Of a stretch of DNA of 64,000 nucleotides, positions 1-64,000 are shown piece after piece. Every line of letters starts with the position of its first letter. The first letter of the stretch is position 1. The stretch comes from Plasmopara viticola (taxonomy: Eukaryota; Oomycota; Peronosporomycetes; Peronosporales; Peronosporaceae). The translations under genes and the position numbers were made by a program. The DNA lies in assembly GCA_001695595.3 (NCBI GenBank), contig MBPM02000034.1, positions 372,001-436,000 of the forward strand, in the 5' to 3' direction. The notes beneath the pieces are model-generated. The model ran no database searches, was not told where the DNA came from, and saw nothing but the letters and a program-made list of their open reading frames with translations.

Positions 1-2424
1 CTGAACCAGTTGCACGACTCGAAACCAGTCGCCAAGTCGCTGACGGAGGTCAATTGCCAGATCTTTGCGATCGATTTTACGATAAAGGGCTTCTGCTTCG
101 TCAAAATTCTGAAAATATGCGGCAACTTCAGCTTTCTGCTTGACACGATCGTTAAGCAACTGCAAGCGCTTCACATATTGAATGCCACTATAATCTCTGC
201 ATTTGACAAAACCTCGCTCGGCCATGTTAAAGTCTAACTGTTCCAGTGCAGCTTTAGCCAATAGAGACCAAAGACGCTGGTGTGGATGGTCCTGTATATA
301 CTCATACGCTTCCGCAAGTCCGACGTTATCCAAAAGAGCTTTGGCATCTCGCAATGACCGAGTCTGAAACTCAATCATCATATTCTTATCAGGTTGTTCA
401 GGGTTTGCAAGAATCTCATCCAACAATGCCGCCTTTACTTGCAAATCTTTATAGTGACATAGGTACCCTGACGACGCAACAGGTTCCTCTGGCTCTAGGC
501 CACGATAAACATACATTCTCGCTTTTTCCATCATCACAAATAGTTCAGGATTGTCTTCAGCCCAAACGACGTCCCAAGCGTCTTTTTTCTCGAAATTGAG
601 CATTTTGCCCTGAATCGTGTGTAAACTTCCAGCTGCACCGACCTCCATAATTGTCAAGAAACCATTGATATCAATCACACTAAGTAAAGTCGAGTTGCAA
701 TTCAACGCCAGAAGCTGTGGACGACAGTTTATAATGTACTTCATTTCGAGCGAAATGTGAGGCAACGTGAAGCAGTGGATCAAGCCACTCGTTCGGGCTG
801 CAAAAATCCAACTGTCGGACGCACAAATGGCACAGATCGGATCCTCTAACTGCCGAGCGACGTAGCGAAAATGCTCAGCATCGTTGCTTTGAGTCTCATC
901 AATATAAAACGCTTTCTCTCGACCACCCCCTCGTTGTAAAAGCTGAGAAATCGAACTCACGCCCATGGCATCTTGGTTGACTAAACCCGTCAATTTCGCA
1001 CTCGAGTTTTTGTACTGCCATACAAAAATGGCATCCGAGGAAGCCACAACAATGTGACGCGAAGTCATCGTTACAAAAAGGGGTTCCAAGTCGATTATCT
1101 TCGATTCAATCGGGGACCCAATCGTGTCACATAGGATCAGTTGATACTGATTTTCTCGATATCCGCGTCGATCGTCGTCAACTAATTGTCCATTGACTTC
1201 TCTCGTCTCAAAATCTTCATTATCAATCTTGGTCACCAAAACGCAATTGTCTCCTGCCGCTTTGATCGCTAAAAGGCCACGAATGTACTTGGAACATCGC
1301 TCGTTGGACGTGGTGTCCCAAAAAACCACACAATTTTCAATCTGGTCTACTCGGTTGTACGTATACACTAGTGTATTGGCATAGAATCCCCACTTGTACG
1401 CTGGTCGAATGTTGGCAAAGTAAATGTGCGAGTCCACTGCTAAACAGATCCGCAATCCCGTTCCCTCCCACGCCAGCGCTTCAATCCGACTGCCTGGTAC
1501 ACGAAGTGAGCGCAAGTGGCGACCAAATGGATCGTAGAACTGAACGACATTATACTCTTTTGTTGCATCCCCTTTTGGTACAGAAGGGTCGACTTGTGTA
1601 CCAGCCAATGCAATGACGCTCCCATCATTGTTCCATCGAGCTTGGGTCAATTCAATTCCTGTGTCAATTAAAACGGCATTTTCATCAAAGCGTCCTCGCG
1701 TTATTTGTACTTTGCCATCACGAAATGCAATGGCCAAAGTAGGTGCATCTTGACTAATGTGTCCTTCAATTCCATCGTACCAGTGTATGCCAATGATTTT
1801 GTAATCTTTCCCACCGCCACGTGACTCAATAGCGTACAAGGTCAAGTTGCTCACTTTGTTCCCCATTGAATCGTGCACTGCCACATCGCCGTCTTTCGTC
1901 ACAAATAACAGTGTCTTGCCATCTGGTGACCATTCGACAAACGTCAATTGCGTCTTCATTTCTTTGCCCCAAAGACGATTCCCATCAACCGAGCCAACAA
2001 TCACGGCCCCATCTTCGTAAGCAATGCAAATCTTTTGACCATCAGTCGTCCATTTCATGTCGCGCACAACGCTCTTGTTCCGGTTATTAATCATTTCTTC
2101 GTACCACGTCCCACGATGGAGTACCCACACAATGATTAGACCATTTTCGTCGCTTGTAGTGAGTTTCTTGTAGTTGGCGTTCCACGTGGCGCAAACTACA
2201 GACCCGTTGTGGCCTTCAAGCGATTGATTCATCGTGAGATTACTCGCGGCTGCGATACCTTGAGGACCTTTTCCATCACTCTGCGCCGCTGATTCGAGCC
2301 GCAAGACTTTGAGCAGCCCGTGCTGTCCACCGCAGGCGATCCAACCGTGCTCTGAGCTCCACGACGCGCATCGCAGTTTGACATTATTTGGAATGGCAAT
2401 CTTCTTGCTCAAGAAGATAAACAT
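1..2424 (-). CDS. IFT121: IFT121/WDR35, intraflagellar transport IFT-A subunit (3' part missing)
   Basis: The reverse strand is open without a stop from an ATG at 2424 to the window edge, giving 808 codons and no intron. The N-terminus MFIFLSKKIAIPNN and later stretches (TTSDENGLIIVW, EEMINNRNKSVVR, ICIAYEDGAVIVGSVDGNR) match the animal WDR35/IFT121 family almost residue for residue. The last visible residues, LAIDLRQRLGDWFRVVQL, fall where the two WD40 propellers give way to the TPR half, so roughly the last third of the protein lies to the left of the window. In the family, IFT121 belongs to the IFT-A complex that drives retrograde transport and membrane-protein entry in cilia; here it implies a flagellate stage such as a zoospore. 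It is divergent to the gene at 3667. The family assignment is seen directly; the role is from the family. Confidence 0.95.
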   Translation of the reverse strand, partial: MFIFLSKKIAIPNNVKLRCASWSSEHGWIACGGQHGLLKVLRLESAAQSDGKGPQGIAAASNLTMNQSLEGHNGSVVCATWNANYKKLTTSDENGLIIVWVLHRGTWYEEMINNRNKSVVRDMKWTTDGQKICIAYEDGAVIVGSVDGNRLWGKEMKTQLTFVEWSPDGKTLLFVTKDGDVAVHDSMGNKVSNLTLYAIESRGGGKDYKIIGIHWYDGIEGHISQDAPTLAIAFRDGKVQITRGRFDENAVLIDTGIELTQARWNNDGSVIALAGTQVDPSVPKGDATKEYNVVQFYDPFGRHLRSLRVPGSRIEALAWEGTGLRICLAVDSHIYFANIRPAYKWGFYANTLVYTYNRVDQIENCVVFWDTTSNERCSKYIRGLLAIKAAGDNCVLVTKIDNEDFETREVNGQLVDDDRRGYRENQYQLILCDTIGSPIESKIIDLEPLFVTMTSRHIVVASSDAIFVWQYKNSSAKLTGLVNQDAMGVSSISQLLQRGGGREKAFYIDETQSNDAEHFRYVARQLEDPICAICASDSWIFAARTSGLIHCFTLPHISLEMKYIINCRPQLLALNCNSTLLSVIDINGFLTIMEVGAAGSLHTIQGKMLNFEKKDAWDVVWAEDNPELFVMMEKARMYVYRGLEPEEPVASSGYLCHYKDLQVKAALLDEILANPEQPDKNMMIEFQTRSLRDAKALLDNVGLAEAYEYIQDHPHQRLWSLLAKAALEQLDFNMAERGFVKCRDYSGIQYVKRLQLLNDRVKQKAEVAAYFQNFDEAEALYRKIDRKDLAIDLRQRLGDWFRVVQLVQ

Positions 2425-3666
2425 GACTTACACCACAAGCTTGGAAGCTTGAAGAACTGGTGTGGCTATCCTGTTAGCCCGGGAAGCGACGCGACCCTTC
2501 ATGCCGTGTTTTACATGGCAAATGAGAAAAGTTACTTGTTAAAACACGACCTTAGTACCAAAATCCCAAGGTAATAGCTGATTAAGTACGCTTCGATCGA
2601 CAATTTAGCTCGATAACAATACTCTTATCCAATTCCAATATGAAAAGACAGTTGAATTAAGAAGGATTTATGACTCATAGATAATTGGAAGCTTCTCTCT
2701 GGACAGCACACTGCACCGAGCACCGAGAAGTACACAGCCAGCCAGTTAGCTCCAAGCCATTTGAAATTGACGGTAGGAACAACACAAAGCATAGCAAGGT
2801 CTGTGTCGTCTTTAAAAATTTAAATTATTGCCATCAGAAGAGAAATGTCAGTCGCGCGGGTGCGGTACACAGTGCTTGAAGGTTGGAAGTGGAAGAGCAA
2901 TGAGCGATACACCAAACATGTAATAGATTCAACGGCACATTGATCGTGGTACTACCGAGTTGACCTATGAGCTGATAATTAAGTTCTAAGAATCACGTGT
3001 ATTTTACGGGTGAGACTTAAATCAGGCTCAAATTGGATCTTCAAGCAATTGAACGGTACTTGTTTATTGCACTTGCATTAAATGCATGATGACTCAATCG
3101 GCTTTAACTTAAAATTACGGTTTTTCCGGCCGATGGTATGCTACGAAAAGAGATTTGCTGGATTTTGCATCAAATTTTTTAGCACATTTGTGACGAGGTC
3201 ACTCAGGATACATATTGCGCAGGAGAGGCGTGCAATATATAATGTAACTTTTCGCTGAGCGACTGTTTACTGTATACGGTCTAAAAAACATTGACGTGTT
3301 CATCGGAAATTAGATACAACATTTGTGTCTGAATTCTACACCTGTAATTCCGAGTAAGCAACTCGTCTGTATTTCACTTTCGCACTTGAGATTGGGACCT
3401 TAGTATCTCATATTCAGATTCCATTTTGTATGCAATCCGTTCAAATACCAATTAAGTGCCTGTCGTGGCAATAATTTCTAAAGGCGGGAAGCCAGTTTTG
3501 TGGTGCGCTTGCCACTCAAATCACCATACAAGCGTTATGTTAAGTGGATCACACTAATATTGGCTGCAATTACGTGAAGGATATGTATTTACAAGTAGAA
3601 TAGAAGGTACCAAAAAAATGATCCTGAATAAGTAAACGGTCTTGTCTTTACGATTAGTCATCCAAG
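2425..3666. other. intergenic region between divergent genes, no gene seen
   Basis: About 1.24 kb between the start of IFT121 and the start of the GBP-like gene. Only short ORFs without recognisable protein features occur here, and the base composition is more AT-rich than in the flanking coding sequence. It must hold the promoters of both divergent genes. I could not point to a specific motif with confidence. Confidence 0.6.
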
Positions 3667-6210
3667 ATGGCAGCGGTCCCCAGCGGTGCAAACCTAGTGC
3701 CGCTGTGTACAATCGTACAGGGTGTGAATGGTGACAGTCCACGCATCCACGATGCGGGTGTCGACATTTTGTGTGAAAGGAAGCTTTCGGTGCAGAAAGT
3801 GGCGCTCGTAGGTGTGCTTCACGTCGCGGAGGACAAGAAGGAGATTGCATTAACCGAGCGCGGCTTGTTCCTATCCTCTAAGAGCGTCTTTGTAGCTAAT
3901 CAGGATGCAAACATGCTCTTTTTATTGCTGCGTGGTGTATCATTGATTGAAGAGCCATTCTGGGGCTCGATGCTTTTCGTGCTATGCTCGCACGTAGTGA
4001 TAGTCAAGGCCGGACCCATCGCCAATGCTTGTTTTGAGGCTGCACTACCGTTTTTGGCAAATTTTGCACAACTGCATGTGAGTGCTCAAGTAGACTCCGA
4101 CCGAAACTCCGAGTTGCTGAAGGACTTGGCTCCGTGTTTTACGTGGGGGGCCGTGGATCTCAAGATCAAAGACATGAATGGATGTGATTCAGCCTCAACC
4201 TACTTTGAGCAGCAGCTGGTCTCAGGCATGACGGACGCTCAGCTACTGCTAAGTGCCCTTGTACCCACGCGAGATTGTGTCGTACTCAAGTCTACCTCGT
4301 TTCCTGGATTAGAAAATTCGCATACGTCGCCTAAATTGCTGACACACGTGACTGATCGATTAAAGTGCAAATCGTTCTTTAGTTATTATTTAAACGGAGC
4401 ATTGTTGGTGCAATTAGTGAAATCGCTGATACATGAGATGACCGCTTCAAATAACATGCCCGTAGTGTTGCAGCGTATCGTCACATGCGTGTTTACGGCA
4501 CACTGGCAAGATCTCGTGCAACAAGCTTTCAAGTCATACTGTGATTTGATACACGCGCGACTGGCAGTTTATGAGCGAGCTCCTATTACTACCGAGTATC
4601 TGGTGGCAGCCACGGAGCAGAAGTTGGAAGCAAAACAGTCGCAGAGCGTGGACGCTGGCCAAGACAAATTCTCAGTTTTTGACGAGTTTGGAAATTTAAA
4701 GCGACAGCAAAAGTCAGATGGAAAGGAGGTTGAGAGTCGCGTCTCATTGACGTCGTTCGATTCGCTGAATACTGGACTTTTCAGCTATCTAAAAGACACA
4801 GCCGGTCGCGCTCTGTCGCGATTTCCCACGAATCGGTGGAGTTTGTCAATGAAAAATGGAGGACAAGCGACTAATCGAGGAAATAATACTGAACTTGATG
4901 GTATTTTAGAGGATGTTGAGGCAGCAAAGAGGGAAGTACAGGTAGACGCGACGCTTGCGCCAGAACAACTTCTGGCTCAATGCACTGCTAGTATCTCATG
5001 CTACGCGATCCCTTCCGAGTATTTAAATACACGAAGGGAAATTATGCCCGTGAACACTTCAGTTCTTGAATCAGTGCATGGAGAAGGATTGGAGAGAGTC
5101 AACGCATCAGTGGAATCATTCCTTGTGAATCTGCGTGGTCCACCACCAACTCACCCGGAGCTCGCGTGTCCGTTAGACTTTCGAGCTGAACAGAAAAGTT
5201 TGCAGGCAAAAGTGGAACGCGTGCGAAGGCGCTTTCAGCGTGCAAACGAAGTTTCTTCAGCTATTTTTTGTAGTGAGCTCTTACGTTACCTGCACTCTGT
5301 GGTGCTCAGTAAGAATAAGACGGATACAGAGGCGCAACAGCAGCAGCAATTGCGAGGTCGTGCTGTTTCTTCAGTCTTGCTCGTCGACAAGAAGAGTGGA
5401 AATGCGTCTGTTGCGTTGACACGGGTGCCACTAGAATTATTGACCTACAAGAACAATCTCGAGGCGATGGTGTCCCAGTACAACTTTGTCGCGCGCGGGC
5501 CTCAAGCTGCTACTGTCCTGGCAGGCTTTTGGAACGGACCAGTCCGGCGCCAATTGCAATACCTGACGCAACAAGAGTATGTCCGCTTTTCAGCAGTCTG
5601 CGATGAGAACTTGCGTCGCGTTGCAGATCTGCAGAGTTTACTGGAGAAAAATGAGCGTCACGTTAAGCATATTGCTCAGGAAAATGCCGAGTGGGATCGA
5701 CAAGAAGACGAGGCGATTGCTGAGATTAACCAGACTCATGACGAACAGGTGAATTCGCTCCAGAGTGCGATTCGCAGCATTGAGGCCGAGATAGAAAGCG
5801 CTTTAGCAGTACAACAAGCTCTCTATCAGAGCACGATGCAGGCCACGAGGCGCACTATCGACACTGTTGACAAGGTGACAGATAAGGGGCGCGAGGTCTC
5901 GGGCTATCTTGAGCGCTACGAAAAGGGTCACCTGTTCTCGTCGCGGTGGCGTCAATACTTTTATGTGCTCAAGCACGCTCTCCTAACGTGTTACAAGTCA
6001 AAGAGCGAGTACGAGGAACGGGGTCCTCCTTTCGAGCGCGAAATCAGCATTAGTGGCTACAGTGTTGTCCGAAGTCGAACAGATGAACTCAAGATCAAGC
6101 TAGTTCCGCCTGAAGCAGGCCACAAAATGCTACGTTTCCGCGCACCTGCTAGCGTCGGCCGCGAAACATGGATAAAGCGGTTTACGGAGGCCACACAATA
6201 CGATCATTAA
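3667..6210 (+). CDS. guanylate-binding-protein-like pseudo-GTPase with coiled coil and C-terminal PH domain
   Basis: Single-exon ORF of 847 aa with an ATG at 3667. The N-terminal 300 residues follow the order of the GBP large-GTPase fold: a P-x-C-x-I start with VALVGVL (residues 45-51) where GBPs carry the G-x4-GKS P-loop, LFLLLRG (84-90) where they carry LLDTEG, then MLFVLCSHVVIV (102-113) like the helix after switch II, and TRDCVVLKS like the KKxCFVF strand. The P-loop Gly-Lys-Ser and the switch-II Asp are both absent, so GTP hydrolysis is unlikely. Helical segments typical of the GBP stalk follow, then a coiled coil (about 640-735) and a PH domain (about 745-843, starting SGYLERYEKG) that would bind phosphoinositides. 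It converges on CDK20, with 79 bp between the stops. The PH domain is secure; the GBP homology is an inference from spacing and short matches. Confidence 0.6.
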   Translation: MAAVPSGANLVPLCTIVQGVNGDSPRIHDAGVDILCERKLSVQKVALVGVLHVAEDKKEIALTERGLFLSSKSVFVANQDANMLFLLLRGVSLIEEPFWGSMLFVLCSHVVIVKAGPIANACFEAALPFLANFAQLHVSAQVDSDRNSELLKDLAPCFTWGAVDLKIKDMNGCDSASTYFEQQLVSGMTDAQLLLSALVPTRDCVVLKSTSFPGLENSHTSPKLLTHVTDRLKCKSFFSYYLNGALLVQLVKSLIHEMTASNNMPVVLQRIVTCVFTAHWQDLVQQAFKSYCDLIHARLAVYERAPITTEYLVAATEQKLEAKQSQSVDAGQDKFSVFDEFGNLKRQQKSDGKEVESRVSLTSFDSLNTGLFSYLKDTAGRALSRFPTNRWSLSMKNGGQATNRGNNTELDGILEDVEAAKREVQVDATLAPEQLLAQCTASISCYAIPSEYLNTRREIMPVNTSVLESVHGEGLERVNASVESFLVNLRGPPPTHPELACPLDFRAEQKSLQAKVERVRRRFQRANEVSSAIFCSELLRYLHSVVLSKNKTDTEAQQQQQLRGRAVSSVLLVDKKSGNASVALTRVPLELLTYKNNLEAMVSQYNFVARGPQAATVLAGFWNGPVRRQLQYLTQQEYVRFSAVCDENLRRVADLQSLLEKNERHVKHIAQENAEWDRQEDEAIAEINQTHDEQVNSLQSAIRSIEAEIESALAVQQALYQSTMQATRRTIDTVDKVTDKGREVSGYLERYEKGHLFSSRWRQYFYVLKHALLTCYKSKSEYEERGPPFEREISISGYSVVRSRTDELKIKLVPPEAGHKMLRFRAPASVGRETWIKRFTEATQYDH

Positions 6211-6289
6211 GCGTAGATTGTCTTGAACATTAGAATTAAGTGTACTGCTGCGTAATACTAAAAGTTTCTTGCGTGATACTTTATCTAGC

Positions 6290-7397
6290 TCATAAAAGTT
6301 GTAAAGGTTTGCCAAACGAAGCACAAGAATCATCAAACTCTTGCGTTCTTCGATCGTCTGTTCCAGTTTGCGTGTTGATATCTGAAAAGCAAAAGTGCAC
6401 AGGACCATCGAAAAAGAAGTCGTGCTCGAGGGCCTGCAGAACGAAATGTTCGATTAAAAGAGGCACTTTATCAACTAAGTTTGTGTTGTCACCTTTCGAG
6501 CCGACAGTCTTTTGCTAGGATCAAGTGTGAGCAGATTGGACAACAGATCCACGGCAGAAGCTGGAGCATCACAAAAAATCTTGAAAAGAGGCATGGGCTC
6601 GTATGAAGGAAAAGACACCTTGCCAAAATCAGGCAGCTCACGAACGCCGGGCCACTGCTTCTCAATGTCGCCTAGCACTTTAAAAATCCGAGAGATTTGA
6701 TCGAGATCGTTTTGTCCAGCAAAGAGCGGGGTCGGGCGCAATAGCTCGGCAAAAACAGTACCTACGGCCCACATGTCAACTGCTGGACCATAGTGCCTTG
6801 CACCGAATAGCAGTTCCGGTGCACGATACCAACGCGTTGCCACTTGATGAGAATACGCGCGACCATGCTGTCCTACGAAAACAGTTGCGAGACCGAAGTC
6901 ACTGATTTTGAGCACTCCATTCGCACTCAACAGCAAGTTTCCTGGTTTTAAATCTCGATGCAAAATATTGTGCTCATGGCAACAAGCAACGCCATGCAGC
7001 AACATTCGCAGAAGACCACGAACATCAGCTAAGTGCAACGATTCTTGTCGATTTCGGACGACACGAAGAAGGTCATTTGGCATGTATTCAAGCACCAAAG
7101 CAATATGATTGCCATCGGGAACCACATCCAGCAATGAAATGATCTATGCAAACGACTCTTTACAAAAGAGTTCTCGAAAAGAAAAAGATTATGCCATACA
7201 TTAGGATGCTGAAGTTGGCGCATGGCCTCAATTTCCTGGAATTGCGCTGCCGGTATCAGGGTAAGCTGACCATTGTCATTCAGTCTTAGCCGTTTGATGG
7301 CCCGAATCTCACCCGAGTCTAAGTCTCTGGCCCGATGCACTTCTCCAAAGGCACCGTTTCCAATCTTCTCTAAAAGTTCGTAGCGACTCGCAAGCAT
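6290..7397 (-). CDS. CDK20: CDK20/CCRK cyclin-dependent-like kinase, 3 exons
   Basis: Exons are 7397-7200, 7143-6493 and 6433-6290, giving 330 aa; human CDK20 is about the same size. The introns (7144-7199, 56 nt; 6434-6492, 59 nt) start GT and end AG, and both lie in phase 0. The kinase motifs are complete: G-loop GNGAFGEV (13-20), Lys35, HRDLKPGN, DFGLA, and SHQVATRWYRAPELL. The last of these, with the YGAR-like LFGARHYGPAVDMWAVG, is diagnostic of CDK20 rather than CDK7 or CDK2. The third exon supplies the usual end of the kinase fold (ALEHDFFF after SARK). Without splicing the ORF ends early at 6475. In animals and algae CDK20 (CCRK/LF2) controls cilium length by phosphorylating MAK/ICK kinases. 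The activation-loop residue is Ser (AYSHQ) where human has Thr. Confidence 0.9.
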
Positions 7398-7586
7398 TTT
7401 TTAAGGAATTGGAACAATTAAAACAACATATCAGGCTAGAAAGGATGACTTTATAGACAGGTATTGAAAAACAAAAAAAACATTGCGAGCACATTTTAGT
7501 TTCCTACTTAATACAGTCAGCTCCTACTACTCTCGCTCAAAACCACACCAAAGCCTCCTCCCTTTGGCCTTTCAACTTGCTGGTCT

Positions 7587-9004
7587 TTAGTGGTTATTCT
7601 TCCACACGAGGTATCTCGTGTCACCCAGCTTCCGAGGACTCAACTTGTGCTTAGCAAAGAATAGAATGGCCAACAGCATACAGAGCGAACCCACGATGAT
7701 GTACGCGATGCCGAGAAACGGATTGCGCCCACCAAACCACGATGTCGTCGAGATCACAATTGCCTTCTTACCTTCAAACGTGCTAACCAGGAAGTCTGAC
7801 AAGAGCAAAACAAGTAGAAAAGAAGAAGAGCTTGTTAGCTACATTGCACTAGACACAATATTGAGCGGGACTCACTGCTGGAAACGAGAAACTCGAGCTG
7901 CGTGCCCTCTGCAAGATCGACGTCGATGCGACCGTACAGTTTGCGAAAGCTCGGCAGACCAGCCGTGCGCATCCAGACAATAAAGTGCTCATCCTGTACA
8001 CCGTGCGCCGGCGCAGGGGTCGTCCACGCAGTCTTGTTAGCAATAGGCGCTTGGCCATTGTACATGGGAATAATGTAACGGTAGCGTGGATTTTGCCAGA
8101 TCAGCATTGTGTTGTCAGGGTCCGTGAGTTTGTTCAAATCAACGTTTTTGAACTTAGTGTCGACATCCGACTTCCAGGCAATACCGGTTTGGTTCACTAA
8201 GTTCACAAGCGTATTCCCTTCGAACGTGTCATTCTGGTAGTACGTATTGCCATTGGTCACGAGCTTGTTGACCCAGAAAATGTCATTAAACAGGCTGTTG
8301 GCAATCAATCCGCACGGCATCAGTGTGTAGTCGGTATCGTTATTACCAATCGGCGTCTCGGCCGTCGAGTTGTACTTGTACACACCCGTACCCGACGTGG
8401 TCAGTGGCGAGCAGTCACTCGTACTAGCCAAGGCGTCTCCACGAAGTTGTGCATCGCTGCGACTTTGTACGTAACGACGATGATTCTGATAGAAATTGTC
8501 GAGCTGGTAGTACAAATAAATGGGCGCTTTCATCTCCTTCTCAATCTGAAACGTGATTCTACAGCCATGGACATCCACATCAAACGAGTTGCTCTCGCTT
8601 TCATTGCCAAGATAGCAGCCGTTGCCCTGGTCCACAATATTGGACGACGACACTAGCTCGTCTCCGTCATATTGAATCGAATACTCAACCACCTGCGTAA
8701 ACCACAAGAAACAATGTATACTAAACTCATTGGCGAGTCCTATTAGAAAATAGACAATAGACACGTACGTTGTCCGATTCAGTGTGCAACACGATGCCGA
8801 CAGGGATAAAAATAAGACCGACGATGGCAAAAGTGCCAATGACCCAATTAGGCGTCAGAATTGGCTGCCAGGCCTTGAGCCTTTGTTGCTTGAACGGCGT
8901 GTCTGCGGTATAGATGATGGCATACACAAAGTCAATGGACGGCAGGTGAGCTGTCAAGACCACAATGACAACGCACCCTCAGGTTTTCTTGAATTCTCGT
9001 CCAT
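7587..9004 (-). CDS. CDC50: CDC50/LEM3 family beta subunit of P4-ATPase phospholipid flippase, 4 exons
   Basis: Exons are 9004-8977, 8902-8769, 8692-7876 and 7795-7587, with GT..AG introns of 74, 76 and 80 nt. Spliced length is 1,188 nt, or 395 aa. The start MDENSRKPED runs into TPFKQQRLKAWQPILTP, the conserved cytosolic CDC50 signature, followed by TM1 (about 30-49). A large lumenal loop contains several N-x-S/T sites and paired cysteines. The last exon joins as SSNFLVSTFEGKKAIVIST, then SWFGGRNPFLGIAY and TM2, all hallmark CDC50 motifs. The protein chaperones P4-ATPases out of the ER and supports phosphatidylserine flipping. The tiny 28-nt first exon is inferred from the splice fit. It starts 145-200 bp from the divergent RNA-binding gene. 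Confidence 0.93.
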
Positions 9005-9206
9005 GTTGGGAGTTGCTTGTCTCAAAGTCTGCTCGCGACTATGGCAACAGTTGCCTCGACGGGAGTTTCTCTAGTTGTAATCTGGTTTACACTGCTGACT
9101 CGATACACGGTCAAGTGTCGTGATAAAAATAAAAAATATTCGCAATCATATGAGTGGGTGTGGTCCACGCGTTCATTGTGTCATGCCCTCATCCGGTACA
9201 TACAAT
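9005..9206. promoter_or_regulatory. compact bidirectional promoter region
   Basis: At most about 200 bp separates the divergent starts of the CDC50 gene (ATG at 9004, reverse) and the RNA-binding gene (ATG at 9150, 9183 or 9207, forward). Both promoters and both 5' UTRs must fit here. No individual element is claimed. Confidence 0.5.
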
Positions 9207-10107
9207 ATGAGCTACCGAGGGCGCGATGACCGTCGAGGGGGCCACGCGGGCTCTTCGTTCGCCAGGTACGGCGGCGAGCGCAATCAAGACAGCTACAATG
9301 ATAGGTCACGAGAACGGGACTCGTATCGACGTGATGGTATCCCTGATCGATCTCGAGAGCGCGGACGCTCAGACAGAGACGCACCTCGCCGCAGCGAACC
9401 GAATAGCAATACTAGTGCTCGCGACTATGATAGAGACGAGAGAGCATCGGCAGGAGCAGAAGAGCAGCAGGAGGAGTCTCAACCCAAGGCATCGGATGCA
9501 TGGGATCCTGCGAAGGAGGCGTTAGATGATCCAACATGGGCGCGTATCTACATCTCGAACCTACCCGCGGATACTACAAGTGACGAGTTGCAGGAAATGT
9601 TTGGCGCCATTGGTGTAGTTGCGCGCGAAAAACAGAAGCGTGGATACAAAGACCAGTGGCCATTTAAGATTAAAATCTACACGGATGCTGATGGATCACC
9701 AAAGGGCGACGCTGTACTTACGTACGAGGATTCGAACGCGGCTCGCACAGCGCCGAATTTTTTCAACGGTACATCTCTGCCACTACAATTGCTGCGTAAG
9801 TTAATGTTGCGTGTAAGCTAACGCTAAAATTGCTGTGTTAGGCACTGAAATTCGAGGCAAAGTTATTAAGGTGGAGCTTGCAGGTAAGCCTGAGCCACCA
9901 GTAGGTGGTTGGCATGGTGGAGGTGGAGGTGGTGGCGGAAGTCGTCGCGGTGGCGGTGGTGGTGGTGGACGTTACGGTGGAGGCGATAGGTACGGAGGTG
10001 GTGGACGAAGTAGTGGAGGTGGACGAGGAGGCGGCTACAGTCGATACGGCGGTGGTGGAGACCGCGACTTTCGAGACCGACCCGACCGCCGCTCCCGTCC
10101 ATACTGA
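9207..10107 (+). CDS. RRM and RGG-box RNA-binding protein (FUS/TAF15-like RRM), 2 exons
   Basis: Exons 9207-9768 and 9842-10107 are joined over a 73-nt GT..TAG intron, giving 275 aa. The chosen ATG gives MSYRGRDDRRGG; in-frame ATGs at 9150 and 9183 also exist, but the residues between them do not resemble the Arg/Ser/Asp-rich head. The head (about 1-105) is low complexity. The single RRM (about 110-205) has RNP2-like IYISNL and an RNP1-like KGDAVLTYED, and the NFFNGTEIRGK join across the intron is typical of the last RRM helix-strand in FET proteins (FUS/EWS/TAF15). The tail is nearly pure Gly with Arg and Tyr (RGG/YGG). No RanBP2-type zinc finger is seen, so it is FET-like rather than a true orthologue. 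Likely a nuclear RNA-binding, condensate-prone protein. PI4K starts only 41 bp downstream. Confidence 0.8.
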
Positions 10108-10148
10108 GAGGTCTAGGCAGTAGAGCGTACGATTTTTTCCTTTAAAAA

Positions 10149-13100
10149 ATGGGGCTAATTGATATGCAAAACATACCGTACCACTTTAAAAAGCACCTTT
10201 TTTTAGCGTGGTCGTATCATTTCAATTGGCAAAAAAAACCCTATGATCCTTTGACTGCAGCATCTTTCAGATTCGCGACATACACGCGCATCATGGGCGT
10301 TTTCAACCTTCTTGCGCTCTCAGCGGAAATGTCGGTGCTGGGATGGTACTTCTTAGTGCCGCTCGCACTACCCGGTGGCAATGATATTTTACGGCGAGAT
10401 TTGACTTCACCACTTCGAGTGCGCCAGTCATTAGCGCTCCAGGCACTCTTGTCGCTCTTGCGTCTGCTCTTCTTCGTGTACATTCGACGCCGCAACAAAC
10501 ACATCCCGTCGACCCGATGCTTTGTGTTTATTGTCTCGCTCGTGGAAGTGACTGCCTGTTGTCTTGGTTCCTTGCAGCCGTTGTTGTATCTAGACGGTCG
10601 ACGCATCGACACGTATCCGAAGCACCGCCGAGTGCCGTGGGGTGGTTTCTACGTGGCTGTCCTGGGGGCAATGGCCATCTTTAGTACTTTATTGCAACTT
10701 AGCTATATCCTGCAACTGAACAAAAGCCGAGGGCGGCTGGCCGACGACAAGTTGTTGCGCGAAGTAAGGAACGAGACTCCACGCGCCAAGTGGAGATCGA
10801 AATGGGCCACACTCGGCAAACAATTTGCAGGTCGACGTAAGGTCACGATCCCGACATTTGAAGCCATGGTGAGTCTCTACGCTCACCACGAAGGCGCTGT
10901 CGATCGCCTTGCAGTGTCTTCGAATCGAGATGAAGCCGAGTTTGAGTTTTACTTGCCGCAACTCTGCAGCTTTCTGCTGTTGGGGGCGTTTGCACGCTCA
11001 CAACAATTGGGTTCGATCTTACTAGGTAAATGTTCCGTGTAAGTAGTTGACAACTTCCATTTTTAACCGTACGTGGGTGCTTTAATCAGATGGTGTTGCT
11101 TTACAGATCCCATGTGTTTGCGCACAAGATGTTGTGGTACTTGCAGTCCAACTGCGTGCACAATCCGGTCTTTGCCACGGAAGCTGATTACCAGCGGGTG
11201 CACATGTTGATTGAAGATGTGTCGGAGCGTGGGATGGCACCAGCAATGGTATTTGCTTGTCCACCGAGCCCGGACCATCAATTTCAGCACCAGCGTCGAG
11301 CAACTCGTGGATCGGGGGTATCAGCTAGTGCACAGGAGGTAAAAGCTTTATTACTAGGCTCTCAGGATGATCATTACGATACTTTTCAGGATCATCAGGA
11401 CATAGAGCGGGGACTGACAAGGTCAACGAGTGAGCATAAGCCATCACTTGCTTCTGGCGTGGAGCCTTTTGAGCTTGAGACTGCTTTTTTGGGGTCACTG
11501 GCAAATATATCGTCAAACTTGCGCGCTGTGGCGCGTGGCCGGCGCAATGATATGGTGTGTCTTTGTTTTATTCTACGTATTTGTTAGTATTTGGCTTTTA
11601 TTTCATTTGACATTTGTGTGATGATAGCTCCGCATGTGGCTTCAGGAGCTAGAGGCTCAGTACCTGCCAAATAACTCTCTTTATCTTCCTGTCGGCAACC
11701 CGTACCACCGCCTTAAGCATATCCATGTTGACGAAAGCTTCACGTTCTCGACACGAGAGCGAGTGCCATTTTTGCTGTGTGCCGAAGTCGTCGATTACCC
11801 ATCCCCGCAAGAAAAACAACACAAACGCCGTAGCAACAGTGTCTTTAATGGCAGACCTTTTCCGCTCAACTTGTGGGATTCTGCAAGCACACATGACCTC
11901 GTAGCAACGACTGCATCTGCTGAGCGTACACCCTTAATGTCTCCTGATGCTGCGAAACTGGGATTCTGGAGTGAGTCACGCACGCCTAGCAGTCCAACGA
12001 GGCTTCGCTCATTTTCACACCATATTTCAAATAAAATGGTGCAACCGACAGAGTTGCTGCACGGACTGATCGACTCGCTGGTTGGTAAAAACTCTGGTGA
12101 GAAGAACATGGACTCGAAGACTGAAGCTTTACTGAGACAAGGTGATGGTGAGGAGGACATACCGCAAAGTTTTCGTGATTTACCAGAAAGAAGTCAAAGC
12201 CAGCCCTTTTTTAAAAGTTCAAGTGCTTATTTGAAACGAGGATTGACAATTGACACGAGTGTAGCGGAACCTCGACTTTCAAGCCAAGCAGTGCCTGCGT
12301 CCGTCGCTCGTGTCTCTGCGGATTATGATGACGTCGAGTCTCCCGGGCCATTGTCGCCAAAATCGGACACGATCTTGTCGCCTCACTCCGAGACTTTAGC
12401 AAGCTCTCCGCCCCATCTCGCGAGATATGATAGTACCGATCGCTTCTTGCAAAATTTGTCCGAGCGTGACTTAAAACTTGAGGATGATGAAGAAGCTGAA
12501 CACAGGGAGTCGTCCTCTAGAACACATAAGCAAGTTGCAGAGCCACCCTGCGTCATATTCAAAGAACGATGGTCGGAAAAGGAGCATCGTATACAAGCAA
12601 CTTCCTCGTATGGAAGGCTTCCAGGTTGGAGGTTGCTGCCCGTGATTGTGAAAAGTGATGATGATCTCCGTCAAGAGCAGTTAGCCTTGCAGCTGGTTCA
12701 TCAATTTGCAAGGGTGTTTGAAGAATTCAAAGTGCCAGTCTTTATCCGACCGTACGATGTGATCGCCATTTCAGCCGGCTCTGGTCTTGTTGAGGCAATA
12801 TCGAATACCATCTCTATCGACTCGCTGAAGCGCAACGATCGCGATTTTACGACGCTACTTGATTTTTTTACCAGACATTTTGGTGATCCAAGTACCCCTG
12901 AGTTTCGGAAAGCCCGAGCTAATTTCGTAAGCAGCATGGCTGGCTACGCGATCGTGTGCTATCTCCTCCAGATAAAGGACCGCCACAATGGCAACATTTT
13001 GCTTGATGCCGAGGGTCACATTATCCATATTGACTTTGGCTTTATCTTGGCCAACAATCCAGGAAATATGGCCTTCGAACAAGCTCCGTTTAAGCTCACG

Positions 13101-13427
13101 GCCGAATTTGTAGAGCTCATGGGTGGCCCTCGCTCAGCTCATTTCCAGCGATTTCGATCGCTTTGTGTGCGGTCGTTTTTGGTAGCGCGTAAGTATCGCT
13201 ACCGGTTTATCTTGCTGGTGGAAATGATGTTGCACGGTAATGAGCATTTGCCGTGTTTTGCGGGAGATCCCAGAGGCACTGTCGAACGCCTTGCCGCTCG
13301 CTTCCAGCCAGACTTGGACATTAATTCTTGCGAGGATTTTGTGCACGAGCTCATCGATGCTTCATTGGACAACTGGCGTACACGCTGGTACGACAAGTAT
13401 CAGCGCTGGATCGTTGGCGTTTTTTAA
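10149..13427 (+). CDS. PI4KB: phosphatidylinositol 4-kinase III beta type with N-terminal membrane domain, 3 exons
   Basis: Exons are 10149-11038, 11107-11554 and 11628-13427 (introns 68 and 73 nt), giving 1,045 aa. The C-terminal kinase domain (about 780-1045) is plainly PI4K-beta: VKSDDDLRQEQLALQ, QIKDRHNGNILLDAEG (catalytic loop) and HIIHIDFGFIL (DFG). A PIK/LKU-type helical segment spans the exon 1-2 junction (FYLPQLCSFLLLG, then SHVFAHKMLWYLQSN). A Ser-rich, probably disordered linker follows. The first 190 residues contain four hydrophobic stretches (about 50-76, 94-114, 124-148 and 165-188) that look like membrane spans; animal and yeast PI4KB are peripheral proteins recruited by Arf1 or NCS1. 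The enzyme makes PI4P from phosphatidylinositol, normally on Golgi membranes. The splice at 11038/11107 was chosen for its GTAAGT donor and frame. Confidence 0.88.
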
Positions 13428-13719
13428 ATACCTACAAGGACGATACATGTGGACGTTGGGCACTCGTTCATCCAGAATCCACTTAACTCCTTGAGCAAGT
13501 TGTGCATACTGTGTAACAAATACAGACCAACATTGCGAATTGCCACTCTTGCTCAAGCAATCGTTCCAAGAAGGGGTGTCCCGAGCATCGCACCAAGTAG
13601 ATTTTGCCTAGAACTTGTCTCCATTAAAAGTTATAAGGCTACTAGCCAATTGAGACCTTTTGTTTAGATGAAACGACGCGTCTGCTGCTGCTTCAGGACC
13701 TTTGTCTGGCTGCTTGTCG

Positions 13720-16700
13720 ATGACGGCCCCAGGCATGAGGCAGCACGCTCGAACCGAGCAAGTGAATAAGGTCAAGGCCGCACAGCGCAAGCTCGACGCT
13801 GGATGGAAGCCCGGTCGGTTAAAACGCCGACAGCAAAAGGCAGCCACGATGATTCAACGCGCCTACCGATCTTACTTGATGCGTCAGACCTTTCAACGTT
13901 TGCGGCAAGACGTGCGCCTGACGTTTGCTTCGTTGCGAGCATTTAGCCATGCAAGGAGTCGTAAGCGTTGGCGCAATGTGGATTTAAGAAGACTGTCGCG
14001 CGAGGAATTGCGACTTTTAGCACTGTCACTGAATTTGCCGTCATCGGGAAAAAAGGTGCTTTTGATATGTCGAATTCAACGGTGGGTGGACTTGCACGTG
14101 GTGGGCAGCGATATGGCAACGCAGGCTGCTGCCCAAACGCTGGCGAACCAGCGCAAAATTCAAAGCAGCGTCTACTTTTGTGAGGCTCATCCGGGGGCCG
14201 ACGTCATTGACATTCGTCCGTTGCGAGGACACCACATTACGAGTATTGCTGCAGTACGTCCCTGTACTCTGAAATCCCCTGCTCTTTTTCTCTTTTAAAA
14301 CTAGTTGATGCTTGCAGGGCTCTGAATCTGATGCGGTTTACGCGCTCGAGGGTGCTCGAGGTGCTGCATGGCTGTGTCGGACGGGAGGGTCGGCGTCGCG
14401 AGTGGAGTTGTGCAGCTCCGTCCAGCAGTGTGCTGAATCTGAGCTGACCCCACGAGAAAGTCACTGGCTTGCCACTCCAGTCTCTTTGCACACGCTGCGA
14501 ACAGAGCACGTGGTACGCGTGGATGTGGCCCGAGGTCATGCCGTCGCACTTACCAAGGCTGGCGAACTTTTCAGCTGGGGCGACAACGCACATGGAGCAT
14601 TAGGCTTTGCAGCCGAAAACGCTGCTCAGGTCGCTCAAAATCGTGCAACGCTGGTCGGAGCACTCTCTAATTACGAGACAGTGGCTGCTGCCGTAGGAGG
14701 AAACCACAGCATGGCTGTTTGTGATCACGTTGCAGGCCATAATGGAGTAGTTTTCTGCTGGGGCAGCAATTCGCACGGTCAACTCGGTATCTGCCCGTCC
14801 AAACCCGCTACTAAAACGATGCCACCAGCGTTTCCTCGAGCTGTTGTTATACATCAGGTGGCAGCACTTCGCTCGGTTTCAGTGCATCAGGTGGCATGCG
14901 GTGCGCTGCATTCGTTGGCATTAACGTCGGATGGTAAGGTGTTCTCGTGGGGGTGTGGTGACGGTGGACGTCTGGGGCAGGGCCGAGCGAATAAGCGGAT
15001 GAGCGATGTCGTTGAGCCTGTTGTGGTGAATGGGATGCTCGCAAACCTGGTCACGCTTACCATTGCTTGTGGACCGTGGCACAGTGCATGTATCGCAACA
15101 GAAGCTTCCCAGGTAGCAAGCAAAGCTGGGCGCGTCTTTACGTGGGGCACAGGAGTCTATGGTCAGCTCGGTGCTGGAAAGGCTCACGTTTTCTATGAAC
15201 CTCAATTTGTTCGTTTGCCACCTTGTGAACATGACGATGAAGAGTTCGCAGCTCGACTCGCATGCGGGACGTACCACACGGCAATCGTAACAATTAGTAA
15301 CCGCATCTATACGTGGGGCAGCTCACGGGCATTCCATGGAACCCCCACTGAGTTGCAATCATGTGATGGTGGGCGCTTTGAACGCATTACCTCACTAGCT
15401 TGTGGGCGCTCGTTCACAGTTTTCAACACTACTAGTCGAGATGCGGCAAGCTACGAATGGCCACAAGTATCCCAACTTTGGCGCAAAAAGCCCTGCATTA
15501 TTCCGCGTCTAAACCTTGCCAAAGTACCAACGCTACCGTTGTGCACATCGACTCCGTTGCCTGCGTTTAGTAAAGGCATAGGAGGCATCAAACCTTCGCG
15601 TGAGATTCCATTACTTGTGCGTCCCGAACCGTTTGCTGACCAACGCGCTCGAGAGGAGGAAGAAACGCGAGAAGCTCAACGCGTTGACGATATCGACATC
15701 GAATCGATTGTCCATCCACTGTGTCGAATCTGTTGGCGCTGCAATGGGTTTCAGCCGTCCCCTCTGCGTTTGTGGATGTGCCGCAATTGCTCACATGAGC
15801 GTCAGCTGCATGGATCCAGAAGGTCTGGAGTTGCAATGGGGGAATATGAAGCTGTACGCAAGCTGCAATGTCTTTACCGTGCCCGAAGAGCTCGACGTGT
15901 ACTGCAACATGCTCGTGAACAGCGCTACCAGCGAATCTTTAGCATACATCACAATGATTTTTTTTACTACAATTTATGGCAGGACAGCAAGTCATGGTCT
16001 CGCCCAGCGGCACTTAAAGAAGATTACGAAGTGCCTATACGGGATCCGGATGCATCACCACGGGTATCGCCTCCATATACGTCCGTCGAAGCAGCAATCA
16101 AGCTGCAAGCTATGTGGCGAGGTTATCAGGCACGGCGTGTCACTTTGATGTTGTTGCGAACTCAATACGAAAAACACTTTGACAAAGAGAAGAATTGCGT
16201 CTACCACGTGCGAAAGCGAGTGAATCTAAACCTGGACAAGGAGTCAATTGCAAAATTGTGGGATCCTCCGCTATTGCTCCAGAAGCGATACGATCTTGGC
16301 GAGCCTATCGAGCTTCAGCGGCTGGCCAGATTTGCCGACATAACTTTAGATGAAGCCGCTCAGGTCTTACAACGTGCGTACCGACGTTATCGAGGCCGCA
16401 AATTCATCCGTCGTATTTTGATGTCACGAATTAAAAAACTGTGGGATGATACGACCAAGAGACATTACTACTACAATGTCATTACAAAAGAGTCGTCATG
16501 GGAACAACCGCAGCTTCTTGGCGACAACAGTGTCCGACGTTATATCGGACGACGTCATAAAGGGAACGTTGGATATACTCGTTTGGGCCTAGCAGCCGCA
16601 GCGTGCACAATCCAAGCGCTGTTCCGACGATTTGCAACGCGCTCGAAGCTGCTAGAAATGTTGACTCGCCGATATTGCAAACTGATGGATTCAGCATCGG

Positions 16701-17383
16701 GTCAGCCGTACTACTATGACAGCGTGTCTGGCACCGCTACTTGGTTCAAGCCAGCTTTATTGGGCAACTACGATCTTGCGCTCGACAGTGAATCAGCCGC
16801 CTCTACTTCTAAAGAACTCAAGTCGACGCTTGCTTCTATCTCGTCAGCCTCGTCTTCCACAAGCTTTTATCCAAAAGGCAGTGATCGAGCTCGTATAAAA
16901 CGACGTAAACGAAGGCTGCAGCGTCTCCGACGTCTATCACGCGACGAGGCTGCCTCGTATCTGCAACGAATGTGGCGCGCCCGTCGCGTTAAAAACGAGC
17001 GATCTGGTCTACACTTTGACGCATACGAGAAGATATATGACCCAACTACCGAGCGCTTTTACTACTACAATCATAAAACTGGAATTGCCAAGTGGGAAAA
17101 GCCCACTCTTCTCTCAAGTGGCAACCAAGAGCTTCAAGATAGAAAGCGCACTAAAAGACGACGCTTACACACAGTCACATTGCCCACCGAGTCCACGCAA
17201 ATTTTGCTCACATTCATGCGCTGCGCTGTTGCACGTCTTGAGCTTCATCGTCTTCTACGACAGCGCATCCAAAAAGTATTTGATCCCTACTCTCAACAAT
17301 ATTACTATTTTGATACACTGACTGGTCAGTCCGCATGGCAAAAGCCCATTGCACTCAAACGATACGACCTGTCTCCGATGTAA
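13720..17383 (+). CDS. IQ-SAP-RCC1-WW multidomain protein, 2 exons
   Basis: Exons 13720-14253 and 14318-17383 are joined over a 64-nt GTACGT..GCAG intron, giving 1,199 aa. In order: an IQ motif (about 41-56, TMIQRAYRSYLMR); a SAP-like helix-extended-helix (about 88-123, LSREELRLLALSLNLPSSGK); RCC1 blades (about 180-560) with repeated FSWGDNxHGxLG signatures; a Cys/His cluster (about 645-682, CRICWRCNG and MCRNCSHERQ) that could bind zinc; then alternating IQ motifs (KLQAMWRGYQARR, VLQRAYRRYRGRK) and five WW-like modules (YYYNVITKESSWEQP, FYYYNHKTGIAKWEKP). IQ motifs suggest calmodulin or myosin light-chain binding, WW modules proline-rich partners. The overall function is unknown. The first in-frame ATG after the last upstream stop was used. 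The stop lies 2 bp from the stop of the opposing gene. Confidence 0.78.
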
Positions 17384-17385
17384 TC

Positions 17386-20300
17386 TCACGAAATGGGCTG
17401 GCAGGAATAATGCAACAGTGTCCCTTTAGGGAAACGCACAAATGTGCCGACGCCGAGCTTCTTGCCACATGATTGGCAGCACTGCGATGACCACACTGTG
17501 ACCGATTCCTTTCGCTTCATAGAAAGCTGTTCGCGCACCCTTAAGTTTTCCATCTTTAAAAGCTGTTTCATCACTTGGCCGTTGCGAATGCGCTCGACTT
17601 TGCGCTCAAGCACACACCGGAAAAATTCAGCCAATGGTGCAACAGGAACGTCGGCTGGCAAAAGCTCAAGCGCCGTGGACACGTCAATCCGCTCAGCATA
17701 TTTGTTAAGAACGTTGATGGCTGCATTTACAGCTCCACTTTGCAAATCAGAGCTGTTCCAAACAGGTTGACGGGGTGAACTTGCTAGTGGCGACGCCAAT
17801 TCTCTTGTGAGATGCTGTGGACGCAAGTAAATTCTCAACAGCGTAGAGTAAATAGACGAATCAGCCGTCTTCGACTGAAAGCAGCGGTTGCAATAAGCTT
17901 CGGCCAAAGCAGCATCGTTCAGTTTTAGAGCGTAAAGCTGAAGCACCTCGAGGTGACGACCGAGTTTTGCCAGTAATGCTGCGTGCTCGTCCACCATCTC
18001 AGCAGGTGTACGGTTCAACATACGCTCAGGATGGTAGGCAGCGTCAGGAAATTCGAGAAATTCGAGCAGTTTGCGACGCAAGAGCCCCGTCATGCCACGT
18101 TGCGACTCAACGCGACTAGTGAGGTGTTGGTCTTGCGACGAGTTTGTGTGAATCGCATCCAGTAGCAAATAGACCACTTCGTCATGCAATCGCGGCGTCA
18201 GACGGCAGGATCCTTCATAGATTACTTGCGTTAGATACTCGATAGCCAGCAGTTGACTACTTATCAACGGTAACTTTGGCGTCGACGTGTCCACCGCGAC
18301 GCCTTCATCGGTGAGTAGTAGCGTTCCTTCCAAATTAAGAGAAGCAATTGAGCAGCCTTTTATATGTTGAAGCACTGCAGTAGGATCAATGTCTTGCGTG
18401 GCATCAGCGACATCACGTTGCGTAAAGATCGAAAGACCCAACGCGGGATTCACCGATAAAACACGTCGTGAAAACTCAAATACCAGCTCCGCGTGCTTTT
18501 GTTCAAGTCCTCGAAGGTATTGTGCAATAAGCACCAGGTAGTCATGCGATGATTGCAGATCTCCCTTGTCTCGGGACACATCGTCTATTGCTTTTGCATC
18601 AGAGGGTACCACCGTCGACGCTGCGCTGCGCTCCAAATCTTCCAAGAGCTCGAGTGCCTTCCGATGCAACTTACGCGTCGAGTAAAACGCCAAGAGTGCC
18701 TTAAAACATCGGTGAGCTCGCAGAAAAATCTCCGCCTCGCTAATTTCACACCAATTCTGGTCGGTAACCACTTCAAGCAGTGCGCGTTTCGCACGCTCCC
18801 TGTACTCTTCCTTTTCAGCCACCACGACGAGACACTTGACTAACATTGTGTCAATCATTTCCAGCACACTCTCGTTGTCAGGACTGATGTCGTGGCCTTC
18901 ACGTCTTTTCATAGCTGGAGATTGTTGTAAAATAGTATTTCGTTTACGACGCAAAAACCCGATCAAAGTCAGCAGACTTTCAACTAATTCATTGCCTTCC
19001 AGAGAAAAGTCCTTGTTTCGGGTGTCCTTGTGAAGAGCGCTGTACTTGCGAGGAAGCAGATTGTGGGGAAACAGCAGCAGCACTTCCATCACATCAATGC
19101 CGCTCTTGAAAAAATAGTCCATGGCTTGCTGTCGGCTTCGCCTTTGAAAGAGATCAAAGCCGTACTTTGCAAAGAGTGTGCGCTGCTCAACATCGCTCAG
19201 CAAGCTCTCTTCAGGGCAAAGCTTGCACAGCGCAATGGCATCCTCAAAACTGCCATTCTTTATATAAGCAGCAATTCGCTGTGCAATTGGCAGCATTTGA
19301 TGCGTCTGAAGTGTAAATGGCGGTGAAACAGTATACAAGGTAGCCGGCCGGTCATCCTGACGGGGTACGTTCCAACCTCCCAGGGTCGCAGACGCCACAT
19401 TGAGCGCAGCACAGACACCATACGGTGATTTGACTGAAAGTGACTGCACTAAACGCAACGATCCATAGTCGTACACTGCTATCTGGTCTCCTTGGTCCAG
19501 CAACAGGAACGGATGATGATAATACGCTCCCCGTGGAGTCGTGTTGTACGCAACGCTTCTTTCCACCTTGAGACATAGCTGACTCGTTGAGATATCGACC
19601 GCTTCACTCATCCAATCGTCGTCCAATGTGCCTCCATTGCCTTCAAAAGCTCCAAACGTGTCAATTTCCTCAGTATCTAACGACTTGATCTCTCTATGGA
19701 TGGTTAAAATCACTCCACGAGATTTCCCACATAGTAGCAACTCCCTCATGTGTTGGCGTCGACACGCTGCGAAACGACTATGTAATGCCAACGCACCACA
19801 GACCCCATTGGATCCTTCGAGTGCTTCTCTAACTTCTTGCCTCACGTTGGATGCAAGATTGAGCTCTTGTCCGCTGTCTACATCCAGCACGGCCCATTGT
19901 TTCTTGCCCTGAACAAACACATGATTCTCACTGAGCACGACGAGCTGCTGGACCGGCAGTAACGACGGCACCAGCTCGTGCTGGGCGCGTAGTTCTAGCA
20001 TCCGATTAACTGTCCAGTCAAATATTCGAAGCATGTTGCTTTTCAGCAGCACGCACAGTGTCTTGGCCGCTTCATGGGCTGCAAAGAGCACAGCGCCTTT
20101 TGTATCGTCGCGGTCGATCCACTGAAAGTTGCTCTGAACTGGCAAGTCTACGAGTTTCAACCGATTGTCCGTGAGCGTCGCAAATAGGCCCCAACTGTCC
20201 AAGAAGACGCAGCACGAGTGGTACAGCCGCTTGTAGTCTGCTTGCCAGCGCAGGACGCCCACGCGCCCGTCGACCACGTAGCTGCGCAGCGTCCCATCCG

Positions 20301-20445
20301 ACGAGCCCACAAAGATGAGGGGCGACAGGTCACTACGCACGCATAGACTGGAGAGCAGACGTTCGGTCTGATGCGGACGCTTGGGCGGACCCTCCACCTC
20401 AACGACGGCACTTGGCGCGTACGCTGTGGAGTCGGCGGAGCTCAT
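17386..20445 (-). CDS. Vps39/Vps3 (TGFBRAP1) family tethering-complex subunit
   Basis: Single-exon ORF of 1,019 aa; the ATG at 20445 gives MSSADSTAYAPS. The N-terminal 340 residues form a CNH-like beta-propeller. The middle is helical clathrin-repeat type (DYFFKSGIDVMEVLLLFPHNLLP is the conserved Vps39 domain-1 motif, given here in two parts: DYFFKSGID and VMEVLLLFPHNLLP). The C-terminus is Vps39 domain 2: ALELLPADVPV, a VREQL helix, then CCQSCGKKLGVGTFVRFPKG followed by HYSC, a degenerate zinc-finger end shared by Vps39 and TGFBRAP1/Vps3. HOPS (Vps39) and CORVET (Vps3) tether late and early endosomes to their Rab GTPases. The sequence does not let me choose between the two paralogues. It converges on the RCC1 gene and is divergent from the fibre gene. 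Confidence 0.85.
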   Translation of the reverse strand: MSSADSTAYAPSAVVEVEGPPKRPHQTERLLSSLCVRSDLSPLIFVGSSDGTLRSYVVDGRVGVLRWQADYKRLYHSCCVFLDSWGLFATLTDNRLKLVDLPVQSNFQWIDRDDTKGAVLFAAHEAAKTLCVLLKSNMLRIFDWTVNRMLELRAQHELVPSLLPVQQLVVLSENHVFVQGKKQWAVLDVDSGQELNLASNVRQEVREALEGSNGVCGALALHSRFAACRRQHMRELLLCGKSRGVILTIHREIKSLDTEEIDTFGAFEGNGGTLDDDWMSEAVDISTSQLCLKVERSVAYNTTPRGAYYHHPFLLLDQGDQIAVYDYGSLRLVQSLSVKSPYGVCAALNVASATLGGWNVPRQDDRPATLYTVSPPFTLQTHQMLPIAQRIAAYIKNGSFEDAIALCKLCPEESLLSDVEQRTLFAKYGFDLFQRRSRQQAMDYFFKSGIDVMEVLLLFPHNLLPRKYSALHKDTRNKDFSLEGNELVESLLTLIGFLRRKRNTILQQSPAMKRREGHDISPDNESVLEMIDTMLVKCLVVVAEKEEYRERAKRALLEVVTDQNWCEISEAEIFLRAHRCFKALLAFYSTRKLHRKALELLEDLERSAASTVVPSDAKAIDDVSRDKGDLQSSHDYLVLIAQYLRGLEQKHAELVFEFSRRVLSVNPALGLSIFTQRDVADATQDIDPTAVLQHIKGCSIASLNLEGTLLLTDEGVAVDTSTPKLPLISSQLLAIEYLTQVIYEGSCRLTPRLHDEVVYLLLDAIHTNSSQDQHLTSRVESQRGMTGLLRRKLLEFLEFPDAAYHPERMLNRTPAEMVDEHAALLAKLGRHLEVLQLYALKLNDAALAEAYCNRCFQSKTADSSIYSTLLRIYLRPQHLTRELASPLASSPRQPVWNSSDLQSGAVNAAINVLNKYAERIDVSTALELLPADVPVAPLAEFFRCVLERKVERIRNGQVMKQLLKMENLRVREQLSMKRKESVTVWSSQCCQSCGKKLGVGTFVRFPKGTLLHYSCQPIS

Positions 20446-20616
20446 TATAAAATTCAAGTAAAGAAAAAGATACGATTAGCAACTTGAGTGGCGATGAATT
20501 TCTGATAGTAAAGGCACTTCAACGTCAAAGAGTCACGTTTCACTGATCAATCTCGTCCATTGTTTGCAAGTCTCTTTAACTCGATCGCGTTGGCATCGTA
20601 GAGCCCACGAGTTAGA
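20446..20616. promoter_or_regulatory. 171-bp bidirectional promoter region with initiator-like CCATTGTTTGCA
   Basis: This is the entire gap between the ATG of the Vps39/Vps3 gene (reverse) and the ATG of the fibre gene (forward). CCATTGTTTGCA at 20557-20568, about 50 bp before the fibre ATG, loosely resembles the oomycete initiator core (CATT followed by pyrimidines). The element call is weak; the geometry is certain. Confidence 0.3.
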
Positions 20617-23600
20617 ATGAGAACGACGCACGTGCTTGAATCTATTGTGGTTGTACTCCACGTGCTTTCTTTTATACAATTTTCAAGTGCAGCGTGTGCT
20701 AACTCGTGCTCGGGCCACGGTCGATGTGGCGCCTCCAAGTGCGTGCGACTGGTGTATGCTCAAGAAATTCGGAGCTTAGTAACGCTTTTGTATTGCAATG
20801 TAGCCAATGTACGTGTGAGGGTGACTGGGCAGTGGCGCCAGATTGCTCGATGCGAAAATGCCCCATGGGAGTGGCTTGGACTGACAAGGCCAGAACGACG
20901 AATGTGGCTCATGCGCCGGCCGAGTGCTCGAACCGTGGAGTATGCGATTATACCAAGGTAAGCGTTTGCAGCACGTAGCGTGTAGCGTATTAAATGTTAG
21001 ACACGACGGTTTATGCTTACGTATTGCACGCAGGGAGAGTGCACGTGCTTTGATGGATATACAGGAGCTGCTTGTCAACGACGTGCGTGCAATCGGATTG
21101 ACAATTGAGCAACAGTATTCCTTACAATACATTAAATATTGGTTTTCCATAGTCCGTTGCCCATCAGATTGTTCAGGCCATGGAACTTGCTACTCGTCTG
21201 CCACTTTAGCGTTGCAGTACGGTCCTGATGCACCTTCAGGGGTTGCTGGCGACGGTATAGGACCTGTTTACTCGAATTGGGAGAAAGACAGCATGTCGAG
21301 TTGCATGTGTGATATGGGCTACACAGGACCTGATTGCTCTCAATGTACGTTCCAAGTGTCATGCGTTTTCATAAAACATGTTTAACATTGTATTTGCAGT
21401 CATGTGTGCAAAGAACGACGATCCTCTCACAACGGGTCAGGTACATCGTCAGATTCAGATTCAAGTCGATGCAGACGCGTCCTTAAATCTTGCGCTCGCT
21501 GGCTCGGTGCAAGTGCGTTTTCTTGGAGATGTTGTAGTATTCGATGCCGTTGCAGTTGCCACGACTGCTCACGAACAGGCGTGTGCCCAGGCTTTCATGA
21601 CATTGCGAACTGTTTTGATAGCTTCTTGTACGATCACGAACGTTGACCCAGTGACCGCAGGAGCGACATACACCGTGACTTTTGAAGAATGGGTTCATCT
21701 GGGTGGAGAAAACAACTTGCTGTATCACAATGGCAATCCACCGTTAGCGAGTTTTTCATGTGATTTGACCAAAGTAACAAGTCTCAACTCGCCCACATGT
21801 GCGATAAGTGATGTCACGACCGCAAATGTCATCGGTAAGCTCCTGTCACAGCCTTGCCTTTTCTCCTTTTAATGAAGTAGAATGTGACCGTGTGTGTTGT
21901 CTTTAAGAGCACGAGTATTGCTCGAACCGAGGTCTTTGTGACTTTACTACAGGACAATGTATGTGCTATGCCGACTTCAAGGGACTAGATTGCAATCAGC
22001 CATCTAACATTCCGGACAGTATTGACGACAATGATGGCTTTCTTATCAATCCGATGGGACTCACATATACCGGCACCGTTCTGCACTTGAAAACTGCGAA
22101 AGGCTCACAAGCTGACTTTAACTTTCTAGCGATTGAGTCATCAACATTGCCAATTCTAATCATGAATGGAGTCGGGGATACAAAACTTTTGAACGGGAAT
22201 TTCGAGCTAACAACCGGCTCGATGACGATCGCTACTATTGCACAAACAGTAGCAGCGGCGGATATTGCGAATACTCATGCAACATTTACAGGCACTGCCT
22301 TGAAAGTCCGAACGACTAGATCGTCAAATAATGCATTTAAATTACTTGAAGCGATGACTGGAGGTTCAAACACAGTCGTTGAGATTCGTGGGGACGGTCT
22401 GACCACCATTTATACTGGCGGACTTAATGTCGTGACGGGAGGAGGAACGATCTCTCATACACTTGATGCCCCAAGCCTCATTGTAGCAAACTCGTATGGT
22501 TCGTTTAGTACATCGCTTTTGAAACTCGCGACATCGCGACCAAGCCTATTTCCGAGCGCATCTGATTTCATTCTCATTGAAGCTTCTGCAAGCAATGTAC
22601 CAGCATTCACCGTGGAAGCTTCTGGACGGACGACAATTGGTAATGGTGGCCTTGTCGTAACTGGTTTAGGAGGAGCACAAATTTTCAACGGGGATCCTGC
22701 CTCGCCTGCACTTGTCGTACATGCTACGGACACAAGTTTTAGTGGCGATGCGGTCGCTCTTCAAACATTTTCCAGCGTGGCTCACAAAATGCTAAAAGTG
22801 ACAACAAAAGTCGGTAGCAATGCACCAATTGACCTAGTTGACATCAGCAATTCTGGACTTACGACTATCACGCAAGGGGGGCTTCACGTCGTAGCAGGAG
22901 GAGCTACTATCGATACGGGCGGACTCCATGTAGGGTATGGTGGTGGGACGATCGACAATGGAGGACTACGCATTAAAAATGGGGGCGAAATAATCGAGTC
23001 GGGTGGACTTGATGTCGTTGACGGCGGCGGGACAATTGCGTCAACTTCGTCTGTGGCGGACGTTTTTACCATTGAGGCAACTTCTACTTCATTCTCCAAC
23101 AATGCAAGGTTATTGTACATCAACTCCAAATCGACTGTTCCCCCTTCGACGAGCATACATTATCTCATTGAAGCAACAGTTGGAGCCTCATCCACCTCCG
23201 TTTTCAAGGTGGACGCAACTGGCCTTACCACGGTGGCTGGCCAAGGCAAAGGTGGAGCGATCATTTCTGACAAAGCCGCTGACACGACAAGTACGATTTC
23301 CGTGACCAATTCGGCGAGTTCAGGATTTGCTGGTTCACTTTTGTCCATGAGTGCAGTGTCGTCAGATCAGCTGTATACATTCATCGATGGAAAAGCAAGT
23401 GGTACGTCTGTCTTTAAAGTGGATGCAACCGGGCTCACCACGATCGAAGGCCAAGGAAGTGGTGGTGTAAGCATCTCTGATAACTCTGCCGCCCTTAATA
23501 CCCTTTCAGTATTCAACAGGATCGCAACAGGCTTCACGGGCGCGTTGTTGTCGATAGATGCCGTTTCAACGAGCAAGGTTTACACGCTGATTGATGCTCA

Positions 23601-26600
23601 GTCGAGTGGCACATCACGATTTATAGTTGCCGCGAGTGGCTTGACTACGATTATTGGTAGTGGTAGTGGCGGGGTCAGTATTTCGGACTCCAATGCAGCC
23701 ACAACTAGTACTCTTACTGTTCAAAATACCGATCTATCGCGAACGTTTTCAGGCACACTCCTCGAATTAGACACGACAGCATTACAATCAACCGACAGCT
23801 TCTCCCTCATTAATGCCAAAGTCCTCACGGTTTCTAAGTTTCGAGTAGACGCATCAGGGCTAACAACAATAAGTGCCGGCGGTCTCAGCGTTATTGGTGG
23901 AATTGCAGCAGTCGATACCGGCGTCACGGTTACTACGGGTGGAGCAAGAATCTACGACACCGGCACATCCGCCGACACACTTATCGTCATGAACAAGGCG
24001 GCAACTGGACCTTTTACGAATGCGCTGCTTACGGTAGACACCACAGCACTGACCACTGGATTCTCGCTCATTGACGCCAAAGTGGCCGGGGTGTCGCAGT
24101 TTACCATCACGGCGGGCGGACGGACAACAATCGTATCTGGTGGACTCACAGTCACGGCAGGCGGGGCGATTATTACAGCGGGTGGACTTACAGTCACTGC
24201 AGGTGGAGCAACTATTACGGCCGGTGGACTTACCGTCACTGCGGGAGGAGCCAACGTTGGTGGTGGGCTTACCGTTGCAGGCGGAGTTACTGTGTCAAAT
24301 ACTGGACTGACGGTCTCCGGAGGTGGAGCTACTATCACTGGCGGCATCACAGCTGTCGATACCGGCGTCACTGTCACTACGGGCGGAGCAAGAATCTACG
24401 ACACCGGCACATCCGCCGACACACTTATCGTCATGAACAAGGCGGCAACTGGACCTTTTACGAATGCGCTGCTTGCGGTAGACACCACAGCACTGATAAC
24501 TGGATTCTCGCTCATTGACGCCAAAGTGGCCGGGGTATCGCAGTTTACCATCACGGCGGGCGGACGGACAACAATCGTATCTGGTGGACTCACAGTCACG
24601 GCAGGCGGGGCGATTATCACAGCGGGCGGACTGACCGTCACAGCAGGTGGAGCAACTATTACGGCCGGCGGACTTACCGTCACTGCGGGAGGAGCCAACG
24701 TTGGTGGTGGGCTTACCGTTGCAGGCGGAGTTACTGTGTCAAATACTGGACTGACGGTCTCCGGAGGTGGAGCTACTATCACTGGCGGCATCACAGCTGT
24801 CGATACCGGCGTCACTGTTACTACGGGCGGAGCAAGAATCTACGACACCGGCACATCCGCCGACACACTTATCGTCATGAACAAAGCGGCAACTGGACCT
24901 TTTACGAATGCGCTGCTTACAGTAGACACCACAGCACTGACCACTGGATTCTCGCTCATTGACGCCAAAGTGGCCGGGGTGTCGCAGTTTACCATCACGG
25001 CGGGCGGACGGACAACAATCGTATCTGGTGGACTCACAGTCACGGCAGGCGGGGCGATTATCACAGCGGGCGGACTGACCGTCACAGCAGGTGGAGCAAC
25101 TATTACGGCCGGCGGACTTACCGTCACTGCGGGAGGAGCCAACGTTGGTGGTGGGCTTACCGTTGCAGGCGGAGTTACTGTGTCAAATACCGGACTGACG
25201 GTCTCCGGAGGTGGAGCTACTATCACTGGCGGCATCACAGCTGTCGATACCGGCGTCACTGTCACTACGGGCGGAGCAAGAATCTACGACACCGGCACAT
25301 CCGCCGACACACTTATCGTCATGAACAAGGCGGCAACTGGACCTTTTACGAATGCGCTGCTTACGGTAGACACCACAGCACTGACCACTGGATTCTCGCT
25401 CATTGACGCCAAAGTGGCCGGGGTGTCGCAGTTTACCATCACGGCGGGCGGACGGACAACAATCGTATCTGGTGGACTCACAGTCACGGCAGGCGGGGCG
25501 ATTATTACAGCGGGTGGACTTACAGTCACTGCAGGTGGAGCAACTATTACGGCCGGTGGACTTACCGTCACTGCGGGAGGAGCCAACGTTGGTGGTGGGC
25601 TTACCGTTGCAGGCGGAGTTACTGTGTCAAATACTGGACTGACGGTCTCCGGAGGTGGAGCTACTATCACTGGCGGCATCACAGCTGTCGATACCGGCGT
25701 CACTGTCACTACGGGCGGAGCAAGAATCTACGACACCGGCACATCCGCCGACACACTTATCGTCATGAACAAGGCGGCAACTGGACCTTTTACGAATGCG
25801 CTGCTTGCGGTAGACACCACAGCACTGATAACTGGATTCTCGCTCATTGACGCCAAAGTGGCCGGGGTATCGCAGTTTACCATCACGGCGGGCGGACGGA
25901 CAACAATCGTATCTGGTGGACTCACAGTCACGGCAGGCGGGGCGATTATCACAGCGGGCGGACTGACCGTCACAGCAGGTGGAGCAACTATTACGGCCGG
26001 CGGACTTACCGTCACTGCGGGAGGAGCCAACGTTGGTGGTGGGCTTACCGTTGCAGGCGGAGTTACTGTGTCAAATACTGGACTGACGGTCTCCGGAGGT
26101 GGAGCTACTATCACTGGCGGCATCACAGCTGTCGATACCGGCGTCACTGTTACTACGGGCGGAGCAAGAATCTACGACACCGGCACATCCGCCGACACAC
26201 TTATCGTCATGAACAAAGCGGCAACTGGACCTTTTACGAATGCGCTGCTTACAGTAGACACCACAGCACTGACCACTGGATTCTCGCTCATTGACGCCAA
26301 AGTGGCCGGGGTGTCGCAGTTTACCATCACGGCGGGCGGACGGACAACAATCGTATCTGGTGGACTCACAGTCACGGCAGGCGGGGCGATTATCACAGCG
26401 GGCGGACTGACCGTCACAGCAGGTGGAGCAACTATTACGGCCGGCGGACTTACCGTCACTGCGGGAGGAGCCAACGTTGGTGGTGGGCTTACCGTTGCAG
26501 GCGGAGTTACTGTGTCAAATACTGGACTGACGGTCTCCGGAGGTGGAGCTACTATCACTGGCGGCATCACAGCTGTCGATACCGGCGTCACTGTCACTAC

Positions 26601-29600
26601 GGGCGGAGCAAGAATCTACGACACCGGCACATCCGCCGACACACTCATCGTCATGAACAAGGCGGCAACTGGACCTTTTACGAATGCGCTGCTTACGGTA
26701 GACACCACAGCACTGACCACTGGATTCTCGCTCATTGACGCCAAAGTGGCCGGGGTGTCGCAGTTTACCATCACGGCGGGCGGACGGACAACAATCGTAT
26801 CTGGTGGACTCACAGTCACGGCAGGCGGGGCGATTATTACAGCGGGTGGACTTACCGTCACTGCAGGTGGAGCCAACGTTGGTGGTGGGCTTACCGTTGC
26901 AGGCGGAGTTACTGTGTCAAATACTGGACTGACGGTCTCCGGAGGTGGAGCTACTATCACTGGCGGCATCACAGCTGTCGATACCGGCGTCACTGTCACT
27001 ACGGGCGGAGCAAGAATCTACGACACCGGCACATCCGCCGACACACTTATCGTCATGAACAAGGCGGCAACTGGACCTTTTACGAATGCGCTGCTTACGG
27101 TAGACACCACAGCACTGACCACTGGATTCTCGCTCATTGACGCCAAAGTGGCCGGGGTGTCGCAGTTTACCATCACGGCGGGCGGACGGACAACAATCGT
27201 ATCTGGTGGACTCACAGTCACGGCAGGCGGGGCGATTATTACAGCGGGTGGACTTACCGTCACTGCAGGTGGAGCCAACGTTGGTGGTGGGCTTACCGTT
27301 GCAGGCGGAGTTACTGTGTCAAATACTGGACTGACGGTCTCCGGAGGTGGAGCTACTATCACTGGCGGCATCACAGCTGTCGATACCGGCGTCACTGTCA
27401 CTACGGGCGGAGCAAGAATCTACGACACCGGCACATCCGCCGACACACTTATCGTCATGAACAAGGCGGCAACTGGACCTTTTACGAATGCGCTGCTTAC
27501 GGTAGACACCACAGCACTGACCACTGGATTCTCGCTCATTGACGCCAAAGTGGCCGGGGTGTCGCAGTTTACCATCACGGCGGGCGGACGGACAACAATC
27601 GTATCTGGTGGACTCACAGTCACGGCAGGCGGGGCGATTATCACAGCGGGCGGACTGACCGTCACAGCAGGTGGAGCAACTATTACGGCCGGCGGACTTA
27701 CCGTCACTGCGGGAGGAGCCAACGTTGGTGGTGGGCTTACCGTTGCAGGCGGAGTTACTGTGTCAAATACTGGACTGACGGTCTCCGGAGGTGGAGCTAC
27801 TATCACTGGCGGCATCACAGCTGTCGATACCGGCGTCACTGTCACTACGGGCGGAGCAAGAATCTACGACACCGGCACATCCGCCGACACACTTATCGTC
27901 ATGAACAAGGCGGCAACTGGACCTTTTACGAATGCGCTGCTTACGGTAGACACCACAGCACTGACCACTGGATTCTCGCTCATTGACGCCAAAGTGGCCG
28001 GGGTGTCGCAGTTTACCATCACGGCGGGCGGACGGACAACAATCGTATCTGGTGGACTCACAGTCACGGCAGGCGGGGCGATTATCACAGCGGGCGGACT
28101 GACCGTCACAGCAGGTGGAGCAACTATTACGGCCGGCGGACTTACCGTCACTGCGGGAGGAGCCAACGTTGGTGGTGGGCTTACCGTTGCAGGCGGAGTT
28201 ACTGTGTCAAATACTGGACTGACGGTCTCCGGAGGTGGAGCTACTATCACTGGCGGCATCACAGCTGTCGATACCGGCGTCACTGTCACTACGGGCGGAG
28301 CAAGAATCTACGACACCGGCACATCCGCCGACACACTTATCGTCATGAACAAGCGGCAACTGGACCTTTTACGAATGCGCTGCTTACGGTAGACACCACA
28401 GCACTGACCACTGGATTCTCGCTCATTGACGCCAAAGTGGCCGGGGTGTCGCAGTTTACCATCACGGCGGGCGGACGGACAACAATCGTATCTGGTGGAC
28501 TCACAGTCACGGCAGGCGGGGCGATTATCACAGCGGGCGGACTGACCGTCACAGCAGGTGGAGCAACTATTACGGCCGGCGGACTTACCGTCACTGCGGG
28601 AGGAGCCAACGTTGGTGGTGGGCTTACCGTTGCAGGCGGAGTTACTGTGTCAAATACCGGACTGACGGTCTCCGGAGGTGGAGCTACTATCACTGGCGGC
28701 ATCACAGCTGTCGATACCGGCGTCACTGTCACTACGGGCGGAGCAAGAATCTACGACACCGGCACATCCGCCGACACACTTATCGTCATGAACAAGGCGG
28801 CAACTGGACCTTTTACGAATGCGCTGCTTACGGTAGACACCACAGCACTGACCACTGGATTCTCGCTCATTGACGCCAAAGTGGCCGGGGTGTCGCAGTT
28901 TACCATCACGGCGGGCGGACGGACAACAATCGTATCTGGTGGACTCACAGTCACGGCAGGCGGGGCGATTATCACAGCGGGCGGACTGACCGTCACAGCA
29001 GGTGGAGCAACTATTACGGCCGGCGGACTTACCGTCACTGCGGGAGGAGCCAACGTTGGTGGTGGGCTTACCGTTGCAGGCGGAGTTACTGTGTCAAATA
29101 CTGGACTGACGGTCTCCGGAGGTGGAGCTACTATCACTGGCGGCATCACAGCTGTCGATACCGGCGTCACTGTCACTACGGGCGGAGCAAGAATCTACGA
29201 CACCGGCACATCCGCCGACACACTTATCGTCATGAACAAGCGGCAACTGGACCTTTTACGAATGCGCTGCTTACGGTAGACACCACAGCACTGACCACTG
29301 GATTCTCGCTCATTGACGCCAAAGTGGCCGGGGTGTCGCAGTTTACCATCACGGCGGGCGGACGGACAACAATCGTATCTGGTGGACTCACAGTCACGGC
29401 AGGCGGGGCGATTATCACAGCGGGCGGACTGACCGTCACAGCAGGTGGAGCAACTATTACGGCCGGCGGACTTACCGTCACTGCGGGAGGAGCCAACGTT
29501 GGTGGTGGGCTTACCGTTGCAGGCGGAGTTACTGTGTCAAATACCGGACTGACGGTCTCCGGAGGTGGAGCTACTATCACTGGCGGCATCACAGCTGTCG

Positions 29601-32600
29601 ATACCGGCGTCACTGTCACTACGGGCGGAGCAAGAATCTACGACACCGGCACATCCGCCGACACACTTATCGTCATGAACAAGGCGGCAACTGGACCTTT
29701 TACGAATGCGCTGCTTACGGTAGACACCACAGCACTGACCACTGGATTCTCGCTCATTGACGCCAAAGTGGCCGGGGTGTCGCAGTTTACCATCACGGCG
29801 GGCGGACGGACAACAATCGTATCTGGTGGACTCACAGTCACGGCAGGCGGGGCGATTATCACAGCGGGCGGACTGACCGTAGCAGCAGGTGGAGCAATTA
29901 TTACGGCCGGCGGACTTACCGTCACTGCGGGAGGAGCCAACGTTGGTGGTGGGCTTACTGTTGCAGGCGGAGTTACTGTGTCAAATACCGGACTGACGGT
30001 CTCCGGAGGTGGAGCTACTATCACTGGCGGCATCACAGCTGTCGATACCGGCGTCACTGTCACTACGGGCGGAGCAAGAATCTACGACACCGGCACATCC
30101 GCCGACACACTTATCGTCATGAACAAGGCGGCAACTGGACCTTTTACGAATGCGCTGCTTACGGTAGACACCACAGCACTGACCACTGGATTCTCGCTCA
30201 TTGACGCCAAAGTGGCCGGGGTGTCGCAGTTTACCATCACGGCGGGCGGACGGACAACAATCGTATCTGGTGGACTCACAGTCACGGCAGGCGGGGCGAT
30301 TATTACAGCGGGTGGACTTACCGTCACTGCAGGTGGAGCCAACGTTGGTGGTGGGCTTACCGTTGCAGGCGGAGTTACTGTGTCAAATACTGGACTGACG
30401 GTCTCCGGAGGTGGAGCTACTATCACTGGCGGCATCACAGCTGTCGATACCGGCGTCACTGTCACTACGGGCGGAGCAAGAATCTACGACACCGGCACAT
30501 CCGCCGACACACTTATCGTCATGAACAAGGCGGCAACTGGACCTTTTACGAATGCGCTGCTTACGGTAGACACCACAGCACTGACCACTGGATTCTCGCT
30601 CATTGACGCCAAAGTGGCCGGGGTGTCGCAGTTTACCATCACGGCGGGCGGACGGACAACAATCGTATCTGGTGGACTCACAGTCACGGCAGGCGGGGCG
30701 ATTATCACAGCGGGCGGACTGACCGTCACAGCAGGTGGAGCAACTATTACGGCCGGCGGACTTACCGTCACTGCGGGAGGAGCCAACGTTGGTGGTGGGC
30801 TACCGTTGCAGGCGGAGTTACTGTGTCAAATACCGGACTGACGGTCTCCGGAGGTGGAGCTACTATCACTGGCGGCATCACAGCTGTCGATACCGGCGTC
30901 ACTGTTACTACGGGCGGAGCAAGAATCTACGACACCGGCACATCCGCCGACACACTTATCGTCATGAACAAGGCGGCAACTGGACCTTTTACGAATGCGC
31001 TGCTTACGGTAGACACCACAGCACTGACCACTGGATTCTCGCTCATTGACGCCAAAGTGGCCGGGGTGTCGCAGTTTACCATCACGGCGGGCGGACGGAC
31101 AACAATCGTATCTGGTGGACTCACAGTCACGGCAGGCGGGGCGATTATTACAGCGGGTGGACTTACCGTCACTGCAGGTGGAGCCAACGTTGGTGGTGGG
31201 CTTACCGTTGCAGGCGGAGTTACTGTGTCAAATACTGGACTGACGGTCTCCGGAGGTGGAGCTACTATCACTGGCGGCATCACAGCTGTCGATACCGGCG
31301 TCACTGTCACTACGGGCGGAGCAAGAATCTACGACACTGGCACATCCGCCGACACACTTATCGTCATGAACAAGGCGGCAACTGGACCTTTTACGAATGC
31401 GCTGCTTACGGTAGACACCACAGCACTGACCACTGGATTCTCGCTCATTGACGCCAAAGTGGCCGGGGTGTCGCAGTTTACCATCACGGCGGGCGGACGG
31501 ACAACAATCGTATCTGGTGGACTCACAGTCACGGCAGGCGGGGCGATTATCACAGCGGGCGGACTGACCGTCACAGCAGGTGGAGCAACTATTACGGCCG
31601 GCGGACTTACCGTCACTGCGGGAGGAGCCAACGTTGGTGGTGGGCTTACCGTTGCAGGCGGAGTTACTGTGTCAAATACTGGACTGACGGTCTCCGGAGG
31701 TGGAGCTACTATCACTGGCGGCATCACAGCTGTCGATACCGGCGTCACTGTTACTACGGGCGGAGCAAGAATCTACGACACCGGCACATCCGCCGACACA
31801 CTTATCGTCATGAACAAGGCGGCAACTGGACCTTTTACGAATGCGCTGCTTACGGTAGACACCACAGCACTGACCACTGGATTCTCGCTCATTGACGCCA
31901 AAGTGGCCGGGGTGTCGCAGTTTACCATCACGGCGGGCGGACGGACAACAATCGTATCTGGTGGACTCACAGTCACGGCAGGCGGGGCGATTATTACAGC
32001 GGGTGGACTTACCGTCACTGCAGGTGGAGCCAACGTTGGTGGTGGGCTTACCGTTGCAGGCGGAGTTACTGTGTCAAATACTGGACTGACGGTCTCCGGA
32101 GGTGGAGCTACTATCACTGGCGGCATCACAGCTGTCGATACCGGCGTCACTGTCACTACGGGCGGAGCAAGAATCTACGACACCGGCACATCCGCCGACA
32201 CACTTATCGTCATGAACAAGGCGGCAACTGGACCTTTTACGAATGCGCTGCTTACGGTAGACACCACAGCACTGACCACTGGATTCTCGCTCATTGACGC
32301 CAAAGTGGCCGGGGTGTCGCAGTTTACCATCACGGCGGGCGGACGGACAACAATCGTATCTGGTGGACTCACAGTCACGGCAGGCGGGGCGATTATCACA
32401 GCGGGCGGACTGACCGTCACAGCAGGTGGAGCAACTATTACGGCCGGCGGACTTACCGTCACTGCGGGAGGAGCCAACGTTGGTGGTGGGCTTACCGTTG
32501 CAGGCGGAGTTACTGTGTCAAATACCGGACTGACGGTCTCCGGAGGTGGAGCTACTATCACTGGCGGCATCACAGCTGTCGATACCGGCGTCACTGTTAC

Positions 32601-35600
32601 TACGGGCGGAGCAAGAATCTACGACACCGGCACATCCGCCGACACACTTATCGTCATGAACAAGGCGGCAACTGGACCTTTTACGAATGCGCTGCTTACG
32701 GTAGACACCACAGCACTGACCACTGGATTCTCGCTCATTGACGCCAAAGTGGCCGGGGTGTCGCAGTTTACCATCACGGCGGGCGGACGGACAACAATCG
32801 TATCTGGTGGACTCACAGTCACGGCAGGCGGGGCGATTATTACAGCGGGTGGACTTACCGTCACTGCAGGTGGAGCCAACGTTGGTGGTGGGCTTACCGT
32901 TGCAGGCGGAGTTACTGTGTCAAATACTGGACTGACGGTCTCCGGAGGTGGAGCTACTATCACTGGCGGCATCACAGCTGTCGATACCGGCGTCACTGTC
33001 ACTACGGGCGGAGCAAGAATCTACGACACCGGCACATCCGCCGACACACTTATCGTCATGAACAAGGCGGCAACTGGACCTTTTACGAATGCGCTGCTTA
33101 CGGTAGACACCACAGCACTGACCACTGGATTCTCGCTCATTGACGCCAAAGTGGCCGGGGTGTCGCAGTTTACCATCACGGCGGGCGGACGGACAACAAT
33201 CGTATCTGGTGGACTCACAGTCACGGCAGGCGGGGCGATTATCACAGCGGGCGGACTGACCGTCACAGCAGGTGGAGCAACTATTACGGCCGGCGGACTT
33301 ACCGTCACTGCGGGAGGAGCCAACGTTGGTGGTGGGCTTACCGTTGCAGGCGGAGTTACTGTGTCAAATACTGGACTGACGGTCTCCGGAGGTGGAGCTA
33401 CTATCACTGGCGGCATCACAGCTGTCGATACCGGCGTCACTGTCACTACGGGCGGAGCAAGAATCTACGACACCGGCACATCCGCCGACACACTTATCGT
33501 CATGAACAAGGCGGCAACTGGACCTTTTACGAATGCGCTGCTTACGGTAGACACCACAGCACTGACCACTGGATTCTCGCTCATTGACGCCAAAGTGGCC
33601 GGGGTGTCGCAGTTTACCATCACGGCGGGCGGACGGACAACAATCGTATCTGGTGGACTCACAGTCACGGCAGGCGGGGCGATTATTACAGCGGGTGGAC
33701 TTACCGTCACTGCAGGTGGAGCCAACGTTGGTGGTGGGCTTACCGTTGCAGGCGGAGTTACTGTGTCAAATACTGGACTGACGGTCTCCGGAGGTGGAGC
33801 TACTATCACTGGCGGCATCACAGCTGTCGATACCGGCGTCACTGTTACTACGGGCGGAGCAAGAATCTACGACACCGGCACATCCGCCGACACACTTATC
33901 GTCATGAACAAAGCGGCAACTGGACCTTTTACGAATGCGCTGCTTACGGTAGACACCACAGCACTGACCACTGGATTCTCGCTCATTGACGCCAAAGTGG
34001 CCGGGGTGTCGCAGTTTACCATCACGGCGGGCGGACGGACAACAATCGTATCTGGTGGACTCACAGTCACGGCAGGCGGGGCGATTATCACAGCGGGCGG
34101 ACTGACCGTCACAGCAGGTGGAGCAACTATTACGGCCGGCGGACTTACCGTCACTGCGGGAGGAGCCAACGTTGGTGGTGGGCTACCGTTGCAGGCGGAG
34201 TTACTGTGTCAAATACCGGACTGACGGTCTCCGGAGGTGGAGCTACTATCACTGGCGGCATCACAGCTGTCGATACCGGCGTCACTGTTACTACGGGCGG
34301 AGCAAGAATCTACGACACCGGCACATCCGCCGACACACTTATCGTCATGAACAAGGCGGCAACTGGACCTTTTACGAATGCGCTGCTTACGGTAGACACC
34401 ACAGCACTGACCACTGGATTCTCGCTCATTGACGCAAAAGTGGCCGGGGTGTCGCAGTTTACTATCACGGCGGGCGGACGGACAACAATCGTATCTGGTG
34501 GACTCACAGTCACGGCAGGCGGGGCGATTATTACAGCGGGTGGACTTACCGTCACTGCAGGTGGAGCCAACGTTGGTGGTGGGCTTACCGTTGCAGGCGG
34601 AGTTACTGTGTCAAATACTGGACTGACGGTCTCCGGAGGTGGAGCTACTATCACTGGCGGCATCACAGCTGTCGATACCGGCGTCACTGTTACTACGGGC
34701 GGAGCAAGAATCTACGACACCGGCACATCCGCCGACACACTTATCGTCATGAACAAGGCGGCAACTGGACCTTTTACGAATGCGCTGCTTACGGTAGACA
34801 CCACAGCACTGACCACTGGATTCTCGCTCATTGACGCCAAAGTGGCCGGGGTGTCGCAGTTTACCATCACGGCGGGCGGACGGACAACAATCGTATCTGG
34901 TGGACTCACAGTCACGGCAGGCGGGGCGATTATTACAGCGGGTGGACTTACCGTCACTGCAGGTGGAGCCAACGTTGGTGGTGGGCTTACCGTTGCAGGC
35001 GGAGTTACTGTGTCAAATACTGGACTGACGGTCTCCGGAGGTGGAGCTACTATCACTGGCGGCATCACAGCTGTCGATACCGGCGTCACTGTCACTACGG
35101 GCGGAGCAAGAATCTACGACACCGGCACATCCGCCGACACACTTATCGTCATGAACAAGGCGGCAACTGGACCTTTTACGAATGCGCTGCTTACGGTAGA
35201 CACCACAGCACTGACCACTGGATTCTCGCTCATTGACACCAAAGTGGCCGGGGTGTCACAGTTTACCATCACGGCGGGCGGACGGACAACAATCGTATCT
35301 GGTGGACTCACAGTCACGGCAGGCGGGGCGATTATCACAGCGGGCGGACTGACCGTCACAGCAGGTGGAGCAACTATTACGGCCGGCGGACTTACCGTCA
35401 CTGCGGGAGGAGCCAACGTTGGTGGTGGGCTTACCGTTGCAGGCGGAGTTACTGTGTCAAATACTGGACTGACGGTCTCCGGAGGTGGAGCTACTATCAC
35501 TGGCGGCATCACAGCTGTCGATACCGGCGTCACTGTCACTACGGGCGGAGCAAGAATCTACGACACCGGCACATCCGCCGACACACTTATCGTCATGAAC

Positions 35601-38600
35601 AAGGCGGCAACTGGACCTTTTACGAATGCGCTGCTTACGGTAGACACCACAGCACTGACCACTGGATTCTCGCTCATTGACGCCAAAGTGGCCGGGGTGT
35701 CGCAGTTTACCATCACGGCGGGCGGACGGACAACAATCGTATCTGGTGGACTCACAGTCACGGCAGGCGGGGCGATTATTACAGCGGGTGGACTTACCGT
35801 CACTGCAGGTGGAGCCAACGTTGGTGGTGGGCTTACCGTTGCAGGCGGAGTTACTGTGTCAAATACTGGACTGACGGTCTCCGGAGGTGGAGCTACTATC
35901 ACTGGCGGCATCACAGCTGTCGATACCGGCGTCACTGTTACTACGGGCGGAGCAAGAATCTACGACACCGGCACATCCGCCGACACACTTATCGTCATGA
36001 ACAAGGCGGCAACTGGACCTTTTACGAATGCGCTGCTTACGGTAGACACCACAGCACTGACCACTGGATTCTCGCTCATTGACACCAAAGTGGCCGGGGT
36101 GTCGCAGTTTACCATCACGGCGGGCGGACGGACAACAATCGTATCTGGTGGACTCACAGTCACGGCAGGCGGGGCGATTATCACAGCGGGCGGACTGACC
36201 GTCACAGCAGGTGGAGCAACTATTACGGCCGGCGGACTTACCGTCACTGCGGGAGGAGCCAACGTTGGTGGTGGGCTAACCGTTGCAGGCGGAGTTACTG
36301 TGTCAAATACCGGACTGACGGTCTCCGGAGGTGGAGCTACTATCACTGGCGGCATCACAGCTGTCGATACCGGCGTCACTGTTACTACGGGCGGAGCAAG
36401 AATCTACGACACCGGCACATCCGCCGACACACTTATCGTCATGAACAAGGCGGCAACTGGACCTTTTACGAATGCGCTGCTTACGGTAGACACCACAGCA
36501 CTGACCACTGGATTCTCGCTCATTGACGCAAAAGTGGCCGGGGTGTCGCAGTTTACTATCACGGCGGGCGGACGGACAACAATCGTATCTGGTGGACTCA
36601 CAGTCACGGCAGGCGGGGCGATTATTACAGCGGGTGGACTTACCGTCACTGCAGGTGGAGCCAACGTTGGCGGTGGGCTTACCGTTGCAGGCGGAGTTAC
36701 TGTGTCAAATACTGGACTGACGGTCTCCGGAGGTGGAGCTACTATCACTGGCGGCATCACAGCTGTCGATACCGGCGTCACTGTTACTACGGGCGGAGCA
36801 AGAATCTACGACACCGGCACATCCGCCGACACACTTATCGTCATGAACAAGGCGGCAACTGGACCTTTTACGAATGCGCTGCTTACGGTAGACACCACAG
36901 CACTGACCACTGGATTCTCGCTCATTGACGCCAAAGTGGCCGGGGTGTCGCAGTTTACCATCACGGCGGGCGGACGGACAACAATCGTATCTGGTGGACT
37001 CACAGTCACGGCAGGCGGGGCGATTATCACAGCGGGCGGACTTACCGTCACAGCAGGTGGAGCAACTATTTCGGCCGGCGGACTTACCGTCACTGCGGGA
37101 GGAGCCAACGTTGGTGGTGGGCTTACCGTTGCAGGCGGAGTTACTGTGTCAAATACCGGACTGACGGTCTCCGGAGGTGGAGCTACTATCACTGGCGGCA
37201 TCACAGCTGTCGATACCGGCGTCACTGTTACTACGGGCGGAGTAAGAATCTACGACACCGGCACATCCGCCGATACACTTATCGTCATGAACAAAGCGGC
37301 AACTGGACCTTTTACGAATGCGCTGCTTACGGTAGACACCACAGCACTGACCACTGGATTCTCGCTCATTGACGCCAAAGTGGCCGGGGTGTCGCAGTTT
37401 ACCATCACGGCGGGCGGACGGACAACAATCGTATCTGGTGGACTCACAGTCACGGCAGGCGGGGCGATTATCACAGCGGGTGGACTGACCGTCACAGCAG
37501 GTGGAGCAACTATTACGGCCGGCGGACTTACCGTCACTGCGGGAGGAGCCAACGTTGGTGGTGGGCTTACCGTTGCAGGCGGAGTTACTGTGTCAAATAC
37601 TGGACTGACGGTCTCCGGAGGTGGAGCTACTATCACTGGCGGCATCACAGCTGTCGATACCGGCGTCACTGTCACTACGGGCGGAGCAAGAATCTACGAC
37701 ACCGGCACATCCGCCGACACACTTATCGTCATGAACAAGGCGGCAACTGGACCTTTTACGAATGCGCTGCTTACGGTAGACACCACAGCACTGACCACTG
37801 GATTCTCGCTCATTGACGCCAAAGTGGCCGGGGTGTCGCAGTTTACCATCACGGCGGGCGGACGGACAACAATCGTATCTGGTGGACTCACAGTCACGGC
37901 AGGCGGGGCGATTATCACAGCGGGCGGACTGACCGTCACAGCAGGTGGAGCAACTATTACGGCCGACGGACTTACCGTCACTGCGGGAGGAGCCAACGTT
38001 GGTGGTGGGCTTACCGTTGCAGGCGGAGTTACTGTGTCAAATACCGGACTGACGGTCTCCGGAGGTGGAGCTACTATCACTGGTGGCATCACAGCTGTCG
38101 ATACCGGCGTCACTGTCACTACGGGCGGAGCAAGAATCTACGACACCGGCACATCCGCCGACACACTTATCGTCATGAACAAGGCGGCAACTGGACCTTT
38201 TACGAATGCGCTGCTTACGGTAGACACCACAGCACTGACCACTGGATTCTCGCTCATTGACGCCAAAGTGGCCGGGGTGTCGCAGTTTACCATCACGGCG
38301 GGCGGACGGACAACAATCGTATCTGGTGGACTCACAGTCACGGCAGGCGGGGCGATTATTACAGCGGGTGGACTTACCGTCACTGCAGGTGGAGCCAACG
38401 TTGGTGGTGGGCTTACCGTTGCAGGCGGAGTTACTGTGTCAAATACTGGACTGACGGTCTCCGGAGGTGGAGCTACTATCACTGGCGGCATCACAGCTGT
38501 CGATACCGGCGTCACTGTTACTATGGGCGGAGCAAGAATCTACGACACCGGCACATCCGCCGATACACTTATCGTCATGAACAAGGCGGCAACTGGACCT

Positions 38601-40436
38601 TTTACGAATGCGCTGCTTACGGTAGACACCACAGCACTGACCACTGGATTCTCGCTCATTGACACCAAAGTGGCCGGGGTGTCACAGTTTACCATCACGG
38701 CGGGCGGACGGACAACAATCGTATCTGGTGGACTCACAGTCACGGCAGGCGGGGCGATTATCACAGCGGGCGGACTGACCGTCACAGCAGGTGGAGCAAC
38801 TATTACGGCCGGCGGACTTACCGTCACTGCGGGAGGAGCCAACGTTGGTGGTGGGCTAACCGTTGCAGGCGGAGTTGCTGTGTCAAATACCGGACTGACG
38901 GTCTCCGGAGGTGGAGCTACTATCACTGGCGGCATCACAGCTGTCGATACCGGCGTCACTGTTACTACGGGCGGAGCAAGAATCTACGACACCGGCACAT
39001 CCGCCGATACACTTATCGTCATGAACAAGGCGGCAACTGGACCTTTTACGAATGCGCTGCTTACGGTAGACACCACAGCACTGACCACTGGATTCTCGCT
39101 CATTGACGCCAAAGTGGCCGGGGTGTCGCAGTTTACCATCACGGCGGGCGGACGGACAACAATCGTATCTGGTGGACTCACAGTCACGGCAGGCGGGGCG
39201 ATTATCACAGCGGGCGGACTGACCGTCACAGCAGGTGGAGCAACTATTACGGCCGACGGACTTACCGTCACTGCGGGAGGAGCCAACGTTGGTGGTGGGC
39301 TTACCGTTGCAGGCGGAGTTACTGTGTCAAATACCGGACTGACGGTCTCCGGAGGTGGAGCTACTATCACTGGCGGCATCACAGCTGTCGATACCGGCGT
39401 CACTGTTACTACGGGCGGAGCAAGAATCTACGATTCCGGCACGACCGCCGATACGCTCACAGTCTTAAACGCAGCATCATCTGGAACATTTTCGGACGCT
39501 CTTTTGCGGTTGGACACAAGCTCGTTGACATCTGGATTTTTTCTGATGACCGCATCTGTAGCTGGTGGATCGCCAAAATTTTCAGTGGCGGCAACAGGAT
39601 TTACTACAATAGCTGCTGGAGGTCTGAGTGTCACGGGTGGAGTAACTATTACCGACACTGGACTTACCGTGACTGCTGGAGGTGCGAGTATTACGGATAC
39701 TGGCACTACAAGCAGCACCTTGACGCTACGGAACTCGGCCAGCGTTTTCGACAAAGCGCTGCTTTCTATCGACTCAACTGCAACTAGTGGCTTTGCGATC
39801 ATTGATGCAATGGTTGGTGGCACATCCCAGTTCACTGTGACAGCGGGCGGTGCAACGACCATAGCCTCTGGTGGACTTAGCGTAAAGGGCGGCGTGACTG
39901 TCGTGGACACTGGCGTCACAGTGTCGGTAGGAGACGTCCTCATCTCAAGTAATACCCAATCAGGAGCGACCAATACTGGTGCTTTAGTTGTAGCGGGTGG
40001 CGTTGGGATAGGGCTCGATCTTCGCTGTGGTGGCACCATCTATGGCACGGTTGTTACTTCATCCGATCGGCGCCTTAAGACAACGATACGAGATCTCACA
40101 TCGTCACAAAAAGTCATCAAACAGCTTCGTCCGGTGCGTTTATTTAATGCTGTCGAACCTTTCCCGCTCTGTACCTAATTTCCTTCTTGCGTGTGTCAGG
40201 TAACGTATGAATGGCGGCGTGACAAGTTTCCGTCCCGCAATTTTCCAATTGGTACATTTCCAGGCTTCCTTGCCGACGAAGTGGAACAGATATTGCCAAC
40301 CTTGGTGGAAGAGGACGGTGACGGCTGGAAGTCGTTAAATTACGTCGGAATCATTCCGCACTTAACGCGCGCCCTGCAAGAAATGCAAGACGAACTTAAG
40401 GTTCTTCGGCAGCAGATTAAGCAATTGCAAGGTTAA
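20617..40436 (+). CDS. giant secreted EGF-headed tandem-repeat fibre protein with C-terminal Peptidase_S74 intramolecular chaperone, 7 exons
   Basis: Exons are 20617-20738, 20804-20957, 21034-21082, 21153-21344, 21400-21834, 21908-40133 and 40200-40436. Introns are 55-76 nt, GT..AG, and each was placed by frame and conserved cysteines. A signal peptide (about 1-26) precedes EGF-like modules (CSGHGRC, CTCEGDW, CSNRGVC, CTCFDGYTG, CSGHGTC, CMCDMGYTGPDC) and a 145-aa domain in exon 5. A last EGF module opens exon 6. About 670 residues of diverged Gly/Thr-rich repeats lead into a 36-unit array (about 993-6152) that lacks Cys. The end is a Peptidase_S74 domain: SSDRRLK with the Ser-Lys dyad at 40062-40064 and 40077-40079, RPVTYEW across the last intron, GFLADEVEQILPTLVEE, SLNYVGIIP, then a short coiled coil. 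Four single-base deletions (about 28353, 29240, 30801 and 34184) break the frame as given. Adding one base at each gives exactly 6,473 codons. Unrepaired, translation stops at 28392. Role inferred: a trimeric extracellular or surface fibre. Confidence 0.85.
22040..23930 (+). repeat. diverged upstream copies of the fibre repeat
   Basis: In-frame, non-identical copies of the module later homogenised in the array. Each has a beta-rich segment ending in a Phe-x-Val-x-Ala-x-Gly-Leu-Thr-Thr-Ile type motif (VFKVDATGLTTV, VFKVDATGLTTIE, RFIVAASGLTTII, KFRVDASGLTTIS) followed by Gly-Gly-x-x-V/I steps. Spacing varies, about 65-130 residues. They look like the ancestral, uncorrected state of the array. 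Confidence 0.8.
24000..26663 (+). repeat. 1,332-nt higher-order duplication (units 1-3 copied as units 4-6)
   Basis: Unit 2 and unit 5 share the same private variants (CTTGCGGTAG, CTGATAACTGG, GGGGTATCGC). Units 3 and 6 share AACAAAGCGGC and CTTACAGTAG. The offset is exactly three units (1,332 nt), and the copies differ at very few sites (for example AATACCGG versus AATACTGG). This indicates a recent block duplication of three units. Confidence 0.85.
28350..28356 (+). other. frameshift 1 in fibre array (one G lost)
   Basis: AACAAGCGGCAACTGG here replaces AACAAGGCGGCAACTGG of the other units. The reading frame then ends at 28392 in a 12-residue out-of-frame tail. The array resumes intact in the next frame. 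Confidence 0.9.
29237..29243 (+). other. frameshift 2 in fibre array (same G lost)
   Basis: The identical single-base loss as at about 28353 (AACAAGCGGC), 887 nt downstream, which is two long units minus one base. It shifts the frame again, with the out-of-frame ORF ending at 29279. Confidence 0.9.
30798..30804 (+). other. frameshift 3 in fibre array (one T lost)
   Basis: GTGGGCTACCGTTGC replaces GTGGGCTTACCGTTGC of other units, moving the coding frame once more. The out-of-frame ORF ends at 30841. Confidence 0.9.
34181..34187 (+). other. frameshift 4 in fibre array (same T lost)
   Basis: The identical T loss as at about 30801, exactly 3,383 nt downstream (four long-short pairs minus one base). 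After this site the frame runs uninterrupted through the rest of the array into the S74 domain. Confidence 0.9.
39421..40030 (+). repeat. diverged downstream copies of the fibre repeat
   Basis: Two decayed in-frame versions of the module follow the last canonical unit: ARIYDSGTTADTLTVLN, then a second copy with SITDTGTTSSTLTLRNSAS and SQFTVTAGGATTI. Like the upstream flank, they mark the edge of the homogenised core and form the neck before the S74 domain. Confidence 0.8.
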
Positions 40437-40470
40437 ATCGCTTAAAACCGCCATTAAAATTAACTTGAAG

Positions 40471-40480
40471 TCATTCCTTC
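40471..40480 (+). promoter_or_regulatory. oomycete-type initiator (TCATTCCTTC)
   Basis: TCATTCCTTC followed by TCTTTCG lies 24 bp before the ATG at 40495 and fits the oomycete initiator core (YCATTYY) known from Phytophthora promoters. The preceding gene stops only 34 bp upstream, so the promoter of the MAPR gene must be very short or lie in the last fibre exon. This is a sequence match only. Confidence 0.35.
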
Positions 40481-40494
40481 TCTTTCGTTAAAGA

Positions 40495-41706
40495 ATGACA
40501 AGCAGCTTGGAACGTGCGCTGTTGGCACTGGTATTAGGCGCTGCGTTCGCAGTGTGCGGTTTCTACTGTGGCAAGTTGGTAGTTTGCCGCCGTCCAAAGA
40601 GTCTTGCAGCCTTACAACTGAGCGCAGCGCCTCGTGTGCTGCTTTCGGAGCTGCAAAACTCAAACCGTTGGGTGGCGCTGTGTGGCACGGTATTCGATGT
40701 GGCTGGAGACCCCTTTTTCGACCCACAGCGGGGAGGTCTATACAGCCATTGGGTAGGACATGATGTCACGACGCTAATTTTACAGTTGGGACTCGTACCG
40801 GACGCTGCGGACGATGCGGAAGCGGTTGCGAGCTATTTGGATTGCGAGCTGTCGTTGGATGCACTGCAGGGCAACGAAGAGGCTGAAAAGCGACGGTTTG
40901 AGCTTGTCCAGGAGTGGTTTATACGTTTGCACTCGCGCTATGAGGTGGTGGCTCAGCTAAGCGACCGCTATATTGGTGAAAAGTGGGTGATGCTCAGAGC
41001 AGAGCTTTTGCCACCAGATGCCAAACAAAGTTCTGGCGGAAAGTGTCCACTGGGATTTGGCGCGAAGACCGTAAGCAAGGTGGTGACTTGTAGTGTGGAA
41101 GAAATGAAGAACAAGCGGACGATAGTGTTTCAAGGACGACACTATGATGTGACGGACTCGAGCTTGTTTCACCCGAAGGATGGACAGTTTGCGCATTTTG
41201 TTGGACACGATGTCACCTACGCGTTGGCGATGCAATCTGTTTGCGAAGACGATTTAGATAGGATGCCTGAGCGGGCGTATACGTTTGAGGAACAAAAGCT
41301 ATTGGAGAGATACCGAAATTTTTTTGCACGTGAGCTAGTGCTTCTGGAAGTTGTGGGTGAACAGAAGGAGAAGGGCAGTACGACGGAGACTGTGAACGTG
41401 CACCAGATTATTGAAGGAAGTGACAGGATGACTCGGGAAGAGGGTGTTGATTGCCTGAAGCAAGTTCTTGATAAAGCAAGTGCGGAGCAAGTAAATGCAA
41501 TTTGTGCTCGCACGACGATGACTCCACTACACAAGGCTGTGGAAAAACACAGGCTGGATCTCGTTGAGGAATTGGTACGAGCCGGAGCTGATCTTGAGGC
41601 GCGTGCACCACTTTACGACGACGAGACGCCAGTGCAAATGGCTCAACGCTTCCACTTTAACGATATTGCCGCGCACTTGCAATCCCTTGCCGTGGGCACC
41701 AGCTAA
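40495..41706 (+). CDS. membrane-anchored tandem cytochrome-b5-like (MAPR) and ankyrin protein
   Basis: 403 aa, ATG at 40495, no intron. One N-terminal transmembrane helix (about 6-28, rich in Leu/Ala/Val) resembles the anchor of the membrane-associated progesterone receptor (MAPR) family. Two cytochrome-b5-like folds follow: residues about 48-165, with WVALCGTVFDVAGDPFFDPQ and YSHWVGHDVT, and about 200-290, with IVFQGRHYDVTDSSLFHPKD and FAHFVGHDVT. The GxVFDV / F-x-P / G-HDVT pattern is the MAPR heme-site scaffold. The C-terminus has at least one clear ankyrin repeat (TPLHKAVEKHRLDLVEELVR) and a second partial one. MAPR proteins bind heme and modulate sterol-related P450 enzymes in the ER. 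Two MAPR domains plus ankyrin repeats in one chain is unusual. Heme binding is not demonstrated here. Confidence 0.75.
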   Translation: MTSSLERALLALVLGAAFAVCGFYCGKLVVCRRPKSLAALQLSAAPRVLLSELQNSNRWVALCGTVFDVAGDPFFDPQRGGLYSHWVGHDVTTLILQLGLVPDAADDAEAVASYLDCELSLDALQGNEEAEKRRFELVQEWFIRLHSRYEVVAQLSDRYIGEKWVMLRAELLPPDAKQSSGGKCPLGFGAKTVSKVVTCSVEEMKNKRTIVFQGRHYDVTDSSLFHPKDGQFAHFVGHDVTYALAMQSVCEDDLDRMPERAYTFEEQKLLERYRNFFARELVLLEVVGEQKEKGSTTETVNVHQIIEGSDRMTREEGVDCLKQVLDKASAEQVNAICARTTMTPLHKAVEKHRLDLVEELVRAGADLEARAPLYDDETPVQMAQRFHFNDIAAHLQSLAVGTS

Positions 41707-42074
41707 TAATGTGGGGGGTCAGCGCAGTACTATCTTAAAAATTTTTTTAGTCAACACGATGTAACTTTTTATTCACTGGACGAAGATTACTTTTGTGCTC
41801 GCGTTATTCCTTTTAGCGCTCAATTGAGTGGAAATACGGTATAATTAGCAACGTTTTGGCAAGACACGAAAAAGCTCTCTAAAGCAGTGTTCCAAATCCA
41901 GTTCGATCTTGTCTTCCTTGCATAAACTCAGTACCTGGCTTGCATGCTAAGGTGACGATGCTAAAGACTCAAGTGGGGATTGTCCTACCGCATACAGTCC
42001 TACTAACGATACTACCAAGGTCAAACTACACCTGGGCCCATCCAACAGTCTCGAGCGAAGAGCACAAGACTTTG
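41707..42074. other. intergenic, convergent 3' ends, no gene seen
   Basis: 368 bp between the stop of the MAPR gene and the stop of the methyltransferase on the other strand. AT-rich with short T runs near 41740-41770 that could belong to 3' ends. No ORF of note. Confidence 0.6.
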
Positions 42075-43052
42075 TTAACGTCGACCTTGTTTTAGCAGCA
42101 TTTGGTGTATGCTTGCAATATATTCGGGTCCAATGCCACAGCAGCCTCCCACGATATCAGCCCCCAGCTCCACCCATTGCATGACAAAATCATTGTATTT
42201 CTCTACAGCCAAATCCGTGCGTATGGCTTGTGGTTCGCTAAACTCTGAAAGGGCCCAATCATCCGGAATGGTCGTTAATCGGTTTGCATATGCTCCCAGA
42301 TGCACCCCACGAGCGCGCAACTTTGCACGTGCACATCTATTTAGCTCATAAAGAGCTTTAGAAATTGCCTCAGGCTGTGAGCAATTAAATAAAATCGCCT
42401 CTAGCTTTGTATTCGCCAGACTTGCGGAAAAGCTGAGCAGCTCCTCAGCTGCGTCACACACATTCTCTCCACTTCGAAGATGCCCATTGGAGTTTAGAGT
42501 AAATGACACCATAACCTTTGTTATTGCGTCGCCGTCGCCACTCTGACCATGTTGTACTCCAAGCAGTGCCATTTTAGCCTCGTTACTTGATGACAGTGTC
42601 TCCGCCAAGTAGCAATCAACAAAAGGCATCAGAGTTTGTGCAATCAAAGCATACACTCTGACTCCATTGTCAAAATCGAGCACTCTGTCGACTCTGTAAC
42701 TCTCCAGCAGCGGAGGCAACGATCCGCAGACCTTAGGTTTCCGCCTCTTTGCATCGGTTGATGCCATTATCCATCGGTCACATGCTTCTCGTGCCACTCG
42801 ACCAGCCACTTTCGTGTATCGTTCTATCTCATCATCCGTAAAACCCACACCGGGGGTCACCCCGTAATTATTGCACGTGACGTAGTCGGCGCCTGCGTCT
42901 AAGAAGGACGTGTGCACCTCTTGCAACAGCTTGTGGTGTTTTTTATCTACTACTGCCGTTGCGGACCAAATGCGGCGGTCATCAAGCAGCCCACGGGTAA
43001 ACAATTCTTCACCTGTACCACCATCTAGAAGTGTTATAGTAGCGCCACTACC
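42075..43052 (-). CDS. homocysteine S-methyltransferase (5' end unresolved)
   Basis: Reverse-strand ORF ending at 42075. The conserved N-terminal sequence TLLDGGTGEELFTRGL is readable from about 43040, then DDRRIWSA, DAGADYVTCNNYG, the first zinc-ligand region LFNCSQPEAI, and the GGCCG zinc-ligand pair near the C-terminus (about 42135-42150). These place it in the S-methyltransferase family (PF02574), which methylates homocysteine to methionine using S-methylmethionine or a similar donor. No in-frame ATG lies between DGGTG and an in-frame stop near 43120, and a possible acceptor (CTTTAG) lies just upstream at about 43054. A short first exon further up is therefore likely, but I could not place it. 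The protein seen is about 325 aa, close to family length. Confidence 0.85.
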   Translation of the reverse strand, partial: GSGATITLLDGGTGEELFTRGLLDDRRIWSATAVVDKKHHKLLQEVHTSFLDAGADYVTCNNYGVTPGVGFTDDEIERYTKVAGRVAREACDRWIMASTDAKRRKPKVCGSLPPLLESYRVDRVLDFDNGVRVYALIAQTLMPFVDCYLAETLSSSNEAKMALLGVQHGQSGDGDAITKVMVSFTLNSNGHLRSGENVCDAAEELLSFSASLANTKLEAILFNCSQPEAISKALYELNRCARAKLRARGVHLGAYANRLTTIPDDWALSEFSEPQAIRTDLAVEKYNDFVMQWVELGADIVGGCCGIGPEYIASIHQMLLKQGRR

Positions 43053-44815
43053 TCTAAAGATAACCTTTAGGATGCAATAGGTAGTTATAAGCTCAAGCGC
43101 CTTACCTTATAGACTTTGTATTTTCAATCGAACAACATTAATCGCTTTTATTGGTCGATAGCTACCTCGCAAAAATTTGTAATGGATAGAACCACCAATT
43201 GGACAAATGGTACACACCGCTCAAATGACATTTAGGCTTTTATGGACCTGAGAACACTTTTTAGCTAAAGCGCGTTGAAGCGTTCGTATCTGCAAGCAAA
43301 AGTATATTGCATGGCTCATACAGCATAGCCCCGGGGTGCTAGCCGATGAAAATGAAGACTCTCGCCTTCGAAGGGAGGAATTCTATAAATTTATCTTCGG
43401 CATTGGAATATCAATAGGCTGTGCGTAGTGTTTGATCTCTCTTACCTAAAAGGCCGGGCTAAATGCTTGACCTTTACTCGTGGATCAGTTTTTACCAGAG
43501 TTTTTAGTGGTTTGGGAGCACGAAAAGAAACCGCTAATTACAAAGTTCCTCCCAGTATTCGCTTTCCTTGCAAGCAAAGAAGGCGTATACTTCATAGTTG
43601 TGGAATATGCAAAGGGAGCTGACTGCATCGATCAGTAGGAAGCACTACCTTGACAAGTCAAAATGACTGTGCTTATGGACGGCCCTAAGGCCCGACTCGC
43701 AATCTGTAGAGAACAGGCCAAAACGAGGATAGATGTCATTTACAATGCTCATCAAAAAAATTAGAGGCGGAGAAAGACTAGCTGCTCCGGAATACCTTGG
43801 ATCGAAAGTTTTTCGCCACATAGGGATATGGTAATGATCTGCACATCGTGTCCAGCTCTAATAGACTCGAGTGCTGCCCAAGCAAAGCAATGTGCTGCTT
43901 AAGGTGCGGTTAAAAAGTTAAATGCTTCGCGTCTTCTTTAAAAATGCAAACGATGTGAATCTACGTCTCGCCCAAGGCCCTTGAACGATGGCTAGAGTCC
44001 TGCATTAATCGTTGCGTTGTTACCCATGGTTACTCGTGGTGCGCGTGGGCCGGTTCGCCTAATCATGCCAATTCACATTCACTTTGCAAAAAAGCATGTC
44101 CACCCAATCCCACGTCCACCCACACATACCCGGCCACATAAGTACGACTTTAAGCTTCAGCCTGCTGCGCGGCTCTTGGAATAATTTTAATGCATTGCCA
44201 TGGCTTGATAATATAGTACTGGTTTTTTTGCATACGTCATACCCATCCATAGCCACATCCACCGGTAGATCTGGGAGACTGTATTGTATTGTATTACGTT
44301 ATCGCGTTGCCAAGTTATGCACGTGCTAGGCTCAGTTTGGCTAGTCCACGGCATAGAGTGGTGTCCGCATACGTCGGGTCTCGTTCGGCGGGAAGTGCAG
44401 CCAGCACCGAGGTCGTGAGGGTCTTCCATTATTTTGTTTAGCTCTGACTTGGTAAGAGCCCAGGTGGCGCCCTGGTGCTGGACCGTCGCGTCGAGGGTGA
44501 GACTCGTAAGAGACCTGCAGATGCCCGAGAGCACCTGCCCGAAGCGCGCGAGCATTCAGCCCCCGCGCTTGGAAGGAAGGCGTCACCGCAACCTTTTCCG
44601 AAGCCTGGGAGACTATGGTATGAAATGCTATCTTTTGCGATTTTGCTTGGGCCACATTCACCTAGCTTCTCTTTTGACTAAAAAATGTCGGGTACAAAAG
44701 AGCAGGCCCAATGCCATTATTGTGTCACAAAATGAAGGACCGGTAACAGCACAACATATTTCTACCAATCAACTTGTCTGTCGATATCCGCACCATTTAC
44801 TGGAACAGCCGTGCG
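43053..44815. other. 1.76-kb region without a supported gene
   Basis: It probably contains the missing first exon of the methyltransferase (left end) and the promoter of the SMARCAD1-like gene (right end). Short ORFs occur on both strands, including overlapping ones at 44340-44660 with higher GC, but none has a recognisable domain. A CCCAC/CCACA-rich stretch lies at about 44098-44135. Confidence 0.55.
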
Positions 44816-47665
44816 ATGGCGCTGGGCGTGAAGGAAAGTGTGAGCGGCAAGTTGTACCGACTGGAAACAGATGGTGTCGAGGAACGCGTGTGTGGTGGCA
44901 AGGGTGCCGTGTATCTCAGCGGACCAAAGATTGCGCTGCGCTGCTGCGGTAAGACGAGCATCGTAGCCACGCGCCAAGCGAAGCAGAGCGTCTTGCGTCA
45001 AGGCGACGTGCTATTGCTTGGTATACGCGACACTTTTTACGCAAATGGAACATTGACAAAGTATGAAGTAGTGGACACGGATGCAGTGCCGTCCAAGCTG
45101 GCGCTGCACGTGCTGCCTACGCGTGTGCCGAGTATCACCATGAGCTCTGCAGCTTCTGGTAGCTTTAAATACAGAGCGAAGCCAGCATCGACTCCACAAT
45201 TTGTATCGTCATATCTTGCCAGGAGGAGTGAGAGTTCAAGTCGAGCGATACACGAGAAGAAGGATTGTAAAGTCAAACTTACAGGCTCGAGCTTGGCAGA
45301 AGACGCTGACGAAGAAGAGGACGAATTGGCACCGACTACGAGACGACGTGGCAAACGCACGAGGGCAATTATTGAGTCTGACGATGAGACAGAGACGAGC
45401 AGCTTGATGACGCAGGAGCCTTCCGTGTTGTCGCCCCAGGAAGACGATGTATTTGAAAAGGACTTTAAACCGTCGACGTCTGCTGCGACCGACTGGATGG
45501 CCGCATTTGGACGTAACGGGGTTAAGAAAACCAGTTCGATTTCTAATGGTACGATGTCGGGTGGCTGGAAACGAAGGCCAAAGGATAAGGAATATGTTAA
45601 TCGAACGAAATTTGCCACACCCAGAAGAGTCTCATACCATGATGAATTTGACGAATCGGACGAAGACGTGCACTTTTCCCGTTCTCATGATGAAGTTGGA
45701 CAACTACTGAAAGAATGTGAAATGATTGCATCGAAACTGCGGCAGTCAGTGAGGAACTGGTCAGGTAATTCGGCAAAAGCTACAAGCTCCAGTCCATCGA
45801 CGTCGCCTGGAGATGCAACCGATGAAGAGGAGGCGCTTCACATGTCGCTAGCGTCTATCCAAAGCGGGGATCGACGCGTTGTTTCGCAGACGGACATACC
45901 CGATATCTCAGAGACGCTCGAATTAAAGCCATACCAAGTCGTGGGTATTAACTGGCTGTTGTTACTGCACGAGAACAAAGTGTCTGGTGTGCTAGCAGAC
46001 GAAATGGGACTGGGCAAAACTGTGCAAACGATTGCGTTTTTAGCGCTGCTTAAGTCAATGAAGCAGTCGGATAAAAGCAAGGTAGAGCCCCATCTGGTCA
46101 TAGTTCCAGCAAGTGTGCTTGATAATTGGACCCGCGAGTTTGCGTGGATCGCACCAACGCTGCGCATTGTCACGTACCATGGATCGCAAAATTACCGGCG
46201 CGAACTGGAAGACACGCTCAATAGTGACGACATTGATGTGTTGTTGACTACGTACACGTACTTCGAGCGCGACACCTGCCAAGTAGAGCGTGCGTTTTTA
46301 CAAAGCTTCAATTTTGAGTATCTAATTCTGGACGAGGGTCACAGTATCAAGAACTCGAAAACGTCGCGATTTAAACGAATTACAGCACTACGGGTGCGTA
46401 CTCGATTGGTGTTAAGCGGCACTCCGATCCAAAACAAATTGAAGGAATTGCTAACAATGTTGAGTTTCCTAATGCCACGGATGTTTGACCACGGATCGGA
46501 TGAACTTTTAAGCTTTTTCGATGGAAGCGAAGAGAAAAAGTGCGAAAAGGTGCGCAAGATCTTAGCTCCATTCATCCTCCGACGAGAAAAGAAGTATGTC
46601 TTGAGTCAGCTTGTGCCAAAGACCGTAGTTGTTGAGCTACTTAAGGCTGGAGAAGAGCAACGAAAGGCATACACGGACTTACTGGAATCTGTTGTCAGGC
46701 GTCGCGAAGCCCTAGCTGCTTACAAAGCGGCAGTTAAAGAGCGCAAGAAAAAGAAAAGCAAGGATGACAAAGCCGATCGGCAACTTCGTGACTTAATAGA
46801 ACCGTATTCTGCAAAACCTGAAAACGAACCAAGCGTCATGTCCATTTTCACGCAATTGCGGAAGGCTGCCAACCACCCAATGTTGCTTCGTCGACATTTC
46901 GTGTCGGACAAAGTGTTGGACACCATGAGTCGTTGCCTGCATCGAGCTGAGGCGTTCGGGAATCAATGCTCGATAAGTCTCGTCCGTCAAGAGCTCGAGT
47001 CATCTAGTGATTTTGAGCTGCACGACTTGTGTGTACAGTATGCAGCAATTGATGAGCTGCGGCAATTGCAATTACCGACGGAAACCCTTTGTGCGTCAGT
47101 AAAATTCGAGTATTTGCGTACATTGCTGCCGCAACTTCAGAAAGAAGGCCACCGTGTCTTAATTTTCTCGCAATGGACAAAGCTTCTTGACTTGCTCGAG
47201 GTACTGATGGGGTACATGGAATATCAGTATCTGCGATTGGATGGATCTACTGATGTTCAAGATCGGCAAGAACTCATTGATACGTACAATGGCGACGAGA
47301 ATATCTTCGTCTTTTTGCTTTCTACTCGCGCTGGCGGGCTTGGTATCAATTTGACGGCTGCAGACACGGTCATTTTGCATGATTTGGATTTCAACCCGAC
47401 TGCTGACGAACAGGCCTGTGATCGATGCCATCGGATCGGCCAGACGAAGCCAGTGTCTATCTACAAGCTGGTGTCCGAGGGCACGGTTGACGAAGATATT
47501 TACAAACTTGGTGTGTCTAAAACGGAACTTAATCACAAAATATTAGACAAGCTGAATGCCCATAGCGACGGGGTGAAAAAAGTGAAAAAGTCGGATGCAG
47601 TGACCGTCGAAATGTTGTTGGCGTCAGTCATTTCTGACTACAAGAGCGCGCAATTAGGCACGTAA
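44816..47665 (+). CDS. SMARCAD1: SMARCAD1/Fun30-type SNF2 chromatin remodelling ATPase
   Basis: 949 aa from the first in-frame ATG at 44816; the frame is open back to a stop near 44747, so an upstream exon cannot be excluded. The N-terminal 120 residues are of unknown type; an acidic, Ser-rich linker follows. The SNF2 ATPase starts at LKPYQVVGINWLLLL with ADEMGLGKTVQT (motif I, about residue 395), ILDEGHSIKN (motif II, about 505) and LSGTPIQN (motif III). The DEGH rather than DEAH box, together with NEDPEIF-like NGDENIFVFLLSTRAGGLGI and HDLDFNP, points to the SMARCAD1/Fun30/Etl1 subfamily. The helicase C domain (about 775-895) ends with DRCHRIGQTK. No CUE domain is evident. Family role: ATP-dependent nucleosome remodelling in heterochromatin maintenance and DNA end resection, in the nucleus. 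Confidence 0.9.
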   Translation: MALGVKESVSGKLYRLETDGVEERVCGGKGAVYLSGPKIALRCCGKTSIVATRQAKQSVLRQGDVLLLGIRDTFYANGTLTKYEVVDTDAVPSKLALHVLPTRVPSITMSSAASGSFKYRAKPASTPQFVSSYLARRSESSSRAIHEKKDCKVKLTGSSLAEDADEEEDELAPTTRRRGKRTRAIIESDDETETSSLMTQEPSVLSPQEDDVFEKDFKPSTSAATDWMAAFGRNGVKKTSSISNGTMSGGWKRRPKDKEYVNRTKFATPRRVSYHDEFDESDEDVHFSRSHDEVGQLLKECEMIASKLRQSVRNWSGNSAKATSSSPSTSPGDATDEEEALHMSLASIQSGDRRVVSQTDIPDISETLELKPYQVVGINWLLLLHENKVSGVLADEMGLGKTVQTIAFLALLKSMKQSDKSKVEPHLVIVPASVLDNWTREFAWIAPTLRIVTYHGSQNYRRELEDTLNSDDIDVLLTTYTYFERDTCQVERAFLQSFNFEYLILDEGHSIKNSKTSRFKRITALRVRTRLVLSGTPIQNKLKELLTMLSFLMPRMFDHGSDELLSFFDGSEEKKCEKVRKILAPFILRREKKYVLSQLVPKTVVVELLKAGEEQRKAYTDLLESVVRRREALAAYKAAVKERKKKKSKDDKADRQLRDLIEPYSAKPENEPSVMSIFTQLRKAANHPMLLRRHFVSDKVLDTMSRCLHRAEAFGNQCSISLVRQELESSSDFELHDLCVQYAAIDELRQLQLPTETLCASVKFEYLRTLLPQLQKEGHRVLIFSQWTKLLDLLEVLMGYMEYQYLRLDGSTDVQDRQELIDTYNGDENIFVFLLSTRAGGLGINLTAADTVILHDLDFNPTADEQACDRCHRIGQTKPVSIYKLVSEGTVDEDIYKLGVSKTELNHKILDKLNAHSDGVKKVKKSDAVTVEMLLASVISDYKSAQLGT

Positions 47666-47959
47666 CAAGGCTCAATTCGACAAACAGAGAGATTCGCTTA
47701 TACATGCGTGGCTGGAGATAAAGTATTACTCGGTCACTTTGCACACCTTGGCAAAAGTTAATAGATAGGTAAAGTCTATGGTACGTCTTTACTGTTCCTT
47801 TTGTCACCAAACTGTTCATATAAGAAATCAGTGACAAAGCGTCAGTAAGTAATAAAAGAGTGTGTCCTGTTCTAAGCTCCCTTACCAAGCGACTGGCAGT
47901 ATTTGAGCTATCCCGATCGGAATTCCGGGAATTGGGCACAAACTAATATCATCACAATG

Positions 47960-50762
47960 TTAGCTATTACCTTCCACAGTGACCAAATTGACAACACGTA
48001 CAATGCTGTTGCTCTCGCGGCGCGCCATTTCCTCTTCAGATTCCTCGCTTAATGAAGTAAAAGGAGGGGAGTTCAAAATTCTTCGAGGCATTTCATCGCT
48101 GTACGCGTCATCATAGTCGTAGTCATCGTCTTCGTCGTCGTCCAAATCGTAATTTGGTCCCAATCGATGACTCAAAACCTCTGTAGTCTGTCGAATTTGC
48201 TCAAGCATAGCCGTAATCTCAGCCAAGGCTGCCGGGAGCATATCCAAAGGTAAATCGGTACGTCCATAGTCAAGTGATCGGCGATGTCCATTCGTCGCGG
48301 CTGAAGTTGATCCCTTTCTGGAAAATCCCGAATTTGCGCGATGCGCTGTCAGTACCATCCGCTTAAAAGACAAATTGTGGGCACTAGAGGAATTAACTGA
48401 ACTCGATATCTGCGCCAAGTCACGAGTGCTGTCTCCACCGTACGACAAATCGTGAGGCGTTTCTACTCGTACCTCTTCATGTTTATGTGGACGAATGCGA
48501 CTTTGTCGAGTATTCACAACACGAGACAGACGACGCACAGGCTTTGATGCACGGTCAGCAATATCTTTGAGTTTGTCCCCTAGTTTCTTAGCGCGATAAA
48601 TGGTTCGTAATGACACGGACATTCGCCTCTGCTTGAGCGATTTCTCCACGACCATAGTGAGTTGATCGTGCACCTTTGCTTTCTCAATCGGAGACTGAAT
48701 ATTCATGTTATCAAGCTGTCGTTTGATCACAGTTCGTTTCATGCGCTCTCCGAATTCGGGGTGCTCTGCCGCAATTTCATTAAACGCGTGCTTGCTTAAT
48801 ACATTGAGGTCGCAAATGTTGACGGCTCGCACAGTGTTGGTCCGACGCACGTCAATGACAAGTGCTGTCTCCCCAAAAAAGTTTCCGTCTTGCAAATAAA
48901 TTCGCTTCTCTGAGTTCTCTGGGTCTGAAATCAAAATTTCCACAACGCCTTTGCGAACAATGAACATTTCTCTGCCAATGTCATCACAATATATAATTGT
49001 GTCGCCTGGCAAATACACTGCTGTTTCTAAAGCGAGACATACTTTGCCCAAAAACCGCGAGTCCGAACCCGCAAAAAATGGTACGGTCTTAAGCAAATCC
49101 TTGTACAAATGCAACGCAATCGTCGTTTTGAGCGGCTTAGAGATACCGGCTTGATTCAGTAGCATCATGTCGGAATACGCACGTTGCTGTAAGAACAAAG
49201 AGAGGTTATAAAATGTAGACATATATAACAAAGGTACCTACGTTGATCCACAGATAATCGTAATTTCTCCGAACGCGGTGTTGCAGCTCCTCCGGTAGCT
49301 CGTAGTACTTCATTTCAGTTTTAATCATATCCATCCGGTTCCTAAATTGAGCTTTTTGCTGGTCCCAGCTCATTAAGAGTGCAAGGATGTTGCCAAAAAG
49401 AAAGGATGAAAATATAGTTCCCACCATAAACACTGCGAGACTCATGTAGTAAAGCTCGATGGTCGCGTCTACCTCGGGATTTTTCAACTTTGCAATGCTT
49501 GCATATCGCGTGCTTTCGCTGATTCCCAAAAACATAAGCATGATGGTATAGACACATTGAACGTATATAGGCGCAAACTATGTCGGAAAACATATAAGGA
49601 TTACTTGAAAATCCCAAACAACCACACTTTAAAGCAGATGTTCCAAGAAACGAACCTCATCTTCGGTGCAAATCACTTCACCGCGAGAATTTGTGCATTC
49701 GTTAAACAAAATCGCCCATAAGCAGGCAAAAAGATGCAACCCCATGGCCAGAGCCAGGAAACTGACGATGAGATTGTAATACTTCGCGTACTCGCGAAGA
49801 TATTTCAGTAACCGTCCAATTCGTAGCAGCTTTGGGATCTTCTGAAGCTTGACAATTTTAAGCGATTTACCCGAAGATTGCACGAAAAGCACCAAGGGAA
49901 AGTTGGAGACAAGGTCAACAACAAACCAAGAATTGAGGTACTTGCGCGCTACTCTCTTGGGATCCATAACCACTTCACCATTCGAAACGATACCCGTTCG
50001 CAGTGTCATCACCATGTCTATTGCAGCCAGCACAACTTGATAATAAAAAACATTATAATAGTTCTATATCACACAAGTGCCTACCTGTGATGAAATAGAC
50101 ATCAATAAACGTGTTCATGCCATTCAAATTACTCCAATCAACAAACTGGAAGCCGACGATGAGCGGAATCTATGAAATGCAGCCATTTCTTCAGCAGACA
50201 ATCAGATAATCATCAAATTATCTATACTTACCATCACGCAGACATAAATGACCAGACACACGGTTGTAATTTCCCATGCTCTGCGCAGATTCGAGTTCGG
50301 ATGGATCATGAAACGGCTGGTATTGAGTTTCCGATCGTGATAAATATCGATCGAATGTGCGTTCATGGACTTTGTAAGCACTGCCAGTCTGCCAACTACC
50401 TTCCACGTGTGACCTTTGTTAGTCTTCATAGTATCTGCTGCTTCGTTCGCATTTATCACTGAATCGTCGTCTTGCCACACATCATTTTGACTTGCAGCAT
50501 TCAATTGCACGCCGTTTTCATCGCCCTCATAAGGAGGTAATTGAGCTTTGGATTGCGAATGTTCGGAATCGTTACTCAAATCAAGTGTTGCAGTTGGAAA
50601 CGTGACCTGGGCATTATCGAGTGAAATTATTGGCGATACGAGTTTCGCCAAAAGTGCTGTTTCTTGCTCGGGTGAAAGGTTTGCTTCGTCATCTTGAGTT
50701 GTCCTTGACATTGTCTCATCCACTGGTATTACACGACTACACACGCTCAAATCGCTTGACAT
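47960..50762 (-). CDS. voltage-gated-like channel with cyclic-nucleotide-binding domain, 5 exons
   Basis: Exons are 50762-50232, 50169-50085, 50035-49656, 49577-49242 and 49186-47960, with introns of 62, 49, 78 and 55 nt, all in frame, giving 852 aa. A disordered acidic N-terminus is followed by six hydrophobic segments: S1 (about 163-185), S2 in YFITVVLAAIDMV, S3 in WFVVDLVSNFPLVLFV, a basic S4 (KIVKLQKIPKLLRIGRLLK), S5 (LIVSFLALAMGLHLFACLW) and S6 (VGTIFSSFLFGNILALLMS). A C-linker comes next, then a cNMP-binding domain (about 481-585) with FFGETALV and RRTNTV, the phosphate-binding cassette. The pore loop reads YTIMLMFLGISES where CNG/HCN/EAG channels carry T-V-G-Y-G-D, so selectivity is not predictable. 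The C-terminus is Ser-rich with an Asp/Tyr run. Likely a plasma- or flagellar-membrane channel gated by cAMP or cGMP. Confidence 0.85.
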
Positions 50763-50970
50763 ACTACCAACGTTGCACTATAGTGCTGCCAGAGTAAGTT
50801 GAATGACGGTCAAGTACTTGAACGGTCACCCTCTCTTGTAACTTCAGCAGATATAAATTTTCTACTTCTAAATTTATTCGCTACGTTGCTCAGTCGACTC
50901 GTGATAAAGTGACAGAGATTTTTATACTTAAAGAAAAAGATTTGTGCTAAGTAACCTATAAGTTGAGTAT

Positions 50971-52560
50971 CTACAGCAAACATTCAAACCACTTGACGGG
51001 CTTCTTCGCAGAATTGAAGAGGCCGTCTCCGTAGTAGAATGTAGTGTCGGCATGATTGAGGTGTGTCACGTAAAATTGGTCTGTGTAATGAGTGCCAAAC
51101 TTATTTCGTGGAAAACCTCCAGCACAGCTCTGAAACTCGACCAAGCCATCATTTTCGTCTGACTGATGAGGGAGCGCAGCTCCAAGCAGCCAGTACTTGG
51201 GCTGATAGAGTGAAAAGAGACCGCTGTACGAGCTGCTGCAAACAGCTGCGTGGACGCGAGTTCGATAGACTTGTTGAGCAGCCCTATAATCGCCAATCAT
51301 TCTTGAAGAAACCGTCTTTCCGCCTTCATACACTAGTGACTTTGCAGAGGCAAGCACAGGACATTGGCCTGTGGCGTTTCCAATATATTCCATTAGCACA
51401 GAGTGTTTACCGTCACAACTCTCTAGCGCATAGTCTGAGCCCATACTTCCAGCCATGGGAGCACTCATAGCGATCCACGAGCTGCTGCTTGCTAAAGAGC
51501 ACATTCCATTTGCGATGGCACCTGCAAACATGAGGCCGCCCATTGAGTGCGTAATGACAATCGTGTCTGCAATCTCGTTTGATAAACCTGAGCTACTCAT
51601 GTTTGTTGCAAGGTCGCACAGGATGTGCTGTTGGGTGGTATTATCCCAGCCAGTGTCCATCGAATTCCAGATCATGTACTTGAAGTATGTGCAGCACGGA
51701 GCGTGGTCAGTCATATTGCCCCAATACATGTCAAATGAATCCTGCAACTCTTTTTCCTCAAAGTCGATACCAAGACCGTGAATGAAGAGACACGGACGTG
51801 GCTTTGACTTGCACGAGCATGTTGTGTTAGTAATATTGAGATCAAAGTAATTGAAGCCGCGCGACTCGGCGTCGGGGACCACACCTCCCGTGAGCAAAGC
51901 AATTGCCGTCTCACTCACCGCCGTGGCATTCACAGCCACTTTACACTCCCTCAAGTCAACGTGTGGCGCTTGGATTTGAATTCGATGCTTCAAATACGTG
52001 ACTACAATCTCCAAATCACTGCCGTAAACCTGGAAACCTGAAGAACTAGACGCACAAAGCGCCAGATCGAGACCATCAAGCTTGGTCATAAGGAGCTTTC
52101 CTTGCAAACACTCGATTTGTGCGCTATTCATAGTGGCTTTTGCGATCTGAGTGACGTCGTTGAGTGATGCCAGTATGTCCATGAAAGGAGGTAAAGCCCT
52201 AGGTTCGATACATTTAGACGTTGCTTGAGTCTGTGTAGTTGTTGTCGAGAAAGCAATGCCGTCGAGTAGCGTGTACCGTACGCGAGTCATGCCTTCGATG
52301 AGGTCTATGTAACCGTCATACTTGACGCTGAGACCATCCCTCGCAACGTTAGGATTAGCAAGCACGGTAAACTCAGAGTGACCGTGAAATTGCATCGACA
52401 TGCGCTTTAACTTAAAGTGGAGCTTTAAAGACGGCCAATCGTTTGTACGGCGGTGACCATGAACGGATCCAATGGTCGGTTGACATCTAGAAGTTGTTGG
52501 CCATGTAAACGCAATGCAGACGACTATAACGCACTGAAAAAGGTGCGCGGATGGCTGCAT
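50971..52560 (-). CDS. secreted alpha/beta-hydrolase (lipase/esterase-like)
   Basis: 529 aa, no intron, ATG at 52560. Residues 1-26 are a signal peptide (hydrophobic CVIVVCIAFTW). The N-terminal half has no recognised domain. The catalytic half shows an oxyanion-type LFIHGLG (about 258-264), the nucleophile elbow THSMGG with Ser339, and plausible acid and base residues Asp471 (DENDGLVE) and His503 (LNHADT). Many cysteines and N-x-S/T sites (NITNTT, NMTD, NATG) agree with secretion. The substrate cannot be told; a lipase, acyltransferase or peptide esterase are all possible. It lies 208 bp downstream of the channel gene's start, in the same orientation. Expression at the host or environment interface is an inference. 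Confidence 0.68.
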   Translation of the reverse strand: MQPSAHLFQCVIVVCIAFTWPTTSRCQPTIGSVHGHRRTNDWPSLKLHFKLKRMSMQFHGHSEFTVLANPNVARDGLSVKYDGYIDLIEGMTRVRYTLLDGIAFSTTTTQTQATSKCIEPRALPPFMDILASLNDVTQIAKATMNSAQIECLQGKLLMTKLDGLDLALCASSSSGFQVYGSDLEIVVTYLKHRIQIQAPHVDLRECKVAVNATAVSETAIALLTGGVVPDAESRGFNYFDLNITNTTCSCKSKPRPCLFIHGLGIDFEEKELQDSFDMYWGNMTDHAPCCTYFKYMIWNSMDTGWDNTTQQHILCDLATNMSSSGLSNEIADTIVITHSMGGLMFAGAIANGMCSLASSSSWIAMSAPMAGSMGSDYALESCDGKHSVLMEYIGNATGQCPVLASAKSLVYEGGKTVSSRMIGDYRAAQQVYRTRVHAAVCSSSYSGLFSLYQPKYWLLGAALPHQSDENDGLVEFQSCAGGFPRNKFGTHYTDQFYVTHLNHADTTFYYGDGLFNSAKKPVKWFECLL

Positions 52561-55500
52561 TTACTAAGCGTTAAATGCTTGGTAACCAATGAGTAAGCAG
52601 ATCGTGAACTGTTCTTTGTCTAAGCTTTGTTGATAAGGTGTACATCTGATCCGACACGAAGAGTACGGTTTAACCAATACGTTTTAACATGATGCGAAAG
52701 AATACTAAATAGAAAGCTAAAAAGTCGATTTAGAATTTTTGAAAGCGTGCTATATTGTGTGTTTCTGGGTGATGTTGATCTTAGATTCGTTTAAATTAAG
52801 TGTACGCCAACTTAAATACCTAGACAGCTTTCTGTTGGCTATGTCGCCCTAGCGTATAAAATAGGTATGATATGAGTAAAATACAAAATGGGTGGAGTCA
52901 TACTCGTGCGCTGATGCATTTGCACTCAAGCAAAGCACTTTGTCGATGCACGATTAAGCAACATCTTGTTCAGTGCATTGTCACAAGCCAATAGACATGA
53001 CCTCACCGATTCATGTCTTTGCCCTCAACATGCGCGAAAGCATGACTCGGTATCAGTTCATCCGATCCGAGCCTTTTTCGCTCAATAAGGATTTTGCCCA
53101 AGTTTCTCGCGAAGATCAGTTCATACGCTAGGCTTTAGCACTACTTATCCATATTTACATGCCGGATAGTATTGACGCTGTCGCATGTCTAGCCTTCGAT
53201 ACAAAGGCTTGTATTACGATGGCTGCTGTGGTCGCGATAGATTGTCACAATATCTGCTTCGACGGCAGGAAGCCCGCGCTTGTATACCGCGCGCCAGCAT
53301 CCAAGCTGACTCAGCATGGACTGGCTAGCTGGAACAGTCCATCTCCGCGCTATCAGTAATAAATCCAGACTTCATAATGGTTGGCTTTTACGTGAGCGCG
53401 CAGCGCATGACCGTCATTTGATCGATTTTCTGATAGTTTGTGCGTGTTTGAGCATGTGCTCTGCGCCTCGACTATTGGATGACGAAAGGGCTGGGTATGG
53501 TTTTCCACACACCCCGCGATTAAATACGAGTTTTCGCTCGTGTTCGACTGAGATCTTTCTAGTGCTAACAGAGTAGCGGATCATAGACCCCCGTAAGCAG
53601 AACAACGTTCTTTTTTGCTTGTGGTCGGGCAAAGCAAAATTTGCACTCAAGTTAAGTTAATATCAACATTTTAGACATCGCTTAGTATGGCATCTCATCG
53701 TGTGCTTCCGAAAACGCTCTACTACAGTTCCGTCGTCCAGTAAATGCCACGTTATTTTAAACGGCTTTGGCTTACTCAAATGCGATAAGACTCGGCGAAA
53801 GGCTCAGTTTTGATTAGAGAAGGGGCGATTGCATCGTACACATACCGTATGTCAAAGTCGCTCGGTTTTCATCCACTGCTGCTGGTAAGATGCACTTCAC
53901 GAAGCATTCATGTTTCTTTGCATGCGGCTTTTGGTGCGAAAAATAAAACAAGCTTGTATGATCCTTTCGAAAGTTAATGCGTCCCTTGCAGCATTCACTA
54001 AAGGCGATAGTGCGGCTATATCTGCTTGTCGAACTCGGCCTTAAACACGCTGAGCATTTGCCAAAGAATTTTTAACGACCCTTAATCCATACGGAAGCCA
54101 AGTTGCAACGCTCTTCCGCAAGTTCATTAACATTAAACGCAGTTCCTAGACCACTACACCCGGGACCAGATCAGAATCACGCCTTTTTTGAAGGCCATCG
54201 TCGGGTAAATCAGATTCGCAAATGCATTTTTTACATTCTAGCCTAATGTACTGAAGAAAGCCACGAGCGGGATGGTGCATTGGACATGTATTTAAAAGGC
54301 GCTGATAAGCTTTCCGACGTTACGATTGTAGCTCAGGTACCAAACCCGCGAGCAGACGTTGCACTATGTCCGGCAAGGTATTTTTGATGCATGGCTTCGT
54401 GACATAACAAGCCATTCCCTAAAATACTTTCAACAGTCAATGATATGTCTTTTATACGCATCAAGGTTCAGTAAAAGCCGGTTAAAAATCATTCATCATA
54501 TATTTGGTGCTGCCGGATATTGCATTCGCCTGAGATACAGGTCTAATTCGATAGCGCCGACTCGGCGCTTCGTGGAAACTGATCTTTTAAACGCTTGAGC
54601 AATAGATGCTGATCGTAGTACTTGAGCGTGACCCATTGCGGCAAAGCTTATGCTGATTCGATATGTGTGTGTAAATTGACCTACAGAACCATCACCACAA
54701 TGATGAAATTATCGGAAGCAATCCACTCATTCTTGATGAGATCGCAACAAACAACGTAAGTCGGAGTCAGATAGAGCTTAGGGATGGTGCTTTAAACTTA
54801 AGCACTTGCAACAATTGCAAGTCCAGATGGTTACGGTTTAGCATTCAAATAAACAGATTTTCCAATTGCCGGTATTGATCGAGAATTTCGTGCCAAAGCA
54901 GAAAGAGTGAACGACCGCCACTATATGGTCCAGTAGCAGGCCTCGTTCAAGTTTCGCCAGTAAAGGTAAGCGTAATATAAGTAGCGTCAAATCGAAAGTA
55001 GCAGCACATTTTCGCGAATATTCGATCATAGCCCAGGTACGTAACTTTGCCAACTTTGGATGCCAATCTTGAGTAAAATCACCAACCGTTCGGCTTGTGC
55101 CCTGATGTGATGTTTACCTTTAAGGCTTTTGTCTGTCGTCGAATTCAGCAGATTCAATAGCTCCATATAGGTGTGAATCCATGTGCTTCTCGTTGTAAAA
55201 TTATGCAGGGATTGATCCGTCGGGGAATTTAAAGATAAATTTTGTCCTGTTCGTCGAACTCTTCAGTTCCTCGTCTATGTAGCCACCCTCATTCTCATTA
55301 AGCGTCTCGCCCTTCCGCTTTCGAATCTTTGAATCTAGCCACGCGCCGACCGTTGTCATCGCCAGAAATATTTACAGCCTGTTTGCATTGACATTTGGCC
55401 TCTCCTTCTTAATCGCCATCTTCCTTTTTCAAACGATGTCAGAAATCACGGCTTCAAGCGCAGGTGCGAAACGTCTATTTGCTAAGTACAAATTCTTGAG

Positions 55501-56262
55501 CAGCCATACTTTGAGAAGAATAAACTTTTGCGTGAAAGCGATAGCAAAAGCACTTCCGACCAACGATGAATGACCCTTTGAACCTATTCGCGTCGGCAAA
55601 TTACGGACTATGGATTCCAACCTTCTTTGGCATGTAAGCTTTTGTTAATATTGCCGTGCACGGAATGTAAAATAGATGTTTTTCGCACCGAGGAATCCCT
55701 AGCGATATGGTAGTCGTAAAGCTCTAAACCTATTCGTCCTTTCTAAAGGTGGGCAGCGACTCAGTTTCGAACGAACTCTTCGAAGTACCAGATCATCAGC
55801 GTCCGAACGCATCCATTCCAAGTGGACTCCATGCCACACTTGTTAGAGAACCGTTACAAGTCGAAAGGTGACGCTTTCGCTTGAGCTGCAGCTTGGCAAT
55901 GCAACGAATTTGTGAACGATTGTATGTTAAATTAAATTAATATACAAAGATTTTGCATTCCACACCCCTTCATCTTGGACGCCTTTGCTATCATGACAGA
56001 ACCTTTTCGCAGGAGAGATCAAATGTTTGTCCTCTTCGAAAACAACCAGAACTGTAATGGCATCATCGGCTGCGATACTGCCCAGACGTTTGCAAAGGTC
56101 CAATTCTTCTTGTTACTACAACGCCAGCTGCTGGCGCTACTCGTCCCGGAGCTTTCAGCAGTGATAACAGAAATGTTTGGACTTCGTACTGATAGACCTT
56201 GAGCGTCGTCCACAACATAATGGTAGTTAGAGAACAACTGTCAAGACTTTCTCGCAGCATCA
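52561..56262. other. 3.7-kb gene-free interval
   Basis: Only scattered ORFs of 60-90 codons on both strands, overlapping each other, with no domain, no splice-compatible chain and no homology that I recognise. No long terminal repeats, inverted termini, tRNA-like folds or simple arrays were noticed. It is the longest non-coding stretch in an otherwise compact window and could hold decayed mobile DNA, a non-coding RNA, or distal regulatory sequence of the hydrolase gene. Confidence 0.55.
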
Positions 56263-59200
56263 TCACTTATTCGACTCGCGAGTAATTTTGTCGTCGAGAT
56301 ACTGTGTGGTCTTGTCCTTAGCAGCTTTCTTGGCGGCCACCGTCTGCGTAATTTGTGCCATTCTATTGACGCTAGTGCCAATGATAGCGTCCCCAGTCTT
56401 CAGAGTCGTCTGGTTAGATAACAAACGGGTTGCGTTACTGGCCAGCTGACCCAGACTAAGTGACGCCTTGTACTGTAGCTCCTCATCAGTGGATCTCGCT
56501 CGAGCAATACGCAGCAAAGCTTGGATTCCTCCTTCCTCTGCAATACGCAAATGGTTCTCATAATTGTCAGCCAGTTTAAGTAGCGCAAGTCCAGCGTAAT
56601 GACGTGGCTCAGCATGGACCGACATCATAGCAATGAGCGGACGCAACGCCCCCCGTTTGACGAGACGAACCTGGTACTCTCGATTGGACGCCAGGTGGGC
56701 TAATATAAACGTTGCATACTCCTGACACTCCATGTCTTCGACGCAAGCCAGCGAGATGGAAACATCGAGACCACCTTCACGATACAAATCGTCATGATAA
56801 ACCGTCTGCTGCTCCACTACCAAGGCGAGAATGTATCCGCAGTTTCTCAACGTCTCCGTGTCTACACATGTCATCAATGCTATCACGTGAGCAAGAATGC
56901 CCAACTCAATCGATTTCTGCAGCACGTCTTTGCTTTCTGCCAAAGAGCCGAGACAGAAGAGTGCACAGCGAACGCACTCCTGATCTGTTGATGCGAGCAA
57001 AGCAAGTAAAGGCAAGAGCCCGCCACTCTGCATCACAGCCATCTTTGTCACGCTTTGCTTACCCAATGATAAAGCGTTCAGAGCCAAGCAACCACATAAT
57101 TGAACATCAATACTGGGATATCGCAGCAGATCAATCAGCGGTGGCACGGCACCCTCTTCTATCAGCCGTAGCTTGTTGTTGCCCTTTCCACCGAGGGCTA
57201 GAGCTGCTAGCGCCAATGCTGCGTAACGCTGGATGGACGCATCGGGGAAGCGAATGAGATGCGTCAGGGGACGAATTGCACCTTGTTCGACGATAACAGC
57301 CTTGTCGTCACCTGATGAAGCAACGTTGCATAACGCTAACGTCGCAAACTGCTGTGTGGCCACATCCAGGGACCGTGTGAGGCGGAATAGCGTCGGCAGC
57401 GCGCCTTGACGAACCAGCTCTGATTTGATTGAGTTTGTGATCGACAGTGAGGCAAAAACTCGCGCGCAGTCGCGTTGCACTCGTGCATCGTCGTGAGCGC
57501 CGACATTGATCACGGTGGCGATCGCCCCTTCACGCACAATGTCCAGTTGATGCTCGAGCGTATCCGCCATATTCGCGAGAGCAAACACACAATCTCGTTT
57601 CACTTCCAGGTCTTCATAGGTGCAACAATGAAGAACTTGCGTCAGGCCGCCATCCCGCACAAGTTTCAGCTTATTCTCTTCATTCAACGAAAAGCTTGAG
57701 AAAGCTGCAGCTGCAGTTCGTTGGTAGTCGAGGAGTGGGCTCTGTGCCAGCATCACAAACGGCCGCAAAAGCGACTCTTGTATGATCCGGACACGTATCG
57801 CTGGATTTGCAGACAAGAACCGCAGGCCCATTGCTGCGTATCGCTGCGTAACATCGTTCGTAGATTTAGTCAGCTCAATGAGGCTCAGCAAGACACCTTG
57901 TTTGTAAACGTGTTCGTGGTTTTGCTCGCTCGAGCACAAATTTGCCAACGCCCGACTGACATCTTGCTGAATTTCGGCAATGTCGTGACAGGCCTTGGCC
58001 AACGCAATTAGTGCACTTGTCAAACCTTCAGCCACAATTTTATGCTGATTCGCAGAATGCTCGGATAAATTCGCGATTAATCCGGCACATTGACACTGCA
58101 AATCTCGAAGACCCATTTCTCCAGGATTCAGAGTCAGACAGTGTAATATTGGCCGTAAAGCGCCATCCTCAACGACTTGCTGCTTGATGAATAGATGGGA
58201 GGCTGACGATGTCAAATGGCGCAAAGCTGCAACTGCAGGGGCTTGTAACGGTGCATCCACGTCTCGTATAAACGACACGAGAGAATGAATCCCTCCTTCT
58301 TCAGCGTACTGGCGACGAAACTCGCTGTTACTTGCCAAATCACGCAGCGCCAGTACACTTTGACGACGTGTATTGAGCCCTTTGACGTGCAGTAGGACAA
58401 AAAGAGTCTTAAAACCACCTTCATGCACTAAGCCACGATGGCTTGCAACATTTGGCGCGAGTTTTCGAAGTGCTAGTGCCGCATTGTACTGGCACTCGGA
58501 ATCCAGCATTAGGCCCAGACGTACAAGGCCAGGAAGGCCAGCAGCAATCACATCATTGTGGTACTCGAAGCTCGACAACAAATTTGCAATTGTTCGTGAT
58601 GCTTCTCTGTGAACTTCCATGTGTCGATGATTTACGAGAGCAATAAGAATGTTTCCACAATGCTCAGCAACAAACCAAGAGTGCGTATCCAGATGCTCAG
58701 CAAGATTCGCAAGTGCCCCACACGCTTGTCTTGCGACCTCAAGATCAGGAGACTGGGACAACTGAATTAGCGGACGAAGAGCTCCTTGCTCGACAATTTC
58801 CACTTTGTACTCATCACTGAGAGACATATTGCAATACGCAGCGGCTACTTCGCGCTGCGTCTCTAATTCTTCCGACCAGCCAGCAGTCGTCAAAGGAGGC
58901 AAACCACCTCCCCGAACAATCCGGCCACGGTTTTCAGCCGAAAATTGACACAAACGACGTAGCGCTGCCACTGCCAGCGTTCGCGAGTTAGGGTCCTCTG
59001 CTTGCGCTAACATTATAAGAATTGCGACGCCCCCTTCATTGCCAATAGCGGCACATTGTGCTGTATTGCCCGCAAAATTTGCGAGTGCGTAAGCTGCATA
59101 CAGTCGAACATCTTCGTCCTCAGACTGGCCAAATCGGAGCGCGACTTTCAACACGCCACGGCTTATCATGTGGTCGTGGTTGTTCTCATTTGCCGCCAGA

Positions 59201-62200
59201 TTTGACAGCGCCATGATTGCAAACCGCTGACTCTCGATGTTGTCTGAATCATTCGTGAGTGCAAGTATTGGAGTGAGACCGCCATGAACAAGCACTTGAA
59301 CTTGGAGGAGCGGGTCACACGCTAAATTGCACAAGGCAATACAAGCGTATCGACCGACATCTGAATCAGCCGCGTCTTTCGAAGCTACGAGCAGTGCTTG
59401 CAATCCCCCACCGCGTGCCGCACCTAATCGTGTTTCGCTATTCGCTGCCAAGTTACAGAGCGTCATTATGGCGTAGCGTTTGCAATCTCCATCCTTCGCT
59501 CCCGCCAGTTTCACAAGTGCTGACTCGATACCCGCTGCAACAAGTTGAGGCTGATTGACGAGGGCGCACGACACGTTGTAGAGCGCTAACGCTGCACTAC
59601 GCTGACACTCTAAACTTGGTGATGAGCACAGCACTTGAAGTGGTTGGAGTGCATGGTGCTCCACAACTACAGTTCGATTCTGACGATGCGCTGATACATT
59701 GGCGAGAGCCATGCTGGCGTATCGGCAGCACTCAAGATTGCTAGAGCCCGCAAGGTTCACCAGGTGATCAAGACCACCATATTGCAATACAAGATTTAAC
59801 TGATTAGCCGGATTGGCTGTCAAGTTGCACAGGGCCATAGCTCCATATTTTGCGCACTCGACGCTCGGAGACTGCAGCAAAGCAACAAGCGACTCCATTG
59901 CACCGGCCTTGACAATTTTTTGTTCGTTACTTGAGTCGATTGATAAGTTACATATAGCCATGGCTGCGCAGTGCTGAATCTCATGATTGTCAACCTCGCC
60001 TAGCCGAGCAACAAGAGCAGGCAAAGCACCGGCATCCACAATACGTTGTTGATTTTCCGCGTGGGAACTAAGTCGATAAAAAGCACGGGCTGCATACTGT
60101 CGCGTGGACGCAAACTCGCTATTTAACAAATCGATAAGCGGCACGAGGCCGCCGAATTCAGAAATCTGTAACTGGTTGTGCGCCGTCGCTGCCAAATTGC
60201 CCAGACACATAGCTGCATCACGTCCACAAAATTCTTCTTTACTCTGCGCAAGCGTGAAGACAGCTCGAAAATTCGAAAGTGAAAACACTCCATGGTGATT
60301 TTCCGAATTGCTAGACAAATTAGCAAATGTGCGACTGGTATGTCGCGCAATCTCGGGATGATAGCTGGCCTTCGTGAGCTCCAAAAGGGCTGGTAAAACA
60401 CCTTCGCGCACCATTTGCACCTGGTTTAGTACATTCTCACTCAGCGTGGCCATCGCTCCAGCGCACTGAAGTCTTACATCGTCGTCCTCTACACTACAAC
60501 AGCTGAAGAGGGGTGGCAGGCCACCCTCACGAACGATTTGTGTCTTGACTAGAGTATCGAGTGATAGATGTCGAACACCTGCCGCGCCCATGGTCTTGAG
60601 AGTTGAGTCTGCACTACGTAAGAGCGAAATAAGTACCAGTATTGTGCCGCCATCTTCAGCAAGTTTGCGTCTATTGTTTTTATTTGCTGCCAAATACTTT
60701 AGTGCAGCCGCTGCGTGGCGCTGCACCGCCAGTCCTGAAGTTCCGAGAAGCATATGCACCGTCTGAACGGAGCCACAAGTAAGCATATCCTGATGAGTGT
60801 CAAAGTTACTTGAGAGCTTGTGAAGCGCTAGTGCCATGTTGTATTGACACTCCGGGTCTTCTATTTTGGCAACTCGAGCAACAGCACGAAGGCCTTCTTC
60901 GTCAAGAAGCACTGCATGAAATTCAGGCGTGCTCATGAGGTTGGAAACCAGTCTAGATGCTTCCCTGTATACCGGAAGATGTCTACTTCGCATTGCCGTA
61001 AGTCCCACATGTACTGCATGAACATCAATCATGTACTCATGTGTGCACGTATCTTCAGAAACGTTCGCTGCAGCCCCGCAAGCATTTCGGGCAACTTCTA
61101 CATCGGATGACGAGCACAAAGCAAATAATTGCTGAAAGAGTGCGGGTGAACTGCTCGCAAGTATAAGCTTATTGCTCTGTGCGAGACTCAAGTTGCACAA
61201 ACACGCTGCCGCTTCCCGCTGGTTTTCCAATCGATTTGAGTGTTGAGCACAAACCAGTAGGGCGATCGCAAGGGCCTCAAAATGCTTTGCAACCATAGAT
61301 ACTCTATTTTCATCCAAACACGTAATACGGCGTAACACTAATATGGCGTGGCACTGAATACTAGGTTGTTTTGCTTCCTCGGCGTCAAGTGCGAGCATAA
61401 TTAGCGGCTCACCACTGTTGCTTAATTCGCCAATGAGTTCGTGCAGTGAGTCGTTGATGGATATCTTGCCCAGCGCATATGCAGCGTAAAAGCGCATCTC
61501 CATGCTATTTGCTGTGCCGAGCGCTGCGATGAGTGCTGGGATTACTGCGTTATCAAGATAAACTCGGTGATTTTCCTTGTTGGCGAAGATGCAGCCTAGC
61601 GCGAGCAAAGCAAACTGACGAGGCTCACGGTTATCCTTGTCTACAGCTAACGCTATCAAGGGTACCACAACTTTCTCATGCAGCACCTTCAAACCATTGA
61701 GTGGGTTGGACAAGAAGTTACTAAGACCAACAACGCCGACAACCCGAGTGTTTAAATCCTCGTGCTGCATAGCGCGAACGAGTACTTCTTGACAGCCATC
61801 TGCTACTAATAAGTCGTGGAGCGCATAATTTGAGAAAAGATTTGCTACGCACCTTACTGCTTCACACGCTACCCGCGCAGGAGCACCCTGAGCTTCAAAC
61901 TCCAGGAAAAAACGCAAGCCGCGCTGCTCCGCGATGGCCAAGTGCGTATCAATATTTTCTGCAATATTGGCGACAGTAGCACTCGCAAACATTGCTGTTT
62001 CCTCGTCGCTTGACAACATCAATGTGATCAACGTATCCATCAATGGGGAAGCGGCAATGACACCTTTGTTCTTCTCCGAGAAAGACAAGTTCAACGTTGT
62101 CATACACACCTCACGGTGAAGCTGGACGTCAGACGAGCGCGCTCCAAGCAACAGAGGTTCTAACCCACCTTCTGAGACAATGTGCAAGCGCGTTTTCGAT

Positions 62201-64000
62201 CGATTCGACAGTCCACGAAGAGCAGCAATAGCCACTTTCTGATCGTTTGCATCGTCAGAGCAAGCTAAATGGATAATAGAAGGTAATCCACCCATACTTT
62301 CAACCAATTCTCGGCGATCTGGATTAGCTGCAAGGTTGCACAGAGCGAAAGCAATACAGCGATGAGTTTCAAGGTCCACACTATTAGCAACGTTGACGAG
62401 AGGTGACACTGCACCAGCTGCAACTAGTTCATTTTGATAAACAGTATTTGCGGCCATGTTGCCCAGCGTGACAGCTCCAAATAGTCGATGGGTGGCATCA
62501 GCTGAGCACAAGAACGCCACAAGCGTCCGCATGTCGCATGCAGCAATAAAGATCTCAGGATACGCACCGACACAGCCACTAAGAGACAAGTTGCACAAGC
62601 ACGCCAGGACTTCTTGCTGTATATTCATATCCTCAGACTTGGTCAATGCTAGGAGTGGTCGCAAGACCCCACGACGAACAAATTCCCGTCGTGCCCATTC
62701 GTTCACGCATAAACCGCGCAGCGCACACACAGCACGATATTGGCTTTTTGAGTCCCGAGACTCAAGCAGATGCTGTAACGCGTCCAGAAAGGCACTTCCG
62801 AGCTCAAAAAGAGCCGTATGGTTTTCAGAGAATGCTGTTAAATTGGCGATACCGAACGCCGCTCCATTTCTTAGAGATAAATCGACATGCTGGAGCAGTT
62901 GTGCAAAAAGGGGTAGTGCTCCGGCGTCAACAAGAATAGGTTGAGTGACTTGCACACTGGCGACGTTTGTTAATGCAGAGACAGCGTACCTCTGAGTATC
63001 AATGTCACCATTCAGCGATCCCTCTGCAAGCGCCACCAACGTAGGTACAAGTGCATCTTGCACGATGTTGGTAATAATATCGGCATTAGTGGAGAGATTG
63101 GCGATACCCATCGCTGCGTAGCGCTGACTCAAAATGTCTGGAGCATTTAATGCAGCCACCAACGGTGTTAAACCACCACCCGAAACGATGTCAGCAGTGT
63201 AAGCATACTCTGCTGACATGTTGGCAATAGTTCGAAGTGCTTCACGTTGAACGTCTATGCTCTTTAAGCGTGCCACAAATTTTACGTGCTGCAGAACTCC
63301 ATCTTTCACCATGCGGCCTTGATTTTCTACCACTTCAGCCAAGTTGGCGAGGACTCCGCACGCCTGATGAGCCACTTCTCCGTCTGCTGAGTGAACCAAA
63401 GTCAGCAAAGGAGCTAGACCTCCATTACGTACGATATCAACTTTAACATCTGCACTCAGTGATAGATTCCGTAGCGTGGCACAAACCTCGCGTTGCACCT
63501 CGACCTTTTCTGAAAGCGCTAGCTTAAACAGCGGACATAGAGCCCCAAACGAGACAGCTTGAGCACGATTTCTCGCTTCAGCAACCATCCTTCGCATTGC
63601 AAAACATGCTTGCAAATGTGTGTCCTCATCAGCATCGTGCAGCAGGGCGATCACAGTTCTTAGTACGCCCAACTTCGAGATCTGCGCACTGTTGTCTTCA
63701 TTGGCCGCTAAGTTGTTCAATGCAAAGGCGAGAGCACGACGAGTATCAAGATCTTTGGCCTTGTCCACTGTCATAAGCGCCGTAACGGCAGCTTGGTCAA
63801 ACAAATCACGATGATTCTTATGGTCCACTGCTAGATTTCCAATCGCTAATGTTCCAAGACGTTTGCACACAACATCTTCACTCTCCTGGGCAAAAGCTCC
63901 GATGTAACGCAAAGCGTTGCTAAGCAATAACGTAGATTGACTCGACTGTTTCGCTGCAAGCAGAGCGAGGCAACGAGAAACTTGGCGCTTAACTTCCAGA
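56263..64000 (-). CDS. giant armadillo-repeat protein (N-terminus beyond window)
   Basis: The reverse frame is open from 64000 to a stop at 56263, at least 2,579 codons, with no intron. It is built almost entirely of ARM repeats of about 41-42 residues, roughly 60 of them, each with the pattern GxLxPLVxLxxSxDxExQRxAAxALxNLA, seen for example in GALPALVARLGEVDNHEIQ and in AAMAICNLSIDSSNEQKIV. The C-terminal 50 residues leave the repeat and are Lys/Thr-rich (VAAKKAAKDKTTQYLDDK). ARM proteins of the Vac8/plakoglobin type are adhesion or scaffold proteins; this length far exceeds Vac8 (about 580 aa). The start codon lies outside the window. No enzyme domain is visible in the part shown. Function unknown beyond a large superhelical protein-binding scaffold. 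Confidence 0.92.
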   Translation of the reverse strand, partial: LEVKRQVSRCLALLAAKQSSQSTLLLSNALRYIGAFAQESEDVVCKRLGTLAIGNLAVDHKNHRDLFDQAAVTALMTVDKAKDLDTRRALAFALNNLAANEDNSAQISKLGVLRTVIALLHDADEDTHLQACFAMRRMVAEARNRAQAVSFGALCPLFKLALSEKVEVQREVCATLRNLSLSADVKVDIVRNGGLAPLLTLVHSADGEVAHQACGVLANLAEVVENQGRMVKDGVLQHVKFVARLKSIDVQREALRTIANMSAEYAYTADIVSGGGLTPLVAALNAPDILSQRYAAMGIANLSTNADIITNIVQDALVPTLVALAEGSLNGDIDTQRYAVSALTNVASVQVTQPILVDAGALPLFAQLLQHVDLSLRNGAAFGIANLTAFSENHTALFELGSAFLDALQHLLESRDSKSQYRAVCALRGLCVNEWARREFVRRGVLRPLLALTKSEDMNIQQEVLACLCNLSLSGCVGAYPEIFIAACDMRTLVAFLCSADATHRLFGAVTLGNMAANTVYQNELVAAGAVSPLVNVANSVDLETHRCIAFALCNLAANPDRRELVESMGGLPSIIHLACSDDANDQKVAIAALRGLSNRSKTRLHIVSEGGLEPLLLGARSSDVQLHREVCMTTLNLSFSEKNKGVIAASPLMDTLITLMLSSDEETAMFASATVANIAENIDTHLAIAEQRGLRFFLEFEAQGAPARVACEAVRCVANLFSNYALHDLLVADGCQEVLVRAMQHEDLNTRVVGVVGLSNFLSNPLNGLKVLHEKVVVPLIALAVDKDNREPRQFALLALGCIFANKENHRVYLDNAVIPALIAALGTANSMEMRFYAAYALGKISINDSLHELIGELSNSGEPLIMLALDAEEAKQPSIQCHAILVLRRITCLDENRVSMVAKHFEALAIALLVCAQHSNRLENQREAAACLCNLSLAQSNKLILASSSPALFQQLFALCSSSDVEVARNACGAAANVSEDTCTHEYMIDVHAVHVGLTAMRSRHLPVYREASRLVSNLMSTPEFHAVLLDEEGLRAVARVAKIEDPECQYNMALALHKLSSNFDTHQDMLTCGSVQTVHMLLGTSGLAVQRHAAAALKYLAANKNNRRKLAEDGGTILVLISLLRSADSTLKTMGAAGVRHLSLDTLVKTQIVREGGLPPLFSCCSVEDDDVRLQCAGAMATLSENVLNQVQMVREGVLPALLELTKASYHPEIARHTSRTFANLSSNSENHHGVFSLSNFRAVFTLAQSKEEFCGRDAAMCLGNLAATAHNQLQISEFGGLVPLIDLLNSEFASTRQYAARAFYRLSSHAENQQRIVDAGALPALVARLGEVDNHEIQHCAAMAICNLSIDSSNEQKIVKAGAMESLVALLQSPSVECAKYGAMALCNLTANPANQLNLVLQYGGLDHLVNLAGSSNLECCRYASMALANVSAHRQNRTVVVEHHALQPLQVLCSSPSLECQRSAALALYNVSCALVNQPQLVAAGIESALVKLAGAKDGDCKRYAIMTLCNLAANSETRLGAARGGGLQALLVASKDAADSDVGRYACIALCNLACDPLLQVQVLVHGGLTPILALTNDSDNIESQRFAIMALSNLAANENNHDHMISRGVLKVALRFGQSEDEDVRLYAAYALANFAGNTAQCAAIGNEGGVAILIMLAQAEDPNSRTLAVAALRRLCQFSAENRGRIVRGGGLPPLTTAGWSEELETQREVAAAYCNMSLSDEYKVEIVEQGALRPLIQLSQSPDLEVARQACGALANLAEHLDTHSWFVAEHCGNILIALVNHRHMEVHREASRTIANLLSSFEYHNDVIAAGLPGLVRLGLMLDSECQYNAALALRKLAPNVASHRGLVHEGGFKTLFVLLHVKGLNTRRQSVLALRDLASNSEFRRQYAEEGGIHSLVSFIRDVDAPLQAPAVAALRHLTSSASHLFIKQQVVEDGALRPILHCLTLNPGEMGLRDLQCQCAGLIANLSEHSANQHKIVAEGLTSALIALAKACHDIAEIQQDVSRALANLCSSEQNHEHVYKQGVLLSLIELTKSTNDVTQRYAAMGLRFLSANPAIRVRIIQESLLRPFVMLAQSPLLDYQRTAAAAFSSFSLNEENKLKLVRDGGLTQVLHCCTYEDLEVKRDCVFALANMADTLEHQLDIVREGAIATVINVGAHDDARVQRDCARVFASLSITNSIKSELVRQGALPTLFRLTRSLDVATQQFATLALCNVASSGDDKAVIVEQGAIRPLTHLIRFPDASIQRYAALALAALALGGKGNNKLRLIEEGAVPPLIDLLRYPSIDVQLCGCLALNALSLGKQSVTKMAVMQSGGLLPLLALLASTDQECVRCALFCLGSLAESKDVLQKSIELGILAHVIALMTCVDTETLRNCGYILALVVEQQTVYHDDLYREGGLDVSISLACVEDMECQEYATFILAHLASNREYQVRLVKRGALRPLIAMMSVHAEPRHYAGLALLKLADNYENHLRIAEEGGIQALLRIARARSTDEELQYKASLSLGQLASNATRLLSNQTTLKTGDAIIGTSVNRMAQITQTVAAKKAAKDKTTQYLDDKITRESNK

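Follow-up and report, generated by a model that had tools for sequence, protein, structure and literature searches.

A phage-type S74 chaperone domain ends a predicted secreted fibre protein with a mastigoneme-type head in the oomycete Plasmopara viticola

Phage tail fibres with an S74 domain (the long tail fibre 6f45, the T5 L-shaped fibre 4uw8 and endosialidase 3gw6) share S74 sequence or fold with the protein described here, as well as the Ser/Lys dyad and the C-terminal placement of S74 behind a beta fibre; they are viral and are not known to have an EGF head or introns. Dyads are known at S911/K916 in endoNF and S587/K592 in MyRF (PMC8326128). Cellular S74 domains have also been described, in MYRF-type transcription factors and in the fibres of bacterial predators. 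MYRF and MrfA share the S74/ICA fold through their ICA domain, but are transcription factors with DNA-binding and membrane domains (PMC3742443). The MAT fibres of Bdellovibrio are surface fibres made by the cell, with S74 in 13 of 21 and self-cleavage shown at S782; these bacterial proteins have a conserved beta domain of ~130 aa after the signal peptide, in contrast to the EGF-rich head found here (PMC10769870). In polinton-like viruses S74 lies at the C-terminus of long modular fibres, and it is reported as ubiquitous in the polinton-like viruses of most eukaryotic groups, except those of ochrophytes, parabasalids and amoebozoans (PMC12220804).

Zoospores of P. viticola carry mastigonemes (PMC9130769). 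The three known mastigoneme proteins of Phytophthora parasitica have a signal peptide, three to four EGF domains and no transmembrane segment, and occur in the flagellar membrane fraction and not in the cell-body fraction (PMC12223298). Ectocarpus mutants in the shaft protein MAS1 are described as being without mastigonemes (told in PMC13109109).

We analysed a window of P. viticola DNA, the whole stretch of 64,000 nucleotides at C34:372001-436000, and searched the genome (92,937,831 bases in 358 contigs). ORF listing and splicing placed a fibre gene of ~6,470 codons at 20617-40437 on the forward strand, with five head exons (20617-21834), an exon of 18.2 kb (21908-40133), a last exon (40200-40437) and six introns. 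Its features are as follows.

20617..20738, +, exon 1: hydrophobic N-terminus resembling a signal peptide, then the beginning of the first EGF (gene model, hydropathy)
20804..20957, +, exon 2: EGF-like repeats, mastigoneme-type head (gene model, Pfam, PDB sequence search)
21034..21082, +, exon 3 of the head (gene model)
21153..21344, +, exon 4 of the head, EGF-like (gene model, Pfam, head search)
21400..21834, +, exon 5: domain between EGF repeats, aligning with 9UFE chain BA (gene model, PDB search)
21908..40133, +, large exon carrying the last EGF, the unique shaft, the tandem array, the neck and the beginning of S74 (ORFs, gene model)
23906..39454, +, tandem array with units of 148 or 134 aa (444 or 402 bases) made of 7/14-aa GG-bounded GGLTVTA-GGATITA repeats
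28300..34301, +, stretch with four one-base-short units (443 bases): 28300-28742, 29187-29629, 30476-30918 and 33859-34301
39960..40061, +, neck TGALVVAGGVGIGLDLRCGGTIYG (sequence comparison)
40062..40133, +, first part of Peptidase_S74 (PF13884); predicted cleavage directly before the Ser codon 40062-40064; Lys codon 40077-40079
40134..40199, +, last intron, 66 bases, GTGCGT..CAG (splicing; junction continuous in orthologues)
40200..40437, +, last exon: remainder of S74 (to 40307), C-terminal helix and stop codon 40435-40437 (splicing, Pfam; helix from an orthologue model)

The first-pass annotation of this DNA had placed an S74 domain at 39960..40436. The domain is indeed there, but that interval covers only the neck and chaperone of the gene. 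Upstream, as had also been proposed, Pfam identified an EGF head and repeat analysis a Gly/Thr repeat shaft, with a unique part followed by the tandem array between head and S74. The protein is predicted to be secreted, its N-terminus being signal-peptide-like in a hydropathy scan (1.99 across 19 residues). The 40133/40200 junction is read through in predicted proteins of Phytophthora cactorum, P. idaei and P. pseudosyringae (P0012-P0014), which indirectly supports the joining of the last exon to the array exon. An adjoining open frame with cytochrome-b5-like and ankyrin domains (40492-41706; PF00173 E 3.5e-7, PF00023 1.2e-4) starts ~55 bases past the fibre-gene stop.

A profile search of the last two exons against PF13884 was positive: the spliced C-terminus of 136 aa matched with an E-value of 7.7e-12 over residues 35-94 (40062-40133 plus 40200-40307), scoring 45.8 bits against a curated cut-off of 22; the domain also has the fold of this family. 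The same 136 aa matched 44 PHROG families at E<=1 (best 3e-18), with 21 of the 25 best of the 44 being of the 'tail' kind. Its PDB sequence matches were two tail fibres, 6f45 (the long tail fibre of a phage; 9.8e-8) and 8jov (1.8e-5), with a weak match to MYRF 7dc3 (0.015); the fourth match at E<=1, a yeast splicing protein (0.38), was set aside as noise. These matches are far beyond chance, and we regard the S74 identity of the C-terminus as practically certain, in agreement with the phage- and MYRF-type chaperone first proposed from the letters of the sequence. The motifs SDRRLK, RPVTYEW, GFLADEVEQILPTLVEE and SLNYVGIIP and the C-terminal helix are all present. SDRRLK holds Ser and Lys five residues apart, and both residues are kept in 35 of 37 sequences with head and S74. 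The neck motif also occurs in 22 of 193 fetched proteins, non-oomycete and fibre-like. The helix is seen in an AF2 model of an orthologue, run as a monomer, in which shaft and head are not reliable (mean pLDDT 45).

In the head, Pfam found five EGF stretches (PF23106, E 1.1e-19). The head aligned nearly end to end with chain BA of the mastigoneme structure 9UFE (residues 1-324 of 329 and 344 of the 366 of the chain, E 1.7e-39), and PDB searches with this head and with the P. cactorum orthologue matched 9UFE chains alone (6 of 6 at E<=0.001 each), the labels of which (tubular mastigoneme protein, OCM3, OCM5, OCM6) are the depositors' names. We are therefore highly confident that the head is of the mastigoneme type (Mas/OCM). 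The 9UFE subunits share this EGF-rich head but differ in having 209-748 aa and no S74 match, and PDB sequence searches with the S74 and orthologue queries matched no S74 chain among them. Because a shaft and S74 follow the head, we class the product of the window gene as a head-bearing paralogue and not as a tube subunit like the six 9UFE chains. Head searches of the same genome gave 18 exon matches, those of the window gene among them. Two of these genes, C18 (1.7e-54 to chain BA) and C71 (2.9e-68 to chain AA), are closer to 9UFE than the window gene is to any of its chains, and tube-type subunits therefore have separate genes in the genome. Another head gene, C21, matched OCM5 at 1.3e-36, slightly further than the window gene from the 9UFE chains, so the match of the window gene is one at the level of the family and not specific. 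There are 256 head relatives at E<=0.001, most of unknown role among the matches listed (best 120 of 256), and head homology by itself does not place the protein in a flagellar hair.

Judged by predicted proteins, the architecture is not unique to the window gene and is encoded in other stramenopiles. Searching for further EGF plus S74 proteins, as the first-pass annotation had suggested, recovered both head and S74 in Phytophthora species, in two chrysophytes (P0019, which its taxid identifies as Paraphysomonas imperforata, and P0068) and in many unnamed environmental proteins. Two protein database searches, scoring only candidates that shared most words and were 0.55-1.75 times the query length, gave 26 and 55 matches. 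Using our own head profile, head and S74 were found together in 35 database proteins (37 with the window gene and the C206 gene described below), several of them near copies from P. fragariae isolates. A hydrophobic N-terminus was present, at the threshold used, in 20 of the 34 that start with Met; several others are truncated models. Orthologues in P. cactorum, P. idaei, P. pseudosyringae, P. fragariae and P. rubi (P0001-P0014, P0027) have head, shaft repeats and S74 as in the window gene, except that P0001 shows S74 alone, and P0001-P0014 are 63-80% identical across 85-99% of the C-terminal query. They differ in length (968-2,650 aa versus ~6,470 codons) and, in P. fragariae and P. rubi, by a somewhat different neck. 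Lengths also vary within species (2,074-2,528 aa in P. fragariae; 968, 1,202 and 2,650 aa in P. cactorum), either from array variation or from assembly. The tails past the S74 helix contain Cys in the flagellate-type chains P0019 and P0022 (CACRDKNY, CSCRHKNN), unlike those of oomycete chains.

Database names of these relatives are 'EGF-like', 'Peptidase S74', 'Intramolecular chaperone auto-processing domain' or hypothetical. Our literature search found no publication on an oomycete Peptidase S74 protein and, among the matches listed, none linking S74 with mastigonemes, subscription journals lying mostly outside its reach. The statement that no oomycete protein of this architecture has been described holds tentatively for the literature listed, although undescribed orthologues are present in sequence databases.

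The same genome has a second, short EGF-shaft-S74 gene (C206:20500-30400, L009, minus strand) with its own signal-like start, an EGF-like stretch at the start and a 916-aa open frame containing one more EGF, GG repeats and S74 (E 2.2e-13). Its head is weakly like mastigoneme chains (1.9e-4) and matches the window head at 5.7e-10.

The first-pass annotation had left the role open between an adhesive, a cyst coat and a flagellar hair. The end-to-end match of the head to a solved mastigoneme subunit favours the hair, while nothing was found specifically for the other two, and we consider it rather probable that the fibre protein is a flagellar-hair component. For the narrower proposal, a self-cutting trimer that most likely forms the terminal filament of the tripartite hairs of the zoospore, we put the chances at even at most. 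Its grounds are that the head suits docking to a tube, that the shaft makes one long fibre and that hairs do have terminal filaments. The chain, with its hydrophobic N-terminus, would enter the secretory pathway. By analogy with S74 of phages and MYRF, the C-terminal helices would gather three chains, and shaft folding would start from there to give a trimeric beta fibre. Once trimeric, the Ser (40062-40064) and Lys (40077-40079) of the dyad would cleave before Ser, freeing a chaperone of 102 residues. The head, homologous over its full length to a mastigoneme subunit, may then dock the fibre to the hair tube, with the shaft projecting from the tip and its length set by the number of repeats. 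T4 fibres have 0.7 A per residue, at which ~6,000 shaft residues would span ~0.42 um; at 0.4 A they would span ~0.23 um. The lower value comes from Bd2133 (142-150 A for 370 residues; PMC10769870). Terminal filaments in marine heterokonts are usually one or two and measure 0.3-0.4 um (PMC9310263), and tiny hairs are reported at the tips in P. parasitica (PMC9068220). The predicted size is roughly compatible with terminal filaments; orthologues of 968-2,650 aa would give fibres far shorter than 0.3 um, and the length does not fit everywhere.

It is possible, though we think not probable, that a secreted trimeric S74 fibre with such a head is used elsewhere: it might form a non-tubular hair of the flagellum, or be set free at encystment as an adhesive or a coat. 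The EGF-head relatives are so numerous that some could have roles other than that of a hair subunit; surface S74 fibres serve Bdellovibrio against its prey (PMC10769870), and P. parasitica has a second, non-tubular type of hair with unknown function (PMC9068220). However, mastigoneme chains are the only solved relatives of the head that we found, and the architecture is shared by free-living flagellates, Paraphysomonas among them.

The state of the array raises an unlikely alternative, namely that the gene is dead or misassembled in the sequenced strain and yields no full-length fibre. The 37 anchors of the array define 36 spacings, 20 of 444, 12 of 402 and 4 of 443 bases; because each of the four 443-base units shifts the frame, the array as assembled is not one open frame. 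One-base gaps are common in PacBio reads, and sequencing error is a plausible source of the short units in this PacBio assembly. (The use of PacBio reads for P. viticola is described in PMC9130769.) Outside the array the frame stays open, in the head and the start of the shaft as well as in the neck and S74, and predicted Phytophthora proteins (P0002-P0014) are continuous through their shafts.

That the S74 fibre belongs to a virus-like element of the P. viticola genome is very improbable. The genome has 71 S74 matches; 17 of 20 fetched stretches have a GC content of 38-42% and 15 of these 17 carry virus-like ORFs, and in a larger FastTree tree a weak set (0.59) unites the window clade with the S74 of these elements. 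In the IQ-TREE analysis, however, the S74 of four of these elements make up a separate clade (93) that excludes the window gene. The latter shares a clade with Phytophthora and Aphanomyces sequences at UFBoot 100, and a looser one (93) with five headless proteins. C206 pairs with a bacterial metagenome-bin protein, P0042 (93), and most flagellate sequences with head and S74 lie elsewhere. S74 is at home among phages, being present in 686 of 50,697 phage records at E<=0.001. We name no donor of the domain, since support is weak for deep branches in the larger tree; an AU test of S74 and head joining once versus several times gave p 0.059. The claim that the gene is host-encoded is supported by six introns, the mastigoneme-type head, a GC content of 49% outside the array, against 38-42% in the 17 virus-like or AT-rich S74 stretches, and the predicted Phytophthora orthologues.

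By eye, the AT-rich S74 stretches (on contigs such as C13, C38, C66, C156 and C172; L012-L028) look like polinton-like virus elements. Fifteen carry repeated fibre-like and capsid-like ORFs, one has an ORF resembling a packaging ATPase (its match to Pox_A32, E 1.3e-4, lies just under the cut-off), two of the capsid-like ORFs have no Pfam match, and several copies are broken by stops. A different arrangement is found at C98:152654-167578 (L010, L011), where one open frame of 4,975 aa with host-like GC contains two internal S74 domains, both with SDRRIK, followed by more Ser/Gly repeats; repeated S74 domains in the interior of a chain, if active, would be unusual.

A MYRF-like membrane-tethered transcription factor, suggested by the shared S74/ICA fold, can be dismissed almost entirely given the N-terminal EGF head, the lack of a membrane segment past the dyad (hydropathy <=0.66) and the lack of a DNA-binding Pfam domain in the pieces scanned (head, the 2,161-aa piece 21907-28389 and the C-terminus).

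A broader proposal, which we regard as doubtful, is that stramenopile hair tips are captured virus fibres: a mastigoneme subunit would have been fused to a neck, a shaft and an S74 chaperone of phage type, with the chaperone joined to heads more than once, the window and C206 genes would give long and short terminal filaments, and the fibre would mature by self-cleavage outside any virus. Returning to the flagellar-hair fibre favoured here, the gene is a candidate for the terminal filaments, the composition of which is not stated in the passages of the mastigoneme literature consulted. Overall, S74 here closes a structural protein of a eukaryote, one with a head from a family of flagellar-hair proteins that marks the stramenopiles, and the fibre would add to the cases in which eukaryotic cells have put fibre machinery of viral type to use at their surface.
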